This document shows, piece after piece, positions 1 through 64,000 of a stretch of DNA of 64,000 nucleotides. The notes beneath the pieces are model-generated. The model ran no database searches. It had not been told where the DNA came from and saw only the letters and a program-made list of their open reading frames with translations. Position numbers and translations under genes: made by a program. Every line of letters begins with the position of its first letter. Position 1 is the first letter of the stretch. The stretch is from Chitinophaga sp. 180180018-3. GTDB lineage: Bacteria > Bacteroidota > Bacteroidia > Chitinophagales > Chitinophagaceae. The stretch covers positions 1,674,001 through 1,738,000 of the forward strand of contig NZ_CP140772.1 of assembly GCF_037893185.1 (NCBI RefSeq). The letters run 5' to 3'.

Positions 1-396
1 GTATGGCCGGTACTGACCATCGCAGGCGTTATCGCCATTGTGTTGGGGTTTATAGTGAGACCTTATACGGGAGGTATTTCCAAGATAGGCGCTACGCCGG
101 CATGGGTGCTGATTTGCGGCGGTATCAGCATATTGGTATTTGAGCTGCTGATATACGTGGTGGATGTTTGCGGGAAAACCCGCTGGTACCGCCTGATCCG
201 GTCGGGAGGCACTGCTACACTCACCTGCTACCTGATGCCTTACCTTTTCTACTCCCTGATGATGTTGGCCGGCATCAGCCTGCCGGCATGGTTCAATACG
301 GGCATAGGCGGTATACTGCGCTCCTTTGCCATAGCATTACTACTGATTATGCTGGCAGGGTGGATGGAAAAGAAACACCTGAAGCTGAAAATATAG
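1..396 (+). CDS. C-terminal part of a DUF5009 / heparan-alpha-glucosaminide N-acetyltransferase-like membrane protein (5' truncated)
   Basis: The frame is open from the first base to the TAG stop, so the start lies outside the window. About 131 residues are visible. They contain at least four hydrophobic segments and end in a basic tail (KKHLKLKI), as expected for the last helices of a polytopic inner-membrane protein. The pattern resembles Bacteroidota proteins of the DUF5009/HGSNAT-like acyltransferase group, which are thought to move acetyl groups across the membrane onto sugars. The catalytic N-terminal part is not present, so the family call is tentative. It converges on the serine hydrolase gene with a single base between the two stop codons. 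Confidence 0.6.
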   Translation, partial: VWPVLTIAGVIAIVLGFIVRPYTGGISKIGATPAWVLICGGISILVFELLIYVVDVCGKTRWYRLIRSGGTATLTCYLMPYLFYSLMMLAGISLPAWFNTGIGGILRSFAIALLLIMLAGWMEKKHLKLKI

Positions 397-397
397 G

Positions 398-1513
398 TTA
401 TAGCTTCACCCGGCGTGGCCAGGGTGTTTTGGGATCATTCACTGCACTCCATAGCAGCCCGTCAAGATCATTGAAGAAGGCGCCATTTGTGCGGGTATTA
501 CATAGTATTACCCAATTAAATCCCTTTTTAGCCCGGATGATTTCTGTGGCTGTACCTGGCAGGGAGCCTGCATGCCACCAGTTTTGATAGGCGTTCACAC
601 CCCAGCCGAGCGCATATCCTGGATTGGCCGCAGAACCGGTGGTCATAGCTGTAATGGAACTATCGCGCAATACATCAGGAGGATTCGGAAACCCGTCTAC
701 ATGCAGGAGGAAACGGGCCATATCGATGGCTGAGGCGATCCATCCGCCGTGGGCATCCATGCGGCTGATGTTGTACATATACGGATCCTCGCTATTCTGG
801 CCATAGTAGATGACTTCACCGGGTTTGCGTTGCTCCCGGGTATTGCCGCCTATTTGCATGGAGCTGATGCCTGCCGGGGTGAGAATGAGCTTTTTCACTG
901 CTGCGTCATAAGGCATGCCAGTCAGTTTTTCGATCACACGGCCCAGGATGCAATATCCAAAATTAGAGTAGGCGAATACTTTGCCTGGCTGGTTGGTGAG
1001 GCCCTGGTGGTCCAGCGTCCACGAGATCAGTTCTTCCGCAGTCATTTCCGGGTGATGAAACATCGGATCGGTGAAGTTGTTGGTCCAGCCACCGCTCGTA
1101 TGCTGCAACAGCTCCCGGATGGTGATCTATTGAACGCCGGTCGCATAGGGAGGATGGCCATATTGGGTACCCAGTATGGAGCCGGGGCCAAATACCCGGT
1201 CGTTGAGGGTGAGTTTCTTTTCTTCCACGAGTTTTAGTATAGCCGTGGCTGTTATTGGTTTGGAAACACTGGCGAGGCGGAAAAGACTATTCGGAGTAAT
1301 GGCTGTTTTGAGCGAGGTATCTGCATAGCCATACCCTTTGGCATATACGATTTCGCCGTTGCGGGTAACAACAACAGCGATGCCGGGAACATGATAATGT
1401 TGCATAAAAGCGTGTACGCTGTCATCTATCCCGGGCAGGGATTGGGCATTGGAAAGAAGCCCAGGGGCAAGGCTGCAAAGCAGGCAAAGCAATAGTTTAC
1501 ATGGGGCTGTCAT
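398..1513 (-). pseudogene. Beta-lactamase-family serine hydrolase interrupted by an in-frame TAG
   Basis: An ATG at 1513 opens a secreted protein with a signal peptide (residues 1-24) and the SxxK motif SVSK at about residues 82-85. A TAG codon at 1129-1127 ends it at codon 129. The same frame continues without a shift into ITIRELLQHTSGG, the usual sequence after this point in class C beta-lactamase/esterase-like hydrolases, then YSN (the YxN motif, about codon 182) and a normal C-terminus ending at 398. The whole unit would be about 371 codons, normal for PF00144 enzymes. No frame change is needed; one base change (for example CAG to TAG) explains the break. It could be a recent nonsense mutation, a sequencing error, or suppressed in vivo. 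It lies 4 bp downstream of phzF and is probably co-transcribed with it. Confidence 0.85.
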
Positions 1514-1517
1514 GATA

Positions 1518-2315
1518 TTAAGGTATTAAAATATTCCCTTCGAGGAAAGTCCGGCAGGAGCCACCAATGAGCACTCTGTCGCCCATATCTTCACAATACA
1601 ACTTTCCCGCTCTTGGCGATACCTGTAGTGCCGTGAGTTGCTTTTTCTCTAATTGCCGGCTCCAGAAAGGAATCAGGGAGCAATGAGCGGAACCGGTAAC
1701 AGGATCTTCAAAGATGCTGGCCTGTGGCGTAAAGAAGCGGGATACAAAATCTACTGTACGACCTTTTGCGGTGGCGATGATTCCGCCGGGATCGAGGTTG
1801 ATCTGGTTGAGAATAGCCTGATCCGGCCGGAGGTTGCGAACGATGTCTTCATCATGATACACCAGTACATAATCCCGGGCTTTGAGCACTTCCATCGGAT
1901 AAGCGCCCATTCCGCGGAGGATCTCCGGTGGTAATGAGGCGGCAGTAGCGGGGCGCGACGGGAAGTCGAGCATCAGCATATCGTTGTGCCGCGTTACAGT
2001 GAGTATGCCGCTTTGGGTCTGAAAAACGATCTGGCGCATGTCCCATCCCATATGGCTGAACAACACATGTGCCGTGGCGAGGGTGGCATGTCCGCAGAGG
2101 TCCATTTCAATTTCCGGTGTGAACCAGCGCAGTTCGTAATGTCCGGGTTTGCCAGCAGGAATGAAAAAAGCTGTTTCCGGCAGAAAGTTTTCAGCAGCGA
2201 TTTGCTGCATTACAGCCGTTGGGAGCCAGGCTTCGAGCAGGCATACTGCTGCCGGGTTTCCCCTGAATAGTTCATCCGTGAAAGCATCTACCTGGAAAAT
2301 CGGAATACGTGGCAT
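1518..2315 (-). CDS. PhzF family isomerase / phenazine biosynthesis-like protein
   Basis: A 265-residue protein with PhzF family hallmarks: FRGNPAAV near the N-terminus, ETAFF containing the catalytic glutamate, DLCGHATLA, and DPVTGSAHC in the second half. PhzF proteins have a diaminopimelate-epimerase fold and catalyse isomerisations; the substrate of this one cannot be read from the sequence and no other phenazine gene is nearby. I chose ATG at 2315 (MPRIPIFQVDAF) because the only in-frame codon upstream that could start is TTG at 2324. A good promoter lies just upstream, and the broken serine hydrolase follows 4 bp after the stop. Confidence 0.9.
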   Translation of the reverse strand: MPRIPIFQVDAFTDELFRGNPAAVCLLEAWLPTAVMQQIAAENFLPETAFFIPAGKPGHYELRWFTPEIEMDLCGHATLATAHVLFSHMGWDMRQIVFQTQSGILTVTRHNDMLMLDFPSRPATAASLPPEILRGMGAYPMEVLKARDYVLVYHDEDIVRNLRPDQAILNQINLDPGGIIATAKGRTVDFVSRFFTPQASIFEDPVTGSAHCSLIPFWSRQLEKKQLTALQVSPRAGKLYCEDMGDRVLIGGSCRTFLEGNILIP

Positions 2316-2338
2316 AACGAACAAATTAACCCTTGCAG

Positions 2339-2368
2339 CAAAGGTATCTTCTTTAGTGTAGAGTACAA
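2339..2368 (-). promoter_or_regulatory. Bacteroidota-type promoter for phzF
   Basis: On the minus strand TTG (2368-2366) is followed after 19 bases by TACCTTTG (2346-2339), matching the -33 TTG / -7 TAnnTTTG consensus. Transcription would begin near 2333, about 18 bases before the chosen ATG, which supports the 2315 start. Confidence 0.6.
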
Positions 2369-2377
2369 AAGATGCTC

Positions 2378-4141
2378 TTAGCTCATCCTGATTCCATGCA
2401 TCAGTTTCTCCATGGCGTTCCGGAATGATCCTGCCCTGGTCACTTCCCCGGAATTCACAAAGAAGATCTCATCCGCATTTTCAATGGTATTCAACCGGTG
2501 TGCGATGATCACGCGGGTAGTGGATGATGGCAGCTTCCCGAGTATCTCACTCAGCAGCTGTTCCGTTACGGTATCGATGTTGGCCGTGGCTTCATCGAGG
2601 ATCAGGAGATCGGGTTTACGCAGTACGGCGCGCATGAAAGCGATGAGTTGTTTTTGCCCGAGGCTGATACTATCGCCACCGGAAGTTACTTTGGTTTCCA
2701 GGCCTTCATCGAATAGGGCCAGGAGCTTGCCCAGATTGGCTTCCTCTATTACTTCTATCAGCTGTTCGTTAGAGTAGTTTTCATATTGAGGATTGCCATA
2801 GAGGATATTTTCCTTTACGGTACCGGTGAACAGGAAAGGTTCCTGCAGGATGAAACCGATTTGCTGTGTACGTGCTGATGGATCATAGCTGCGTATATCC
2901 TTTCCATTTAGCAATACGGTGCCGCTGGTAGGATCGTAGAGGCGGGCAATCAGCGAGGCAGTAGTGGTTTTTCCGCCACCGGTGGGGCCTACGAGGGCAT
3001 ATGTTTTTCCTTCTTCCAGTGTAAGGTTAATATTATGCAGTATTTCCTTCCCTTCCGGATAGCCGAAATGCACGTTCCTGAATTCCAGCAGTGAGGGGGC
3101 AGCGGGAGCACTGGCTGCTGCCGGAACAGTAAGCAGATTGGTTTCCAGGGCCAGTATCTCGGAAATACGGTCCCAGCCAGCCATTGCTACCTGGAAGTTG
3201 GCCCAGAGGGTAGCCAGCTGCCGCAGCGGATTGTAGAAGTAAGTGGCATAAGCCAGGTAACTTACGAGCAACCCTATGCTAAACTCATGTTGGGCAATGA
3301 GGTAAATACCGCCTGTTAATACCAGCAGTTGCGCAATGCTGGCACACATGGCATAAAACGGAAGGAATATGTTATTGGCTAAACCAGCGCCGATGGCTGT
3401 TTTGTAGTTGTTGTTATTGGCTTCATTAAAACGTTTCCTGAAATAATCGCGGCGGTTGAAGGCGATGATCACTTTGAAATTATTCAGGCTCTCCTGTATT
3501 TCTGCGCTCAGGCCGCCTACTGATTTCATATTAGCCGCATTTTTCCGTTTTACCCAGGGAGAAAGCACACGTGTGAAGATCAGTATCAGCAGGGCCGGCG
3601 CCAGGGCGGCGATACCTACTTTGTAGTTGATCACCAGTAAGAAAATCCCGGCGCCGATCATCGTCATGATATTGCCGACGAATTGCATCAGTGATTGGGA
3701 GAAAAACTGATTGAGTTTATCGGTGTCGTTGTTCACGCGTGAGATGAGGTCACCGGCCTTGTTCTGGTTAAAGAAGGCAACGGGCAGCTGTTGTATCTTG
3801 CTAAAAATCACATTACGTAAGGTATACAGGGTACGTTGTCCTACGCCTCCCATCAGCTTCGTTTGGTTGTAGCTGGTGAACAATGCAACAAGATACATGC
3901 AAAGCAGAATGCCGGAGAATACCAACAGGCCGTGGTATTGTTTATTTTGCACATAGTGGTCGATCGCATAGCCCGTCAGGAAAGGCCCCAGCAGATTGAG
4001 TGTGGAGTTGATGATGATGGCAGACAGGGCCACCACCAGGTTTTTCTTTTCTCCGGAGATCAGCTGCAGCAGGTTCCGGAACGCAACGTAGTTCGACGTT
4101 CTGTGATCCTTTTCCGTATACTTGTTAAGATTGTAATTCAT
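2378..4141 (-). CDS. ABC exporter half-transporter, subunit with the catalytically complete Walker B
   Basis: A 587-residue type IV ABC exporter: six transmembrane helices (about residues 35-320), then a nucleotide-binding domain with Walker A GPTGGGKTT (about 384), Walker B LLILDEATANID carrying the catalytic glutamate (about 510), and H-loop IIAHRLN (about 545). The signature is SISLGQKQ rather than LSGGQ. It overlaps the upstream half-transporter by 17 bp, so the two are translationally linked and should form a heterodimer. Families of this type export lipids, drugs or peptides; the substrate is unknown. The start is the ATG at 4141. Confidence 0.93.
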   Translation of the reverse strand: MNYNLNKYTEKDHRTSNYVAFRNLLQLISGEKKNLVVALSAIIINSTLNLLGPFLTGYAIDHYVQNKQYHGLLVFSGILLCMYLVALFTSYNQTKLMGGVGQRTLYTLRNVIFSKIQQLPVAFFNQNKAGDLISRVNNDTDKLNQFFSQSLMQFVGNIMTMIGAGIFLLVINYKVGIAALAPALLILIFTRVLSPWVKRKNAANMKSVGGLSAEIQESLNNFKVIIAFNRRDYFRKRFNEANNNNYKTAIGAGLANNIFLPFYAMCASIAQLLVLTGGIYLIAQHEFSIGLLVSYLAYATYFYNPLRQLATLWANFQVAMAGWDRISEILALETNLLTVPAAASAPAAPSLLEFRNVHFGYPEGKEILHNINLTLEEGKTYALVGPTGGGKTTTASLIARLYDPTSGTVLLNGKDIRSYDPSARTQQIGFILQEPFLFTGTVKENILYGNPQYENYSNEQLIEVIEEANLGKLLALFDEGLETKVTSGGDSISLGQKQLIAFMRAVLRKPDLLILDEATANIDTVTEQLLSEILGKLPSSTTRVIIAHRLNTIENADEIFFVNSGEVTRAGSFRNAMEKLMHGIRMS

Positions 4142-5864
4142 AATTGCTGGTACTTTGCTGGGAGTTAAAAATCTGGATGTATTCAGGACTGGATTGCATC
4201 AGCTCCTGATGTGTGCCTATGGCAATGATCTCTCCCTGCATGAGCAGAATGATCTGATCGTAATGTGCCACAGATGCAATTTTTTGTGTGACGGATAGCA
4301 AAGTGATTCCCGGGTACATGGCATGTACATTTTCCAGGATCTTTTTCTCTGTATTGGTATCCACGCGGGCGGTGAAATCGTCGAGCAGGAGCAGCTTAGG
4401 ATTGATAGCCAGGGCCCTGGCAAGCATGATGCGTTGTTTTTGTCCACCGGAAAGACTAGCCCCTCTTTCCGATACTACTGTTTCCAGTCCATCCGGGAGT
4501 GTATCGGTGAAATCCTTTAACGCGGCGACTGTGAGGGCCTTCTCCATATCCTTATTGGTAACGGTTTCATTGAAGGCGATATTCTCCCGTATGCTCATAT
4601 TAAAAATGATGCTGTCCTGGAACACGAAGCCAACCTGGCTGTGGAACGATTCCGGGTTGTAATCACCGACAGCATGTCCATCTACCAAAACATTACCGGC
4701 AGTAGGTTTAATCAGTCCTGTGAGCAGGTACAGCAGCTGGGTTTTACCTGCCGCCGTGGGGCCAATCACGGCCACTTTGGATCCTGCTTTCACCCGGAAG
4801 GAAATGTCTTTCAGCACCGGCTTCTGACCGTAGCTGACATTGATGTCTCTGAATTCGATATCGCCTTTCAGGGAAGCGGTTACTGATCCGCCGGGCATGA
4901 TGTCGGGCATGTTTACCACAGCGCTGATACGCTGATAGGAGGCGGAGGCCTGGGCAATGATATTGCTCATAAAGCCAATAACGAGTATCGGGAAGATGAG
5001 AAGCGTAAGATAACTGCTGAAGGCTGCAAAATCGCCCAATGTCATACTGCCCGAGATAACAAAATGGCCGCCGAGTGTAAGAATGACCAGTGAAGCGATG
5101 CTGGCAGAAAAGGTGATCACAGGAATCAGTCCTGCAAACAATTTCACAATGCTTAGTCCGAAGCCCATGGCCTTGCCGTTGGCATCAAGGAATTTATTGT
5201 ATTCCGGCTGTTGCGAGTTTACCACCCTGATCAACGCAGCACCAAGAATGCTTTCATTGATCACTTTATTGAGCCAGTCCATTATTTCCCGGCTCTGGAT
5301 AAACAACGACCTTACTTTTTTCAATACCAGGTAAAAAGTAATTCCCATGATAGGAAGCGTGGCTATTACGGCCAGCGCCAGTTTCCAGTTGATAGTGATC
5401 AGCAGTACGCTGGCTCCTATAATAATGAACAGAGATGATACCAGCGACACAATTGCCTGCGATACGAACAGTTTGATGGAATCTACATCGGCGATCAGGT
5501 TGGTAAGTAATCGCGATGGATTGGCTTGTTCCACCCAGGCATAACTCTGGCCGGAAATCTTATCAGAGATCTTCGTCCGGAGGTTGCGGGCCACCTGTTC
5601 CGAGACGTAGGTCTGGATGATATTCTGGAGATAAGTAAACAGCAGGATTACCGCTATGGCCACAAGAAATTTGATCAACAGGGCATTGAGTTGAAAAGTG
5701 CCGCGTCCGAAATCATCAATTCCTTTTCCGATAATTTTGGGCAACCACAGGTTAAGACCGTTACTAAGCAGCGTAAACAGGATCAGCAGCAATACCATAC
5801 CCATATATGGTTGCAGCAGACTGAAGATGCCGGCTTCCTTTTTTTTGCTTCCTTCTTGTTTCAT
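4125..5864 (-). CDS. ABC exporter half-transporter, subunit with a degenerate ATP site
   Basis: About 579 residues with six N-terminal helices and a nucleotide-binding domain. Walker A is GPTAAGKTQ and the signature is a perfect LSGGQKQR, but Walker B reads LLLLDDFTARVD, so the catalytic glutamate is aspartate. The H-loop reads SVTQKIAS, with glutamine in place of histidine. This is the partner of the downstream gene, and its defects complement that subunit's altered signature. The frame extends to a TTG at 5921, but I prefer ATG at 5864 (MKQEGSKKKE): a weak -7-like box (AATATTTG, 5926-5919) would start transcription downstream of 5921. Confidence 0.92.
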   Translation of the reverse strand: MKQEGSKKKEAGIFSLLQPYMGMVLLLILFTLLSNGLNLWLPKIIGKGIDDFGRGTFQLNALLIKFLVAIAVILLFTYLQNIIQTYVSEQVARNLRTKISDKISGQSYAWVEQANPSRLLTNLIADVDSIKLFVSQAIVSLVSSLFIIIGASVLLITINWKLALAVIATLPIMGITFYLVLKKVRSLFIQSREIMDWLNKVINESILGAALIRVVNSQQPEYNKFLDANGKAMGFGLSIVKLFAGLIPVITFSASIASLVILTLGGHFVISGSMTLGDFAAFSSYLTLLIFPILVIGFMSNIIAQASASYQRISAVVNMPDIMPGGSVTASLKGDIEFRDINVSYGQKPVLKDISFRVKAGSKVAVIGPTAAGKTQLLYLLTGLIKPTAGNVLVDGHAVGDYNPESFHSQVGFVFQDSIIFNMSIRENIAFNETVTNKDMEKALTVAALKDFTDTLPDGLETVVSERGASLSGGQKQRIMLARALAINPKLLLLDDFTARVDTNTEKKILENVHAMYPGITLLSVTQKIASVAHYDQIILLMQGEIIAIGTHQELMQSSPEYIQIFNSQQSTSNYELQS

Positions 5865-5972
5865 CAGATCAGCTATGTTTAATGCAGGGTTTTCGGGGGA
5901 GAAGACGAATGTACGCCGCAAATATTGTATATAAATACATCAATTTATAATTTTTGGGAAGGACGGCAATAA

Positions 5973-6005
5973 AAAAAATCCGGGGATGGCGGCCCCGGAT
6001 TTTTG
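5973..6005 (-). terminator. Rho-independent terminator after the FMN reductase gene
   Basis: A G+C-rich inverted repeat (AATCCGGGG paired with CCCCGGATT) is flanked by an A run at 5971-5978, which reads as a U tract in minus-strand RNA. It lies directly after the stop of the FMN reductase and before the ABC operon. Confidence 0.8.
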
Positions 6006-6007
6006 AA

Positions 6008-6577
6008 TCAGGCATTGACCGTGGCCGCTTTTTTCCTGTCGGCAATAGCACCGGCCAGCCATAAAAAATCATCCAGGAATTTCCTGGCATTTTTGCTGGT
6101 TTGTTCATTTACGAGGTCGTGGCGTTCATTGAAGGCGCCGTAAATTTCAGGTACCAGCAGTTTGGAAGGCAGTGGAAATGCGCCCATGCTGAGGATGACA
6201 TGCTGAAGATGGTTGGAGGCGTTGATTCCTCCCATTTTGCCGGCGCTGACAGCGGCTACTCCAATTGCTTTACGGGAGAATTCCGCATAGAAATAGTCCA
6301 GCGCATTTTTCAGAACGCCGGAGAAGCTGCCATGGTATTCCGGCGTTACCAGTATCACCGCATCGGCTGCATACAGACGCCGGCTCAGATCCAGGGCGGT
6401 TTGTGGCAGTTCGGGGTGAAGGCCCACGCGTTCTTCCAACAATGGGAGCGGGGTTTCAGCCAGATCTATCAGATCGGTTTCCTGGCGGCTGTCAGTAAGC
6501 TGTTGTTCCAGGTAATGTGCTACCCGGTGCGACTGTCGGCCCAGGCGTATGCTGCCAATGATGATTGCAATTTTCAT
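6008..6577 (-). CDS. NADPH-dependent FMN reductase
   Basis: A 189-residue flavodoxin-fold protein. The N-terminus MKIAIIIGSIRLGRQSHR carries the GSxRxxRxS phosphate loop. VTPEYHGSFSGVLKNALDYF matches the conserved flavin/active-site segment of this family, which includes azoreductases, quinone reductases and SsuE-like enzymes. The frame runs further upstream, but without family sequence, so ATG at 6577 is the start. Divergent from it is the remnant of a SufR-like regulator, and the gap holds two perfect palindromes, so the reductase was probably controlled by that regulator. Confidence 0.9.
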   Translation of the reverse strand: MKIAIIIGSIRLGRQSHRVAHYLEQQLTDSRQETDLIDLAETPLPLLEERVGLHPELPQTALDLSRRLYAADAVILVTPEYHGSFSGVLKNALDYFYAEFSRKAIGVAAVSAGKMGGINASNHLQHVILSMGAFPLPSKLLVPEIYGAFNERHDLVNEQTSKNARKFLDDFLWLAGAIADRKKAATVNA

Positions 6578-6804
6578 AATTATCAGTTTTATTGTTTTAG
6601 TAAGCGCACAGCTGTTCCATTGCATCCCTGTGCAACAGATCCGACTGCAGTTAGTATATAAGTTGGATTTGGGTGTCGTATCAGCCGGCGGGCCCGGCCA
6701 GCTGATATCTCTCTGAGAATAACAGGAAGAATGCATACAGCTGCAGGTGTTCATGATACCGCTTGCCCATAAGCTTCCCCGGCTGATGATAATATTTTAT
6801 AAAA

Positions 6805-6821
6805 CAAAGATAGTATCTTTG
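6805..6821. promoter_or_regulatory. 17-bp palindrome containing a TAnnTTTG box on both strands
   Basis: CAAAGATA-G-TATCTTTG is a perfect 8-1-8 inverted repeat. Each arm read outward is TATCTTTG, which fits the TAnnTTTG -7 element, so the site could be a bidirectional promoter core for the FMN reductase (minus) and the truncated regulator (plus), or an operator overlapping it. Confidence 0.6.
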
Positions 6822-6830
6822 ATTAATAAA

Positions 6831-6855
6831 CATAATAAACACTTTGTTTATTATG
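6831..6855. promoter_or_regulatory. 25-bp operator-like palindrome overlapping a start codon
   Basis: CATAATAAACA-CTT-TGTTTATTATG is a perfect 11-3-11 inverted repeat. Its last three bases are the ATG (6853-6855) where the truncated regulator appears to begin, an arrangement expected for an autoregulatory operator. The palindrome is seen directly; the function is inferred. Confidence 0.6.
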
Positions 6856-7076
6856 AGTAAAAATATCATGGAAGCAGAAAGGACGGAGGCCCCGGCAAAT
6901 ACCTGCTGATACAACACCATTGTCCGATTTACGCCGTAGCGGGACAATGGCCGTCGTTTTGCCGTTCGGAGCTGGAGATGTTCAGGAATCTGCTGGGAGA
7001 AGCGGTGAAGGTAGAGCGGCCGGAGCATATGTTTTCGGGGCAGTGGCGTTGTGTGTACAGGATTAGCGGGCGTTGA
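6853..7076 (+). pseudogene. Remnant of a SufR/ArsR-like transcriptional regulator
   Basis: From ATG 6853 a short frame (MSKNIMEAERTEAPANTC) stops after 18 codons. In the next frame, open from 6861 to TGA at 7074-7076, the sequence reads GKYLLIQHHCPIYAVAGQW, then SFCRSELEMFRNLLGEAVKV and WRCVYRI. This is the C-terminal sensory region of SufR/DeoR-type winged-helix regulators, with cysteines spaced C-x12-C-x29-C that in SufR hold an Fe-S cluster. Intact members have about 200-230 residues; the helix-turn-helix and linker are missing here and the two frames are out of phase. An internal deletion is the simplest explanation. It is divergent from the FMN reductase across two palindromes. Confidence 0.6.
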
Positions 7077-7118
7077 TTTTTTTCCATACATTGCCTGCAT
7101 ATTCCGTCCGGATAAAAT

Positions 7119-7565
7119 ATGGAAGCAATTATTTTCTGTGGCATACAAGGCAGTGGTAAGACCTCATTTTATAAGCAATACTTTTTTGATACGCACCTGC
7201 GTATTTCACTGGACCAGCTGAATACCCGCAATAAAGAAGGTAAGTTGATAGATGTTTGTGTAGCTGTTCATCAGCCGTTTGTTGTAGATAACACCAATCC
7301 TACCCGGGCTGAGCGGGAAAAATATATCCGTATTGCAAAACAGCACAAGTACAAGATTAAGGGATACTTTTTTCAGTCGGACCTAGCCGCTGCCGTGCAG
7401 CGTAATAACTTGCGCGGGGGGAAGGCCTGCATTCCGGAGATTGGGATCCGCAGCACCTGGAAACGGCTGGAGCCACCTGTAATGGAAGAGGGATTTGACG
7501 AATTATATATAGTGGAATTATTGGCTGATCAGTTTATAATAAAAGCATGGAATCATGAAGTTTGA
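7119..7565 (+). CDS. P-loop kinase related to the polynucleotide 5'-kinase domain
   Basis: A 148-residue protein with Walker A GIQGSGKT (residues 8-15), an acidic SLDQLN segment (30-35), VVDNTNPTRAEREKY (55-69) and a basic lid-like FFQSDLAAAVQRNNLR (84-99). The DNTNP motif followed by an R-N-N-x-R element is the pattern of the kinase domain of eukaryotic PNKP and T4 Pnk, which phosphorylate 5'-OH ends. Its stop overlaps the start of the Thg1-like gene by 11 bp, so the two are translationally coupled. The RNA 5'-kinase role is inferred from the motifs and this partner; a small-molecule or zeta-toxin-like kinase is the alternative. Confidence 0.75.
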   Translation: MEAIIFCGIQGSGKTSFYKQYFFDTHLRISLDQLNTRNKEGKLIDVCVAVHQPFVVDNTNPTRAEREKYIRIAKQHKYKIKGYFFQSDLAAAVQRNNLRGGKACIPEIGIRSTWKRLEPPVMEEGFDELYIVELLADQFIIKAWNHEV

Positions 7566-8313
7566 TGACCTTGATAGTAAAATGCGCGTATACGAAACGG
7601 CGCATGATGAATCGGTAGTACCGGGCATGTATATCGTGGCCCGGATAGATGGGAGGGGATTTACGCGTCTTACCAAGGAATTACATTCTTTTGAAGCTCC
7701 TTTCGACGAGCGTTTCCGGGATTATATGATTGAAACTACCCGGCACCTGATGAACTGTGGCTTCAAAGTAATATATGGATTTACCCAAAGCGATGAGATA
7801 TCATTGTTATTTGATTATAACGAAACTGCTTTTGCCCGGAAGCACCGGAAGTATACGTCGATATTAGCGGGAGAAGCCAGTGCAAAGTTTTCGTTATTGC
7901 TGGGTAGCATGGCAGTATTTGATTGCCGCCTGAGTTTATTGCCGAACAAAGCGTTGGTCGTGGATTATTTCCGCTGGCGCAATGAAGATGCGTACCGGAA
8001 TTCACTGAATGCACACTGCTACTGGCGGTTGCGCCAGGAGGGCCTTTCGAGGGAAGCGGCTACAGGCCGGATTGAGAAACTGAGTACAGCGGAGAAGAAT
8101 GAGTTACTATATGGATTCGGCATCAACTTCAATGATTTGCCGTTGTGGCAGAAGAGGGGAACAGGGGTTTACTGGACCGAAGTAACTAAGGAAGCATTTG
8201 ATGTAAAAGTGCAGGCACAGGTGATGGTAAAGAGGAAACAGTTGTATAGCAATATGGAATTGCCGATGAAGGATGAGTATAGTTTGTTTGTTGGGGGGAT
8301 GTTGGAGGGATAG
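7555..8313 (+). CDS. tRNA(His) guanylyltransferase-like protein (bacterial Thg1-like, TLP)
   Basis: A 252-residue protein. ARIDGRGFTRLTK (residues 29-41) supplies the first metal-binding aspartate (D32) and a nucleotide-binding lysine. GFTQSDEISLLF (75-86) supplies the second metal ligand (D80-E81). Thg1 family enzymes add nucleotides in the 3'-5' direction to tRNA 5' ends after activating a 5'-phosphate. The eukaryotic HINxxxN motif is replaced by SLNAHCY, as in bacterial TLPs, which favour template-dependent repair of truncated tRNA 5' ends over G-1 addition. It overlaps the upstream kinase gene, which could supply the 5'-phosphate. Start ATG at 7555. Confidence 0.93.
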   Translation: MKFDDLDSKMRVYETAHDESVVPGMYIVARIDGRGFTRLTKELHSFEAPFDERFRDYMIETTRHLMNCGFKVIYGFTQSDEISLLFDYNETAFARKHRKYTSILAGEASAKFSLLLGSMAVFDCRLSLLPNKALVVDYFRWRNEDAYRNSLNAHCYWRLRQEGLSREAATGRIEKLSTAEKNELLYGFGINFNDLPLWQKRGTGVYWTEVTKEAFDVKVQAQVMVKRKQLYSNMELPMKDEYSLFVGGMLEG

Positions 8314-8323
8314 GTTACTCAAC

Positions 8324-8866
8324 TTAGCCGGCTGGAAGGATAGCTTCGATGAAGCTGTTGCACTGGTCCCGGAACTCATCGCAATGATCAAATAGTAAGG
8401 CTCCGCCATCGGGTTGCACATGGCGTTGAATAGTAGTGAAAACGAGATTTTCTTTATAAGGTGAAATTCCTGCAAAATCGAACAGGATTTTATTGGTGGA
8501 TGACAGATGAGTGTATAATGAAACAATCTTCTGGTCGCATGACGACAGGTGTTGAAGAATACTGTTTTCATTTATTTCCGGGATGGCGTATAATTCCGTT
8601 ATCAGTGCACTTCGCGGGCCGGCATTTTTCCGGACAAATTGCTGAACAGTGGAAGGTAGAAAGCGTCGCTGAGGAAGAGAATCTATAAACGCAAACCCAG
8701 CCCCGGGTACCAGCGTTTTCACAAACCTCTGTACCGTTTCCCGAAAGAACGGGCCACCGGGGATCTTTATCACAACTATTTCTCCGGCATGTAACCGGAA
8801 AGCGGGAATGAGAAATCGTCCTGCCCGTTGCTCCTTAAAATCAAGTATCACCTCCTGATGCTGCAT
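8324..8866 (-). CDS. Hypothetical protein, possibly a degenerate P-loop-like domain
   Basis: A 180-residue protein that I do not recognise. It starts with ATG at 8866 and converges on the TLP gene with 10 bp between stops. The layout is faintly reminiscent of an ABC nucleotide-binding domain: a beta strand with GEIVVIKIPGGP where a Walker A would sit, and ILFDFAGISPYKEN and GGALLFDHCDEF in the C-terminal half. There is no GKS/T and no signature motif, so ATP hydrolysis is unlikely. There is no signal peptide or membrane segment. The likeness may be fortuitous. Confidence 0.55.
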   Translation of the reverse strand: MQHQEVILDFKEQRAGRFLIPAFRLHAGEIVVIKIPGGPFFRETVQRFVKTLVPGAGFAFIDSLPQRRFLPSTVQQFVRKNAGPRSALITELYAIPEINENSILQHLSSCDQKIVSLYTHLSSTNKILFDFAGISPYKENLVFTTIQRHVQPDGGALLFDHCDEFRDQCNSFIEAILPAG

Positions 8867-8901
8867 ATACCCAAAAATACGGTTTCGACAGTTCCCCGAT
8901 T

Positions 8902-8945
8902 ATTAAATACTTAAACACTCACCATTAAATACTTAAACTATCACC
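8902..8945 (+). promoter_or_regulatory. Tandem 22-bp direct repeat upstream of the SDR gene
   Basis: ATTAAATACTTAAAC is present twice, starting at 8902 and 8924. The full 22-base units match at 20 of 22 positions and abut. A period of about two helical turns is typical of AraC-type activator sites. It ends 55 bases before the SDR start codon. No AraC gene adjoins it. Confidence 0.5.
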
Positions 8946-9000
8946 ATAATCAATCCACCAGGTAACCGGATCTTTGTGTCATCAAAAAAACAACAAGCAT

Positions 9001-9765
9001 ATGACATCACAGAACAAAATAGCCCTGGTAACCGGTGGTAGTCGTGGTTTAGGCAGGAATATGGCATTGCAGCTGGCCAAAAGCGGTAACGATGTAGTCA
9101 TCACCTATAAAGGCAACAGGCAAACAGCAGAAGAAGTAGTGGCTGAAATAAAAGCCCTGGGCCGTCAGGCAGCGGCGTTTCAGCTCGATACCGCCGATAC
9201 ACGCAGCTTTAAAGCCTTCTGGGAAACAGTGGCCAGCCACCTGAAAAGCGCTACCGGCGATGGCCGTATCGACTTCCTGATCAACAACGCTGGTATCGAC
9301 AGGGGCTCGAAAATCCCTGATACGACAGAAGAAGATTTCGATGAGCTCTACCATGTGCACCTCAAAGGAGTATATTTCCTGACCCAGCAGGCATTGCCAT
9401 TTATACGCGACAATGGCCGTATCATCAATCTTTCTACGGGTCTGGCCCGTTTTGTAACACCTGGTTATGCGGCGTATGCTTCCATGAAAGGCGCTATCGA
9501 GGTATTTACCCGCTACCTCGCCAAAGAGATCGGCCACAGAGGCATTACCGCTAATGTGGTAGCCCCGGGAATTATAGAAACTGATTTCACCAAAGCCGTA
9601 TTTGAACATGCGCCGCAGGCCATCGCTCATATCAATGCTAACACTGCCCTGGGCAGAACCGGCGTGCCCGACGATATTGGCGGAATTGTAGCATTCCTGT
9701 GCACAGAGGAAGCCCGGTGGATCAATGCGCAGCGGATTGAGGCTTCGGGAGGAATGTTCCTGTAA
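9001..9765 (+). CDS. SDR family NAD(P)-dependent oxidoreductase
   Basis: A 254-residue classical short-chain dehydrogenase. TGGSRGLGRNMA is the TGxxxGxG cofactor loop, NNAG is the structural motif, and the catalytic triad is Ser in INLST followed by YAAYASMKG (Y and K). The reading frame extends to an ATG at 8974, but MTSQNKIALVTGG from 9001 is the natural N-terminus. Substrate unknown; the closest general type is 3-oxoacyl-reductase-like. A tandem direct repeat lies upstream and a long hairpin follows the stop codon. Confidence 0.92.
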   Translation: MTSQNKIALVTGGSRGLGRNMALQLAKSGNDVVITYKGNRQTAEEVVAEIKALGRQAAAFQLDTADTRSFKAFWETVASHLKSATGDGRIDFLINNAGIDRGSKIPDTTEEDFDELYHVHLKGVYFLTQQALPFIRDNGRIINLSTGLARFVTPGYAAYASMKGAIEVFTRYLAKEIGHRGITANVVAPGIIETDFTKAVFEHAPQAIAHINANTALGRTGVPDDIGGIVAFLCTEEARWINAQRIEASGGMFL

Positions 9766-9766
9766 G

Positions 9767-9867
9767 AATTACGAATTACGAATTACGAAATGCATAGGAG
9801 ATATAAGCGAGTCACAATAATATCCGCTTATATCTTCTATGCATTTCGTAATTCGTAATTCGTAATT
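9767..9867 (+). repeat. Intergenic long hairpin A (43-bp stem with tandem heptamers)
   Basis: Left arm 9767-9809 and right arm 9825-9867 pair along 43 positions with one mismatch, which is a G-U pair in plus-strand RNA. The loop is 15 bases. The outer stem is three tandem copies of AATTACG. It begins 2 bp after the SDR stop codon and may act as terminator or 3'-end stabiliser. Its inner stem (ATATAAGCG) resembles that of the other hairpins in this window. Confidence 0.85.
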
Positions 9868-9881
9868 TTAAGAAAAAGCCC

Positions 9882-10274
9882 ATGCCTGATAACGCGCTCT
9901 TAAAGAAACTCTACTTCTACAAAGCTACCAGTGCGCTGATCGTAAATGCGCCAGAGGTATATTGGTTGCTGGTCGGCGACATTCCCCACGACACTAAAGC
10001 TGCCGCAAAGAAGAAGGGCTCCTATGATTTTGTACAAGTGTTTGCCACCACTCAAAAGGAGCTGGAAAAACTGATAGCGGCTGTAGTCCATGATGGCAAA
10101 CATGATTGCCTTTTCTGGGCCTGTTATCCTAAGGGAACGGGAAAAATAAAAAGTGATATCAAACGGGAAACAGTGTGGGTAGCTTTTGAGGCGGCAGGAC
10201 TGGAAGCTGTGTCCAGCATATCTATCGATGAAACATGGACCGCCCTGCGGGCAAGGCCGCTGGGCGTCAAATAA
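9882..10274 (+). CDS. DUF3052 family protein
   Basis: A 130-residue protein. The central FWACYPKGTGKIKSDI and terminal SISIDETWTALRARP match what I recall of the DUF3052 family (small cytosolic proteins of unknown function with LWVSYPKG and DETWSALRF motifs). There is no signal peptide. It starts at ATG 9882, directly after the long hairpin that closes the SDR gene, and precedes the FtsX-like permease by 128 bp. Confidence 0.75.
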   Translation: MPDNALLKKLYFYKATSALIVNAPEVYWLLVGDIPHDTKAAAKKKGSYDFVQVFATTQKELEKLIAAVVHDGKHDCLFWACYPKGTGKIKSDIKRETVWVAFEAAGLEAVSSISIDETWTALRARPLGVK

Positions 10275-10402
10275 GGCTGACCGTAATCGGACACCCGTGT
10301 ACCAAAAGCGGGCATTGTTTTGAAATTAAGATGCTGATTGTCAGTGTGTATTTGTTTCGGCACTTATTTGGGGCAGGATACCCGGACCTGCAAAGCTGCA
10401 CC

Positions 10403-12823
10403 ATGATCAAGAATTATTTCAGCATCGCCCTCAGGAACCTTTGGCGAAATAAAGGTTTTTCAGCCATTACCATTTTCGGGCTGGCAATAGGTATTACTAC
10501 CTGCTTACTGATTGTATTGTTTGTAAACGACGAGTTGAGCTACGACCGTTATAATAAGAACGCCGACAGGATATACCGCATCGACGCGGATTTCCTGGTG
10601 AATGGCGCCGCATTCAGAGAACATACTGTGCCTGCACTACTCGGGCCTGTGCTGAAAGAAGAAAATCCGCAGGTGGAGAATTATGTGCGATTATTGATCG
10701 GTGGTAATATCCTGGTCCGTAAGGGTGATAATACTTTCGCCGAAACTAATGCCTGCTACGCTGATTCCAGTATATTCGATGTGTTTACCCTGCCGATGAT
10801 CAGTGGTGATCCGCGCACCGCGCTTACCCAGCCGCATACCATGGTTATTTCAGAACGAATGGCCATGAAATATTTTGGCACTACAGATATAGTAGGCAAA
10901 ACCATGATCACTGATAATGCAACAACTTATCAGATCACCGGAGTGATCAGGAATATGCCGGATCAGGCGCACATGCACCTCGATTTTATCCGGGCTATGG
11001 CGGAGCGGGGCGATAGCCGGGATGCAGCCTGGATGTCGGATAACTTCACCACTTACATGCTGATGCGTAAGGGTGCTACCGGGCAGCAACTCCAGCAATA
11101 TGTGGATGCCGCCACTAAAAAATATATGGAAGGTCCACTGAAGAAGATGACCGGCAGCAATTTAGATGAGCTGAAAAAAGCGGGAAGCCATTTTGGCTAT
11201 ACCCTGTTACCGTTGACCAGTATTCATTTGTACTCGACCCTGCGCGATGAAGTAGAGCCATCGGGCAACATGCAATACGTATACATCTTCATTGCGGTGG
11301 CCATAATTATTCTGCTAATCGCCTGCGTAAATTTCATGAATCTTTCTACCGCCCGTTCTGCCGGAAGGGCTAAAGAAGTCGGAGTCCGGAAAGTACTGGG
11401 CTCCAGGCGCTCCGCACTGATCCTGCAGTTCCTGGCGGAATCCACTGTTACCAGCTTCTTCGCCATGTTGCTCGGCGTAGCCATGGCTGTGCTGTTGCTG
11501 CCGTACCTGAACCAGGTGGCCGATAAACATATCCGTTTCCACGCTGCGGCATTGGTGTGGATCCTGCCGTTGCTGGCAGGAGTTACCCTGTTCATCGGTT
11601 TGCTGGCAGGCATCTACCCAGCGTTGTTCTTGTCGGGGTTTGAACCCATTAAAGTGCTGAAAGGGAAGATCCGTATGGGATTCAGCGATAGCTGGTTGAG
11701 GAATAGCCTGGTTGTTTTCCAGTTTGCATCTGCCATACTTCTTATTGTTGGTACTTTGGTCATATACAATCAGCTGAAATTTATCCGTGATAAACAGCTG
11801 GGCTACGACCGGAACCAGGTACTGGTGCTGACAAATACCTATCCGCTCGGGGATCATGCACGCGAATTCAAAGCTGAAGTAATGCGGCTGCCCGGCGTAG
11901 ACAAAGGATCCATCACCGGCGTGCTGCCTACCGAGCTGAGTACAAATACCGCCATCTATTCCAGAGACGCCGCTTTCAGTACAGGCCAGGTAACGGGCCT
12001 GGTGGAATGGCTGGTGGATGGCGATTTTATTCCAACCATGGGAATGAAAATGGCCAATGGCCGCAATTTCTCCGCCGACATGCCTTCTGATTCATCTGCT
12101 ATATTGGTCAATGAAACCGCTGCCCGTTTGATGGGAATTACAGACCTGAACAACAGGATGCTTTACGGAGGCAGCCAGGGGAATGGAACTGTCCTGAACG
12201 TCATTGGTATTGTGAAAGACTTTAATACCGGATCGTTAAGAAGTAAGATCCCGCCGGTAGTATTCCGGCTTGTTTTCGAGCCCAGAAGAATTGCTTTCCG
12301 CGTGAATACACATCAGCTGCCGGAATTGCTGGCGAAGATAAAGCAGGTATACCAATCGCAGCACAGCATGGCCGGACAGCCATTCACCTATTCCTTCCTG
12401 AACGATGATTTTAATAAACTATACCGTGCAGAAGAACGTACCGGGAAAATATTTGTGTCGTTCGCCATTCTGGCGGTACTGATTGCCGCACTTGGAGTAT
12501 TCGGACTGATCACTTACGCAGCAGAACAGCGTACCCGGGAAATAGGTATACGCAAGGTGATGGGTGCATCAGTGACCGGCATTGTGCTAATGTTGTCTAA
12601 AGATTTCTTCAAACTCATTGGCATATCCGTATTAATAGGCAGCCCGGTGGCATGGTTTATCATGAGCCGCTGGTTGAGGAACTTTGCTTATTCGGTAAAC
12701 ATCAGCTGGACGGTTTTCCTGATCGCCGCGTTGATTGCGATAGCCATCACCATTGTATCGGTTATTTACCGGGCTGTGAGCGCCGCCACGGCCAATCCGA
12801 TAAACAGTCTGAAAGCAGAATAA
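10403..12823 (+). CDS. FtsX/MacB-type ABC transporter permease
   Basis: An 806-residue protein starting MIKNYFSIALRNLWRNKGFS, the usual N-terminus of large Bacteroidota MacB-like permeases. It has one helix (about residues 20-42), a periplasmic MacB core domain, three helices (about 285-415), a second periplasmic core domain after another helix (about 435), and three C-terminal helices. GVRKVLGSRR and GIRKVMGAS are the duplicated cytoplasmic coupling motifs. These proteins move substrates or signals through periplasmic mechanics with a separate ATPase; none is adjacent. The frame can be extended to 10235, but that stretch has no family sequence. It converges on the histidine kinase with 3 bp between stops. 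Confidence 0.9.
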   Translation: MIKNYFSIALRNLWRNKGFSAITIFGLAIGITTCLLIVLFVNDELSYDRYNKNADRIYRIDADFLVNGAAFREHTVPALLGPVLKEENPQVENYVRLLIGGNILVRKGDNTFAETNACYADSSIFDVFTLPMISGDPRTALTQPHTMVISERMAMKYFGTTDIVGKTMITDNATTYQITGVIRNMPDQAHMHLDFIRAMAERGDSRDAAWMSDNFTTYMLMRKGATGQQLQQYVDAATKKYMEGPLKKMTGSNLDELKKAGSHFGYTLLPLTSIHLYSTLRDEVEPSGNMQYVYIFIAVAIIILLIACVNFMNLSTARSAGRAKEVGVRKVLGSRRSALILQFLAESTVTSFFAMLLGVAMAVLLLPYLNQVADKHIRFHAAALVWILPLLAGVTLFIGLLAGIYPALFLSGFEPIKVLKGKIRMGFSDSWLRNSLVVFQFASAILLIVGTLVIYNQLKFIRDKQLGYDRNQVLVLTNTYPLGDHAREFKAEVMRLPGVDKGSITGVLPTELSTNTAIYSRDAAFSTGQVTGLVEWLVDGDFIPTMGMKMANGRNFSADMPSDSSAILVNETAARLMGITDLNNRMLYGGSQGNGTVLNVIGIVKDFNTGSLRSKIPPVVFRLVFEPRRIAFRVNTHQLPELLAKIKQVYQSQHSMAGQPFTYSFLNDDFNKLYRAEERTGKIFVSFAILAVLIAALGVFGLITYAAEQRTREIGIRKVMGASVTGIVLMLSKDFFKLIGISVLIGSPVAWFIMSRWLRNFAYSVNISWTVFLIAALIAIAITIVSVIYRAVSAATANPINSLKAE

Positions 12824-12826
12824 GGG

Positions 12827-14131
12827 CTATTTTGCCAGGGGCAGCTCCAGGTAAAAGGTACTGCCTCCTTCCGGATTGTTTTCAAACCAAAGCCGTCCAT
12901 GCTGGGCGATCGTGTATTCTTTGCAGAGGTACAGACCTAGCCCGACTCCTTTTTCGTTATTAGTACCAAAAGTGGAACGGACTTTCAGTGAAAAAATATC
13001 ATGCTGACGGTTCTTGTCGATACCGGCACCACTGTCTTTTACCGATATCAGGCATTTATTGCCGGTTTTGCTGGTGCTGATAAAAATAGCACCACCGGCA
13101 GGTGTGAACTTGGCGGCATTGCCCAACAGGTTGCGGACAATCAGTTGTAACATATTGATATCTGCCATGACGCGGATAGAGGCATCGATACTGGTATCAA
13201 GACTGATCTTCTTTTTGGTGACAGCCATCTTGTTGATCTTCAGGATAGGGTGTATGGCCGCAGCCACGTCTACCGGCGCGAGGTTCACGTGCTGGCCATC
13301 GAGCTGCGTTCTCGACCAGATCAACATATTATAGAGCATCTCCTGCGTACTGTTCACTACATATAGCAGTTCGGTTTCCATTTGTTTTTTGTCATCCGGG
13401 CCCAGCTCAATTTCCCGCATCAGTTCCAGGTACGATTGTATGGAAGCCAGCGGGTTACGGAGATCGTGTGAGATAAGGGAAAACAGCTTACTTTTCTCTG
13501 CGTTCATGATTTCCAGCGACCTTGCCTTTTCCTCATTTCTCTTTTTTTCTTTGGCGTATGCATTTTTCAGATAAACAGTACCAGCAAATATGACCATAGA
13601 ATTAATGATATAAGTAGGCGTCATATCTGCAAATATATCTCCCCGGGTTTGGTATACTGCCTCCACCGGATGATAGTATTCCCACCAGATAAGCCCCAGT
13701 ACCGTAATAAGATTCAGCGCCAGCCACCAGATATACTGTTGCCGGGGCGAAATGAGCATGGTCAGGAAAAAAGCCAGTGTGAAAGACAGGAGGGAAGCAC
13801 CCTGAATACCGCCGGCGTAAAAATAATTGATGGCAAATATTACATTGATCGTAACTACGGAAACGGCTATACTGATTGCCATCTGCCTGCGGTATCTTGA
13901 TAAATAATAGATACCTGAAAATATGATGACCAGTACCCCGAAAAGCAGCGAGGTGACAGTAAGGCCGGTAATATAATTGTAAGGAACATTAAAGGCAATG
14001 ATAACGAGAGCAATGACACAAATGGCATTGAAAATCCGGTTTTCGAGGGTGAAATGCGCGGCATCTCCGATAATCAAATTCGTTATTTGCTTCACTCGTT
14101 GTCTTAGATTGCTTACGCCGGGTGCTGACAT
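12827..14131 (-). CDS. Membrane-bound sensor histidine kinase
   Basis: A 434-residue protein with about six hydrophobic segments between residues 30 and 195 and no obvious periplasmic domain. The HisKA domain carries SLISHDLRNPLAS (H about 221). The HATPase carries the N box (NLLGNAAKFTP), G1 (KDSGAGID) and G2 (GVGLGLYLCKEY). The small membrane module suggests it senses a membrane or redox cue, or relays from another protein. No response regulator is adjacent, so it is an orphan kinase. It is divergent from the ECF sigma gene of locus 1. Confidence 0.92.
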   Translation of the reverse strand: MSAPGVSNLRQRVKQITNLIIGDAAHFTLENRIFNAICVIALVIIAFNVPYNYITGLTVTSLLFGVLVIIFSGIYYLSRYRRQMAISIAVSVVTINVIFAINYFYAGGIQGASLLSFTLAFFLTMLISPRQQYIWWLALNLITVLGLIWWEYYHPVEAVYQTRGDIFADMTPTYIINSMVIFAGTVYLKNAYAKEKKRNEEKARSLEIMNAEKSKLFSLISHDLRNPLASIQSYLELMREIELGPDDKKQMETELLYVVNSTQEMLYNMLIWSRTQLDGQHVNLAPVDVAAAIHPILKINKMAVTKKKISLDTSIDASIRVMADINMLQLIVRNLLGNAAKFTPAGGAIFISTSKTGNKCLISVKDSGAGIDKNRQHDIFSLKVRSTFGTNNEKGVGLGLYLCKEYTIAQHGRLWFENNPEGGSTFYLELPLAK

Positions 14132-14210
14132 GTTACTAATTTAAACAAATCCGATGGCTATCTGCAGCGAATTTGCCAGGATAAGGATAAAATTTTTAAG
14201 TTTTGTTCTC

Positions 14211-14274
14211 ACATTTTGATTACTTTTCATAAAGAAGTTATACAACCAAAATGTAATGCGCATGTTATGAAAAG
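14211..14274. promoter_or_regulatory. Two interleaved perfect inverted repeats in the kinase/sigma gap
   Basis: ACATTTTG (14211-14218) pairs with CAAAATGT (14247-14254), and CTTTTCATAA (14223-14232) pairs with TTATGAAAAG (14265-14274). The order A-B-A'-B' is that of an H-type pseudoknot in RNA, or of two overlapping operators in DNA. Function unknown. Confidence 0.4.
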
Positions 14275-14404
14275 CAATATCCACGCCATTTCACACTATA
14301 TGAAATAAATTGTTTCAACTAAATTAATGTTTTAATAATACGCCTGCTATGCACCGGCTAAATGGATAAAAGTAATTTCGTCGGATGTGACCATCTCCCC
14401 GTAT

Positions 14405-14947
14405 ATGACCACCCAGTTATCAGATATGGCCTTATTCCAACTCATGAAAGCCGGCAGCATTGAGGGCTTCACGGAGTTATACAACCGGTACTGGGAGGAA
14501 CTATATGGTTTTGCCTGGAAGATATTAGGAAATAAAGACCATGCGGAAGATGTGCTCCAGGAGCTGTTCCTCCATATATGGGATAAGCGCGATGCTATTC
14601 AGATCACACACCAGGTAAAAGCTTACCTGTACCGCTGTCTTAAAAACAGGATCTATAATTTTCTCAAAGCCAACGCTGTAAAAAACACGCATTACCAGGC
14701 CCTGCTTAATACCATTAACCATTTGGAAGATGAGGACGCACGGATAGAACAAAAAGAAAGTACCATCCGGCTCCTGCATCACCTCGAAATCCTTCCCGGC
14801 AAAATGAAAGAAATTGCCAGGCTGTATCTTATCGAAGGCCTCAATGTCAAAGAAATCTCTTACTTACTCTCCCTTTCCGAACATACCGTCAGAAACCAGC
14901 TGAATAACATGAAACGACGGTTACTACGCAATAATCAGAAATGTTAA
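14405..14947 (+). CDS. ECF RNA polymerase sigma factor (locus 1)
   Basis: A 180-residue sigma-70 family protein of the FecI/SusC-associated type. Region 2 includes FTELYNRYWEELYGFAW and HAEDVLQELFLHIWDKRD; region 4 includes LPGKMKEIARLYLIEGLNVKEI and a helix-turn-helix LSLSEHTVRNQLNNMKRRL. I chose ATG 14405 over the GTG at 14387. The FecR gene follows after 72 bp and a STN-containing SusC comes next, so this sigma factor should be released when SusC binds its ligand and then drive the susCD genes. Confidence 0.9.
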   Translation: MTTQLSDMALFQLMKAGSIEGFTELYNRYWEELYGFAWKILGNKDHAEDVLQELFLHIWDKRDAIQITHQVKAYLYRCLKNRIYNFLKANAVKNTHYQALLNTINHLEDEDARIEQKESTIRLLHHLEILPGKMKEIARLYLIEGLNVKEISYLLSLSEHTVRNQLNNMKRRLLRNNQKC

Positions 14948-15019
14948 TGAAATGTTAAATGGTGGTTTAGTCTGATCAAAAAATAACCGCAGGATTGTCT
15001 TCGTACATATGCAAGGGTT

Positions 15020-15937
15020 ATGACAGATCATCTTGATAAGAAAATTTCTGACTTCTTTGACCGCCTGGGTAACCGTCCGTTACCCGGTCCCTTCTCATCA
15101 GATGATGAACGTGCGGAAACGAAACAGCGTTTGCTGGGTGCTATACTAACGAAAGCTGCGCCGGATGCAAAGGTGCGCCGTATAGGCAAACCATGGCGGG
15201 CGATTGCCGCCGCTGCCGCGGTACTGGTATTACTGGGTCTGGGAGCCGCATACCTCTGGCGTATACATCCGCAGCAGCAACCATTGCTGGTAACCCGCAT
15301 CAGCACTGGTATCAGAGAACAAAAGAAAATAATGCTGCCCGATAGTTCAGTGGTCATACTGAATGCGAATTCATCTGTGAGTTTTAACAGCGACTTTAAT
15401 AAAACAGACCGTATCGTTACCCTGCAACAGGGAGAAGCTTTTTTTACCGTACAAAATGATGCTGCCCGCCCGTTCCGGGTGAAAGCCGATAGTATCACTA
15501 CTACCGTACTGGGTACCTCCTTTAATATGATGAAGTATGCGTACACCCCTATGGTGAAAATACTGGTGAAAACAGGTAAGGTAAGTGTGAGCAGTAATAA
15601 AAATGAGCTTTGCAGACTGCAGCCGGCAGAACAGGTATCGGTGAATACAGTCAGTGGACAGTTTAAAACCAGCCATGCAGAAGGGTTATCGGGCGATGAG
15701 TGGACAACCGGCCGGATCATTATCCGGGAAGAACCTTTGTCGGTAATACTGGAGCGTCTTGAAATGCTTTATGGGGTGGAGTTCGACACACACGCTGTGC
15801 CGGATGAATCGCTTCGTACCATCACCTTTAACGCCAGCATGCCCTTGCAGGATGTATTGAATATTGTAGAGAAGATAAGCCAGGTAAGGTTCAGCAAAAA
15901 AGACCATCAAACCAAAATTCACGTGCATGTAAAATAA
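15020..15937 (+). CDS. FecR family anti-sigma factor (locus 1)
   Basis: A 305-residue protein with a cytoplasmic N-terminal part (about 1-54), one transmembrane helix (RAIAAAAAVLVLLGLGAAYL, about 55-75) and a periplasmic FecR domain with VTLQQGEAFFTVQND and TTTVLGTSFNM. The C-terminal DUF4974-like segment (PLSVILERLEMLYGVEF through the end) is the part expected to meet the STN domain of the cognate SusC. It lies between its sigma factor and SusC, so it should carry the signal from outer membrane to cytoplasm. Confidence 0.93.
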   Translation: MTDHLDKKISDFFDRLGNRPLPGPFSSDDERAETKQRLLGAILTKAAPDAKVRRIGKPWRAIAAAAAVLVLLGLGAAYLWRIHPQQQPLLVTRISTGIREQKKIMLPDSSVVILNANSSVSFNSDFNKTDRIVTLQQGEAFFTVQNDAARPFRVKADSITTTVLGTSFNMMKYAYTPMVKILVKTGKVSVSSNKNELCRLQPAEQVSVNTVSGQFKTSHAEGLSGDEWTTGRIIIREEPLSVILERLEMLYGVEFDTHAVPDESLRTITFNASMPLQDVLNIVEKISQVRFSKKDHQTKIHVHVK

Positions 15938-15940
15938 AAA

Positions 15941-15964
15941 CAGCATTCGCCCTAACGAATGCTG
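15941..15964 (+). terminator. Hairpin between fecR and susC of locus 1
   Basis: CAGCATTCG and CGAATGCTG form a perfect 9-bp stem with a six-base loop three bases after the FecR stop. There is no U run after it, so it is more likely a partial terminator or an mRNA-processing/stability element that lets susCD differ in level from sigma/fecR. Confidence 0.5.
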
Positions 15965-15993
15965 CGGAAAACTCTCACATAAAATGAAAGCTC

Positions 15994-18900
15994 ATGATTC
16001 TCATTTCTAAAATTAGAGAAAGGATACCTATTTGCAAATTATTTAGGTTAAAAATAAGGTATCTCTTTTTATGTTTCTTATCACTTATCCTGTGTTATCC
16101 GGTACTGGCGCAAACCGGCCGGCAGCTCGACCGTAAAATACCGCATCTTTCCGTTGATGCAGGCAACGCCCTGGAAGCTCTGCGGGAAATAGAAAAAGTG
16201 ACCGGTCTTAATTTCGCCTATAATGCCAACCAGCTCAAAAATTATCCGGTATCTAAGCAGACCTTCGATAACAGGTCCCTGCGCGATATTCTTACCAGTC
16301 TATTGAAAAACACCCATTCTGTTATCAATGAACAATCCGGCGTGATCGTGATATTGCCGGTAGCAGCCCAGGACAAAGCCCCGGCGCCGGTGAAGAAAAC
16401 CACCGGTATTATCAGCGACAAATCCGGTCCGCTGCCGGGAGTAACCGTACAGGAAGAGGGTACCAGCAATGGTACGATCTCCGACGAAAACGGTCGCTAT
16501 GCCATCAAACTAAAAAATCTCCCCTCCACACTGGTATTCAGTATCACCGGTCTGAAAAAACAGGTGATACCGGTAACAGAAGAAGGTACGCTGAATATTT
16601 CTATGGAAGGAGATCTTCAGAAGCTGAATGAAGTAGTAGTTACCGCGCTGGGCATCAAACGGGAAGAGCGTTCCCTGGGATATGCCATCCAGAAAATCGG
16701 TGGCGAACAGGTAGATAACGCCAGGTTCACTGACCTGAAAACCGCGCTGGCCGGGAAAATCGCCGGCGCCCAGTTGGTAGGCGCGCCCAGCTCCACTTTC
16801 AGGGATGCGGGCATCCGTATGCGCGGCGCCAACAGTTTAGGCGGCGGTTCTCCTATTTATGTGCTGGATGGAACTATTATTTCACATACCGATATCAACC
16901 TGGATAATATTGAATCCATCTCCGTGCTGAAAGGCGCTGCAGCTACGGCGCTCTATGGTATCCGCGCTGCTGCCGGCGCCGTACTGCTGACTTCCAAAAC
17001 CGGGAAACGCAATCAGCCTGTGCGTGTAGAGGTGAACTCCGGAACGGCTTTCGAAAAATTATCGGTGATCCCTAAGTATCAGAATATTTATGGCGCCGGC
17101 GATAACACGAACTTCGATATATTCCATTTCGATCCGTCCAAACACCCGGCCGATTGGAAACAATTCGACGGCCAGAAAATGGTGCAGTATTATATGGACC
17201 AGAGCTGGGGCCCGAAGATGGATGGCACGCCGGTAAGAGAATGGTTCAGCTGGTATCCGGGTGAAGACTTCGGCAAGCTCACACCGTTTGTACCGCATCC
17301 CAATAATATACGCGACTTTTTCCGTACAGGCATTAATCTCAATAACAGCGTGGCTATTTCCGGTGGCTCTGAAAGGGCATCTTACCGGATATCATACGCT
17401 AATCAATACCGGGATCTCATTTACCCAAACGCCAACCGCAAACGTAATTTCATTGATTTCGCGGGTAATTTTGATGTCACTGACAAGTTCTCCGTTTTTG
17501 CAGATATCAATGTAGTCAGCACCGTGCAACTGGCCGAGCCCTATGACGGCGGAAACTCGAATCAGCGCAGTATCATGGCCCAGTTCAACCAGGAGTTCCA
17601 GCGTTCCGTTGATATGAAACGACTGCTTCCCTATAAAACACCCGACGGTACTTACCGTACCTGGAACATTGTAGGGCCTAACGGCAACGACTCCGCTTCT
17701 GCATTGCGGCCACGGAAAAGAGATAATCCCTACAGCGTTTATTATGAGAGTTACCGCCGGTATAACAATTACCGCATCTTCGGTAATGCTGGGTTCAACT
17801 ATAAGATACTGCCAGGGCTGAAACTCCAGTCGCTGGTACGTGCGGATATCATGGCCGACGAATACGACGACAGGATTGCCTCCGGTACCGTGAAACAGGA
17901 TATGTATAAATCCGGCTCCTCCCTGCCCCGGGAATTCAACTATGAAATGACGCTGAATTACGGCAAACAGCTGAAGAACCTTTCTATAGACGCTTTGCTG
18001 GGAGGCAATATCCGCCATTATAAACTGACCCGCAACGAAGCGAATACAGTGGGTGGTTTGAGCGTACCTAACCTGTATTCCATTGCTGCTTCCAACCAGC
18101 GCCCGAATGCCTTCAACGACTATTTTGAGCAGGAAGTGAGAAGTATTTACGGCAAGGTATCATTGGGATACAAGCGTTTTTTGTATCTCGATCTGACCGG
18201 GCGTAACGACTGGTCGTCCACTTTACCGGTAGCGAAGAATTACTATTTCTACCCATCTGCATCGGGTAGTTTTATTTTCACCGAACTGCTGCCCCGCAGC
18301 AACTGGCTGAACTTCGGAAAGGCTCGTCTGGGTGTGGCGCAGGCCGGATCTGATGCCGACATCTACGCTATCAATACCGGCTATAACCTGCAAAACCCCT
18401 ACAATAACTATCCGGCGCTCACTACGCCCGATAAGCTGGTAGACCCGCATTTGTCGCCCGCCCTGAGCACCAGTATAGAGGCCGGTCTTGCACTGAAACT
18501 GTTCAACAACCGGCTGGGACTGGATTTCAGCGTTTACCGGAACCGTAATACCAAACAGATCGCGAACCTGGCCATCAGTGAAACCAATGGCTACAACAGC
18601 TACCTGACCAATCTCGGTGAAATAGAAAGCAGGGGCATGGACCTGGCTATCACGGCTACGCCCATACGAAAAAAGGAACTGCAGTGGGATGTGTATGCGA
18701 ACATAGCAACAAATAAATCGAAAGTGATAGACCTGGCCGCTAACATGGATAACTACCTGGCTGCCAGCCGGGAGAATGGTTTGCGCCTGGAGCTGGATCA
18801 TCGCAAAGGCGCGGAATGGGGGCTGCTGGTAGGGCCTACCTTCCAGTATTATCAGGCGAAAGATGCGAATGGTAAACCGATGGAAAGTCCATATAACGGC

Positions 18901-19512
18901 AAGCCTGTACTCAACGCCAATGGTGCTTATCTGACCAATGAGAACCAGCCGCTGGGTTCCATTTTGCCGAAGTTTACCGGCGGACTGGGAAGTACTATTA
19001 TATACAAGAATTTTGATTTCACTTTCTCTATCGATTACCAGGTAGGAGGTAAGTTTCTTTCGCTTACCAAAATGTTTCTGCTGGGTACCGGGTTGGATCC
19101 CGCCACAGTGGGCGTGAACGACAAGGGTATCGACTGGAGGCTGCCGGTGGCGCAGGGCGGAGGCATCAAGCCGGATGGTGTGCTGGCAGATGGTACCCCA
19201 TTCAACGGCTACGTAGAAGCCCGGACTTACTACTGGACTTACCTGTTCAACAAAGTAGCCCCACCGTTTATTTTCGATGCCAGCTATGTAAAGCTGAGAG
19301 AGCTGCGGCTGGGTTATACATTCGGCGCCAGGCCCTGGACAAGGCAGCTGGGCGTGAAGAGCCTGAATGTAGCCGTATACGCGCAGAACCCCTGGCTCAT
19401 TTATACCGCCCTGAAAGGCATAGATACATCTGAGCTGGAAAGTTTCTGGGAGGAGAGAGGACAGGTGCCGGCCACCCGCACCATTGGTGTTAACCTCAAA
19501 CTGGTATTATAA
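15994..19512 (+). CDS. SusC/RagA TonB-linked outer-membrane transporter with STN domain (locus 1)
   Basis: A 1172-residue protein. It has a signal peptide (about residues 20-39, ending VLAQ), an STN signalling domain (about 48-122), a carboxypeptidase-regulatory-like domain (about 135-205), a plug with the SusC/RagA hallmarks KTALAGKIAGAQLVG and RGANSLGGGSPIYVLDG, and a long 22-strand-type barrel ending in VNLKLVL. It imports a ligand handed over by the SusD partner, using TonB energy. The STN domain links it to the FecR/sigma pair upstream. No degradative enzyme follows, so the substrate cannot be inferred. Confidence 0.95.
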   Translation: MILISKIRERIPICKLFRLKIRYLFLCFLSLILCYPVLAQTGRQLDRKIPHLSVDAGNALEALREIEKVTGLNFAYNANQLKNYPVSKQTFDNRSLRDILTSLLKNTHSVINEQSGVIVILPVAAQDKAPAPVKKTTGIISDKSGPLPGVTVQEEGTSNGTISDENGRYAIKLKNLPSTLVFSITGLKKQVIPVTEEGTLNISMEGDLQKLNEVVVTALGIKREERSLGYAIQKIGGEQVDNARFTDLKTALAGKIAGAQLVGAPSSTFRDAGIRMRGANSLGGGSPIYVLDGTIISHTDINLDNIESISVLKGAAATALYGIRAAAGAVLLTSKTGKRNQPVRVEVNSGTAFEKLSVIPKYQNIYGAGDNTNFDIFHFDPSKHPADWKQFDGQKMVQYYMDQSWGPKMDGTPVREWFSWYPGEDFGKLTPFVPHPNNIRDFFRTGINLNNSVAISGGSERASYRISYANQYRDLIYPNANRKRNFIDFAGNFDVTDKFSVFADINVVSTVQLAEPYDGGNSNQRSIMAQFNQEFQRSVDMKRLLPYKTPDGTYRTWNIVGPNGNDSASALRPRKRDNPYSVYYESYRRYNNYRIFGNAGFNYKILPGLKLQSLVRADIMADEYDDRIASGTVKQDMYKSGSSLPREFNYEMTLNYGKQLKNLSIDALLGGNIRHYKLTRNEANTVGGLSVPNLYSIAASNQRPNAFNDYFEQEVRSIYGKVSLGYKRFLYLDLTGRNDWSSTLPVAKNYYFYPSASGSFIFTELLPRSNWLNFGKARLGVAQAGSDADIYAINTGYNLQNPYNNYPALTTPDKLVDPHLSPALSTSIEAGLALKLFNNRLGLDFSVYRNRNTKQIANLAISETNGYNSYLTNLGEIESRGMDLAITATPIRKKELQWDVYANIATNKSKVIDLAANMDNYLAASRENGLRLELDHRKGAEWGLLVGPTFQYYQAKDANGKPMESPYNGKPVLNANGAYLTNENQPLGSILPKFTGGLGSTIIYKNFDFTFSIDYQVGGKFLSLTKMFLLGTGLDPATVGVNDKGIDWRLPVAQGGGIKPDGVLADGTPFNGYVEARTYYWTYLFNKVAPPFIFDASYVKLRELRLGYTFGARPWTRQLGVKSLNVAVYAQNPWLIYTALKGIDTSELESFWEERGQVPATRTIGVNLKLVL

Positions 19513-19526
19513 TTAAACATAACAAT

Positions 19527-20975
19527 ATGAAGCAGCATTATATATATTGTATCCTTTGGCTGATGTTGGCCGTGTATGGTTGTAAGCCCGGCGATTTCGG
19601 TGGAACCAATTCCAATCCCAATATGCCGAAAAAGCCTTACACCGGTTATCTGATCACGAATATTATCCGCGAAATGGCGGCTACCATTGAGGGCAGCAAT
19701 GGGGTGCCGATCCGGGAAGCGCCTTTGTATTCGCAGCATCTTGCAGAACTGACATATCAACGTGAAGGGGTATACGTAAAAGGCAACTGGGACTATGGAT
19801 ATTACTTGGGCCCGCTGATGGATGTACAGGTAGTGATTAACACCAACCAGGATCCGGTGAAGAAGCTGGAAGCCCAGGCATTTGGCTCCAACGCCAATCA
19901 GCTGGCGATGGTGCGCATTATCAGGGCTTATTTCTTTTTACATATGACCGATCGCTGGGGCGATGTACCCTACTTTGATGCGCTGAAAGGTAACGACAAC
20001 CTTACACCCGCATACGACAAGCAGCAGGATATTTATAACGATCTGTTTAAAGAACTGAAAGAAGCCATCGCGCAGTTCGATGGAGGCGTTAATGTAAAGG
20101 GAGATATCCTGTTTGGCGGTGATCCGGCTAAATGGAAGAAATTTGCCAATACCCTGCGCCTGGTAATGGCACTCCGCCTTTCGAAAATAGATCCCGCCAA
20201 AGGAAAAACAGAATTCAATGCTGCCATCGCCGACGGTGTGATCATGGATAACAAGGATAATGTGGTGTATAACTATCTCCCGTCGGATCAGAATAACGAA
20301 AACTACTGGTCATTTTCCTGGAGAGTAGATAACAATCCTTATGCCTTATCGACCACACTGGTGAACCTGTTGCAGGCTGGCAATGATCCGCGGTTACCTA
20401 AGTTTGGTGATAAAGCGGGAGATGGACAATATCACGGTCAGGTATATGGTGTGATCAATACCAATTTTTCCTCTGTGTCTTTACTGGGAGCGGCGATGAG
20501 AAAACCGGAATCGCCTGTGTATCTCTATACAGCCGCCGAAGTACAGTTTGCGCTGGCAGAGGCAGTACTCCTGCAATGGATCCCTGGTGGCGATGCCGAT
20601 GCAGCGGCCTATTACCTGGCTGGAATCAAGGCTTCCATGCAACAGTTCGGTGTATATACTGATGCTGCTTATACGGCCTGCATCACTTCTCCGGCTGTAG
20701 TTTACAATCCGGCAACAGCCCTGGAGCAGATTGGTACCCAAAAATGGGTGGCCCTCTTCCTGAATGGCTGGGAGGCCTGGCATGAATGGAGAAGAACGGG
20801 CTTCCCCCGGCTCACGCCACCGGCCAACGCCCAAACCCGCGATGGTCAGATCCCCCGCCGGCATGGCTACCCCACCCGGGAAGCATTGCTGAACAAACAA
20901 CATTATGACGAAGCCGTGCAACGGCTGGGAGGACCGGATGATTTGAGCAGCAGGGTGTGGTGGGATAAGAAATAA
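19527..20975 (+). CDS. SusD/RagB-like nutrient-binding lipoprotein (locus 1)
   Basis: A 482-residue lipoprotein: the signal peptide ends at LAVYGC, with the lipid-anchored cysteine at about residue 19. The GGTNSNPN segment, the TPR-like helices (YDKQQDIYNDLFKELKEAI) and the closing ALFLNGWEAWHEWRRTGFPRL resemble the SusD-like_2 subfamily (PF12771). It starts 14 bp after susC and forms the lid on that barrel. A 47-bp hairpin overlaps its stop codon. Confidence 0.92.
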   Translation: MKQHYIYCILWLMLAVYGCKPGDFGGTNSNPNMPKKPYTGYLITNIIREMAATIEGSNGVPIREAPLYSQHLAELTYQREGVYVKGNWDYGYYLGPLMDVQVVINTNQDPVKKLEAQAFGSNANQLAMVRIIRAYFFLHMTDRWGDVPYFDALKGNDNLTPAYDKQQDIYNDLFKELKEAIAQFDGGVNVKGDILFGGDPAKWKKFANTLRLVMALRLSKIDPAKGKTEFNAAIADGVIMDNKDNVVYNYLPSDQNNENYWSFSWRVDNNPYALSTTLVNLLQAGNDPRLPKFGDKAGDGQYHGQVYGVINTNFSSVSLLGAAMRKPESPVYLYTAAEVQFALAEAVLLQWIPGGDADAAAYYLAGIKASMQQFGVYTDAAYTACITSPAVVYNPATALEQIGTQKWVALFLNGWEAWHEWRRTGFPRLTPPANAQTRDGQIPRRHGYPTREALLNKQHYDEAVQRLGGPDDLSSRVWWDKK

Positions 20976-21079
20976 TTAAGAATAGGGAATTAAGAATGAT
21001 GAGCGAAGGCCTTAGCGATTGATGATACAATTAATCGCTAAGGTCTTCGCTCATCATTCTTAATTCCCTATTCTTAATT
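20974..21079 (+). repeat. Intergenic long hairpin B (47-bp stem)
   Basis: Left arm 20974-21020 and right arm 21033-21079 pair over 47 positions with one mismatch, which is G-U in plus-strand RNA. The loop is 12 bases. It carries the shared core AAGAATGATGAGCGAAG and closes with CCTTAGCGATT. It overlaps the susD stop codon and precedes the next sigma gene, so it probably ends the locus 1 transcript. Confidence 0.9.
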
Positions 21080-21117
21080 TTCCTTATTTTTCGCCTTGTT
21101 TTTAATACACGCGAAAA

Positions 21118-21702
21118 ATGAAGAGTGATGGAGACTTACTGCAGCTGATTAAAAAAGACGATACGGCTGCATTTGAGGCTATTTATGATAAATATTGGCA
21201 GGGCCTTTATTTAAAGGCTTGTCAGCGCGTGGATGAAGCTGAAGCAAAGGACATGGTACAGGAGGTGATGATCACGCTCTGGCGCCGGCGGCACGACATA
21301 GCAGTCACACAGGAAGGGGATTTGGGGCGCTACCTGTTCACGGCTATACGTTACCGGGTGATCAGTTATTATGCATTCAGCTCGGCTGAGATCAGGAAAG
21401 CCGGTTTTTTCGACACATTTGACCAATATATCAATACCGATAATCTGGAAACCAAAGAGTTGAAAGAGCGTATCGAGGCGGAGATCAATAAGCTGCCTAC
21501 ACGCATGCAGCAGATATTCCGTATGAGCCGGGAAGATGATTACACGATAGCGGACATTGCAAAAACGCTGAAAATTTCTGAGCAAACTGTAAAAAACCAA
21601 CTGACAGACGCCCTGAAAAGATTACGGGTGTCCTTAAAAGCATCTTCTGCCAACGACTGGACCATGGTGCTTATATATTTATTCTTTCATCTCCATAAAT
21701 AA
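21118..21702 (+). CDS. ECF RNA polymerase sigma factor (locus 2)
   Basis: A 194-residue FecI-like sigma factor. Region 2 has YDKYWQGLYLKAC and AKDMVQEVMITLWRRRHDI; region 4 has LPTRMQQIFRMSREDDYTIADI and a helix-turn-helix LKISEQTVKNQLTDALKRL. A short hydrophobic tail (MVLIYLFFHLHK) follows region 4, which is common in this subgroup. It begins the second SusCD locus directly after hairpin B. The 230-bp gap to fecR is A+T-rich and holds no gene I can support. Confidence 0.9.
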   Translation: MKSDGDLLQLIKKDDTAAFEAIYDKYWQGLYLKACQRVDEAEAKDMVQEVMITLWRRRHDIAVTQEGDLGRYLFTAIRYRVISYYAFSSAEIRKAGFFDTFDQYINTDNLETKELKERIEAEINKLPTRMQQIFRMSREDDYTIADIAKTLKISEQTVKNQLTDALKRLRVSLKASSANDWTMVLIYLFFHLHK

Positions 21703-21932
21703 TCATTAATCCGGTTTTTCTTTAAATGCCTGGTTGTATTGCCGGCATAAATAATCCTGTGCCTGCCTGCTGTGAAGCAATGCGTGTAGCGGAAAATCCG
21801 TCAAAAGTTATTTCACTGGCCATTGGCCTGCCGTTGTCGTTTTCAGGGAGAATGATAACGGCAGAAATTTTTTTTTACCCGGACTAGTACCGGAGCCCTT
21901 TTTTTCAGATAACCAATAAAAAGCTGTGCATT

Positions 21933-22871
21933 TTGGAAACTGCTAAAATCAGACGGTTGTTAAAAAAGTACCTGCTGGGAGAGAGCCAGGCAGAGGACAA
22001 TAAGGCGATTGAACGGTGGTATCAGTCGTTCGATGAAGAAGCCATGCCCGTCATGGACGACCTCACCCGGCACCGTATCCGCCAGGAAATCTGGAGTGGC
22101 ATCCATCCGCAAATTGTAGTAGCTAAAACGTTTTATCTTCGACGCAATCTCATGCGGGTAGCTGCCGCAGTGCTGGCACTCGTGGCCACTGGCAGCACCT
22201 GGTATCTCATTGCCCATCGTCGGCCTGCGGTTAATTACACCACCTATACCACCCGCATTGGCGAACGGAAAACGATTCATTTGAATGATGGATCTGTACT
22301 AATGCTCAACGCCGGATCCACCATCAGGGTACCGGATAATATGGCCATATCCAGGCAACTGAACCTGGTAGACGGAGAAGTATTCTTTGACGTCCGTACT
22401 AATCCCGAAGTTCCCTTCATCGTAGAAAGCGGCCCTTTACAGACAACTGTACTGGGTACCTCCTTCAATATTGCTGCCTACAAAGGCGTGCATACCCTCA
22501 GTATCGGTGTAGTGTCCGGTAAAGTACAGGTAGCCGGCGAAAAGCAAGCAACACGTGTGCTGGAGCATGACCAGGAACTGGTATACGACAAGGCCAGCGA
22601 AAAAATCAGCATAACATCTGTGGAAGAATCCCTGGCAGCATGGCAAAACGGGAAACTGGTATTCAATGATTTGTCGTTTGCCGATATGGTTATACTAATG
22701 GAGAAGAATTTTGGTATTACCATCACTACTGCGCGTGACGAGGTGAGGAGCACCAGGTACACCACAGAACTGCCAACAAACATGGAGCCGGTAAAAGCAG
22801 TGCAGGTACTGGCAGCCATCCATCATTTGAATGTACGCAGCATCAATGTGCATGCTGTTGTCTATGAATAA
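21933..22871 (+). CDS. FecR family anti-sigma factor (locus 2)
   Basis: A 312-residue protein. The cytoplasmic part begins METAKIRRLLKKYLLGESQAE, followed by a transmembrane helix (about 72-93), a FecR domain with LVDGEVFFDVRTNPEVPF and TTVLGTSFNIAAY, and a C-terminal DUF4974-like part. The only start that keeps the family N-terminus is TTG at 21933; no in-frame ATG occurs until about 35 codons later, after conserved sequence. It should hold the upstream sigma factor until the STN domain of the downstream SusC signals. Confidence 0.9.
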   Translation: METAKIRRLLKKYLLGESQAEDNKAIERWYQSFDEEAMPVMDDLTRHRIRQEIWSGIHPQIVVAKTFYLRRNLMRVAAAVLALVATGSTWYLIAHRRPAVNYTTYTTRIGERKTIHLNDGSVLMLNAGSTIRVPDNMAISRQLNLVDGEVFFDVRTNPEVPFIVESGPLQTTVLGTSFNIAAYKGVHTLSIGVVSGKVQVAGEKQATRVLEHDQELVYDKASEKISITSVEESLAAWQNGKLVFNDLSFADMVILMEKNFGITITTARDEVRSTRYTTELPTNMEPVKAVQVLAAIHHLNVRSINVHAVVYE

Positions 22872-22970
22872 TAAAATGTATCACCAAAGCTAATCGCTAA
22901 AAACAAGTACGTACTCATGCCACGTAAATGGAATTTTTCATTAATGCTAACAATTAATGCCTAACCACGT

Positions 22971-25900
22971 ATGAAGAAAATTGTAGAAAATCTAAGAAAA
23001 CGAATGCTTGCAGTCGTTTTGGCGCTGACGTGTGCACCGGCCATACTCCCTGTATACGCCGGCCAGGGCCAGATACTGCAGGAAACCAATGTCACTATTG
23101 CGCTGAAAGGTGGCAGCCTCGAGTCCGCCATCCGGGAGCTGCACCGGCGCACAAAGATCATCTTTGCCTACGACCGCCAGTTGCTTTCGGCATACACGGT
23201 AGAACGCCATTCTTTCTCCAACGAACGGCTGGATAATGTGTTGCAGAAATTATTGCAGCATAAATCGCTCGGGTTTGCTGAAGTCAATAACATTGTGGTG
23301 ATCAGTAAAATGACCCCGTCGGCCACTCCGGCGGAAGACCGCCAGGAAATAGTGGTGTCGGGCGTTGTAAAAGATGAAAGCGGCAACCCGCTCCCCGGTG
23401 TAAGTGTAGCCGTTCGCGGGGTAAGCACCATGACCGCCACCGACGGAACAGGCCACTACAAGATCATTGTCAGATCTACCAACGATGTGCTGGCATTCAG
23501 CTATATCGGTTATGAAACAGCCGAGGTGCCGGTAGGCAATCAGACTACCCTTAATATACAATTGAAACCTGCGAGCAAATCGCTTGGAGAAGTGGCGGTG
23601 GTAGGCTTTGGCACGCAACGTAAAGTGAGCCTGGTAGGTGCCCAGAGCACCATCCGCCCGGCGGAATTCAAGCAGCCGGCTTCTGATATCTCCACCATGC
23701 TGGCGGGGCGTATATCCGGCGTAATTGGTGTGCAACGCTCCGGAGAACCGGGTAAATCCGGCGCCGACATATGGATACGCGGTATTTCCACCTTCGGAAA
23801 TGGTAACAAGGCAACACCGCTGATCCTCGTAGATGGAGTGGAAAGATCTATCAATAACGTTTCGCCGGAAGATATTGAATCATTCACTATCCTGAAAGAT
23901 GCAGCCGGTACGGCCGTATATGGTGTACGCGGCGCTAATGGCGTTATCCTGCTGAAAACCAAGACCGGAAAGGTGGGGAAACCCCAGATCTACTTTGATT
24001 ATAATGAAGGGATCAACTCTTTTACCAAAAGACCGGAAATGCTGGATGGGATTACTTATATGAATCTCGCCAACGAAGCAGCTACTACCCGGAATCAGAA
24101 TCCTGTTTTTTCCCAGGAAAAAATAGATAAAACTAAATCCGGAGAAGATCCATTGCTATATCCCGATGTTAACTGGATGGATGCCGTATTCAACAAATAT
24201 GGTCATACCCGCAGCGCAAACCTGAATGCCAGCGGGGGAGTGGAGAATGCACAGTATTACGTTTCCCTGGGCTATTTCAATGAAAGTGGTTTCCTGAAAA
24301 CAGATGAACTGGCAAAGTATAATTCTTCCCTGAAGTATAACCGGTATAATTTCACTTCTAATCTGAATCTGAAAGTCACTAAATCTACCAAACTGGATGT
24401 AGGAATACAGGGGTATTTCTCCAATGGAAATTATCCCGGCATTCCGAGTCATGATATTTTTCAGAGTGCGATGGATGCCTCTCCTGTGGCTTATCCTATC
24501 ATGTACCCCGGTAACAGGGTTCCCGGACAGTCGGCCAACGGAGGATTCCGTAACCCCTATGCAGATCTTACCCGCAGGGGATACCGGAATGAATTCAAAA
24601 ACCAGCTGTATTCCAATATCCGTGCAACGCAGGATCTGAAGGCTATCACACCGGGACTTTCCGCCACGGCCATGTTTGCATTTGATGTGTACAACCAGAA
24701 CTATATCATCCGCTCGAAAAGAGAAGATACCTGGTTCCCGGATATGAATAAACCTTACAACGCCGACGGCACACTGAACCTGGTGAACACCTACCGGGGC
24801 GACGATTACCTCGGATTCGACAAGGCCGACGGCGACCGTCAGACAACCCGGCAGTTTTATACAGAAGCCGCTGTGAATTACGATCGTGGCTTTGGTAAGC
24901 ACCATGTTACCGGTCTTGGTTTATTCTATTCCAGTGATAAAAGCAACACCCTCGCGGGCGATTTTATCAGCTCTATTCCCGAAAGATATCTCGGCTTCGC
25001 AGGTAAAGCAGCCTACTCTTTCGATGACCGCTATTTTATGGAATTCAATTTCGGCTACAACGGCTCAGAACTGTTTGCGCCTAAGAATCGCTTCGGATTC
25101 TTTCCTGCAATAGGTTTGGGCTGGGTTGTCTCCAATGAGCATTTCTTCGAGCCGCTGAAAAATGCTGTTTCCTTCCTGAAGTTCCGTTACTCTAACGGTA
25201 ACACCGGTTTGGGTAGCGCAGCAGAAAGGTTCCTGTATATCACCAATCTCAATACTAACGATAACAACTATAAGTACGGTACCGGTTTCCAGGATAATGG
25301 CAGAGGTATTAGTATCAACCGTTATGCAACGGATGTACGCTGGTCTGTTTCCAACAAGCAGGATCTGGGAATGGAGCTGGTAACGCTCCACGACCGTCTG
25401 CGGCTGAATGTAGATGTATTCCAGGAACATCGTACCGGTATCTTCCTGCAAAGAGCTTCCAATGTGATGTTCATGGGGCTGGAAAACCAGCAGTATGGTA
25501 ACCTGGGTATTGTAGATAATAAAGGGATAGACGCTAACCTGGAATACCGCATCTCAATCGGACAGGTAGAAATGAACCTGAGAGGTAATATCACCTGGAA
25601 TAAGGATAAGTTGATAGAAGACGACCGTCCGCCGCAGCTGTATCCCTGGATGGAGCACAGAGGAAATAATGTGCTGGCGCGCTATGGTTATATCGCGGAA
25701 GGGTTGTTCAAAGACCAGGCGGAGATCGACAAAAGCGCAGTACCCGGCGATCGTTCACAGGTGAAGCCTGGTGATATCAAATACAAAGATCTTAATGGAG
25801 ATGGCATTATTAACTCCGCCGATATCGCCAAAATAGGCCGGGGCGATGTACCCGCCATGGTATATGGTTTCGGGATGGACATCAGCTGGAAAGGCTTCAA

Positions 25901-26342
25901 CTTTGCATTCCTGTTCCAGGGCGTATCCGATGCAGATCGCATGTTACAGGGAAGTGCCATCATTCCGTTCAATGGAGGAGGAGGTGTTACCAATGCTTTT
26001 GCGATTGCTACCGACAGATGGACCGTCGATAATCCACGGCAGGATGCCTTCTATCCGCGCCTCGCATATGGTGAAGCCGAAAACAAGAATAACACACAGC
26101 CCAGCAGCTGGTGGGTGAAAGACGTCAGCTTTATGCGTTTGAAGTCGGCGCAGATCGCATATAACCTGCCATCGGACGTGCTGAAACGCTATGGCATCAG
26201 GGCTTCGGCTGTGTACCTGCAGGGTATCAACCTGCTTACATTCAGCAAATTCAAACTGTGGGATCCGGAGCTCAACACAGATAACGGTTCCGCCTATCCG
26301 AACGTAAGAACCATTTCTCTCGGCGTGAACTTAAAGTTCTAA
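22971..26342 (+). CDS. SusC/RagA TonB-linked outer-membrane transporter with STN domain (locus 2)
   Basis: A 1123-residue protein with a signal peptide (about 1-30), STN domain (VTIALKGGSLESAIRELHRR onward, about 41-112), carboxypeptidase-like domain (GVVKDESGNPLPGVSVAVRG), plug (STMLAGRISGVIGVQRSGEP, ATPLILVDGVERSI) and barrel ending VNLKF. With the SusD and GH76 genes downstream it probably imports mannan-derived oligosaccharides. The STN domain fits regulation through the sigma/FecR pair upstream. The gene starts at ATG 22971, about 100 bp after fecR. Confidence 0.95.
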   Translation: MKKIVENLRKRMLAVVLALTCAPAILPVYAGQGQILQETNVTIALKGGSLESAIRELHRRTKIIFAYDRQLLSAYTVERHSFSNERLDNVLQKLLQHKSLGFAEVNNIVVISKMTPSATPAEDRQEIVVSGVVKDESGNPLPGVSVAVRGVSTMTATDGTGHYKIIVRSTNDVLAFSYIGYETAEVPVGNQTTLNIQLKPASKSLGEVAVVGFGTQRKVSLVGAQSTIRPAEFKQPASDISTMLAGRISGVIGVQRSGEPGKSGADIWIRGISTFGNGNKATPLILVDGVERSINNVSPEDIESFTILKDAAGTAVYGVRGANGVILLKTKTGKVGKPQIYFDYNEGINSFTKRPEMLDGITYMNLANEAATTRNQNPVFSQEKIDKTKSGEDPLLYPDVNWMDAVFNKYGHTRSANLNASGGVENAQYYVSLGYFNESGFLKTDELAKYNSSLKYNRYNFTSNLNLKVTKSTKLDVGIQGYFSNGNYPGIPSHDIFQSAMDASPVAYPIMYPGNRVPGQSANGGFRNPYADLTRRGYRNEFKNQLYSNIRATQDLKAITPGLSATAMFAFDVYNQNYIIRSKREDTWFPDMNKPYNADGTLNLVNTYRGDDYLGFDKADGDRQTTRQFYTEAAVNYDRGFGKHHVTGLGLFYSSDKSNTLAGDFISSIPERYLGFAGKAAYSFDDRYFMEFNFGYNGSELFAPKNRFGFFPAIGLGWVVSNEHFFEPLKNAVSFLKFRYSNGNTGLGSAAERFLYITNLNTNDNNYKYGTGFQDNGRGISINRYATDVRWSVSNKQDLGMELVTLHDRLRLNVDVFQEHRTGIFLQRASNVMFMGLENQQYGNLGIVDNKGIDANLEYRISIGQVEMNLRGNITWNKDKLIEDDRPPQLYPWMEHRGNNVLARYGYIAEGLFKDQAEIDKSAVPGDRSQVKPGDIKYKDLNGDGIINSADIAKIGRGDVPAMVYGFGMDISWKGFNFAFLFQGVSDADRMLQGSAIIPFNGGGGVTNAFAIATDRWTVDNPRQDAFYPRLAYGEAENKNNTQPSSWWVKDVSFMRLKSAQIAYNLPSDVLKRYGIRASAVYLQGINLLTFSKFKLWDPELNTDNGSAYPNVRTISLGVNLKF

Positions 26343-26360
26343 TCTCTAAAACAAGCGAAA

Positions 26361-28157
26361 ATGAAGAAACTGATATATATCTTTCTTGCTGCAGGAATAC
26401 TGGGCACCTCCTGCCGCAAATTCCTGGATCAGGTACCAGACGACCGGCTGACGATCGATGAAACCTTCCGTACCTGGTCGACCGCACAGCGTTTCCTGGA
26501 CAATGTGTACAGTCGTATCCCCGATGAATTCGGGCAACGCAACCCCGGCGATAACAATAACCGCGGACTATGGACCGGCGGCTGCGATGAAGCCGACTAT
26601 GTATGGGGGTTTGTACAGTCGAACGATGTGAACATCGGTAACTGGGATGCCAAGTCCGGCTTTGTGGGCGACTACTGGCGGAATTTCTACAAAGGCATCC
26701 GTGCTGCCAGCGTATTCATAGAAAACGCCGACAAGATCACGGATATATCGCCTGCCCTGAAAGATCAGGCAAAAGCCCAGGCCCGCGCCCTCCGTGCTAT
26801 GTACTACTTCTACCTGATGCGTATATACGGCCCCGTAGTATTGATGGGTGAAAAACCGGTACCGGTAGATACCACCCTGCAGATACCCCGTAATTCGTTT
26901 GATGAATGCGTAGCGTATGTGAGCGACGAGCTGCTGAAAGCGGCGGAAATACTGCCTGTTACCTATTCTTCAGAATCACTGGGGCATATTACGAAAGGAA
27001 TTGCCCTGGCCTTCCGGGCCAATGCGCTGATGTATGCTGCCAGCCCGTTGTATAACGGTAATGCAGATATGGCGGCACTGGTGAATAAAGATGGAAAACA
27101 TCTGATCAGCCAGTCGTACGATCCTAACAAATGGAAAACAGCCGCTGCTGCGTATAAATCTTTCATCGATCAATTTGTACCCGGTACTTATAATCTCTTC
27201 CGGAAAAATGGCGCTGATGGAAATCCGGATCCCTACCTTTCCTGCAGAGACGTTTTCCTGACCGACTGGAATCCTGAAGTAATCATGGCAAGGCCGGATA
27301 ACTCCCTGAGTGCCCGCCAGTACGAGATGTGCCCTTATCATAGTGGTCAGGAATCCCGCGATGTACGAGGCAGTGGTGGTTTGGGGGCTACCCAGAATAT
27401 GGTGGACGCATTTTTTATGAAGAATGGAAGAAGCATCGATGACCCTTCGTCTGGTTACGTAAAAACAGGTTATTCCGATTTCAAAGCACCTAACGACAAA
27501 GTATCCCAGCGTATCTATAACCAATGGGTAAACCGCGAGCCCCGTTTTTATGTGAACATCACTTACGATGGCAGCATCTGGCTGAACACCCGTTATCCGG
27601 GTATCGTCACCCGTTTATACGCCACCGGTAATTCGGGAAAGAAAACCGGCGGGAATGATTATTCCCCTACCGGTTATATTGTACGCAAAGCAATGGGGCT
27701 GGATAAATGGGATATGGGAGGCCGTACCCTGATACTCATCCGTCTCGCAGAAATATTCCTCAGCTATGCAGAATGCCTGAATGAAGCCGATCCTGGTAAT
27801 GCGGATGTATTGAAATACATCAACCTGATCAGGGAACGTGCCGGCATTCCTCCATACGGTTCCGGTGAGCTGCCTGCGCCCATGGGGCAAGCTGCTATGC
27901 GCGATGCCATCCGCAAGGAACGCCGCGTTGAACTGGCCTTTGAAAACAACCGCTTCTTCGATGTACGCAGATGGAAGATCGCTGAGCAAACAGAAAATGG
28001 TCCTATGTACGGCTTGAACATCAACGCCGATCTGCCGGACTTCCTGAAGGTAGTACCGTTTGAAGTACGTGTGTTCAACAAAAGACATTATTTCTTCCCG
28101 CTTCCGGCCGATGATGTGGATAACGACAGACAGCTGGTGCAGAACCCGGGATGGTGA
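26361..28157 (+). CDS. SusD family nutrient-binding lipoprotein (locus 2)
   Basis: A 598-residue lipoprotein with cysteine in ILGTSCRKFLDQ (about residue 18). KFLDQVPDDRLTIDETF is the typical mature SusD N-terminus; RALRAMYYFYLMRIYGPV is the conserved TPR helix; IRKERRVELAFENNRFFDVR is the C-terminal SusD/RagB signature. It begins 18 bp after susC and should cap that transporter, binding the glycan processed by the GH76 enzyme. Hairpin C follows the stop. Confidence 0.95.
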   Translation: MKKLIYIFLAAGILGTSCRKFLDQVPDDRLTIDETFRTWSTAQRFLDNVYSRIPDEFGQRNPGDNNNRGLWTGGCDEADYVWGFVQSNDVNIGNWDAKSGFVGDYWRNFYKGIRAASVFIENADKITDISPALKDQAKAQARALRAMYYFYLMRIYGPVVLMGEKPVPVDTTLQIPRNSFDECVAYVSDELLKAAEILPVTYSSESLGHITKGIALAFRANALMYAASPLYNGNADMAALVNKDGKHLISQSYDPNKWKTAAAAYKSFIDQFVPGTYNLFRKNGADGNPDPYLSCRDVFLTDWNPEVIMARPDNSLSARQYEMCPYHSGQESRDVRGSGGLGATQNMVDAFFMKNGRSIDDPSSGYVKTGYSDFKAPNDKVSQRIYNQWVNREPRFYVNITYDGSIWLNTRYPGIVTRLYATGNSGKKTGGNDYSPTGYIVRKAMGLDKWDMGGRTLILIRLAEIFLSYAECLNEADPGNADVLKYINLIRERAGIPPYGSGELPAPMGQAAMRDAIRKERRVELAFENNRFFDVRRWKIAEQTENGPMYGLNINADLPDFLKVVPFEVRVFNKRHYFFPLPADDVDNDRQLVQNPGW

Positions 28158-28184
28158 TAATAATTAGGAATAGAGAATGAAGAA

Positions 28185-28259
28185 TTAAGAATGATGAGCG
28201 AAGGCCCAGGTGGATAATACTTAGCAAAATCTGCCTGGGTCTTCGCTCATCATTTTTAA
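28185..28259 (+). repeat. Intergenic hairpin C (31-bp stem, all mismatches wobble)
   Basis: Left arm 28185-28215 and right arm 28229-28259 pair over 31 positions. The four mismatches are all G-U or U-G pairs in plus-strand RNA. It carries the shared core AATGATGAGCGAAG. Outer arm sequence like that of hairpins B and D is present on the left (28161-28184) but eroded on the right. It lies between susD and the GH76 gene. Confidence 0.85.
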
Positions 28260-28309
28260 CACATCATTCTTTTGATATTTTTTAATCTTCGCTTTCATTC
28301 TGCTTAATT

Positions 28310-29422
28310 ATGAAAACAGCTTCTTTTTTACTTAGCCTTTTACTGCTGACTACCAATTGCTCCAAAGGTGATGGTAAGCCGCCAACAACGATCGTTCCCC
28401 CGCCCGTGGCCGTTGGTTTTACAGATAAGGATGCCACCACAGCGTATAATAGCTTCAATGGGTATTTCTACAGTACAGCTGATAAGCTCTATTACGTCAA
28501 CACAGAGAAAAAAGATATAGGCGCCATCTGGACACAGGCTATTTACTGGGATATGGCAATGAACGTATATAAACGTACAAAGGATGCAGCTGATCTGCAG
28601 CGGGTGCGCGATATCTTTGAGGGCGGTTATAACCGGTACGATAAGTATAACTGGAATAATACGAAGGAGTGGTTTATATACGACGATATGATGTGGTGGG
28701 TCATTTCCCTTGCACGCGGTTACCAGCTTACGGGCACAAAGGAATACCTCGATCTTTCCGTATCTGGCTTCAAACGGGTATGGGATGGGTCTTTTGATCC
28801 TGACGGAGGCGGTATGTTCTGGGATTTTAATCACAGTGGTAAAAATGCATGCATCAATTTCCCGACAGTAATTGCGGCGATGACTTTATATAAGATTACC
28901 GGCGACGGTACCTATCTCCAGAACGCAAAAGACATATTTGCATGGGGGGCAGATAACCTGTACGACAAAACTACCGGCAGGGTAGCCGACAATAATGTAA
29001 GAGGAAACAAAGGATGGTCTGACTACACCTATAACCAGGGGACCTTCATCGGCGCCGCAGTAGCGTTGTACAAAGCTACCGGCACCGCGGCATATCTCGA
29101 TATGGCTAATCAGGCCGCTGTTTATACCCAAAAGAGTATGAGTGATGCCAATGGTATACTGCCTGCAGAAGGCGACTGGAACGAACAGGGCGTACTGAAA
29201 GCGATCTTTGGACAGTATATCATGCAACTGATCAGCGAAGGAAATCAAACCCAGTTCCTGCCGTGGATACAAAAGAATATCAATGCAGCCTGGGGGAACC
29301 GGGATGTTACCCGTGGACTCACTTACCGCAATTATAAGATCCCGTGTGCGACAGGAACGCTACAGTCGTACGAGGCCAGCAGCGCAGTATACATGATGCA
29401 GATATGCCCTCCGGCAAAATAA
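28310..29422 (+). CDS. Glycoside hydrolase family 76 (alpha-1,6-mannanase-like) lipoprotein
   Basis: A 370-residue secreted protein, probably a lipoprotein (TTNCSKGD, cysteine about residue 17). The (alpha/alpha)6 barrel sequence has WTQAIYWDMAMN and the GH76 catalytic pair in FIYDDMMWW (D125-D126), plus YTYNQGTFIGAAVALYKATG and EGDWNEQGVLKAIFGQY. GH76 enzymes cut the alpha-1,6-mannan backbone of fungal cell walls. It follows SusCD of locus 2 and names the likely substrate. The long hairpin upstream suggests it is made at a different level from SusCD. Confidence 0.92.
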   Translation: MKTASFLLSLLLLTTNCSKGDGKPPTTIVPPPVAVGFTDKDATTAYNSFNGYFYSTADKLYYVNTEKKDIGAIWTQAIYWDMAMNVYKRTKDAADLQRVRDIFEGGYNRYDKYNWNNTKEWFIYDDMMWWVISLARGYQLTGTKEYLDLSVSGFKRVWDGSFDPDGGGMFWDFNHSGKNACINFPTVIAAMTLYKITGDGTYLQNAKDIFAWGADNLYDKTTGRVADNNVRGNKGWSDYTYNQGTFIGAAVALYKATGTAAYLDMANQAAVYTQKSMSDANGILPAEGDWNEQGVLKAIFGQYIMQLISEGNQTQFLPWIQKNINAAWGNRDVTRGLTYRNYKIPCATGTLQSYEASSAVYMMQICPPAK

Positions 29423-29451
29423 GATTTCGTCGTTTTCATGAGGCAATACCC

Positions 29452-29459
29452 TATTTTTG
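29452..29459 (+). promoter_or_regulatory. -7-like box TATTTTTG before the SH3-like gene
   Basis: TATTTTTG fits TAnnTTTG and ends 24 bases before the ATG at 29483. I see no convincing -33 TTG at the usual distance. Confidence 0.35.
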
Positions 29460-29482
29460 CGCTTCAATAACAGTAATGCTTC

Positions 29483-30358
29483 ATGAAAACGATGTTTTAC
29501 CCTGTACTCCTTTGTTTGTTGATTTGTTTTAACCTGAATGCAGCAGCCCAGGAACAGGAACCCGCCTTTAATACCTGGATGATTGCTAAAGACCAGTTCC
29601 GTTACATCTTTGCCGATACCGCATTTGTACGGGTTAGTCCTGATACAAAACAGGCGCCCGTAGATACCCTGCTGCTGGGCGACGAGGTGAAAATAACCGG
29701 GTTTACCGGAAAAAATCTCCTGCTGAAAAGAATGGACCTGCCCTGGCTGAAAGTTTCCTATAAGAAAGACGGGCAGGACAAAGAAGGCTACCTCTGGGAA
29801 GGGCTTATCTCTTTCACACAGATACGCCGTGGTGATCTGAAGTTTGTATATGCTTACGACCGGATTGTGGATACACTTATCGAAAAACAACCGCATGAGC
29901 AATATGTTGTAAAGCTGAAAGTAGTGCAGGCTGGTAAACAGCTCACCGGTACATCGTTTAAGATATTTGCAACGGAAAGCTCCAGCTTTGCTTCCGGCAG
30001 GGTCATGAGCGGGCTCGGATTATCCAATGTGCAGCATATTGTCAGCCTCGAGTTTGGCGGAGATGCCTGTGGTGTTGAAACCAACTGCTTCTACTTTGCC
30101 ATGATGAAAGACGGCCGGCTGGCGGATTTGCCGGGCAGGATGGTAGTGGGAGATGCCGGTGTGTATTATCACAATGAGTCTTTTGTATTCCCGGCGGAGA
30201 AAAATGGAGAACCAGATACCATCATCATGAACCTGACAGAAGGAGAAGAAACGGAGAAGATGGATAAGGATGGAAACCCTGTTATGAAAGAAACAAAAAG
30301 CAGTATGAAATATACCTGGGACGGAGAGAAAGCAAGCTTCCGAAAACTCAGCAGGTAA
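29483..30358 (+). CDS. Secreted protein with an SH3-like N-terminal domain, function unknown
   Basis: A 291-residue protein with a clear signal peptide (MKTMFYPVLLCLLICFNLNAAAQ). Residues about 38-105 (FADTAFVRVSPDTKQAPVDT through VSYKKDGQDKEGYLWEGLI) read like a bacterial SH3 domain, often used to bind peptidoglycan or peptides. The C-terminal half has beta-rich sequence with a possible disulfide (GDACGVETNCFYF) and a charged tail. I do not recognise that half. It lies between the GH76 and PBP genes, all on the same strand; a cell-wall-related role is only a guess. Confidence 0.7.
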   Translation: MKTMFYPVLLCLLICFNLNAAAQEQEPAFNTWMIAKDQFRYIFADTAFVRVSPDTKQAPVDTLLLGDEVKITGFTGKNLLLKRMDLPWLKVSYKKDGQDKEGYLWEGLISFTQIRRGDLKFVYAYDRIVDTLIEKQPHEQYVVKLKVVQAGKQLTGTSFKIFATESSSFASGRVMSGLGLSNVQHIVSLEFGGDACGVETNCFYFAMMKDGRLADLPGRMVVGDAGVYYHNESFVFPAEKNGEPDTIIMNLTEGEETEKMDKDGNPVMKETKSSMKYTWDGEKASFRKLSR

Positions 30359-30426
30359 AGAAGAAGAACTCATCATTCGTAATGGCCGCTCGTCTATATT
30401 TTTTTCAAAGCGCTGTATTATTGAAA

Positions 30427-30434
30427 TAGCTTTG
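30427..30434 (+). promoter_or_regulatory. -7-like box TAGCTTTG before the PBP gene
   Basis: TAGCTTTG fits TAnnTTTG and ends 31 bases before the ATG at 30466. A -33 element is not clear. Confidence 0.35.
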
Positions 30435-30465
30435 TAAATCTAAACGATGCCCGTCATTACTTCCC

Positions 30466-32418
30466 ATGTCCGTCTTTAATCATCCCAGGAAACGCGTTGT
30501 AGTATTCATTATTACAGGATTGGTACTTATGCTGATAACCCGGTTGCTTTACCTGCAGCTGATAGAAACCCGTTACGCCCGATTGGCAGATGCCAATGCT
30601 GTATCCCGGAAAATAGTATACCCCGGCAGGGGCATTATCTTCGACCGAAAAAACCGGAGTATTTTAGGTAACGATGTATTGTACGACCTCGTGGTAACCC
30701 CGGCTGCGGTTAAGAAGATAGATACTGCCTACCTCTGTAATATTCTTAGTATTAGTCGGGATGAATTTAGAAATCGTATATCCGATGCCGTTAGAAAGAA
30801 CGGGCGGGTACGGCCTTCTGTATTTGCAGCGGCTTTAGCGCCAACAGCATACAGCCGTTTACAGGAGAGCATGTACCTTTTCCAGGCGGGGTTTGAGCTG
30901 GTACCCCGGCAGGTACGTTCATATCCTTATAAGGCAGCGGCCAATATCCTTGGTTATATCGGTGAAATATCGCCGGGGATGCTCAGGATGAAAGAGTATC
31001 ATGAGTATCAGTCGGGCGACTATACCGGGTTGACCGGGCTGGAGAAAACTTACGAACGTATACTAATGGGCCAGCGCGGAGTGCAGAATATTGTAAAGGA
31101 TAATCTGAACCGGCCGCAGGGATCCTTTGAAAACGGGGCATTTGATACCGCTGCTATTGCGGGGAAGAATCTTCGTTTATCGCTGGACATAGAATTGCAG
31201 CAACTGGGCGAAGAGCTGATGCGTAACAAGACCGGCAGCATCGTAGCCATTGATCCGCAGACCGGCGGTATACTGAGCATGGTAAGCGGGCCGGTGTTTG
31301 ATCCCAACCTGTTAACGGGGAGTGGCCGTGCGCGCAATGCGGGGAAGCTATTTAATGATCCGACGGAACCCTTTCTGAACCGGGGAATACAGGCTACCTA
31401 TCAGCCTGGCTCCGCGATGAAGCCGCTGACGGCCATCGTGGCGTTGGACGAAGGCCTGATCACACCGGCGTTCGGATATCCCTGCCGGGGAGGCTATAAT
31501 GCCTGCGGACATTTCGTTAAGTGCCTGCACAGCGAAGCGGGTCACGCTGCCAATTTGCGTACCGCCATGGCGCATTCCTGCAATGCCTACTTTATTCATC
31601 TTTACCGCCTGGAAGTAGATGCCGGTAAATGGGGCGGAGTAAAAAAGGGACATACCAAATGGAGAGAATATATGCAGCGGTTTGGTCTGGGGCATAAACT
31701 CGGCATAGATGTACCCGGAGAGAACCCCGGTATAGTAGCTGATACAGCGGTGCTGAATCGTTTGTACCGCGGCAACTGGAGCTCCTGCTCGGAGTTGTAT
31801 GTGGGAATGGGGCAGGGCCAGGTAGCTGTTACACCACTGCAGATGGCCAATGCCATGTGCATGATTGCCAATAAGGGGTATTATTATCTGCCCCATTTTG
31901 TGACAGCTATTGATAACGACAGCTCTGATATCCTTAATAAATACAAAGTGAAGCATACCGTTGCCAATGTATCCGATACCGCCTATCACGCTGTTATTTA
32001 CGGCATGGAGGATGTGATTGAGCACGGAACCGGGAAAGGAGCTATGATGGAAGGAATAGCTGTTTGCGGCAAAACCGGTACGGCACAGAACCGTGCTAGA
32101 GTAAACGGAAAGGTAGTGGACCTGGAGGATCACTCGGTGTTTGTAGCTTTCGCGCCCCGCGATAACCCACGTATAGCCATTGCCGTGATTGTGGAGAATG
32201 CGGGTACCGGCGCCCGGTTTGCGGTGCCTATTGCTAACCTGATGATGGAAAAGTACCTGCACGATTCATTGCCGGCGTCTAAAAAGGCGCTGATGCAACG
32301 GATGCTGGAATCGAATACTATTCTGGCAGCGAAGCGGGAGGGATCCAGGATTGATTCATTGAATAATACTACGGGGGCATTGACGAACGAGGAAGTACTG
32401 AAACGGTATTTTCATTAG
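30466..32418 (+). CDS. Class B penicillin-binding protein (PBP2-like transpeptidase)
   Basis: A 650-residue protein with an N-terminal membrane anchor (about residues 9-31), a dimerisation/pedestal domain (about 50-220, with YPGRGIIFDRKNRSILGND and TGLTGLEKTYERIL), and a transpeptidase domain: SxxK as GSAMK (about 305), SxN as SCN (about 367), and KTG as CGKTGTAQN (about 540). It cross-links peptidoglycan at the inner membrane. Length and order match PBP2 of the elongation machinery, but no rodA, mreC or mreD gene adjoins it, so it may be an accessory paralogue. Confidence 0.9.
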   Translation: MSVFNHPRKRVVVFIITGLVLMLITRLLYLQLIETRYARLADANAVSRKIVYPGRGIIFDRKNRSILGNDVLYDLVVTPAAVKKIDTAYLCNILSISRDEFRNRISDAVRKNGRVRPSVFAAALAPTAYSRLQESMYLFQAGFELVPRQVRSYPYKAAANILGYIGEISPGMLRMKEYHEYQSGDYTGLTGLEKTYERILMGQRGVQNIVKDNLNRPQGSFENGAFDTAAIAGKNLRLSLDIELQQLGEELMRNKTGSIVAIDPQTGGILSMVSGPVFDPNLLTGSGRARNAGKLFNDPTEPFLNRGIQATYQPGSAMKPLTAIVALDEGLITPAFGYPCRGGYNACGHFVKCLHSEAGHAANLRTAMAHSCNAYFIHLYRLEVDAGKWGGVKKGHTKWREYMQRFGLGHKLGIDVPGENPGIVADTAVLNRLYRGNWSSCSELYVGMGQGQVAVTPLQMANAMCMIANKGYYYLPHFVTAIDNDSSDILNKYKVKHTVANVSDTAYHAVIYGMEDVIEHGTGKGAMMEGIAVCGKTGTAQNRARVNGKVVDLEDHSVFVAFAPRDNPRIAIAVIVENAGTGARFAVPIANLMMEKYLHDSLPASKKALMQRMLESNTILAAKREGSRIDSLNNTTGALTNEEVLKRYFH

Positions 32419-32466
32419 TTGTGTTGCGTAAATAACCTTTTATGTAGATAGGATAAAGCGAGGGGG

Positions 32467-33360
32467 CTATTGCCAAATGGTTTCCCGCCTCCAGTCTTCA
32501 GTAAATCCCATATATTCATAATCAAGGTGAGGATTATTATCAATAAGACTTAAAAGGTTGGATTTAAATTTTGAATCAGGCTGAATCTTACTGATTAAAT
32601 GTAGCATGCAACAAATCGTGGCGTATAAACTATTTACGTCAATTCCCTCCATGTCACGGATAAACCGGTGTTTCTTTCTTGATGGAAAGGTGATTGTTTT
32701 AGCCATTGATCTATATACAATTCTGCTATGATGTGCGCACCTGTTCCTCAATTGGCTGATACAGTGTAACCAATTATTGAGAATAGTATCAGGCAAGTTA
32801 AAATCACTACATATTTTTAGCTTAATGTCTCTTTCTCCTAAATGTTCAAACATCCTGGAAATTCTTCCGAAAGAGATAATTTCCATTATCATCCAACAGG
32901 GAGGTAATGGCGGTGTGTCGTAGAAATGCCTGTAATGCTTAATTGGAGCTTCGTCGGAATCTTTAACTTCCGCTTCGATGTAGGTTAGAAAATTATCAAA
33001 ATCAAAGGTAGGCAGAAAGTTATTTCTATCAATATACCAGTGAGCCCCAAGTTTATGAGCCATGGAATTGGACACTAATGTCTTAATTGAAACTTCAATG
33101 GTTTCAATAGCGTCAAATAAAATGAACTTCAAATTTCTGTCAAACAGAAAAAGGCCAATCACCTGATCGAAGTTAACATTCGATACAAATTTTCGGGTTT
33201 GAGCATCTTTGAATTTGTTGGTATAATGTTTTAGCCTGAAATAGCTGACATGTGACAACCAATGTGCTGAATTACTTTCAGCGATAATATTCAATCCTTT
33301 CTCCCTGAGAAGTTGGAGTTGCTCTTCAATGGTAAGTGTTGGAGTATTAAAACAGTTCAT
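32467..33360 (-). CDS. Abi family (AbiD/AbiF, Abi_2) abortive infection protein with HEPN motif
   Basis: A 297-residue protein without signal peptide or membrane segment. The N-terminal part has SHVSYFRLKHYTNKF (about 36-50), the SYxRLxxY hallmark of Abi_2 proteins. QLRNRCAHHSRIVY carries R205-N206-x3-H210, the RNxxxH/Rx4-6H motif of HEPN ribonucleases. Family members abort phage infection, probably by cutting RNA, and AbiF has been proposed as the ancestor of Cas13. The gene is visibly richer in A+T than its neighbours, suggesting acquisition by transfer. The ATG lies 8 bases after a terminator-like hairpin with its own promoter upstream, so the leader probably controls or forms part of the system. 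Confidence 0.9.
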   Translation of the reverse strand: MNCFNTPTLTIEEQLQLLREKGLNIIAESNSAHWLSHVSYFRLKHYTNKFKDAQTRKFVSNVNFDQVIGLFLFDRNLKFILFDAIETIEVSIKTLVSNSMAHKLGAHWYIDRNNFLPTFDFDNFLTYIEAEVKDSDEAPIKHYRHFYDTPPLPPCWMIMEIISFGRISRMFEHLGERDIKLKICSDFNLPDTILNNWLHCISQLRNRCAHHSRIVYRSMAKTITFPSRKKHRFIRDMEGIDVNSLYATICCMLHLISKIQPDSKFKSNLLSLIDNNPHLDYEYMGFTEDWRRETIWQ

Positions 33361-33375
33361 ATTTTACCAAAAAAA

Positions 33376-33402
33376 AAGCCTGCCATCATCTGCGGCAAGC
33401 TT
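33376..33402 (-). terminator. Second terminator hairpin of the abi leader
   Basis: On the minus strand AAGCTTGCC (33402-33394) pairs with GGCAGGCTT (33384-33376), with one U-G pair and a nine-base loop. Nine U follow directly (33377-33369), then only 8 bases to the abi start codon. No room remains for a separate ribosome-binding region. Confidence 0.75.
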
Positions 33403-33411
33403 CAATAAGAT

Positions 33412-33462
33412 AAAAAAAATAGCCTGCCAGATTTGCCCATGCATGCAGAGGGGTGGCAGACT
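33412..33462 (-). terminator. First terminator hairpin of the abi leader
   Basis: On the minus strand AGTCTGCCA (33462-33454) pairs with TGGCAGGCT (33429-33421), with one G-U pair. An inner CCC/GGG stem closes a loop with TGCATGCA. A run of eight U (33419-33412) follows. Confidence 0.7.
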
Positions 33463-33471
33463 GTGTTACCA

Positions 33472-33502
33472 CAAATTTAGATAAAAATCCTTCAAGGAAC
33501 AA
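33472..33502 (-). promoter_or_regulatory. Bacteroidota-type promoter for the abi leader
   Basis: On the minus strand TTG (33502-33500) and TAAATTTG (33479-33472) are separated by 20 bases and match -33 TTG / -7 TAnnTTTG. The start site would fall just before the first hairpin. Confidence 0.6.
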
Positions 33503-33617
33503 GAAAAATATCCGCGCAGATTAAAAATATTTTAGCATACATCTTTCACTTAAAAACGCAGCAGTTAAAGATGGTTTCGCATCAAATGAAACGCTCTTTC
33601 AAAAAATAATTTTTTAA

Positions 33618-33642
33618 ATAAGCAATTGCTCACTTATCTTTG
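33618..33642 (+). promoter_or_regulatory. TetR operator copy 1 overlapping the tetR promoter
   Basis: ATAAGCAATTGCTCACTTAT (33618-33637) has the perfect palindrome AGCAATTGCT inside and overlaps the -7 box TATCTTTG (33635-33642), which ends 7 bases before the tetR ATG. A second copy, 17 of 20 bases identical in inverted orientation, lies after the gene at 34260. This fits autoregulation. Confidence 0.7.
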
Positions 33643-33649
33643 TGGCGAA

Positions 33650-34240
33650 ATGAGATATAGGGATGAAAATAAAATACAGGCCATTCGTGATTCAGCCATT
33701 GAAATGATAGCGAAGGATGGACTGGAGAATTTCGGGATCAACCGGCTGGCAAAATCAGCGGGTGTATCGCCGGCTACTATTTACATCTACTATAAGGATA
33801 AGGAAGATCTGCTCACCAGCATTAGTGTGGAGGAAGCGCAGAAGATGGTAAGAGCAACGATGAAAGGATGTCACTCCGGAATGCCTTTCAGGGAATGGTT
33901 ATGGGTGCAGTGGAAGAACCGGGCAGCATTTGGGATGGATAATCATAGCGTGGCCGGCTTTTTTGAGCAGCTGCGTAATTCATCTTACAGAGACAAAATG
34001 CTGGAAACAATCAGTGAGGAATTTAAACATGCCATGGGGGCGTACCTGGAGAACGCAGTAAAAAGCGGAGAAGTTAATTGGGTGCCGGTAGAAGTATTTT
34101 GGGCAGTAGCATTTGCACCGCTGTATACCCTGGTCAAGTTTCACAATGAAGGGAGGAATATTGATGGCAGCCCTTTCAAGCTGACCGAATCAATCATGAA
34201 AGCTGCTTTTGAGTGTATCATCAAGGGAATGTTGAAGTAG
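33650..34240 (+). CDS. TetR/AcrR family transcriptional regulator
   Basis: A 196-residue protein. The N-terminal helix-turn-helix is IRDSAIEMIAKDGLENFGIN followed by RLAKSAGVSPATIYIYYKDKEDLL, typical of TetR. The C-terminal ligand domain is helical and divergent. I chose ATG 33650 (MRYRDENKIQAIRD) because the longer frame from 33626 crosses the promoter box. The same operator-like sequence stands before and after the gene, so it probably represses itself and the downstream small ORF and MFS pump, with an exported compound as inducer. Confidence 0.92.
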   Translation: MRYRDENKIQAIRDSAIEMIAKDGLENFGINRLAKSAGVSPATIYIYYKDKEDLLTSISVEEAQKMVRATMKGCHSGMPFREWLWVQWKNRAAFGMDNHSVAGFFEQLRNSSYRDKMLETISEEFKHAMGAYLENAVKSGEVNWVPVEVFWAVAFAPLYTLVKFHNEGRNIDGSPFKLTESIMKAAFECIIKGMLK

Positions 34241-34259
34241 AATTTTTTTTGATATATTT

Positions 34260-34279
34260 ATAAATGAGCGCTTGCTTAT
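34260..34279 (-). promoter_or_regulatory. TetR operator copy 2 before the HMA-like/MFS genes
   Basis: On the minus strand this reads ATAAGCAAGCGCTCATTTAT, differing from copy 1 at three of 20 positions. It lies 20 bp after the tetR stop and ahead of the small ORF and the MFS pump, where repressor binding would block their transcription. Confidence 0.7.
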
Positions 34280-34294
34280 AAAATGTGACAACAT

Positions 34295-34504
34295 ATTCTC
34301 ATTTTCAAAACGAACATTGCTACCACTACCGATCGCTCGAAAATAGCGCCGGTATTGGACCGGCAGCAGCATGTAGTTAGCTGGACGGTAGATATGGAAG
34401 ATGTGGATTGCGTGCTCCGGGTAGTAGCCAACGAACCGGTACTGGAAGAAATCACCGCATTGATCAGTGCTAACGGCTACGCCTGCACTGAGCTCGACGA
34501 CTAA
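34295..34504 (+). CDS. Small HMA-fold-like protein with no ATG start (possibly broken)
   Basis: The frame is open from 34289 to TAA at 34502-34504. Reading ATT at 34295 as the first codon gives 69 residues beginning LIFKTNIATTTDRSKIAPVL after the initiator, then VVSWTVDMEDVDCVLRVV and a C-terminal EEITALISANGYACTELDD. This beta-alpha-beta-beta-alpha-beta pattern resembles small heavy-metal-associated (HMA) proteins of Bacteroidota, but the CxxC metal site is absent. Homologues begin with ATG at this point as far as I recall, so ATT may be a mutated or a very rare start codon. It lies between TetR and the MFS pump, 18 bp before the latter. Confidence 0.5.
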   Translation: MLIFKTNIATTTDRSKIAPVLDRQQHVVSWTVDMEDVDCVLRVVANEPVLEEITALISANGYACTELDD

Positions 34505-34522
34505 GTTTTAAATACACCCAAT

Positions 34523-35794
34523 ATGAAATCAACACCTGCATTTTCTTCTTATCAGAAAATCATTATTGCATTGTTGGCAGTTACCCAGTTTACGGTAGTA
34601 TTGGATTTTATGGTGATGTCGCCATTGGGCGATATGCTAATGAAATCAATGAACATAAAACCCGGACAATTTGGAATCGTTGTATCTGCCTATGCCTTCA
34701 GCGCCGGGGTTTCCGGGCTGCTGACAGCCGGTTTTGCCGATCGTTTTGATCGTAAAAAATTGCTGCTGTTTTTTTATGCCGGCTTTATAACAGGCACCTA
34801 CTGTTGTGGATTGGCTAACTCTTACTACGCCATGGTAGCGGCTCGTGTGGTTACGGGCCTGTTTGGCGGAGTAATCGGATCGATCTCCCTGGCGATCGTT
34901 GCCGACCTTTTTGACATCTCACAACGGGGCCGTGTAATGGGCTTTGTACAGATGGGCTTTGGCGCGAGCCAGGTGTTGGGGATACCTGTTGGTTTATATC
35001 TTGCTAACTTCTGGGGATGGGAAGCACCTTTCTTCCTCATTGCAGGTGCGGGTACTATTACGATGCTGCTGATAGCATTGAAAATGCAGCCAATCGTAGC
35101 GCATCTCGCTTTGCAGCGCGATCGTAACGCCTTTGCGCATCTCTGGCATACCCTGAAGAACTCCGAATATCGCATCGGCTTCATTACAACAGGCCTGATG
35201 TCCGTGGGCGGTTTTATGATGATGCCCTTCGGTACCGCCTTCGCTGTAAATAATCTGCTCGTACCACAGGATAAATTATTCCTGCTGTTTATGGTAAGCG
35301 GTCTGGCTTCATTGACGATGATGCCGTTGATTGGTAAGCTGAGCGACAGAATAGATAAATTCCGCCTGTTCGTCATTGCCACCTGTGCCATGATGTGTGT
35401 GATCCCCGTATATACGCACCTGACACCGCAGCCGCTCTGGATCGTGATGGTGTTTAACGTATTGATGATGACGGCACTGGTGGGCCGCATGGTACCTCTG
35501 ACTGCCCTCACAACTGGTATCCCCGACATGGGCGACAGAGGCGCTTTTATGAGCGTGAATTCATCCCTGCAACAGATATCCGGTGGGGTGGCTGCCGTGA
35601 TCGGTGGAATGATTATTACCCAGCAGAATAAATTCAGCCCACTGGAACACTATGATACCCTGGGTTGGGTAGTGGTAGCGATATCCGCACCGTGCTTATA
35701 CCTAGTATACCTGGTGAGTATGTTGGTGAAGAATAAGATGGCCAGGGGAGGAGCGGCTGTTGCCAAGACAACTGCCGCTGCACTTGAACATTAA
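34523..35794 (+). CDS. MFS transporter (DHA1-type efflux pump)
   Basis: A 423-residue protein with twelve predicted helices. FADRFDRKKLLLFFY after helix 2 is the MFS motif A (GxxxDRxGRR-like), and VARVVTGLFGGVIGSISLAI in helices 4-5 resembles the DHA1 drug/sugar efflux group. It follows TetR, the shared operator and the small HMA-like ORF, a standard inducible efflux arrangement. Substrate unknown. Hairpin D overlaps its stop codon. Confidence 0.93.
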   Translation: MKSTPAFSSYQKIIIALLAVTQFTVVLDFMVMSPLGDMLMKSMNIKPGQFGIVVSAYAFSAGVSGLLTAGFADRFDRKKLLLFFYAGFITGTYCCGLANSYYAMVAARVVTGLFGGVIGSISLAIVADLFDISQRGRVMGFVQMGFGASQVLGIPVGLYLANFWGWEAPFFLIAGAGTITMLLIALKMQPIVAHLALQRDRNAFAHLWHTLKNSEYRIGFITTGLMSVGGFMMMPFGTAFAVNNLLVPQDKLFLLFMVSGLASLTMMPLIGKLSDRIDKFRLFVIATCAMMCVIPVYTHLTPQPLWIVMVFNVLMMTALVGRMVPLTALTTGIPDMGDRGAFMSVNSSLQQISGGVAAVIGGMIITQQNKFSPLEHYDTLGWVVVAISAPCLYLVYLVSMLVKNKMARGGAAVAKTTAAALEH

Positions 35795-35906
35795 GAATAA
35801 AGCATATGGAATGAAGAATGATGAGCGAAGATTAAAGCAGATGACAATACACTTATCCGCTTTAATCTTCGCTCATCATTCTTCATTCCATATTTTCTAT
35901 TCTTAA
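35791..35906 (+). repeat. Intergenic long hairpin D (52-bp imperfect stem)
   Basis: Left arm 35791-35842 and right arm 35855-35906 pair over 52 positions with four mismatches (one G-U, two A-C, one C-U in plus RNA). The 35 positions 35805-35839 are perfect. The loop is 12 bases. It carries the shared core AAGAATGATGAGCGAAG, overlaps the MFS stop and is followed by a T run (35910-35918), so it can terminate transcription. Confidence 0.9.
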
Positions 35907-35955
35907 TTATTTTTTTTCTATTTTGGCGCCCTCAAAAGATAACCTGATATTCTAT

Positions 35956-37828
35956 ATGCGTCAACTTATCCTGCCTGTACTGTTAGGAGTTTCCGCTTGT
36001 GTGATGGCCCAGGATTCCACGATGTTTGTACGTAAACTGAAAGGAATAAATGTTACTTCAAAAAAGAGAACAATTGAAATTAAGGGAGATAAAATCATTT
36101 ATAATGTAAGCACCAGTGTAAATGCCATGGGCAGTAATGCCCTGGAATTATTAAAGCAATCGCCCGGCGTGATGGTAGGACCATCTAACAGTATATCCCT
36201 GAATGGCAAGGCAGGGGTAACTGTTTATATCGACGGTAAGCCGTCGTATATGCAGGGCGATGCACTGGCTGCGTTACTGAAGTCGCTGCAGTCTGCCAAT
36301 ATCCAGAGCATAGAACTGATGCCCAACCCTTCCGGAAAGTATGATGCCGCCGGTACTGGCGGTATTATCAACATCCGCCTGAAGAAGCTGACTACTGCTG
36401 GTTACAACGGGGATGTTTCCGCCGGCCTCCATTTTGGGGAAACGCCTAAAACAGAAGCGGCGTTGAACATGAATTACCGGACCGGAAAATTCAATCTTTA
36501 CGGAAACTACAATCATTATTTCGGTCACCGGAATATGCGCTACGATTTTTATCGGGTGCAGTCCGGCCAGATCATCGACAACCGCACCGCCGACACTGAT
36601 ATGCGCAATCCTGTGAATTTCAAGGCCGGGGTGGATTATAATGTCAACAGCAGGCATACACTTGGGGCGATGATGAATGCCAACCTTTACTTCGGCCCGG
36701 GCCTCACCAACACGCTGACCTATCTGTCCGACAGTACTACGCAAAAACTGCTGTCAGTGCTTCGCGCCCGGAACGACTATTATTCCCAGCGTCAGAACTG
36801 GAAGAACTATAATTTCAACTACCAGTATAAGGATACTACCGGCAGGGTATTATGCGGCCTACCTGCTGGCTGATCAGCAATGGGGCAATTGGAAATTGCA
36901 GGCAGGTGTGAGAACGGAAAGAACAGTGGCAGATGGCGCTTTGAATGCTAAAAGCAAAGTATCCGGGCAGGATACAGTGCAACAGGTCAGTAACCGCTAT
37001 CTCGATTTCTTTCCATCCCTGCATCTCACCTGGAAAACCAATGATCATCATAGTTTTTCTTTGTCGTACAACCAGAAGATCGACCGCCCCACTTACGCAG
37101 ATCTGAATCCGTTTGAGTACCAGATGGATGAGTTATCGTCCTGGAAAGGAAATTCTTTCCTGCGGCCTCAGTATGCGAACAGCGTTACACTGGGCTATAA
37201 TGCCACCGGTGTGCTGGCGGCTACGGTATCGTATACACGCATACAGGATATGTTCGTTTCCGTAACAGATAGTATCGATGGAAATAAGATGATCATCATG
37301 CCGCAGAATGTGGGCACACAGCAGCTGTTTTCCCTGCATATATCTTCGGCGGTGGAAGTAATGCCGTGGTGGAATATTACGGCCAGCGCCGGTTTTTTCC
37401 ACAAGCAGAACCATATCAGCTACGATGTGGCCCGGGCTGTAACATTGCATGTGAATACGATGATGCTGAACCTGCAACAGGTATTTGAACTGGATCGAAA
37501 AACACAATTGGAAGTAAGCGGGTATTACAATTCCCCGGATCTGACCGGAGGGTTCCAGCGTACGAAGTTTGTATGGCAGGTGAATACCGGTGTACAGCGT
37601 AAGGTATTGAGAGACAAAGGTGTTGTAAAACTGGGCATCAGCGATCTGTTCCAGACCTACTGCTGGGCCGGCATAAGGGATTATGATGGCATGTACTATC
37701 GGAACCAGGGCGCGGAAGACTCGAGGCAGCTGAAGCTGGGCTTTAATTACCGCTTTGGCAACGTGAAAATCGCCAGGGAAAGGGACAGAAGTTCGGGATT
37801 GGATAGTGAATCGAGAAGGGTGAAGTAA
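35956..37828 (+). pseudogene. Outer-membrane beta-barrel (TonB-receptor-like) gene with internal deletion and frameshift
   Basis: The first part starts at ATG 35956 (MRQLILPVLLGVSACVMAQ, signal peptide) and has a plug-like region LLKQSPGVMVGPSNSISLNG, VTVYIDGKPSYMQGD and ELMPNPSGKYDAAGTGGI. It runs to a TGA at 36871-36873. The second part, in another frame, opens near 36846 with YYAAYLLADQQWGNWKLQAG and continues through FPSLHLTWKTN and KIDRPTYADLNPFEYQMDEL to 37828. This is the order of the outer-membrane beta-barrel family PF14905, but roughly 130-150 residues that normally lie between the two parts are missing by my recollection, and the frame changes at about 36845. A deletion is the simplest explanation. 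Confidence 0.8.
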
Positions 37829-37846
37829 TTTTCTTAGATTTGGAAT

Positions 37847-38827
37847 ATGAAGCAGATATCCATACTCGTTCCTAAGGGCGCAGCAGCGCTCAGTTGTATT
37901 GAAGGATCCTTTGTGATGTTCACGAAGGTTAACGACTTCCTGGAGAGCGTAGGAAAGCAGGCTATGTTTGATGTGAAGCTGATCGGGCTGAATAAGGACT
38001 CCCAGGTTTATGACAAGTTGTTCAAAGTAACACCCGATCTGACTATTACGGATGATCACCGGGCCGATCTGATCATTATTCCGGCTGTTAATGGGGAGAG
38101 GCAGGAAGTAATAGACCTGAACAAGGACTTTTATCCCTGGATCGTGCAGCAGCATGAAAAAGGAGCCGAGGTGGCGAGTTTATGTGTAGGCGCTTTTCTG
38201 CTGGCTGCCACCGGCTTGCTGACAGGTAAGCGTTGTTCTACTCACTGGCTGGCTGCCGATGATTTTAAAAGTATGTTCCCGGAAGTGGAGCTGGTATCCG
38301 AAAAGATCATTACAGATGAAAAGGGCGTTTATTCCAGTGGTGGCGCCAATTCTTTCCTGAACCTGTTGTTGTATCTGATAGAAAAGTACACCGACCGGGA
38401 TATGGCTATCCTGACATCGAAGTATTTCGAAATAGAGATAGACCGGACCAATCAGGCTACATTCACCATATTCAAGGGGCAGCGGGAGCACCAGGACGAA
38501 TCTGTAAGGCTTGCACAGGAATTTATTGAGCAGAATTTTTCAGAGAAGATAACCGTCGATCAGTTGTCTTCTATGTTTGCGGTAGGCCGCAGGAGTCTGG
38601 AACGAAGATTTAAAAAAGCAACCAATAATACCGTTGCAGAATATATTCAACGTGTAAAAGTAGAAGTAGCCAAAAAAGGTTTTGAAAGCAGCCGTAAAAA
38701 TATCAATGAGATCATGTGGGAGGTTGGGTATTCAGATACCAAGGCTTTCAGGACTATTTTCAAGAAAACAACCGGCTTATCGCCACTCGAGTATAGAAAT
38801 AAATACAACAAACCTGCTGTAAAATAA
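37847..38827 (+). CDS. GlxA family transcriptional regulator (DJ-1/PfpI domain plus AraC HTH)
   Basis: A 326-residue protein. Residues about 1-190 form a DJ-1/PfpI-like domain with the nucleophile-elbow region VASLCVGAFLLAATGLLTGK. Residues about 225-322 form an AraC helix-turn-helix pair (ITVDQLSSMFAVGRRSLERR and INEIMWEVGYSDTKAFRTIF). Such regulators respond to small metabolites, often amino-acid or amine derived. A -7-like box TAGATTTG lies at 37835-37842, very close to the ATG. The target is unknown; the SDR and oxidoreductase genes of the window are possible. Confidence 0.93.
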   Translation: MKQISILVPKGAAALSCIEGSFVMFTKVNDFLESVGKQAMFDVKLIGLNKDSQVYDKLFKVTPDLTITDDHRADLIIIPAVNGERQEVIDLNKDFYPWIVQQHEKGAEVASLCVGAFLLAATGLLTGKRCSTHWLAADDFKSMFPEVELVSEKIITDEKGVYSSGGANSFLNLLLYLIEKYTDRDMAILTSKYFEIEIDRTNQATFTIFKGQREHQDESVRLAQEFIEQNFSEKITVDQLSSMFAVGRRSLERRFKKATNNTVAEYIQRVKVEVAKKGFESSRKNINEIMWEVGYSDTKAFRTIFKKTTGLSPLEYRNKYNKPAVK

Positions 38828-38830
38828 CGG

Positions 38831-39259
38831 TTATCGCTCCGCGGCTACCTGTGATGAGAAAAGTTTTTGCCATCTTTCTTCCAGTACACCTCTTAACATG
38901 GTACACAATTCCTGGAATGTATTGGGCTTGGTCAGAAACAGCTTCGCGCCCAACCGCATAGCATCTTCTATGTCTTCCTTCATATCGGAAGTACTGAGAA
39001 TGATGATATTGGTGAGTTGGTGATGCAGCAGTTTCTTTAACTCCACGAGACATTCCCTTCCGTTCATGAGGGGCATGTTAAAATCCAGAAAGATAAAATC
39101 GGGCCTTACTGCTTTATTATCGTGCAACATAGCAAGTGCCTGTATTCCGCTATCGCATGCATGGGTTTCGATCACCGGGGAAATGTTGCTGATGGCTTCC
39201 TGGAAAAAGTTCCTGTCATCCGCATCATCGTCAATGATCATTACTTGTGGTGTCGCCAT
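38831..39259 (-). CDS. Single-domain response regulator (receiver only)
   Basis: A 142-residue CheY-like protein. The acidic pocket is DDDADD (about residues 10-15), the phosphoacceptor is in FIFLDFNMPLMNG (about D58), and the conserved lysine is in LFLTKP (about 111). There is no output domain, so it acts by protein contact or phosphotransfer; the Bacteroidota form is often encoded near hybrid kinases, and one lies 0.75 kb away. It converges on glxA with 3 bp between stops. Confidence 0.92.
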   Translation of the reverse strand: MATPQVMIIDDDADDRNFFQEAISNISPVIETHACDSGIQALAMLHDNKAVRPDFIFLDFNMPLMNGRECLVELKKLLHHQLTNIIILSTSDMKEDIEDAMRLGAKLFLTKPNTFQELCTMLRGVLEERWQKLFSSQVAAER

Positions 39260-39500
39260 GGTTAAAATTTAATGATTAAGGATTTTCAAGCTATCGGTCT
39301 GTTATTGTGGCGGGTGGATGAAGGTAACTAAAAGTACATTGGTATTCGAATTAAATATTTTATAATACATATTGCTGAATCCGTTTGGCTGTTCCGGGGT
39401 TATTGCGCATCATTCAGGGAGTGGAATGTTATCACGCTTATTCACATCTTCCGTAATCCTTTTACAAAATCAGTAACTTGCGTGCTGCTAATTATTCCGC

Positions 39501-39923
39501 ATGAAAATATACCAGCAACCGGTTGCACTGGCGCCCAGGAGAAGAGGTTTTCACCTGATCACTACAGAAGTATTGCAGGCATTTCCGCAGATAGCGGAGA
39601 TCCGGACAGGAATGCTGCAGGTGTTTATACAGCATACATCGGCGTCGCTGACGATCAATGAGAATGCGGATCCTACGGTGAGAGCGGATTTCGAGACTTA
39701 TTTCAGCAAAGCAGTGCCGGAAAACGATCCGGATTATGAGCATAACGATGAAGGCCCGGATGATATGCCGGCGCATCTGAAAGCGGCGTTGCTGGGTAGT
39801 TCTGTTACGATACCGGTACGTAATGGCCGTCTGGCCCTGGGTACCTGGCAGGGCATCTACCTCTGCGAACATCGCAATTACGGGGAAAGCCGCCAGCTTA
39901 TGCTGACGGTTTGGGGAGAATAG
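39501..39923 (+). CDS. YjbQ/UPF0047 family protein (secondary thiamine-phosphate synthase type)
   Basis: A 140-residue protein. IQHTSASLTINENADPTVRAD and DDMPAHLKAALLGSSVTIPV plus GTWQGIYLCEHR are the conserved UPF0047 blocks with metal-binding histidines. The E. coli relative YjbQ can replace thiamine phosphate synthase weakly, but the true role is unsettled. It lies alone between the response regulator and the hybrid kinase, on the opposite strand to both. The 241-bp gap before it has no recognisable gene. Confidence 0.93.
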   Translation: MKIYQQPVALAPRRRGFHLITTEVLQAFPQIAEIRTGMLQVFIQHTSASLTINENADPTVRADFETYFSKAVPENDPDYEHNDEGPDDMPAHLKAALLGSSVTIPVRNGRLALGTWQGIYLCEHRNYGESRQLMLTVWGE

Positions 39924-40001
39924 ATCCGGTAGAAGAAACCTGATGGTATGAGTCGCCGATAGGTGCGGAATCCATCCGCTACGCGGTACAATAAAGTGCA
40001 C

Positions 40002-41717
40002 TCATGCAGTTACCACCAGGTCCTTCAGCACATTGTACAGCTGTTCAATGTTTACCGGTTTACTTATGAATCCATCAGCACCCGAGGCAATCACTTCTTC
40101 TTTTACTTCACTATAGGAATTCCCGGATACCAGGATAAATGGTATTTGCCGTAGTTGCCTGTCGGCCTGAAATAGAGCCAGCATTTCTATGCCACTGGTA
40201 TGCGGCATAATCATATCCATCAACACCGCATCCGGCTTGAGTAATCGTGCTTTCGACAACCCCTGTGGGCCGGAGTCGGCCACTATGGCCTCTATTCCCA
40301 TTCTTTTCAACACCAGGGTAAAGGCCAGCTGGTTGAGCGGGTCATCGTCTACCACCAGTACTTTTAATCCCTGCAGCAGAGAATAATCCATCGTACGCAG
40401 GGTAGCTGGTGGCGGCGGAATGGCTTCTATGGGGAGTCTCAGGGTGAAGATACTTCCGCCTCCGGGGTTGTCGCCCACGGTAAGGTCGCCGTTGAGCATC
40501 CTGGCGATATGGCGCGCAATGGGCAGGCCCAGGCCGCTGGATTCCGACTGCTGGCCGGAATCGGTCACATAAGGATCGAAGATGTGCTCTTTTTGGTGAT
40601 CGGGCACGCCGCGGCCCTGGTCTGCCACTGTAATACAGAGTTGCTGGTGGCAGACGGCGGCATTTACGCTGATGACAGAACGGAAAGTAGTAAACTTGAT
40701 CGCATTGCTTAGCAGGTTGACGATGATCGTACGAAGTTTAGATTTATCGGCCAGTATATATTCCGGCAATTCATTGCTGATATCTATATGTATGTGTACC
40801 GACCGTCTTTTTGCGAGATATTCATACGTATCGCAAAGATGTTGCAGCCAGTTACAGAAATGAAAGGGCGATTTACAGATCTCTTCTTTCCCGGCTTCAA
40901 TTTTAGACCAGCCGAGGGCATTATTCATTACCAGCTGCATATCCTGGCAGGCAAAATGGACCGCTTCCAGGTGAGCGATTCCCACCTGGACGGTCCTCTT
41001 CCCCTGATCGGCCGTTTCGATATAGTTCTGGAGTATGCTGTTTACTACATTTAACGGCGACCTGATCTCATGTGTGGTTTCGCGGACATAGATCCGCATC
41101 GCCTGATTGGTTTTGTCGAGCTGCTGTACCAGCTGTTTCAACTGTAAATTCTGGTACCAGCATTCCCGGGCGAAATAATACAGGGCAATGGCGTTGAGGA
41201 AAGTGGCCGCAATCACCACCATCCATTTTATAGTTGATTCGGCTTCCTCATTAAATTCAAGCGGGGCAATAACCGGGTGCCGGTAATTCAGCTCTGCCAG
41301 CAATAACATACCGGCACTTACGGCTAATGCCATCACTTGTGCCCTGGGGCGATGGAAAACCAGAAACGCACAAAATGCAAGAAAAGGAGTGAACAGCAGG
41401 ATCTGCGAAGCCGGACCCAGCAACGCACAGAAAAACCAGACGGCGATACTATGTAAAAGGAACATCAACTGCTTGCCCAATTCAGGACTGATGTATCTTG
41501 TAACCGGTAGAATGCCCAGAAACAGTATACTTTCCAGCATTGCCGGATAGAAAATGATCCTGTAACCCGTTCGGGAATACAGGAGGCAGCCAAATGTAAA
41601 TGCAAGTAAACTGGCTCCCGCTGCCAGCAAATTGACGATCCTGACAATCCCTTCTTTTACTTCTTCTGCTCCGGCATTGTTATCATGTATCCTGGCGGGT
41701 AAATAATATGTCTTCAT
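40002..41717 (-). CDS. Hybrid sensor histidine kinase / response regulator
   Basis: A 571-residue protein. Six hydrophobic segments (about residues 28-190) are followed by HisKA with RETTHEIRSPLNVVN (H about 216), HATPase with N box NLLSNAIKFT, G1 ADQGRGVPD and G2 SGLGLPIARHIA, and a C-terminal receiver domain with VLMDMIMPHTSG (D about 500) and FISKPVN. It would autophosphorylate and pass phosphate to its own receiver. No DNA-binding regulator adjoins it; the receiver-only protein at 38831 is a candidate partner. Confidence 0.93.
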   Translation of the reverse strand: MKTYYLPARIHDNNAGAEEVKEGIVRIVNLLAAGASLLAFTFGCLLYSRTGYRIIFYPAMLESILFLGILPVTRYISPELGKQLMFLLHSIAVWFFCALLGPASQILLFTPFLAFCAFLVFHRPRAQVMALAVSAGMLLLAELNYRHPVIAPLEFNEEAESTIKWMVVIAATFLNAIALYYFARECWYQNLQLKQLVQQLDKTNQAMRIYVRETTHEIRSPLNVVNSILQNYIETADQGKRTVQVGIAHLEAVHFACQDMQLVMNNALGWSKIEAGKEEICKSPFHFCNWLQHLCDTYEYLAKRRSVHIHIDISNELPEYILADKSKLRTIIVNLLSNAIKFTTFRSVISVNAAVCHQQLCITVADQGRGVPDHQKEHIFDPYVTDSGQQSESSGLGLPIARHIARMLNGDLTVGDNPGGGSIFTLRLPIEAIPPPPATLRTMDYSLLQGLKVLVVDDDPLNQLAFTLVLKRMGIEAIVADSGPQGLSKARLLKPDAVLMDMIMPHTSGIEMLALFQADRQLRQIPFILVSGNSYSEVKEEVIASGADGFISKPVNIEQLYNVLKDLVVTA

Positions 41718-42157
41718 AAACTCCAGGTTTTCACGTTAAGGGGTTCTTTTTCCTTACCATGGCCGTCAAGGTAGAGGAATGTGTATTATCAAGTGTAAAT
41801 TCTTTGTTAACAACATTATTGTTTCCAGACTGGTTCAGTTCCGGCGCTTTAAGATCTTAACAATTAACGCACATATCGGAACGAGTTATGAACAATTTTC
41901 CGGATAGAGATAACAGCAGAAAAATTGCGAATGCAGCAATAAGTGTTGCGAAGATTTAGGAGATGTTGAAAGTGGCCACTGTAGCTTGTTTTGTCGCATA
42001 CGGACGAATGGTGTTGTACCATATAACCGGCGAATTCTGAAGAGATTCTGTAGTAGATTTTAATAAACCATTAATGAATGGTTATGAAATAATTAAATGG
42101 TGATGTGATAGAAAAAATTTGAAGTGATCGCCTATAATTTCGCATGAAATTCAAATT
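41718..42157. other. 440-bp A+T-rich intergenic region
   Basis: This gap separates the hybrid kinase from the divergent TonB-dependent receptor. I find no supported gene. It holds a perfect 7-4-7 inverted repeat, AACCATT/AATGGTT (42066-42083), about 75 bases before the receptor ATG, which could be an operator. A 23-codon open frame at 41888-41959 has no recognisable character. Confidence 0.5.
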
Positions 42158-44722
42158 ATGTACAAGCAAATGATCACCCGATTCATTTCTTTTGTACTGT
42201 GCATATTATTCTTTCAGAAAACCTATAGCCAGACCCGTGTTAATCAGCATAACACACAGGTCAGAGACACCATTTCCAAAGTAAAGCAATTACATCAGGT
42301 ATCCGTATTTGGTCAACTCAGCAGGGAAGAAGAGCCTGGTTCGAGAGCCCGGGAGCGGCATGCCGACAATGTCACCAACATCATTTCTTCCCGTGCCATG
42401 GAACGGTCACCGGATATCAACGCGGCCAACGTATTGCAGCGTATGAGCGGTATCACCGTGCAGCGCTCTGGTGGCGGTGATGAGGCGTATTCTATTATCC
42501 GCGGTATGGAACCGCGCTATAATAATACGCTGGTGAATGGTGTGAAGATTGCCAGTCCGGATGAGAAGTCGAGGTTTGTGCCGTTAAACATCATCCCTTC
42601 TGATCTCCTGAGCAGCATTGAGATCAGCAAATCGTTGTTACCTGAAATGGAAGGCGATGCCATTGGAGGTACCGTAAACATGATCATGAAAGATGCGCCC
42701 GACTCCCTTACCTTCAAAGCCACAGCAGCACTGGGTTACAGCCAGCTGTTCTTCGACCGGCGCTATACAGGTTTTGGGAAAAATGAGATACGTCCGCTCA
42801 GCCCTTTGCAACGTAACCCGCCGGGATACAAGGCGCAGCCGGATGATTTCTCCCGCTCCAACCTGGATTTCAAGCCACAGTGGCCGCTGCCTACCGGCAT
42901 CTTCGGAGTTACCTATACACAACGTTTTTTGAAAAATAAACTGGGTGTTATTATCGCAGATAATATACAGAATCAGTATTATGGAGATAACAGTCAGTTC
43001 AATGGCATCTCGCCGGAAAACCAGACCATCTCCAACAAGCTGCATGCAATAGATGTATCTAACAGGCAAGGGAGTACGCAGCAAATGAACAATGGGCTGA
43101 TTACACATATCGATTACCTGTTTAACGAACGTCATCATATCAATATAGATAACCTGTTCCTCTATTCCTACCTGGCGCAGGCGAGGCTCAGTAATGATAC
43201 TACACTCGATGGAACCGGCCGCCATGGCCCGGGCACCGGGCAGGTGTTTTTCAATGACCGTTCGCTCACGCAGAAAGAATATATAGAACACCTGAAAGTA
43301 TCCGGTCGCCATCTGCTCACACCATCGTTGCTGCTGGATTGGACCGGTATCTGGTCGACCGCAGGAAAGCGTGCGCCAGACAGGGCTACGCTCACCACAG
43401 ATCTGCTCATAAGGCCGGATTACACTGTTACCGACCGTTACTTTGATGGTATAGAACATATCTGGCAGAAGAATAACGACCACGACTATACGGGAATGAT
43501 CAACCTGGCCTGGCGCCCTGCTTTGGGCCCACACCCGCTGGAATTGAAAGCAGGAGGTTTGTATCGTTCCAAGTCGAGGTACAACACCCAGGATCTTTAC
43601 GATCTGAGGCCGCCCACTGTTAACGGCAACGGTGGCGCCACCAGCGGCAAACCGCCTTTCACCGATATCTACAGCGCACAATGGTCGGTGTTCAACAGCG
43701 CCGGTTCCGGCGCCTACGATCCCAACGCCTACACCGCAGATGAAAAGGTGACGGCTGCCTTCCTGCAGGCAAAGTGGCAATTGGAACGCCTTGACGTTGT
43801 TGGTGGTTTGCGCTGGGAAAATACGTTGCAGGATTTCGCCACCAGCAAACAAAGCATTACGGCTGTTACAGCCGCTACCATCAAGTATTACGACTTCCTG
43901 CCGAGCCTGAATCTGAAGTACCGGCTGGCATCTATGCAAAACCTGCGGTTGTCTTATTATAAATCTATTTCCCGTCCTAACTACTTCGAGCTGGTGCCTT
44001 ATACGATCCGTGGCCTCGACTTCGACGAGCGGGGGAACCCATACCTGAAACACACGGTGGCGGATAATTTTGATCTGCGTTACGAATGGTATCCGCGTGG
44101 AGAAGAACAGCTCTTTGCCGGCGTGTTCTACAAACGCATACAGGATCCGATAGAGCTGGGCCTGCTGGATGCAGGTATCAGCGGCGGCCAGATCTACTAC
44201 ACTCCGCAGAATTATGGCACTGCGCATAACTACGGCTTCGAACTGGCGTTTACGCATTACTGGGGGCGTATAGGCGTAACCGGTAACTATACGTATACGC
44301 ATTCTGCTATTACCACGCCGAAGCAATTATACTACAAGGCTAATCAGAATGCGGGCCTGCCGCAGATCGACAGTTTTCATGTGAATGAAACCAGGCCGTT
44401 GCAGGGGCAGTCGGATCATGTAGTCAATTTATCACTGCTGTACCGCGATACCAAAAACGGATTGTTTGCACAGCTGGCCTATGGCTATATCGGCCGCACG
44501 CTGGCCGAGGTATCCATTTACTACGCATCTGATTATTATCAGCGTCCTATGTCCACGCTGGCGTTCTCCATTGAAAAGGATGTACGCCGCCATTTAACCA
44601 TATTCGGAAAGTTCAATAATCTGCTTAACACTGCCACCACCGTGGAGGCGCAGCGAACGTTACTGGTAGCGCAATATGTATATAAAGCTACCTATAGTGT
44701 AGGTATCAGGTATAATCACTAA
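42158..44722 (+). CDS. TonB-dependent outer-membrane receptor
   Basis: An 854-residue protein with a signal peptide (about 5-24, ending TYSQ), a plug domain (NAANVLQRMSGITVQRSGGG, IIRGMEPRYNNTLVNGVKIA, LPEMEGDAIGGTVNMIMKDA) and a barrel ending YSVGIRYNH. Unlike the SusC proteins it has no STN or carboxypeptidase-like domain, and no SusD partner follows. Instead a beta-helix lipoprotein starts 18 bp downstream, probably co-transcribed. The ligand is unknown. An alternative start is ATG 42170 (MITRFISF). Confidence 0.93.
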   Translation: MYKQMITRFISFVLCILFFQKTYSQTRVNQHNTQVRDTISKVKQLHQVSVFGQLSREEEPGSRARERHADNVTNIISSRAMERSPDINAANVLQRMSGITVQRSGGGDEAYSIIRGMEPRYNNTLVNGVKIASPDEKSRFVPLNIIPSDLLSSIEISKSLLPEMEGDAIGGTVNMIMKDAPDSLTFKATAALGYSQLFFDRRYTGFGKNEIRPLSPLQRNPPGYKAQPDDFSRSNLDFKPQWPLPTGIFGVTYTQRFLKNKLGVIIADNIQNQYYGDNSQFNGISPENQTISNKLHAIDVSNRQGSTQQMNNGLITHIDYLFNERHHINIDNLFLYSYLAQARLSNDTTLDGTGRHGPGTGQVFFNDRSLTQKEYIEHLKVSGRHLLTPSLLLDWTGIWSTAGKRAPDRATLTTDLLIRPDYTVTDRYFDGIEHIWQKNNDHDYTGMINLAWRPALGPHPLELKAGGLYRSKSRYNTQDLYDLRPPTVNGNGGATSGKPPFTDIYSAQWSVFNSAGSGAYDPNAYTADEKVTAAFLQAKWQLERLDVVGGLRWENTLQDFATSKQSITAVTAATIKYYDFLPSLNLKYRLASMQNLRLSYYKSISRPNYFELVPYTIRGLDFDERGNPYLKHTVADNFDLRYEWYPRGEEQLFAGVFYKRIQDPIELGLLDAGISGGQIYYTPQNYGTAHNYGFELAFTHYWGRIGVTGNYTYTHSAITTPKQLYYKANQNAGLPQIDSFHVNETRPLQGQSDHVVNLSLLYRDTKNGLFAQLAYGYIGRTLAEVSIYYASDYYQRPMSTLAFSIEKDVRRHLTIFGKFNNLLNTATTVEAQRTLLVAQYVYKATYSVGIRYNH

Positions 44723-44740
44723 CACTTAAAACTACAACTT

Positions 44741-45937
44741 ATGCAACAACCCATTTTTGCTGCCCGCAGAGGCTTCCAGGCGATGGTACTGGCGGTGCTG
44801 GCAGGAGCCTCTTTACTGGCTGCCTGCTCCAAATCAAATTCCGTGATCACCAATCAGCCGGTCATACTGCCTGCCAATGCCATCACCGCTACCACCCTTG
44901 CCGGTGGCGCCGTAAAAGGTGTCATGCTGTCTGATTCTACCTACATCATCAATGGTAATATCACTGTCTTATCTTCCGATACCCTCACCATACAACCCGG
45001 CGCAACTATCAAGGTCAATAAAAATGCTGCCTTCTATGTACAGGGGATGATTATTTCAGAGGGTAGCAAAGACAAGCCCATTACCTTCACTACGTCTACG
45101 CAGCAGGCTGGCGACTGGGGCGGGATACAGGCCGATAGCGCCAAATATGTAAGCTTCAAATGGACTAAACTGTTATGGACCGGTGGGCCGGATTCCAGTG
45201 GCAATCCGCGTAAAACACTCTTCGTAGCAGCGCCTGTACAGGTGAACGTATGGGATTGCTGGATTCAGGGCGGCCAGGACGATGGTATACGTTGCCAGAA
45301 TGGAGCTAAAGTGAGCATCCTGCGTAACACCATCGATGCACAGGGCACTACCGATGGAGAAGCCATCAATATAAAAACCGGCGCTACCGGCGACATCGCA
45401 TACAATGTTATCTGGGGCGGTGCAGGCAGTGCCATCAAAATAGAAACTTCTACCACGGTGCAGATACCCACTACTTATGTGCGCGTATATAACAACACCT
45501 GTGTAGACAATGGCTTCCGCCGTGGCGCTGCAGAGCCGGGAAGAGGTATACTCTGCGATGCATTCGGCAGCGGTGAGTTTTTCAATAACCTCATCGTCAA
45601 TAATTATGAGGGTCTCGATATTGCACCGGATGCAAATATTGCCAAGGTCACATACGGTAACAATTTCTTTTATGCCACGGTAGATTCTCTGCGTGCAGGC
45701 TTCTATCCTGTTGGTTCTGTAGGTAAACCTCAGTCCGGTGATATTATTTCTACCGGCACCAATAACAACAATCCTATGTTTATCACCTATACCACCAATC
45801 CGCCGAATCCTTCACTGCGCAGCAATCCTAACAATTTTCATCTGCAGTCAGGCTCTCCGGCAACCGGTAAAGGTAACGCCACCTATAACAACGATATCGG
45901 CGCATATACCAGCGATAACAAAGGGAATCAGCATTAA
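44741..45937 (+). CDS. Right-handed parallel beta-helix lipoprotein
   Basis: A 398-residue protein with a lipoprotein signal (ASLLAACSKS, cysteine about 29). DTLTIQPGATIKVNKNAAFY and MIISEGSKDKPITFT are the first coils of a parallel beta-helix, which continues through NGAKVSILRNTIDAQG, NLIVNNYEGLDIAPD and a typical C-terminal FHLQSGSPATGKGNATYNND. Such proteins bind or cut polysaccharides or act as surface receptors; no catalytic residues of a lyase are obvious. It is the likely operon partner of the TonB-dependent receptor, in the position where SusD would stand in a SusCD pair. Confidence 0.88.
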   Translation: MQQPIFAARRGFQAMVLAVLAGASLLAACSKSNSVITNQPVILPANAITATTLAGGAVKGVMLSDSTYIINGNITVLSSDTLTIQPGATIKVNKNAAFYVQGMIISEGSKDKPITFTTSTQQAGDWGGIQADSAKYVSFKWTKLLWTGGPDSSGNPRKTLFVAAPVQVNVWDCWIQGGQDDGIRCQNGAKVSILRNTIDAQGTTDGEAINIKTGATGDIAYNVIWGGAGSAIKIETSTTVQIPTTYVRVYNNTCVDNGFRRGAAEPGRGILCDAFGSGEFFNNLIVNNYEGLDIAPDANIAKVTYGNNFFYATVDSLRAGFYPVGSVGKPQSGDIISTGTNNNNPMFITYTTNPPNPSLRSNPNNFHLQSGSPATGKGNATYNNDIGAYTSDNKGNQH

Positions 45938-45943
45938 TTCCTT

Positions 45944-47359
45944 TTACATCATCCCGGCCGCGATTTTCCCTAACAACTGCAATCGCTGTTCGAGTTGTTT
46001 CGTCCAGGCCATGCCAAGAGAAAGGCGCATGCAGTGATTAAACTGAGGTTGAAGCGTGAACATCCGGCCGGGAGCGATGCTGATTTTTTGACGGAGTGCA
46101 TGCTCATAAAGCTCGGCAGCAGAGAGGTGTTTATCGAAAGCTACCCACAGGCTCAGACCGCCCTGTGGCTGGCTGGTTTGCGTGCCGGCAGGGAAGTGGG
46201 AGGCGATGGTATGCATGTATTGAAGATAATTGGAGTGCAGCGTCTGGCGCATCTGACGAAGGTGCTGGTCGTAGCGGCCGCTGTCCATGAAAGCGGCAAT
46301 AGCTTCCTGGGTAATAGCAGTGGAAGAAATGGCATGCATGTGTTTTAGCTGCAGCACTTTTTCCCTGAACCGGCCGGGGGCCACCCAGCCTACGCGATAG
46401 CCGGGCGCCAGTGTTTTAGAGGCAGAGCTGCACCATAGTACCCAGCCTTTGTTGTCGTAGGCTTTGCAGCAAAGAGGGCGATTATTACCGAAATAGAGGT
46501 CGCCGTAAATATCATCTTCGATGAGTGGGATGCGATGCCGGGTGATCAGTTTAACAATAGCGCGTTTATGCTCATCCGGCATGCAGCTCCCCAGGGGAGT
46601 GTTGAAATTGGTGACAAGCAGGCAACAATGGATCTGGTGAATTACTTTCTCCAGATTGGTGGGATGCACGCCTGTTTGCGGATGTGTGGGAAGCTCCAGC
46701 ACTTTCAGGCCAAGGCTGACGGCCAGTTGCAGGATGCCCGGGTAGATCGGGCTTTCCACAGCAAGTGTATCACCCCGACGTGTAGTGGCCATCAGACAGA
46801 AAGCGATGGCATTCATGCCACCGGCGGTGGAGATAATATCATTTTCCGTCAGGTAACCACCCCAATGAAACGAGCGTTTGGCGATAGCGCGGCGCAGGCG
46901 TTCGTTACCGGCTAACGGCTCGTATCCGGTGCCGGAACCTGGCAGGTCCCTCGTGGCTTGCAGGATGGCCTTGTTTAGTTTGGCAACCGGAAGCAGTTCT
47001 TTCGCAGGGGCGCCTATGGAAAAGAGCGTCAGCCCCTGGTTTCCCATATCCCCGTATACTTTTGCGATCAGGTGCGATGGCCTGGAGTGGCTGTTCAGCG
47101 GCGACGGATGGCTGGTTTCAGGGATCTGCAGTTTCCTGAATGGCAACCTGTTTACGTAGTAACCCGATTGCGGCTTTGCTTCTACCAACGCATCACGTTC
47201 CAGTTCCAGGAATACCCTTTTGGCCGTATTCATGCTCACCCCATGCTCTGTGCAAATATCGCGTACAGAGGGCAGTTTGTCGCCCGGCTGTAACACGCCT
47301 TCCCGGATAAGCCGGGCCATGTTCGCAGATATCTCTCTATACAGGTAATCTTTCTTCAT
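45944..47359 (-). CDS. MocR-type regulator (GntR HTH fused to class I aminotransferase)
   Basis: A 471-residue fusion. Residues about 1-75 form a GntR winged helix (GVLQPGDKLPSVRDICTEHG and SMNTAKRVFLELERD). The rest is a fold-type I aminotransferase with the PLP lysine in CSSASKTLAPGYRVGW (about residue 315). MocR proteins use PLP or its adducts to regulate a nearby, often divergent gene. ATG 47359 (MKKDYLYREIS) is chosen over the extension from 47407. Divergent from it is a GNAT acetyltransferase gene, and a palindrome lies between them. Confidence 0.93.
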   Translation of the reverse strand: MKKDYLYREISANMARLIREGVLQPGDKLPSVRDICTEHGVSMNTAKRVFLELERDALVEAKPQSGYYVNRLPFRKLQIPETSHPSPLNSHSRPSHLIAKVYGDMGNQGLTLFSIGAPAKELLPVAKLNKAILQATRDLPGSGTGYEPLAGNERLRRAIAKRSFHWGGYLTENDIISTAGGMNAIAFCLMATTRRGDTLAVESPIYPGILQLAVSLGLKVLELPTHPQTGVHPTNLEKVIHQIHCCLLVTNFNTPLGSCMPDEHKRAIVKLITRHRIPLIEDDIYGDLYFGNNRPLCCKAYDNKGWVLWCSSASKTLAPGYRVGWVAPGRFREKVLQLKHMHAISSTAITQEAIAAFMDSGRYDQHLRQMRQTLHSNYLQYMHTIASHFPAGTQTSQPQGGLSLWVAFDKHLSAAELYEHALRQKISIAPGRMFTLQPQFNHCMRLSLGMAWTKQLEQRLQLLGKIAAGMM

Positions 47360-47382
47360 ACATATAACTGTGCTCATCAAAA

Positions 47383-47397
47383 ATACAAAAATTGTAT
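47383..47397. promoter_or_regulatory. Operator-like palindrome in the mocR/GNAT gap
   Basis: ATACAA-AAA-TTGTAT is a perfect 6-3-6 inverted repeat, followed by another half-site CTGTAT (47398-47403). Its place in the only shared regulatory gap suggests binding by the MocR protein. Confidence 0.5.
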
Positions 47398-47451
47398 CTG
47401 TATTCATTTTAACGGACTTCCGACTTTTGCAGGTATAATAGGTAAAGCAAG

Positions 47452-47919
47452 ATGGAAGAAAACGAAATCACTATCAGAACAGGGGTGGAAAACATGGACC
47501 TGCCGGTTATTCACAGATTTTTACAGCAGGAATCTTATTGGGCTCAGGGAATCGGTATAGACACAGTTGTCAATTCACTAAGGCATTCTTATTGCATAGG
47601 TGCATTCGTCGGGGAACGCCAGGTTGGCTTCGCGCGGCTAATCACCGATTACAACACCTTTGGCTGGCTGGCAGACGTGTTTGTGGTGCCGGAAGAGCGA
47701 GGAAAGGCAATCGGAAAACACTTGATGGGCTTCCTGATGGCGCAGCCGTGGACGGCCCGTCTGCGAAGAATTATGCTGGTAACAAAGGATGCGCATGAGT
47801 TGTATCGCCGCTATGGTTTCCGGGAGCCTGGTAATCCGCAACTGCTGATGGAAGTACACCGGCCTGATATTCACCGGCAGCCTGAGAAAGCGCCGCTGAG
47901 TATACCGGATCAACAATGA
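47452..47919 (+). CDS. GNAT family N-acetyltransferase
   Basis: A 155-residue protein with the GNAT core: CIGAFVGERQVGFARLITD (strands 2-4), LADVFVVPEERGKAIGKHLM with the acetyl-CoA binding Q/RxxGxG/A-type loop, and HELYRRYGFREPGNPQLLME at the C-terminus. It resembles small amino-acid or amine acetyltransferases annotated only as GNAT. It is divergent from the MocR regulator, so PLP or an amine may control it. The substrate is unknown. Confidence 0.9.
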   Translation: MEENEITIRTGVENMDLPVIHRFLQQESYWAQGIGIDTVVNSLRHSYCIGAFVGERQVGFARLITDYNTFGWLADVFVVPEERGKAIGKHLMGFLMAQPWTARLRRIMLVTKDAHELYRRYGFREPGNPQLLMEVHRPDIHRQPEKAPLSIPDQQ

Positions 47920-47948
47920 TCTTATTATAACGCCAATATATTCTGTAC

Positions 47949-47956
47949 TACATTTG
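47949..47956 (+). promoter_or_regulatory. -7-like box TACATTTG before the oxidoreductase gene
   Basis: TACATTTG fits TAnnTTTG and ends 20 bases before the ATG at 47977. No clear -33 TTG is present at the usual distance. Confidence 0.4.
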
Positions 47957-47976
47957 CTTTTGTAATAGCAGGCAAT

Positions 47977-48924
47977 ATGAAAGCAATTGTTTTAAAAGAC
48001 TTTGGCGGAGTAGATAATCTTATCTATACAACGCTACCCGTTCCGGAGCTGGCAGAAGGAGAGGTGCTGGTGAAAGTAAATGCTATCAGCATCAATCCCA
48101 TCGATGTTAAAACCCGCTCCGGAAGCGGGATGGCAGCTGCATTGAAAGCGTTTTCCCCCATTATACTGGGTTGGGATATTTCCGGGGTGGTGATTGCTTC
48201 CCGTTCATCTTTGTTTAAGGAAGATGACGAAGTGTTTGGTATGATCAACTTCCCGGGGCATGGGAAGGCTTATGCAGAGTATGTGGCGGCGCCTGCAGCA
48301 GATCTCGCGCTGAAGCCTGCCGGTATTTCTCATGAAGAAGCTGCGGCAGCATCGCTGGCTGCGCTTACAGCCTGGCAGATGCTGACGGTCTATACGCCCG
48401 TACAACCGGGGCAGCGGGTATTGATACATGCCGCAGCCGGCGGGGTAGGGCATTATGCTGTACAGATCGCCAAACACCTCGGCGCTTATGTGATTGGTAC
48501 TTCATCAGCGGCCAACCGGGAAATAGTACTGGGGCTGGGTGCCGATGAGCATATCGACTACCGCGCCGGCCGCCTGGCCGACCAGGTTGGCGGAATCGAT
48601 TTTGTATTGGATGCGATCGGCGGCGATAATATCGATCTTTCGCTGGAAGTGATGAAGCCCGGCGCCACTATTGTAAGCATTCCATCCGGATTAAAGGAAG
48701 CAGCTCCTGCTAAAGCCGCTGCCAGAGGCATGAAAGGCTTCGCACCCAGGGTAAGCTCCAATGGGGCTGATATGAAACAACTGGCTGCTTTGCTGGCTAC
48801 CGGCCAGCTGCGGTCGCTGGTATCTGCTGTATTTGCATTCGATGAAATGGCCAAAGCCCATCTCCAGCAGGAAACTAACAGAACGGTTGGGAAACTGGTG
48901 GTGAAAACAGATACCATTTCGTAA
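47977..48924 (+). CDS. NADP-dependent quinone oxidoreductase-like (MDR superfamily)
   Basis: A 315-residue medium-chain dehydrogenase/reductase without the catalytic zinc ligands. VKVNAISINPIDVKTRSG and GWDISGVVIASRSS form the N-terminal GroES-like domain, and VLIHAAAGGVGHYAVQIAKH is the NADPH-binding AxxGVG motif of zeta-crystallin-like quinone reductases. Probably cytosolic, reducing quinones or enones. It is preceded by its own -7-like box and is not overlapped by neighbours. The next 233 bp contain no gene I can support. Confidence 0.92.
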   Translation: MKAIVLKDFGGVDNLIYTTLPVPELAEGEVLVKVNAISINPIDVKTRSGSGMAAALKAFSPIILGWDISGVVIASRSSLFKEDDEVFGMINFPGHGKAYAEYVAAPAADLALKPAGISHEEAAAASLAALTAWQMLTVYTPVQPGQRVLIHAAAGGVGHYAVQIAKHLGAYVIGTSSAANREIVLGLGADEHIDYRAGRLADQVGGIDFVLDAIGGDNIDLSLEVMKPGATIVSIPSGLKEAAPAKAAARGMKGFAPRVSSNGADMKQLAALLATGQLRSLVSAVFAFDEMAKAHLQQETNRTVGKLVVKTDTIS

Positions 48925-49157
48925 AAATTTACTACTTTGGCAGACTAAAATCTTATCACCACATGCATCGCGTTTATTCAAGTACGCCTCCTCCTGCTGT
49001 TGTTGTTCTCTGCGCAGAATAACCAGCGTTCCTTCTCCTGAAAGCTGTTCCCGTTGCGGGATCAGCCGGTTTACTATATCTGCTGGGGTTGTATAACCTG
49101 GTTATTTTCGTGTACCCACTTTTTTTCAATTATCCTTTTTTACACAATCGAAAATAA

Positions 49158-50030
49158 ATGACCAGGTATATATTCATGGTTTTTGCCGGCGCATGCAGCT
49201 TCGGTATACTATCTACTTTTGTAAAATTATCTTATCACGAAGGCTATACAACAGCAGAAATATCCTTTACACAGGCACTGACCGGGATGGTAGTGTTGTG
49301 GCTCATCTATCTCGCCGGCAACAAAAAAAAGCAATCGCTTACCAGGAAAGATGTGATATGGTTGCTGTTAACCGGGGCTTCCATCGGCTGTACGAGCTGG
49401 GTGTATTATTTGTCGGTAGTCTATATCCCTGCATCTGTGGCGATTGTAATACTGATGCAGGTCACCTGGATAGGATTGCTGATAGACTGGGTACTTTTCC
49501 GGAAACGCCCCTCCGGATTACAACTGCTAACAACAGGAATGATACTCCTGGGAACCTGGATGGGCAGCGGGCTGGCAGGAGGTGCTGCTGTTCATCTCTC
49601 CTTTAAAGGGCTATTATTTGCAGGTATTTCCGCACTGGTGTATGCGATATATGTAGTGGCCAACAGCCGGGTTGGCAAGGAGATACCGGCGCAATTGAAA
49701 AGTGCAGGTATCATGACCGGTTCTACGCTGTTCATTTTTCTCATCAATGCACCGGTGCTGGTAACAAGTGCGCATTACAATGCAGGGCTATTGAAGTGGG
49801 CACTTTTTCTGTCGCTCTTCGGTACTATTATTCCGCCGCTGTTGTTTGCGAAAGGAATTCCGAAAATAGGCGTTGGAGTTAGTGCAGTGATTATGACGGC
49901 GGAATTGCCGGTGGCGATTCTTTGTTCGCACCTGATATTACATGAACACGTGGATGCTGTGCAATGGGGAGGTGTGGGGCTGATGCTGTTATCGATGGTG
50001 TTGCTGAATGTACGTTATCTGAGGAAATAG
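49158..50030 (+). CDS. EamA/DMT family transporter
   Basis: A 290-residue protein with ten hydrophobic helices arranged as two repeated EamA halves (about 5-140 and 150-288). YLSVVYIPASVAIVILMQVT and KIGVGVSAVIMTAELPVAIL are the characteristic fourth and ninth helix regions. Members export amino acids or other metabolites, but the substrate here is unknown. The start ATG 49158 has no clear ribosome-binding sequence, as usual for this group of bacteria. Confidence 0.92.
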   Translation: MTRYIFMVFAGACSFGILSTFVKLSYHEGYTTAEISFTQALTGMVVLWLIYLAGNKKKQSLTRKDVIWLLLTGASIGCTSWVYYLSVVYIPASVAIVILMQVTWIGLLIDWVLFRKRPSGLQLLTTGMILLGTWMGSGLAGGAAVHLSFKGLLFAGISALVYAIYVVANSRVGKEIPAQLKSAGIMTGSTLFIFLINAPVLVTSAHYNAGLLKWALFLSLFGTIIPPLLFAKGIPKIGVGVSAVIMTAELPVAILCSHLILHEHVDAVQWGGVGLMLLSMVLLNVRYLRK

Positions 50031-50153
50031 CAGCGCAGGTGCGCCATTTACACCATGGCGCGCCTTTAAGATGATCATTTAACGCAATCGTTTGTTCGGA
50101 AAATTTCCATCAAAATCAGCTATCATTATACCCGATCAACAGCGTTAAATTCC

Positions 50154-52160
50154 ATGAAACAAAGCATCATCTCCATCATCTTATCAGCACTCCTGTTACC
50201 AGCGCTGGTAAATGCACAGATATATTACGCCGGTAAACTTCCCGCGAAAGCTACTTCTCCGGCAGGCAATACGCTTGAGAATAATGTACTGCGGCTGAAA
50301 GTAGAGGGAGGTAAGCAAATTTCCCGGATCGTTTTCGCAGCCAAACTTTCGGCAGCAACAGCCACATTTGAGAATGATCACCTGTTCCGGCTCAAATTGA
50401 AAGACGGAAAGCAGCTGACCGACCGGGAGTTTTATGTTGTGAAACAAAGCATGGCTACCCTTCCGGCAAAGCCGGGCGCAGTGCGGGGAATAGACCGCCT
50501 TCCCGGGAAGCAGCTGGTGTATGTGATTACAGATGCATCCGAAAGAATCCGCATCACGTGGAGCATGACGTTGCGCGACAACTGCAACTTCGTGCAACAC
50601 CTTTTTCATATGGAGGATCCCGGGGAACTTATTGCAGATCTTACCCTGGTGGATGTTCCCGCCGGGAATCAACCGGAGTTATCCGGTAAGGTAGATGGTT
50701 CGCCGGTGCTTGCCGGTTCCATGTTCTTTGCGTTGGAGCATCCGATGGCACAGCAGACCACCACTGCGGAAGGCGTAACCTGTAATCTGGCTGCTTCTGC
50801 TGCGTTGCGTAATGGCAACGGCTTTGATGCCAGTGTGGCCTGGGGTATTACGCCGGCCGGGCAGCTCAGAAGGGGCTTCCTGTACTACCTGGAATTGGTG
50901 AGGGCAGTGCCTTATCATGTCTTCCCACATTATAATTCATGGTATGATGTAGGATACGACGGACGCGAAATAACAGAAGCAAATGCGCTGGACCGCATCC
51001 GGATGTTTGGTGATAGTCTTGTTGCGAAACGTAAAGCAAGGATCCGCGCTTTCCTGTGGGACAGTGGTTGGGATGATTATAACCGGCTTTGGTATTTCAG
51101 CAGCCATTTACCGAATGGTTTTAAGAAGATGGACGAATTGGCGAAGAAATATCGTGCAGGCATGGCCGTATGGGTATCTCCCTGGGGCGGTTATGATGCA
51201 GAGAAAATCAGCCGGCTGGCCAGCATCAAAAGACTGAACCTGCCGTTTACGCCTAATGATAATGGTTTGAGCCTCGCTGATAAAAACTACTTCAACTATT
51301 TCAAAAAGCTGACGGAAGGATTTGTAAAGAACCAGGGCGTGATTGCTTTCAAGTTCGATGGAGTGGGCGCCGGTAACGGTGTTGGCGGTGCAGAAAAATA
51401 TGCGAAGGATGTGGAATCTTTCCTGCGGGTGATTACCGCATTGCGGCAAATAAAACCGGATTTGTATTTCAATCTTACAGTAGGTACCTGGCCCTCTCCT
51501 TACTGGCTGAATTACGGCGATGCCATCTGGCGTGCAGGTGGAGATATGGATGTACAGGGCGCCGGCACTAAACGGCAGCAATGGATCAATTACCGCGATG
51601 CGGAGGTATATAAAAACGTGGTGCAGCGTTCGCGCCTGTATCCGTTGAATGCCTTGATGTATCATGGTGTAGTGGTAAACGATCAAAGCGGTGTGGGAGC
51701 TTCCTTTAAGAACGATGATGAAGGCGTTGCGGAAGATATCTGGGAATTTTTCGGGAACGGTACCGCGATGCAGGAACTATACATCAATCCGCATCTGATG
51801 AGCAGCAGAGGCTGGGATGAACTGGCACGCGCGCTGAGATGGTCGGAGCAACACCAGGAGGTATTAGCTGATGTGCACTGGATTGGTGGAGATCCCGGCA
51901 AAGAGGAGATCTATGGTTTTGCTGCATGGGATGCGAAATCGGGTGTGATCACCTGGAGAAATCCATCCGCTCATGCGCAGAAAATAACTTTCAATCTGAA
52001 AGATGTAATGGAAATGCCTGCGGATACAAAGGCTGCCTATGATGTGCTGAATGTGGTGAAGCAGCAATCAGCCGGTACCATGCGCACCGGGGAAAATATT
52101 ACGCTGGAATTACAGCCATTTGAAGTAAAGATACTGGAGCTGAATAGCAGTAGAAAGTAA
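50154..52160 (+). CDS. Secreted GH-D-clan-like glycosidase (alpha-galactosidase fold, 'enterotoxin'-annotated group)
   Basis: A 668-residue protein with a signal peptide (ending LVNAQ, residue 21). An N-terminal beta-sandwich (about 25-260) is followed by a TIM-barrel-like region with FLWDSGWDDYN (about 300), GMAVWVSPWGGYD (about 342) and VIAFKFDGVGAGNG (D about 402), then a C-terminal beta domain. A K-x-D motif at strand 4 is typical of clan GH-D (GH27/36) and of GH101, so the aspartate in KFDGVG may be the nucleophile. I cannot place it in a named family; relatives are sometimes labelled 'enterotoxin' in databases. No SusCD pair adjoins it. Confidence 0.65.
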   Translation: MKQSIISIILSALLLPALVNAQIYYAGKLPAKATSPAGNTLENNVLRLKVEGGKQISRIVFAAKLSAATATFENDHLFRLKLKDGKQLTDREFYVVKQSMATLPAKPGAVRGIDRLPGKQLVYVITDASERIRITWSMTLRDNCNFVQHLFHMEDPGELIADLTLVDVPAGNQPELSGKVDGSPVLAGSMFFALEHPMAQQTTTAEGVTCNLAASAALRNGNGFDASVAWGITPAGQLRRGFLYYLELVRAVPYHVFPHYNSWYDVGYDGREITEANALDRIRMFGDSLVAKRKARIRAFLWDSGWDDYNRLWYFSSHLPNGFKKMDELAKKYRAGMAVWVSPWGGYDAEKISRLASIKRLNLPFTPNDNGLSLADKNYFNYFKKLTEGFVKNQGVIAFKFDGVGAGNGVGGAEKYAKDVESFLRVITALRQIKPDLYFNLTVGTWPSPYWLNYGDAIWRAGGDMDVQGAGTKRQQWINYRDAEVYKNVVQRSRLYPLNALMYHGVVVNDQSGVGASFKNDDEGVAEDIWEFFGNGTAMQELYINPHLMSSRGWDELARALRWSEQHQEVLADVHWIGGDPGKEEIYGFAAWDAKSGVITWRNPSAHAQKITFNLKDVMEMPADTKAAYDVLNVVKQQSAGTMRTGENITLELQPFEVKILELNSSRK

Positions 52161-52189
52161 GCAAAGCGTTAATCCCGTATATTTATCAT

Positions 52190-52669
52190 ATGAATAAAGT
52201 ATACAGGAAAGGAGCCACCGGAGCTTTACTGGACGAATATGAAAAAGCTGTTACTGAATTGCAACAGGTGATCCGTGATATACCGGATCACCTGTTGGTG
52301 CATATAGCAGATCCGCTTACATCGGACGACAACTGCCGGTCGGTGCAAACGGTGCTGGCGCACGTAGTTAGTTCAGCTTATAGTTATGCCATCTATATAC
52401 AGGATCTTTATCATCCGCCGGCACTGCGGCCGGAGAAGAAATTCCGGACTACAGCTGCAGATTTTGAAAAGGATTTGTCAGATGCTTTTCTGTTCACTAC
52501 TGTTGTATTTGAAAATATAAAAGACAGTGAGCTGGAGGAAAAAAAGATAGCGGCCCGATGGGGGCAGGCGTATGATATTGAACAAATGATGGAACATGCT
52601 ATTGTGCATGTGCTGCGGCACAGGCGGCAACTGGAGCGATTCCGCATATCGCTTGGCGTACCGTTATAA
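52190..52669 (+). CDS. DinB-like four-helix metalloprotein
   Basis: A 159-residue protein with three histidines in DinB spacing: VQTVLAHVV (H58) and MEHAIVHVLRHRRQLERF near the C-terminus. DinB/YfiT-like proteins are four-helix bundles that bind a metal and often act as thiol-dependent transferases. It follows the glycosidase by 29 bp and ends at a bidirectional terminator. Its own function is unknown. Confidence 0.8.
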   Translation: MNKVYRKGATGALLDEYEKAVTELQQVIRDIPDHLLVHIADPLTSDDNCRSVQTVLAHVVSSAYSYAIYIQDLYHPPALRPEKKFRTTAADFEKDLSDAFLFTTVVFENIKDSELEEKKIAARWGQAYDIEQMMEHAIVHVLRHRRQLERFRISLGVPL

Positions 52670-52674
52670 TCTGT

Positions 52675-52715
52675 AAAACGCCGCCACTCCGGCTGATCCG
52701 GGGCGGCGGCGTTTA
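52675..52715. terminator. Bidirectional terminator between dinB-like and ppsA
   Basis: AAACGCCGCC and GGCGGCGTTT form a strong stem around a 17-base loop, flanked by A-rich and T-rich ends, between two convergent genes. Confidence 0.7.
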
Positions 52716-52724
52716 GCTGCTTTT

Positions 52725-55139
52725 CTAATCTTCCGCCTCATGAATCGCTCTCACCGTTTTTAAGACTGCATCTGGTGTAACTGAAATACTATCGATACCC
52801 AATTCAACAAGGAACCGGGTGAAATCCGGAAAATCTGAAGGGCCTTGTCCGCATATGCCCACTTTCACTTTCTGTTGCTTCGCCACTTTGATCAGTTGTG
52901 ATATCATGCGTTTTACTGCCGGATTCTGTTCGTTGTAGATATTGGCTACCAGCGAAGAATCTCTGTCGAGGCCAAGTGTGAGCTGCGTCAGGTCATTGGA
53001 GCCAATAGAGAAGCCGTCGATATACGCTGAGAATTCTTCTGCCATCATGATATTAGACGGTAATTCTGCCATCAGGTATACTTCCAGGCCGTGATCACCG
53101 CGGCGCAGGCCGAATTCTTCCATCGTGGCTAATACCAATTGCAGTTCTTCCACTGTGCGGCAGAAGGGAATCATCACCACTACATTTTTCAGTCCCATCA
53201 CCTGCCGCACTTTACTGATGGCCTGGCATTCGAGTCCGAATGCGGGTTTGTAGTTGGGCGAATAGTACCGGGAAGCGCCGCGCCAGCCGATCATCGGATT
53301 TTCTTCTGTAGGCTCAAAGTATTTTCCTCCCAGCAGATTAAAGTATTCATTGCTTTTGAAATCAGAGAAACGTACAATTACTTTTTCGGGATAGAAGGCT
53401 GCGGCTATTTTCCCAATGCCATAAGCCAGTTTATTAACGAAGTAGCTGGTTTCATTTTCGTGCCCTTGTATCAGCTGCGCGATGCTGGCTGAGAGGGCTG
53501 CATCGTTCAGCTCTTTGTGATGTAATAACGCCAGCGGATGTACCTTGATGTAGTTGTTGATGATGAACTCTTCCCTGGCCAGTCCTACGCCGCGGTTGGG
53601 CAGATGCGCGAACTGGAAAGCCATAGAAGGAGAGCCTACATTCAGCATCAGCGGGGTACGGATGGCCGGGAGTGTGGAAAGATCCAGCTGTTCTTCGCGG
53701 AAAGGGAGTATGCCGTCATATACGATGCCATCGGTTCCTTCGGCGCAGCTGACGGTGATAGCCTGACCATCGTTTAGTTTTTCGGTAGCATCGCCGCAGC
53801 CAACGATGGCAGGGATGCCCATTTCACGCGCTACAATGGCAGCATGACAGGTACGCCCGCCTTTGTTGGTAACAATAGCCGACGCCATTTTCATGATCGG
53901 CTCCCAGTCGGGATCTGTCATATCTGTTACGAGTACATCACCTGGCTTGAATTCGCTGCCGGTGATAAGGCGATTATCAAGAGAAAAGAGGATGTTGACG
54001 TTGCCGGCAGCTATTTTATCACCCACGGCAATGCCTTTCACCAGCTGCCGGGCCGGCACGCCGTTGGTTTCCATCGTATAGGTGGTGATCAGGTGATGCT
54101 CTTTCCGGGAATGAATGGTTTCCGGCCGCGCCTGTACAATGTACAGCTCATTAGTAAGACCGTCTACCGCCCATTCGATATCCATCGGGCACCAGCGCTC
54201 TTTCTTTGCTGAATAGTATTCCTCAATGCAGCGCACCCATGTGGCCAGCTGCATGATCTGTGCATCGCTCAGGCAGAAGCTGTGTTGTTGTTTCTTTTCT
54301 ACCGGTATAATCTTCGTTCTTTCGTCGCTGCTTTCACCATATACCATCTTCTTATCTTTCACGCCCAGTTTTTTCTCTACAATGGGTGTGAAACCCTGTT
54401 GCATACAGGGTTTGAATACAATGAACTCATCGGGGGAAACAGCTCCCTGTACTACCATCTCGCCTAAACCAAAAGATCCGTTAATGACTACTACCTCTTT
54501 GAATCCTGATTCCGTATCCAGTGAGAAGGCCACACCGGAGGCACCCAGATCGGCACGTACCATTTTCTGCACACAAACGGATAAGCCTATACTAAAATGA
54601 TCATAGCCGAAATTCTGCCGGTAGCTGATAGCCCTGTCGGTGAACAGCGAGGCGAAACAGTTTCTTACAGCATCTATCAGTGCAGCCGGACCTCTTACAT
54701 TCAGGAATGTTTCCTGCTGGCCTGCGAAAGAAGCATCTGGCAAGTCTTCCGCAGTAGCGGAGGATCTCACGGCTACGTCGGTTTGTTCCTGATCGTATTG
54801 CTTAGACAGTGCATAGTAGGCAGCGATGATCTCTTCGCTCAGCTCATGCGGAAAGCGCGTGCTGCTGATCGCCTGCCTGATTTTCTGACCTGCGCGGCGC
54901 AGGGTAACAATGTCGGAGAAGTCGACCGTGGCGATCTGCTCCGCGATGAATTGTTCCAACCCGCTATGTTTGAGAAAGTCGTAATAAGCTTTGGTGGTGA
55001 TGGCAAAGCCCGCCGGAACGGCGACTCCTGCTTTCGACAAGTTGGCAATCATTTCTCCCAGGGAAGCGGATTTACCGCCCACAAGGGCAATAGCATCCAT
55101 ACCTACCGTTTCCAACGGCAGTACAATTCTTTCGCTCAT
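52725..55139 (-). CDS. ppsA: Phosphoenolpyruvate synthase (pyruvate, water dikinase)
   Basis: An 804-residue protein in the usual PPS order: an ATP-grasp N-terminal domain (LVGGKSASLGEMIANL, AVRSSATAEDLPDASFAGQQ), a phosphohistidine swivel domain with GGRTCHAAIVAREMGIPAIV (H about 432), and a C-terminal PEP/pyruvate TIM barrel (FSIGSNDLTQLTLGLDRDS, VGICGQGPSDFPDF). It converts pyruvate to PEP with ATP for gluconeogenesis. The motifs favour PPS over pyruvate, phosphate dikinase. It is divergent from an Lrp-type regulator, which may control it, and ends at the terminator shared with the DinB-like gene. Confidence 0.95.
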   Translation of the reverse strand: MSERIVLPLETVGMDAIALVGGKSASLGEMIANLSKAGVAVPAGFAITTKAYYDFLKHSGLEQFIAEQIATVDFSDIVTLRRAGQKIRQAISSTRFPHELSEEIIAAYYALSKQYDQEQTDVAVRSSATAEDLPDASFAGQQETFLNVRGPAALIDAVRNCFASLFTDRAISYRQNFGYDHFSIGLSVCVQKMVRADLGASGVAFSLDTESGFKEVVVINGSFGLGEMVVQGAVSPDEFIVFKPCMQQGFTPIVEKKLGVKDKKMVYGESSDERTKIIPVEKKQQHSFCLSDAQIMQLATWVRCIEEYYSAKKERWCPMDIEWAVDGLTNELYIVQARPETIHSRKEHHLITTYTMETNGVPARQLVKGIAVGDKIAAGNVNILFSLDNRLITGSEFKPGDVLVTDMTDPDWEPIMKMASAIVTNKGGRTCHAAIVAREMGIPAIVGCGDATEKLNDGQAITVSCAEGTDGIVYDGILPFREEQLDLSTLPAIRTPLMLNVGSPSMAFQFAHLPNRGVGLAREEFIINNYIKVHPLALLHHKELNDAALSASIAQLIQGHENETSYFVNKLAYGIGKIAAAFYPEKVIVRFSDFKSNEYFNLLGGKYFEPTEENPMIGWRGASRYYSPNYKPAFGLECQAISKVRQVMGLKNVVVMIPFCRTVEELQLVLATMEEFGLRRGDHGLEVYLMAELPSNIMMAEEFSAYIDGFSIGSNDLTQLTLGLDRDSSLVANIYNEQNPAVKRMISQLIKVAKQQKVKVGICGQGPSDFPDFTRFLVELGIDSISVTPDAVLKTVRAIHEAED

Positions 55140-55305
55140 GTAAAATGAGTTTAATCTGTGATTGATAATATGGAAGGAGTTTGACGTCTTCCAAACGTGG
55201 TGTATTTGTATGTCCCTAGCAATTTATAACACAACAACGTTTTAATTTGTTTGCTTTTTTAAAAGCGAAAATAAAACTGAAAAAAGCCGCTATGTCCGAC
55301 TTTTT

Positions 55306-55338
55306 TTTGCTAAATCATTTGCAGTATCCCTATTTTTG
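55306..55338 (+). promoter_or_regulatory. Bacteroidota-type promoter for the Lrp regulator
   Basis: TTTG (55306-55309) and TATTTTTG (55331-55338) are separated by 21 bases and precede the ATG at 55352 by 13 bases. The rest of the 212-bp ppsA/lrp gap is A+T-rich with no clear symmetric operator. Confidence 0.5.
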
Positions 55339-55351
55339 AAAAAAAATCGCC

Positions 55352-55855
55352 ATGAGTTTCATTCCTGACCAGATTGATATGTGTATAATGGACATATTGC
55401 AAGAGGACGCCAGGACAACCAACAAAGAAATTGCTTCCAGGTTAGGTAAGTCTGTTACTTCTATATTTGAAAGGGTAAAGCGGCTGGAGGCCGAAGGGTA
55501 TATTTTACGCTATATCGCTGTATTAAATAAGAACAAGCTGGGTAAGAACCTGGTGGCTTATACGAGTGTGACGCTGAAGGAGCATGGGCACGACAGGCTG
55601 GTGGCGTTTGAGCAGAAGATCAACACCTTTCCTGAAGTGATGGAATGTTATAAGATGAACGGGCAGTTCGATTATCTGCTGAAAGTGTTGGTAGCGGATA
55701 TGGAGGCCTATGAATTGTTTAATATCAATAAATTATCCAAGCTGGAGAATATCTCGAAGATCCGCAGCCTGTTTGTTTTAGCAGAAACCAAGCAGGAAGT
55801 GGAATTGCCATTAAAAGCTGCCTTGCCCGTTAAACTGCAACACAAAAATAAATAA
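55352..55855 (+). CDS. Lrp/AsnC family transcriptional regulator
   Basis: A 167-residue protein. The N-terminal helix-turn-helix is DARTTNKEIASRLGKSVTSI followed by FERVKRLEAEGYI; the C-terminal RAM effector domain starts near residue 65 (VAYTSVTLKEHGHDRL) and has MECYKMNGQFDYLLKVLV. Lrp/AsnC regulators respond to amino acids. It is divergent from ppsA, so control of gluconeogenesis from amino acids is plausible. It converges on the GH127 gene with 10 bp between stops. Confidence 0.93.
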   Translation: MSFIPDQIDMCIMDILQEDARTTNKEIASRLGKSVTSIFERVKRLEAEGYILRYIAVLNKNKLGKNLVAYTSVTLKEHGHDRLVAFEQKINTFPEVMECYKMNGQFDYLLKVLVADMEAYELFNINKLSKLENISKIRSLFVLAETKQEVELPLKAALPVKLQHKNK

Positions 55856-55865
55856 TCTTAAAAAG

Positions 55866-57899
55866 TTATCTGCCGTTGACCACCGGAAATTGAGAGATAC
55901 GCAGATGTGTACAACCATATGGTACCAGGATGATATCTTCTTCATCTCCTGTCTCCATACCATAAATAATACTATAAGGAACAGGGCCTGCCATCTCATT
56001 ATATAATTGCCAGGAAGGAATACGTTTGGCTTTTGTTTTTATATAGACAGCTGATTGATCGGGATTCCACGGCCAGGCGGGCAGCTGACCGTTTTTTACG
56101 ACTGTATAGCGTTCATTCATTTTATCGTCCGGAGTGCTGATCAGGGCATAGTTCCAGGGAGTAGTGGGTCTTACTTCAAAATATTGCTGACCATAGTCGA
56201 CCGGGTCTTTATCGTTTTTTACATCACGCATCTCTTCTCCGATTTTCAGCGCATAGGTAAGTGGACCGCGTTCCACTGACATAGTGTTTTCGAACCAGTT
56301 TTGCCGGAAGATATGCATAGGCAGCAGTAGTTCCACTACATCGCCCGTTTGCCAGCTGCGTTCAATTTTTACCACCTGGTTGCCGGTAGCATCCTGCCAG
56401 TGCCGGCCATTGATGCTGATGCTGCCTTTTTTACACCAGGCGGGTATGCGCAGGTGAAAGGGGAAACTGGTTTTACTTGGACAGCTGATCCGGAAGCTGA
56501 TTTTTTCGTCGAAGGGATAGTTGGTGATTTCCTGTATGGTGACAGGTGTTTGGCCGCCTGCATATATTTTTACGCTACTGGGTGCGTATACAAGTGCAGC
56601 CACGCCGCTGTCGGCCGTGGCGTACCAGAGGTTCTGTGTAAACTTGGGCCAACCCTGATGCATATTGGACGTACAGCAGGGATAACCGCTGAGTAATCCA
56701 TAGCAAAGGTCGGTACCGCTGTGGTTCACATCAAAATTACGGATATGCCTGGTGGCCATCACCTGGTTAGCCTGCTGAAAATACTGGCGATGCATGAAAT
56801 CGGCCGTGATCTGGCTTGGGAGGGCGTTGTAGGCAATTTTCTCCAGCTGGTCAGCATACCTCACCTCGCCGCTGACCTCCAGGATACTTTCCAGGGAGAA
56901 CATCATTTCCACGGCGCTGCAAAGTTCAGCGCCCTGGGTAGGATTGTTGCCATGGAGGGCTTCATCGCCACCATACAGGCCGTGGGCCATTCCGTTGAAC
57001 CGCTGCAGATCGTCGAAGCCTTTTGAAGTGGCTTCAGTATACATCTTATCCGGGTGCTGCTGATAGTATATCATCGGCTCCTTGATGCCCTGAGCGAGGT
57101 TAACGCCATGAATGCTTCCCTGTGTCGATAACAGGGCGGTATGCAGGAATGCATTGGTATAGTCGAAGGTTTGTTTATGAATCAGCTCTGCGAGATCCAG
57201 CAGAAAGTGGTCGCCGGTGATATTGTACAGCCAGTATACCACCATGAGGTTGTCGCCGGCGCGGTAGCGTGCCCAGAACGTCCAGTGGTCCAGCGGAAAC
57301 TGTGGCAATTCTTTCAGCTGGTAGCGGAAGTATTTCGTCAGCATGCTGATGACGCGTTGATCGCCGGTGGCCTCATAATATTGTTTGAGTACTTTCAGCA
57401 TAACCATCTTCGGCCACCAGTCGCGGCTATTGTCGCGCTGTATACCCGGTTCATTGTTGGGATAATCCTTTGATGGGCCGAAGTATCCGTCGGCCTGCTG
57501 GCTGCGGATCGACCATTCCACCCAGGGCTTTACTTTGGCAATCAGCGCAGTGTCTTTAAGAATATAGGCTAAAGGTAAGAGTCCGTCTATCCAGTAGGGC
57601 CCCCGTTCCCATTGGTCCCCATCGCCTCCCAGCCAGCCGTTCCGCTGGTTCATGACCAGCGGATATAATTTATCCAGCTGTCCGGTAGCACCGTTTTTCT
57701 GGGCTATCAGCATATTCTTCAGCCATCCTTCCGGGGAGATGGCGCCCAGGGGTAACATGACATAAGGTTTTCGGTACAGGGGAGCGCGGTTGGTTAAATA
57801 ATGTGGCACAGGTTCACTGTTCTTTTTCCCCTGTGCCACGGATTGCAACGTTAGAAACAGACTAAGTGATATCGTGGAAGTTAAAGCAATAAATTTCAT
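55866..57899 (-). CDS. GH127-family glycoside hydrolase (beta-L-arabinofuranosidase-like)
   Basis: A 677-residue secreted protein with a signal peptide (ending SVAQ, about residue 22). The (alpha/alpha)6 barrel includes YWIDGLLPLAYILKD and RDWWPKMVMLKVLKQYYEAT. The metal/thiol site of GH127 is visible as GAELCSAVEMM (Glu-x-Cys) and GYPCCTSNMHQGW (Cys-Cys), matching Glu338/Cys340/Cys417/Cys418 of the Bifidobacterium enzyme HypBA1. Beta-sandwich domains follow. It would release L-arabinofuranose or a related sugar from plant glycans. It stands without transport genes. Confidence 0.88.
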   Translation of the reverse strand: MKFIALTSTISLSLFLTLQSVAQGKKNSEPVPHYLTNRAPLYRKPYVMLPLGAISPEGWLKNMLIAQKNGATGQLDKLYPLVMNQRNGWLGGDGDQWERGPYWIDGLLPLAYILKDTALIAKVKPWVEWSIRSQQADGYFGPSKDYPNNEPGIQRDNSRDWWPKMVMLKVLKQYYEATGDQRVISMLTKYFRYQLKELPQFPLDHWTFWARYRAGDNLMVVYWLYNITGDHFLLDLAELIHKQTFDYTNAFLHTALLSTQGSIHGVNLAQGIKEPMIYYQQHPDKMYTEATSKGFDDLQRFNGMAHGLYGGDEALHGNNPTQGAELCSAVEMMFSLESILEVSGEVRYADQLEKIAYNALPSQITADFMHRQYFQQANQVMATRHIRNFDVNHSGTDLCYGLLSGYPCCTSNMHQGWPKFTQNLWYATADSGVAALVYAPSSVKIYAGGQTPVTIQEITNYPFDEKISFRISCPSKTSFPFHLRIPAWCKKGSISINGRHWQDATGNQVVKIERSWQTGDVVELLLPMHIFRQNWFENTMSVERGPLTYALKIGEEMRDVKNDKDPVDYGQQYFEVRPTTPWNYALISTPDDKMNERYTVVKNGQLPAWPWNPDQSAVYIKTKAKRIPSWQLYNEMAGPVPYSIIYGMETGDEEDIILVPYGCTHLRISQFPVVNGR

Positions 57900-58019
57900 A
57901 CAACGGCTAAAATAGCGGGATTATCTATCGGTAGCTATTCCATTTGCCTCAATCTTTCTATAAAATGTCTCGTTCCCTGAAACAAATGGCATCCGGTTAA
58001 AATCCTGTATTTTCGCACC

Positions 58020-58910
58020 ATGAAAAACACCTGTTTTATGCATCTATACAAGGCAGTAGCATTACCATTATTCCTGCTTACCCTGCAACCCGCCGCTGTT
58101 AGTGGCCACCATATTTCTCCTGCCGCTGTAGTGGAGGCTCCCAGGCCGAAGCCAGGGTTTTCCCTGGGCCAGGGCATTGATATGATCGTAAAAGCCCTGG
58201 GGCTGAATATCGACAATATCCGGTTCATCAAGGCGCCGCAGGCAACAGATTACTTTAGCAAGGCCAATAACAAAGCATCTTATGCGCCGTCGCTGATTAT
58301 TGCGGGTGTTAAGGGGATGGAATCCGTGCGGGAGCAAAATCCCGAGACTCCGGCTACGAGGGAGTTATTTGCCCAGGCATTGTACGATGCCATTCAATCT
58401 ACCGGCCAATACCCGGTAAATATGATGTGGATCATTATCAAAGACGAGAAAGCATTCAAAAATAACGGTATTAACGCGGTGCAAACGTTGATTAAGTTTA
58501 ACGTGGTATCCCTTCAAAATGGCAACTTCCGGCCAACGGCCAACATTACAAAGGCAGAGGCGGAACAGATGGTGAAGAAGGCAGCAGAATTTGTAGCCTC
58601 CCATGCCCGTACTACCAATGCGGATGCCAATGCTAATGCCGGACAAGGCAGCAGCAACGGTGTCACATTCACCAGCACTCCTGTGAACGACAAGGTGACC
58701 AGCGTAGTAATTTCCGCAGGCGAGAAGCCTACTTCCGGCTATGAACTGCATGTTATCAGCATCACCTTTACGCCTGCCAAACAAGCGATCATACATTATA
58801 AACTGACTACCCCTCCCCAGGGCAGTATGAACCTGCAGGTAATCAGTGAACCAAAGGCAGAAGCTTTTGTGCCGGCAGGATACCAGATTGAAATTAAGAA
58901 AGAAGAATAG
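58020..58910 (+). CDS. Secreted protein with SLH-like and PrcB-like C-terminal domains
   Basis: A 296-residue protein with a signal peptide (about 1-29). Residues about 45-195 look like S-layer-homology or related helical sequence (NITKAEAEQMVKKAAEFVAS). A low-complexity linker (TTNADANANAGQGSSNG) leads to a beta domain with SVVISAGEKPTSGYELHVIS, the consensus of the PrcB C-terminal domain. PrcB was described as a protease-complex subunit; the domain also occurs alone. It is probably periplasmic or surface-bound. Hairpin E starts right after its stop. Confidence 0.7.
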   Translation: MKNTCFMHLYKAVALPLFLLTLQPAAVSGHHISPAAVVEAPRPKPGFSLGQGIDMIVKALGLNIDNIRFIKAPQATDYFSKANNKASYAPSLIIAGVKGMESVREQNPETPATRELFAQALYDAIQSTGQYPVNMMWIIIKDEKAFKNNGINAVQTLIKFNVVSLQNGNFRPTANITKAEAEQMVKKAAEFVASHARTTNADANANAGQGSSNGVTFTSTPVNDKVTSVVISAGEKPTSGYELHVISITFTPAKQAIIHYKLTTPPQGSMNLQVISEPKAEAFVPAGYQIEIKKEE

Positions 58911-58984
58911 AGCATTAAGAAACGGAGCGGAGACCTAAGCGATTTATACTATTTGCTTAGGTCTTCGCGTTTTTTCTTAATGCT
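58911..58984 (+). repeat. Intergenic hairpin E between convergent genes
   Basis: AGCATTAAGAAA (58911-58922) pairs with TTTCTTAATGCT (58973-58984) and AGACCTAAGC (58931-58940) with GCTTAGGTCT (58955-58964). Of the five mismatches between them, three are G-U in plus RNA. The inner stem ACCTAAGCG resembles that of hairpin B. The right arm overlaps the stop codon of the convergent dehydrogenase gene, so it can end both transcripts. Confidence 0.8.
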
Positions 58985-59825
58985 TCATTCCTCCTATCAC
59001 AGTCCAATCCTTATTTCCGTTTCCTTCACTGATCCATTTGTCCATTTCTGCGGCGATGGCTGGAAGTACCGCCAGTGGCTGGCCGGCTTTCTGAGCGGCA
59101 TCGATGAACAGCTGGGTGTCTTTCCTTGCCATGCTTAATTCCCAGGAAGGGTTGTCGTAGTCGCCGGAAGTCATGCGCTGCAGGCGCGTCGAGAGAGCAT
59201 TGCCCGGGTTCCAGGCGGTGAAGAGGGAATTGATATCGTTAAGGGGAACATTGAGGGCTCTGGCAAGGGATAGTGTGTCGGCCAGGCCGGCAGTAAGGCC
59301 TACCAGGAAGCTGTTGCCGATAAGTTTCATGGCGGCGGCTTTGCCAGTGGTATCTCCGAAGTTGATCACTTTCCCGGTCATTTTAGCCAGTGCGGCTTCC
59401 CAGGAACTGATCACCTGCTGATCGCCGGAAACGAGCATATATCCGGTACTGTCGAGCGCATTGGAAGGACCCATGAATACGGGGGCGTGGAGATAGGTAA
59501 AACCACGGTCTTTCCACGCTTTGGTGCGTTGTACAGCGCCATCGGCGGAAGTAGTGGTATGATCGATGATCACTGCGCCGGGAGTGAGGCCGGGAGCGGC
59601 AGCTGCCAGTACTTCATCTACTGTATGATCATCCTTCAGGGTAAGATGTATGCGGGTAACGCCTTGCGCTGCCGCTGCAGGGGAAGGACAAACCCTGACG
59701 CCATAAGCTTCCAGTGCGCTGGCTTTGGAGGTGGTGCGGTTCCATACCTGTACCTGTTCTCCTTTACTGATCAGAGCCCTCACGAAATTTGACCCCAGAA
59801 GGCCCATACCTAAGAATGCTATCAT
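58977..59825 (-). CDS. NAD(P)-dependent oxidoreductase of the 3-hydroxyisobutyrate dehydrogenase family
   Basis: A 282-residue protein. IAFLGMGLLGSNFVRALI is the N-terminal Rossmann GxGxxG loop, DHTTTSADGA is the conserved substrate-side loop, and TGKAAAMKLIGNSFLVG has the catalytic lysine and asparagine (K-x3-N). Members reduce or oxidise short beta-hydroxy acids, or act as imine reductases; the substrate is not clear. Its stop codon is inside hairpin E. Confidence 0.92.
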   Translation of the reverse strand: MIAFLGMGLLGSNFVRALISKGEQVQVWNRTTSKASALEAYGVRVCPSPAAAAQGVTRIHLTLKDDHTVDEVLAAAAPGLTPGAVIIDHTTTSADGAVQRTKAWKDRGFTYLHAPVFMGPSNALDSTGYMLVSGDQQVISSWEAALAKMTGKVINFGDTTGKAAAMKLIGNSFLVGLTAGLADTLSLARALNVPLNDINSLFTAWNPGNALSTRLQRMTSGDYDNPSWELSMARKDTQLFIDAAQKAGQPLAVLPAIAAEMDKWISEGNGNKDWTVIGGMKH

Positions 59826-59917
59826 AACCTTTTTTTTCCGAAGGTAGGAAAAAGCAGGAGGAAGAATGGAGGTTTACAAAACCGGATTTTCTGGGAGGGA
59901 ACTGCTATTTTTACAGC

Positions 59918-61141
59918 ATGAGCCAACATCCTATTTTTTCTGCCATGGCGTCGGCAGCCATTCATGCTGCACAGTCGCATATGCCTGAACAGGCCCATCT
60001 GACACCTGTTTTCGCCACTTCCACTTTTGTATTCGATGATGCACAGCAGGGTATGGATCGCTTTAAAGGAACCGCGCCCGGCTATATTTATTCGAGGTTT
60101 GGCAATCCTACTGTTGCAGTGGCGGAAGAGCTGATAGCCTCACTGGAAGCTTTTGATATTTTTACCGGAGATGGAAAGCCGCTGCAGTTGAAAGCTATAC
60201 TGCACGCAAGTGGACAGGCAGCTATGGCCACTTTATTTCTTTCCAATGTAGTGGCCGGCGATATTGTTTTAACACATTATTCCCTCTACGGTGGTACGCA
60301 CGAATTCCTGTTTGATCTGCTGCCACAGTTCGGTGTTACTGCGCAGATCGCAGATTTGTATGATTTGCCGGGTTTGCCGGCGTTGCTGGAAGCGCATCCC
60401 CGGGTGAAGATGATTCACCTGGAATCGCCGGCAAATCCTTCCATGCGTTGTGTGGATATTGAAGGGATCTGTAAAATAGCAGCAGCATATGGTGTGAAAG
60501 TGAGCGTCGACAACACCTTTGCAACGCCTTACCTGCAGCAGCCTTTCCGCTACGGGGCCGATTTTGTATTTCATTCCACCACTAAATTTCTGAACGGGCA
60601 TGGCACCGCTATCGGTGGCGTGTTGCTTGGAAAGGATCTGGCATTCATGAAAAGCAAAGCGAAGAAAACGGCGGTGTTGCTCGGCGGCTGTGCCAATCCT
60701 TTCGATACCTTCCTGCTGATCCAGGGAGTGAAAACGCTGGAGCTGCGTATGCAGCAGCATTGCAGCAATGCGATACAGGTAGCGCAGTTCCTGCATCAGC
60801 ATCCGGCGGTGCGGAAGGTGAACTACAACGGCCTTCCGGAGCATCCGGACTATGCGTTATCGGCCCGGCAGATGCGCCTGCCCGGAGCGGTGATGAGTTT
60901 TGAACTGGCCGGCGGTTTTGATGCAGGGGTACGTTTCATCGACCGGTTGCAGCTTTGTTTGCGCGCCGTATCAGTGGGTACCGTAGATACACTGATATCG
61001 CATCCGGCATCTATGACACATGCCGGTATGAAAAAGGAAGACAGGGAAAAAGCCGGTATTTCCGATGGCATGATCCGGATGAGTGCAGGCCTGGAAGGGA
61101 TCGCGGATATTATCCGTGATCTGGATCAGGCATTGGCTTAA
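59918..61141 (+). CDS. Cys/Met metabolism PLP-dependent enzyme (methionine gamma-lyase / cystathionine gamma-synthase family)
   Basis: A 407-residue fold-type I PLP enzyme. SRFGNPTVAVAEELIA, ASGQAAMATLFL, VDNTFATPYLQQPFRYGADF and HSTTKFLNGHGTAIGG (PLP lysine about 223) are typical, and SHPASMTHAGM near the C-terminus is the region that separates lyases from synthases. It probably cleaves or forms C-S bonds of methionine, cystathionine or homocysteine; which one cannot be decided by eye. Its stop overlaps the convergent gntP-like gene by 4 bp. Confidence 0.92.
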   Translation: MSQHPIFSAMASAAIHAAQSHMPEQAHLTPVFATSTFVFDDAQQGMDRFKGTAPGYIYSRFGNPTVAVAEELIASLEAFDIFTGDGKPLQLKAILHASGQAAMATLFLSNVVAGDIVLTHYSLYGGTHEFLFDLLPQFGVTAQIADLYDLPGLPALLEAHPRVKMIHLESPANPSMRCVDIEGICKIAAAYGVKVSVDNTFATPYLQQPFRYGADFVFHSTTKFLNGHGTAIGGVLLGKDLAFMKSKAKKTAVLLGGCANPFDTFLLIQGVKTLELRMQQHCSNAIQVAQFLHQHPAVRKVNYNGLPEHPDYALSARQMRLPGAVMSFELAGGFDAGVRFIDRLQLCLRAVSVGTVDTLISHPASMTHAGMKKEDREKAGISDGMIRMSAGLEGIADIIRDLDQALA

Positions 61142-62466
61142 GCCCGCAGGAAGAGCGATAGCAGGTATACAAAAGAAACAGCTACCAGGCCCATGACCAG
61201 GGTACCGGTACTGTATACACGCAGCATGTCTTTTATCTCCAGTCCGGAAAATTTTGAGATTACCCAGAAATAAGCATCGTTGGTATGTGATATCATCAGT
61301 GAGCCGGCGCCCATCGCCAATACGCCAATGATGCGGCCATTAGCGGAATCCAGTCCGATTGCCGGCAACAGCGGTTGCATGATGGCTGCCGCAGCGATGA
61401 TAGCTACCGTAGAAGAGCCCTGCGCGGTTTTCAGCAGCGCCGTTACGAGGAAGGGAAGAAACAGTCCCATGGCGGTGATGGACGGATTCTGCGCAATGTG
61501 ATTCCCTATATTCGCCTGGGCGAGGATTGCGCCAAATGCGCCACCTCCGCCGATGATCACCAGTATGCCCGCTGCTTTTTCGGCGCCTTCCTGTAATAAG
61601 GACGCCATATTTCCTTTCAGCTGGGTAAGGGCGAGCAGTATACCTACGCCAATGGCTACTTCCGGAATACCTGCTATCTGCAATGTCTGCAACAGCACGG
61701 AAGCATGGCCTGATTCCAGCCCGCTTAGTGAGCGTAACGCGATGAGCAATATAGGAACAGCAACAGGCAGTACTGACATGAGTACAGACGGCCCGGCTGC
61801 AGAAGTGGTAACAGCGGTGCTTTCATTGCTGCCAGCGGTTACGTGCATCCGCCGGCAGGCGAAACCCGACCATAAGTAACCAGCTGCGGATACAGGAATG
61901 GCGATCAGCAATCCATATAGCATTACCTTGCCCGTTTCGGCATGGATGGTAGCCGTGGCAGCGGTGATGCCGGGGTGCGGAGGCATGAGGCAATGAACGG
62001 CATAAAGCCCGGTGGCAAGTGAGGAAGCCATCATGATCATCGGGATTCCGGAACGCAGCGACAGTGCCTTATTCAGACCGCTTAGTACAATGAACCCTGA
62101 GTCGCAGAAAATGGGCATTCCGGTCAGATAACCGATGATGTTCATGGCCAGCGCCGCCCGCCCGGTACCTGTACGCCGCAGGATGTAGTTGGCTAGTACA
62201 GTGGTGCTGCCACTTTGTTCCAGTATCAGTCCGAGGGTAGTACCCAGTACAATCAGTAATCCTAATGATCCTATGATATTTCCCATCCCGGTTTTTACAG
62301 CCGTAAGGATGGTGGAAAATGGTAGCTGTAGTATACAACCGGTAAGAATGGCGCCGAGCAATAGCGCAAAAAAAGCATGTACTCTGAACCGGGCAGTAAG
62401 GAGTACAATCAATCCTACACCCGCCAGTAAACCCGATATACTCTGGATCAGCGAAATGGAATTCAT
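61138..62466 (-). CDS. Gluconate:H+ symporter (GntP family permease)
   Basis: A 442-residue protein with about 12-14 hydrophobic helices. It opens with a membrane segment, LLAGVGLIVLLTARFRVHAF, and has ALSLRSGIPMIMMASSLATG, HCLMPPHPGITAATATIHAE and GAGSLMISHTNDAYFWVISK, which are GntP signatures. GntP proteins take up gluconate or related sugar acids such as glycerate. No gluconate kinase adjoins it, so the natural substrate is not settled. Confidence 0.93.
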   Translation of the reverse strand: MNSISLIQSISGLLAGVGLIVLLTARFRVHAFFALLLGAILTGCILQLPFSTILTAVKTGMGNIIGSLGLLIVLGTTLGLILEQSGSTTVLANYILRRTGTGRAALAMNIIGYLTGMPIFCDSGFIVLSGLNKALSLRSGIPMIMMASSLATGLYAVHCLMPPHPGITAATATIHAETGKVMLYGLLIAIPVSAAGYLWSGFACRRMHVTAGSNESTAVTTSAAGPSVLMSVLPVAVPILLIALRSLSGLESGHASVLLQTLQIAGIPEVAIGVGILLALTQLKGNMASLLQEGAEKAAGILVIIGGGGAFGAILAQANIGNHIAQNPSITAMGLFLPFLVTALLKTAQGSSTVAIIAAAAIMQPLLPAIGLDSANGRIIGVLAMGAGSLMISHTNDAYFWVISKFSGLEIKDMLRVYSTGTLVMGLVAVSFVYLLSLFLRA

Positions 62467-62613
62467 AGTATATGAAGATAAGAATAATTGTTTCTTTATT
62501 TTACATATATCGGAAATCGTGTAGTGTTCGCTGTTTGGTAACTTTAATGAATATGTGTTTTTTTGAATATTAAGAATGTGTTATTGCAAAGGCCTGGTAA
62601 TGTCGATTTTATA

Positions 62614-62621
62614 TACCTTTG
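62614..62621 (+). promoter_or_regulatory. -7 box TACCTTTG before the OmpA lipoprotein gene
   Basis: TACCTTTG fits TAnnTTTG and ends 19 bases before the ATG at 62641. It supports 62641 rather than the upstream extension of the frame as the start. Confidence 0.45.
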
Positions 62622-62640
62622 TGGCCTAATTAATAAGTAC

Positions 62641-63183
62641 ATGAAAAGAATGTTATCGATTACACGCTACTGTTTGCTGGTAGCAGGTATTGCCTTGCTG
62701 GCCTCCTGCGCTGCTTCTAAAAAAACAACCGACACTCCGCACGCGTATATGACGAGGCAATATGAAGAGCTTAAAGATGTGTTGAATGATGCGGAAGTGA
62801 GTATCATTAAAGATAGTTTAAAGGTGATTTTCCCAAACAATGTGCTCTTTGCTACCTCATCTGATCAGATCAGCGATGGCATCAAACCGACCTTCAGGCG
62901 TTTTGCAGATATACTGAATAAATATAATAAAACATCGATCATTGTTTCGGGTCATACCGACAGTACCGGGTCGTCTACTTTCAACCAGGATTTATCCAAG
63001 CGCCGTGCGGAAGCAGCGAAGGATTTGCTGAAGAGTTACAGTGTAGCGGATGAGCGGATGATGCCATGGGGAATGGCAGCGAGAGATCCGCTTGCCACCA
63101 ACAGCACCGAAGAAGGAAGGGCGAAGAACAGGAGAGTGCAGTTTGTGATACTCTATAACGTAAAGAGTGATGCGAAGAATTAA
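62641..63183 (+). CDS. OmpA-family peptidoglycan-binding lipoprotein
   Basis: A 180-residue lipoprotein. The signal ends ALLASCAASKK (cysteine about residue 23). The OmpA C-terminal domain has LFATSSDQISDGIKPTFRRF, SGHTDSTGSSTFNQDLSKRR and GRAKNRRVQFVI, with the aspartate and arginine that bind diaminopimelate. It should anchor the outer membrane to peptidoglycan, like Pal. ATG 62641 is the start because the lipoprotein signal begins there. It ends at a strong terminator. Confidence 0.93.
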   Translation: MKRMLSITRYCLLVAGIALLASCAASKKTTDTPHAYMTRQYEELKDVLNDAEVSIIKDSLKVIFPNNVLFATSSDQISDGIKPTFRRFADILNKYNKTSIIVSGHTDSTGSSTFNQDLSKRRAEAAKDLLKSYSVADERMMPWGMAARDPLATNSTEEGRAKNRRVQFVILYNVKSDAKN

Positions 63184-63208
63184 GCGTTAAGCAATATTTC
63201 ATTTAAAT

Positions 63209-63248
63209 AAAAAAGCCGGCAACAGCCTTATTCTGTTGCCGGTTTTTT
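63209..63248. terminator. Strong bidirectional terminator
   Basis: GCCGGCAACAG and CTGTTGCCGG form a stem around a short loop, with six A before and six T after, between two convergent genes. Confidence 0.9.
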
Positions 63249-63268
63249 GTGCCGATGAAGTAACGGGA

Positions 63269-64000
63269 TTAGTGTTCTTCCCAATAGGCCGATCCATCTT
63301 CAGGATCGAGGTAGGTACCATCAAAACCTGCGTCTAATATTTTCTGCGTATACGCGTTGGCGTTACCATAGATCAGATTTTTCCAGTCTGTCATCCAGTA
63401 ACGTACATAGTAGCTGCCATCCCAGTATGGATCGTGTTTTTCCATCCAGGCAGGCGGATTTTTTTTCCAGTCGCTTTTCCAGTACCAGCGGTATTGTTCT
63501 GCCTGACCAATGCTCATGTAGGCGAGCACGAGTCGTTTTGCGCCGTTTTGCTTTACTTTCAGGGCGTTAATGGTTGCTTTAGGCCACGGTGTGCCTTCGG
63601 GAGAAAACGCATCTATCACCAGCACGTCGTAATTGGTAGCTTTCACAGCAGCAACGAATTGTTCGCCTGTATTATCCATATTGATATAATAAAGGAAATT
63701 TTTTGCATCGGCCAGCGTGTTGATGTTGCCGACATTCTCCTGGTAGGGTGAGCCGGCGGGGATATTGTTCAGCTGGCGTTTAGTGGCAGCGAAGGAAATA
63801 AAGCCATAACTGTTGTTGGTGCGGTAAGAGTCTGCCATCTTTTCCGGCGTTGTGCAGTAGTCGGTGGTCATTACTTTCAGACCACTGGCGGCGCCCATTT
63901 TGCAAAAGCTCAGCCATAGATTTTTTTCATTTGTTGGCGTAGAGGCGTTATCGTTATTATTGTAGCCATACAGCAGTTCTTCCCGGCCGATGCCGTTCAG
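63269..64000 (-). CDS. GH114-like / endo-alpha-1,4-polygalactosaminidase-type protein (5' truncated)
   Basis: The frame is open from the window edge (64000) to TAA-side position 63269, giving about 243 residues without the N-terminus. NYDVLVIDAFSPEGTPW, KRLVLAYMSIGQAEQYR, WMEKHDPYWDGSYYVRYW and ILDAGFDGTYLDPEDGSAYW match the TIM barrel of the GH114/MJ1477-TM1410 group: the ends of strands carry the conserved S-I-G-x-A-E and D-G-x-Y-L-D motifs. Characterised GH114 proteins cut galactosaminogalactan. The secretion signal, if any, is outside the window. Confidence 0.75.
   Translation of the reverse strand: MNGIGREELLYGYNNNDNASTPTNEKNLWLSFCKMGAASGLKVMTTDYCTTPEKMADSYRTNNSYGFISFAATKRQLNNIPAGSPYQENVGNINTLADAKNFLYYINMDNTGEQFVAAVKATNYDVLVIDAFSPEGTPWPKATINALKVKQNGAKRLVLAYMSIGQAEQYRWYWKSDWKKNPPAWMEKHDPYWDGSYYVRYWMTDWKNLIYGNANAYTQKILDAGFDGTYLDPEDGSAYWEEH

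Follow-up and report, generated by a model that had tools for sequence, protein, structure and literature searches.

The locus

The window, i.e., the whole 64,000-nucleotide stretch of Chitinophaga DNA that was analysed, carries on its minus strand an intact abiF gene behind a promoter and two hairpins, with the following features.

32419..33649, no strand: A+T-rich island flanked by a PBP gene and a TetR gene; site empty in the relative G074
32467..33360, minus strand: abiF (AbiD/F-type HEPN toxin gene), 297 codons, intact; from the open reading frame, Abi_2, AbiD and 8vz6
32731..32748, minus strand: HEPN motif RNRCAH, residues 205-210; from the sequence and an alignment of 34 proteins
33375..33403, minus strand: hairpin 2, a second terminator whose U-tract runs to 33369, leaving 8 bases to the ATG; from a terminator scan
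33412..33467, minus strand: predicted AbiFr antitoxin RNA of type A, with a length of about 57 nt between inferred ends; from model R1
33421..33462, minus strand: hairpin 1, with AGTCTGCCA/TGGCAGGCT as outer and CCC/GGG as inner helix, CTCTGCATGCAT as loop and CAAATC as 3′ bulge
33472..33502, minus strand: promoter TTG-N20-TAAATTTG; from the sequence and the TAnnTTNG element in relatives' leaders

The window protein scores 171.6 bits against Pfam Abi_2 (PF07751; cut-off 25.6), is called AbiD by PADLOC (238.7 bits) and has a sole PDB match, 8vz6 (E 2.9e-41), to which it is homologous over its full length and which is described as PbAbiF with its antitoxin RNA (PMC12737573). Residues R205, N206, A209, H210 and H211 are invariant in the 34 aligned proteins (window included), and the copy in genome G046 is 74% identical to that of the window. 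Abi_2 has a single match in the whole window genome, namely this protein, and a contig search with the window protein gave 0 confirmed relatives.

The 142 bases 5′ of abiF hold the promoter TTG-N20-TAAATTTG, of the Bacteroidota type, followed by the two hairpins, whose 3′ arms are identical (TGGCAGGCT); the U-tract of hairpin 1 extends to 33412. A TAnnTTNG element lies just 5′ of the RNA in 59 of the 69 leaders compared below and is absent from 10. Both descriptive claims of the original prediction were borne out, i.e., an AbiF-family HEPN protein (Abi_2 score, RNxxxH motif, 8vz6 homology) and, in agreeing positions, a promoter and two U-tracted hairpins before an Abi_2 gene in an A+T-rich block. 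Folding of the leader by itself is unremarkable, both for 57 nt (z −1.17; 34/200 shuffles equally stable) and for 111 nt (z −2.18; 4/200), so that the case for an RNA rests on comparison. Hairpins serving as terminators of an upstream gene were rejected, as the neighbouring gene on that side, TetR, is oriented away from them.

The abiF unit is a single-gene island. Its G+C content is 0.35-0.37 across most of the gene and leader vs. mostly 0.43-0.55 in the surroundings, and its three annotated neighbours are the PBP gene, TetR and an MFS transporter. In the relative G074, PBP and TetR are separated by about 56 bp without abiF, compared with 1231 in the window, which supports arrival as a block and with it the lateral transfer that had been suggested from base composition. 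At the site of the window's abiF, G048 (L166) has a hydrolase-like gene (named by eye) between PBP and TetR, so that this site took at least two different single genes. G074 and G048 are 2 of 29 relatives' TetR loci; the other 27 showed no PBP gene within the 1.5 kb examined.

Conservation and covariation of hairpin 1

Relatives of AbiF were found in 21/79 genomes of the genus, 34/394 drawn from the family and 43/396 drawn from the order, the sets overlapping. From the 74 loci scanned, 69 leaders were kept, after removal of duplicates or near-duplicates (L001, L027, L028, L031) and of a masked locus (L014). Six of the 69 RNAs (L023, L045, L055, L057, L075, L077) were placed by hand, the descriptor having missed or misplaced them. 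Nearly all 69 leaders share one plan: an outer helix, an inner helix of 3-5 bp, a loop, a 3′ bulge of about 6 nt and a U-tract. A hairpin descriptor, composed after the leaders had been read, scores at least 28 in 64/69 leaders (window included; the best match in one of the 64, L045, is a second terminator) vs. 2/138 dinucleotide-shuffled sequences.

The RNAs fall into types. In type A (the window, L003-L006 and, with CTC/GAG, L032), the loop is CUCU and the inner helix mostly CCC/GGG. Most RNAs belong to type B, whose inner helix is usually CGCU/AGCG (CCCU/AGGG in L049, L051 and L076) and whose loop is different, and intermediates (L033, L034, L054 and others) combine CUCU loops with CGC/GCG helices. 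Alignment A1 contains 18 of the 69 RNAs and A4 contains 47, with L045, L057, L075 and L077 in neither. In A1, i.e., the 18 CUCU-type sequences aligned without reference to structure, 92.1% of the cells of 12 proposed pairs are paired and 7 pairs have changed on both sides. Covariation scores 0.472 there, compared with 0.217 in shuffled controls and no more than 0.126 in slid ones. For the 47 RNAs of type B, the corresponding values are 94.1% paired, 6 pairs changed on both sides and a score of 0.286, compared with 0.104 in shuffled controls and no more than 0.102 in slid ones. The slid controls correct for relatedness, whereas the shuffles do not.

R1, a covariance model trained on 17 relatives but not on the window, scores hairpin 1 at 67.2 bits (E 9.8e-16), its only match across the window genome at E≤0.001; with the type-B model R2, hairpin 1 goes undetected at E≤10. 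Judged by these comparisons, hairpin 1 is a real conserved RNA with both helices covarying. A chance origin of the hairpin is rejected by the covariation, the R1 match and the descriptor counts against shuffles.

The Rfam abiF model and a divergent RNA branch

The Rfam abiF model (RF03085, cut-off 37 bits) gave no match over the window leader and is absent from the list at E≤10, where other families alone appear, all of them weakly (best E 1.1). Within the genus, it detects 1/17 loci at E≤1 (L009, 29.9 bits, below the cut-off); it appears in 0/8 whole genomes, in a search whose controls gave no signal either. The two comparative checks that had been proposed for the RNA diverge: covariation in related leaders favours hairpin 1 (12 pairs, 7 changed on both sides), and the Rfam search of the window leader is negative. 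Because only one of the 17 genus loci appears at E≤1, and below the cut-off, the negative result is, on this comparison, a false negative for this RNA branch.

Hairpin 1 has the architecture of abiF RNAs, i.e., outer and inner helix, CUCU loop and a 3′ bulge of about 6 nt. It shares with RF03085 the plan of an outer and a short inner helix, the CUCU loop start and the CAAAUC bulge; however, the inner helix differs, that of the window being CCC/GGG. Model R1 also recognizes, at 44.5 bits, the Rfam-positive RNA that precedes abiF on a Bacteroides plasmid (L216). On the RCd22 RNA of phage phiC2, R1 does not reach E 0.1, whereas R2 and Rfam do find it. By sequence comparison, the window module is very probably of the known AbiF-AbiFr kind, with a divergent antitoxin RNA that the current Rfam model misses. 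AbiF-AbiFr, a system reported as the ancestor of Cas13, is thereby extended to an RNA branch overlooked by current annotation. Upstream of a Synechococcus plasmid abiF (L220), R1 has two matches (756-811 and 930-981), forming a two-motif leader like that of RCd22.

RNA types and the protein tree

A tree was made from 65 of the 74 AbiF proteins, omitting duplicates and broken, masked or short ones. Its labels were assigned by the author as 8 A, 10 intermediate and 47 B, with L023 and L055 labelled A despite having no CCC/GGG helix. The 8 A loci group with L033 and L034 in one protein clade (support 100/99); type A alone needs one change on the tree, with clade support of 59/55. On this tree, RNA type matches protein clade. 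Both RNA types occur within one genome in G046 and G067, and such matched toxin-RNA groups sharing a genome make specificity directly testable.

The second hairpin

The original prediction had joined both hairpins into a single related unit, which the comparison does not support: only hairpin 1 is conserved, and a leader scan found no second terminator in the nearest relatives (L003-L006 and L032), three of which have an RNA-to-gene gap of 12-23 nt. An RNA with two motifs spanning both hairpins, as in RCd22, is accordingly an unlikely reading, although the identical 3′ arms, the R1 score of hairpin 2 (20.4 bits, E 0.008, outer helix only) and the two R1 matches before the plasmid abiF of L220 speak for it. 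Hairpin 2 lacks the inner helix, the loop motif and the bulge, and is itself absent from the near relatives. Second terminator-like hairpins elsewhere have unrelated sequences, 9/69 leaders (the window and eight of type B) having one. The identical 3′ arms suggest that hairpin 2 arose by partial duplication, though inner helix, loop and bulge are missing, and it may best be read as an extra terminator, i.e., a second stop before a dangerous gene.

Solo RNAs and arrays in the genus

Over the 79 genus genomes, R1 gave 26 matches, 12 of which exceed 50 bits; the 14 weaker ones (<35 bits) were not sorted individually. Half of the 12 strong matches precede a full-length AbiF (G000, G009, G026, G046 and two in G067), and the remaining six have no intact toxin: beside the RNA there is no trace of abiF in G014, G070 and G007 and an eroded remnant in G023, and the type-A RNA loci of G053 and G054 lack the middle of the toxin. 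All 12 pairs are kept in these six copies, one pair having changed on both sides in G023. Abi_2 was not found genome-wide in G014, G070, G007 and G023, while G053 and G054 carry a type-B AbiF. The G014 copy resembles the window over 85 nt, i.e., the RNA and its edges. Behind any single solo copy there may be recent decay, too fresh to show. The type-A-like RNAs of the four Abi_2-free genomes lie near position 5000 of L148, L149, L150 and L151 (G014, G070, G007 and G023).

Model R2 gave 44 matches over the genus, 32 of them with at least 59 bits. Compared with the AbiF positions found in the same genomes, 13 of these 32 stand alone (G054 has five, G053 four, G046 three and G058 one), and the other 19 precede an abiF that is intact or disrupted (disrupted in G045, G052 and G075). 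The solo copies in G054, G053 and G046 form type-B arrays of promoter plus RNA, each between two full abiF genes and with a spacing of mostly 325-330 bp (L143 2793-4489, L144 2681-3715 and L145 3967-4956, respectively). A truncated ten-codon abiF start follows the RNA in 9 of the 12 array units, and the RNA has a pairwise identity of 92.6% across the 12 vs. 80-86% in the flanks. Since the three genomes are probably related, the arrays need not represent three events. Elsewhere, abiF is split, shortened inside or interrupted by a stop with the helices of the upstream RNA kept, as in L019/L027 (G075), L021/L028 (G045), L010 (G052) and L031 (G053).

Proposed mechanism and alternatives

For RCd22 in C. 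difficile, measurements showed that the RNA terminates upstream of abiF, that abiF rises 17-fold when the RNA is deleted, that the RNA relieves AbiF toxicity both in cis and in trans and binds AbiF, and that its stems matter; AbiF-RCd22 is located in a prophage lysis module, and RCd22 carries two abiF motifs (PMC12373285). By homology, the window locus is very probably an AbiF-AbiFr toxin-antitoxin module (protein toxin, RNA antitoxin; type III-like) working as its homologues do. Transcription from the promoter (33472-33502) would mostly stop at hairpin 1 and yield an AbiFr of about 57 nt, and a minority of transcripts would pass hairpins 1 and 2 into abiF, with hairpin 2 as a second stop limiting toxin mRNA. 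AbiFr would bind the AbiF HEPN dimer and block its RNase site, if termination, AbiFr binding and toxicity at the window locus follow the studied homologues. If AbiFr drops, e.g., through a conjectured phage shut-off of host transcription, AbiF might cleave RNA and halt growth before phage release. The short RNA with mRNA by readthrough that the original prediction had proposed is supported, with about 57 nt expected from hairpin 1, as is, by homology (8vz6, i.e., PbAbiF with antitoxin RNA, and RCd22), its antitoxin version of an RNA-controlled unit.

The module resembles PbAbiF-AbiFr (8vz6) in having a full-length homologous toxin, the RNxxxH motif and one small structured gene-linked RNA, as described in PMC12737573 and PMC12373285. 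With AbiF-RCd22 of C. difficile prophages it shares the order promoter, abiF-motif RNA, terminator, abiF, as well as an RNxCAH motif; the published RCd22 has two abiF motifs in a prophage, whereas in the window a single full motif lies in a single-gene island on the chromosome, and its protein is about 28% identical to the phiC2 copy. ToxIN, a type III toxin-antitoxin system, likewise joins an RNA antitoxin to an RNase toxin; however, the ToxIN RNA is described as consisting of repeats. The fold of the ToxIN toxin is not known to be related to that of AbiF.

That the hairpins are cis-acting attenuators only, and the short RNA without a function of its own, would fit the two terminators before the ATG and the repression in cis also reported for RCd22 (PMC12373285). 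A terminator, however, does not need the conserved inner helix, loop and bulge, every pair is kept in the six loci without an intact toxin, conservation of the 12 solo array copies exceeds that of their flanks, and RCd22 is reported to be active in trans (PMC12373285); this reading is very improbable. The prospect of the window copy being a dead or domesticated relic with an inactive toxin is rated just as low: the toxin is often broken or lost next to a sound RNA in the genus, but the window frame is intact, its catalytic residues are present, and it keeps its 74% identity to the G046 copy. Guidance of AbiF to target RNAs, like a crRNA with Cas13, is hardly credible, nothing at this locus favouring this other option of the original prediction: AbiD/F has been proposed as a Cas13 ancestor (PMC12165695, PMC12737573), but the aligned RNAs have no spacer-like free or variable stretch, the apical loop starts with CUCU in all type-A-like RNAs but one, and published studies of AbiF present the RNA as an antitoxin (PMC12373285, PMC12737573) and the RNase activity that it restrains as non-specific (PMC12737573). 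The toxin-antitoxin module is kept as the preferred reading.

Solo abiF RNAs in phages

The solo RNAs, which may counteract AbiF in trans, are the larger lead of this analysis. Among viral contigs, 45 match a pattern close to the Rfam abiF consensus, and in 17 of these a C. difficile-type AbiF follows. No AbiF-like frame was found in the examined stretch of the other 28, some of which end soon after the RNA (L224 after 35 nt, L265 after 420 nt, L237 after 546 nt). These 28 contigs have 22 distinct RNA sequences, and 19 of them have at least three further closing pairs; among the 23 that were searched with Rfam, 20 pass the abiF cut-off (9/12 and 11/11). By blastn with two solo RNAs, 67 and 4 phage records were found, partly as short matches, 53 of the 67 being Mycobacterium phages. 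For type A, a 16-base core has 10 matches in viral contigs, none with the rest of the RNA, and a fuller type-A pattern has none. Eight of nine hand-picked phage records pass the Rfam cut-off of 37 bits, with Bacillus phage P59 below it:

L266 2032-2068: abiF RNA of S-CREM1, 52.2 bits
L267 1502-1538: abiF RNA of Acj61, 58.0 bits
L268 1504-1540: abiF RNA of T7-Ah, 50.7 bits
L269 1502-1538: abiF RNA of CGphi29, 50.1 bits
L270 1502-1538: abiF RNA of PZL-Ah8, 50.1 bits
L271 1501-1537: abiF RNA of Thibault, 54.9 bits
L272 1501-1536: abiF RNA of Optimus, 39.7 bits
L274 1497-1534: abiF RNA of CRP-143, 50.8 bits

An abiF gene is neither annotated nor detected near the RNA in these eight records, and the genus names of the eight phages are absent from the 81 phage records with an AbiF match to the window protein, a query that a distant AbiF may escape.

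Because RCd22 acts in trans, and because phage TE is reported to have escaped ToxIN via an RNA mimic of the antitoxin, pseudo-ToxI (PMC5086642), the phage solo RNAs are hypothesized to be decoys that disarm host AbiF. In the open-access literature searched, only the S-CREM1 case of a phage solo abiF RNA was found, with no decoy reading attached to it (PMC9964418, PMC12197685). More broadly, and with the balance about even, AbiFr RNAs may be independent solo anti-toxin genes: kept by bacteria after loss of AbiF (for immunity to incoming AbiF or relief of addiction), amplified in promoter-RNA-terminator arrays, and carried as decoys by phages of several families (T4-like and T7-like, some in tRNA clusters), with AbiF-AbiFr specificity groups (types A and B) deciding which RNA works on which toxin. 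If functional, the solo RNAs would amount to RNA-based immunity and counter-defence against HEPN toxins, for which the pseudo-ToxI escape of phage TE is a precedent.

The abiF RNA of S-CREM1 sits within a tRNA cluster. In the viral contigs L226, L235 and L249, an abiF RNA match directly follows a tRNA gene and covers model positions 3-34, leaving the last outer pairs uncovered; these matches are candidates for tRNA-linked solo RNAs or attachment-site remnants.
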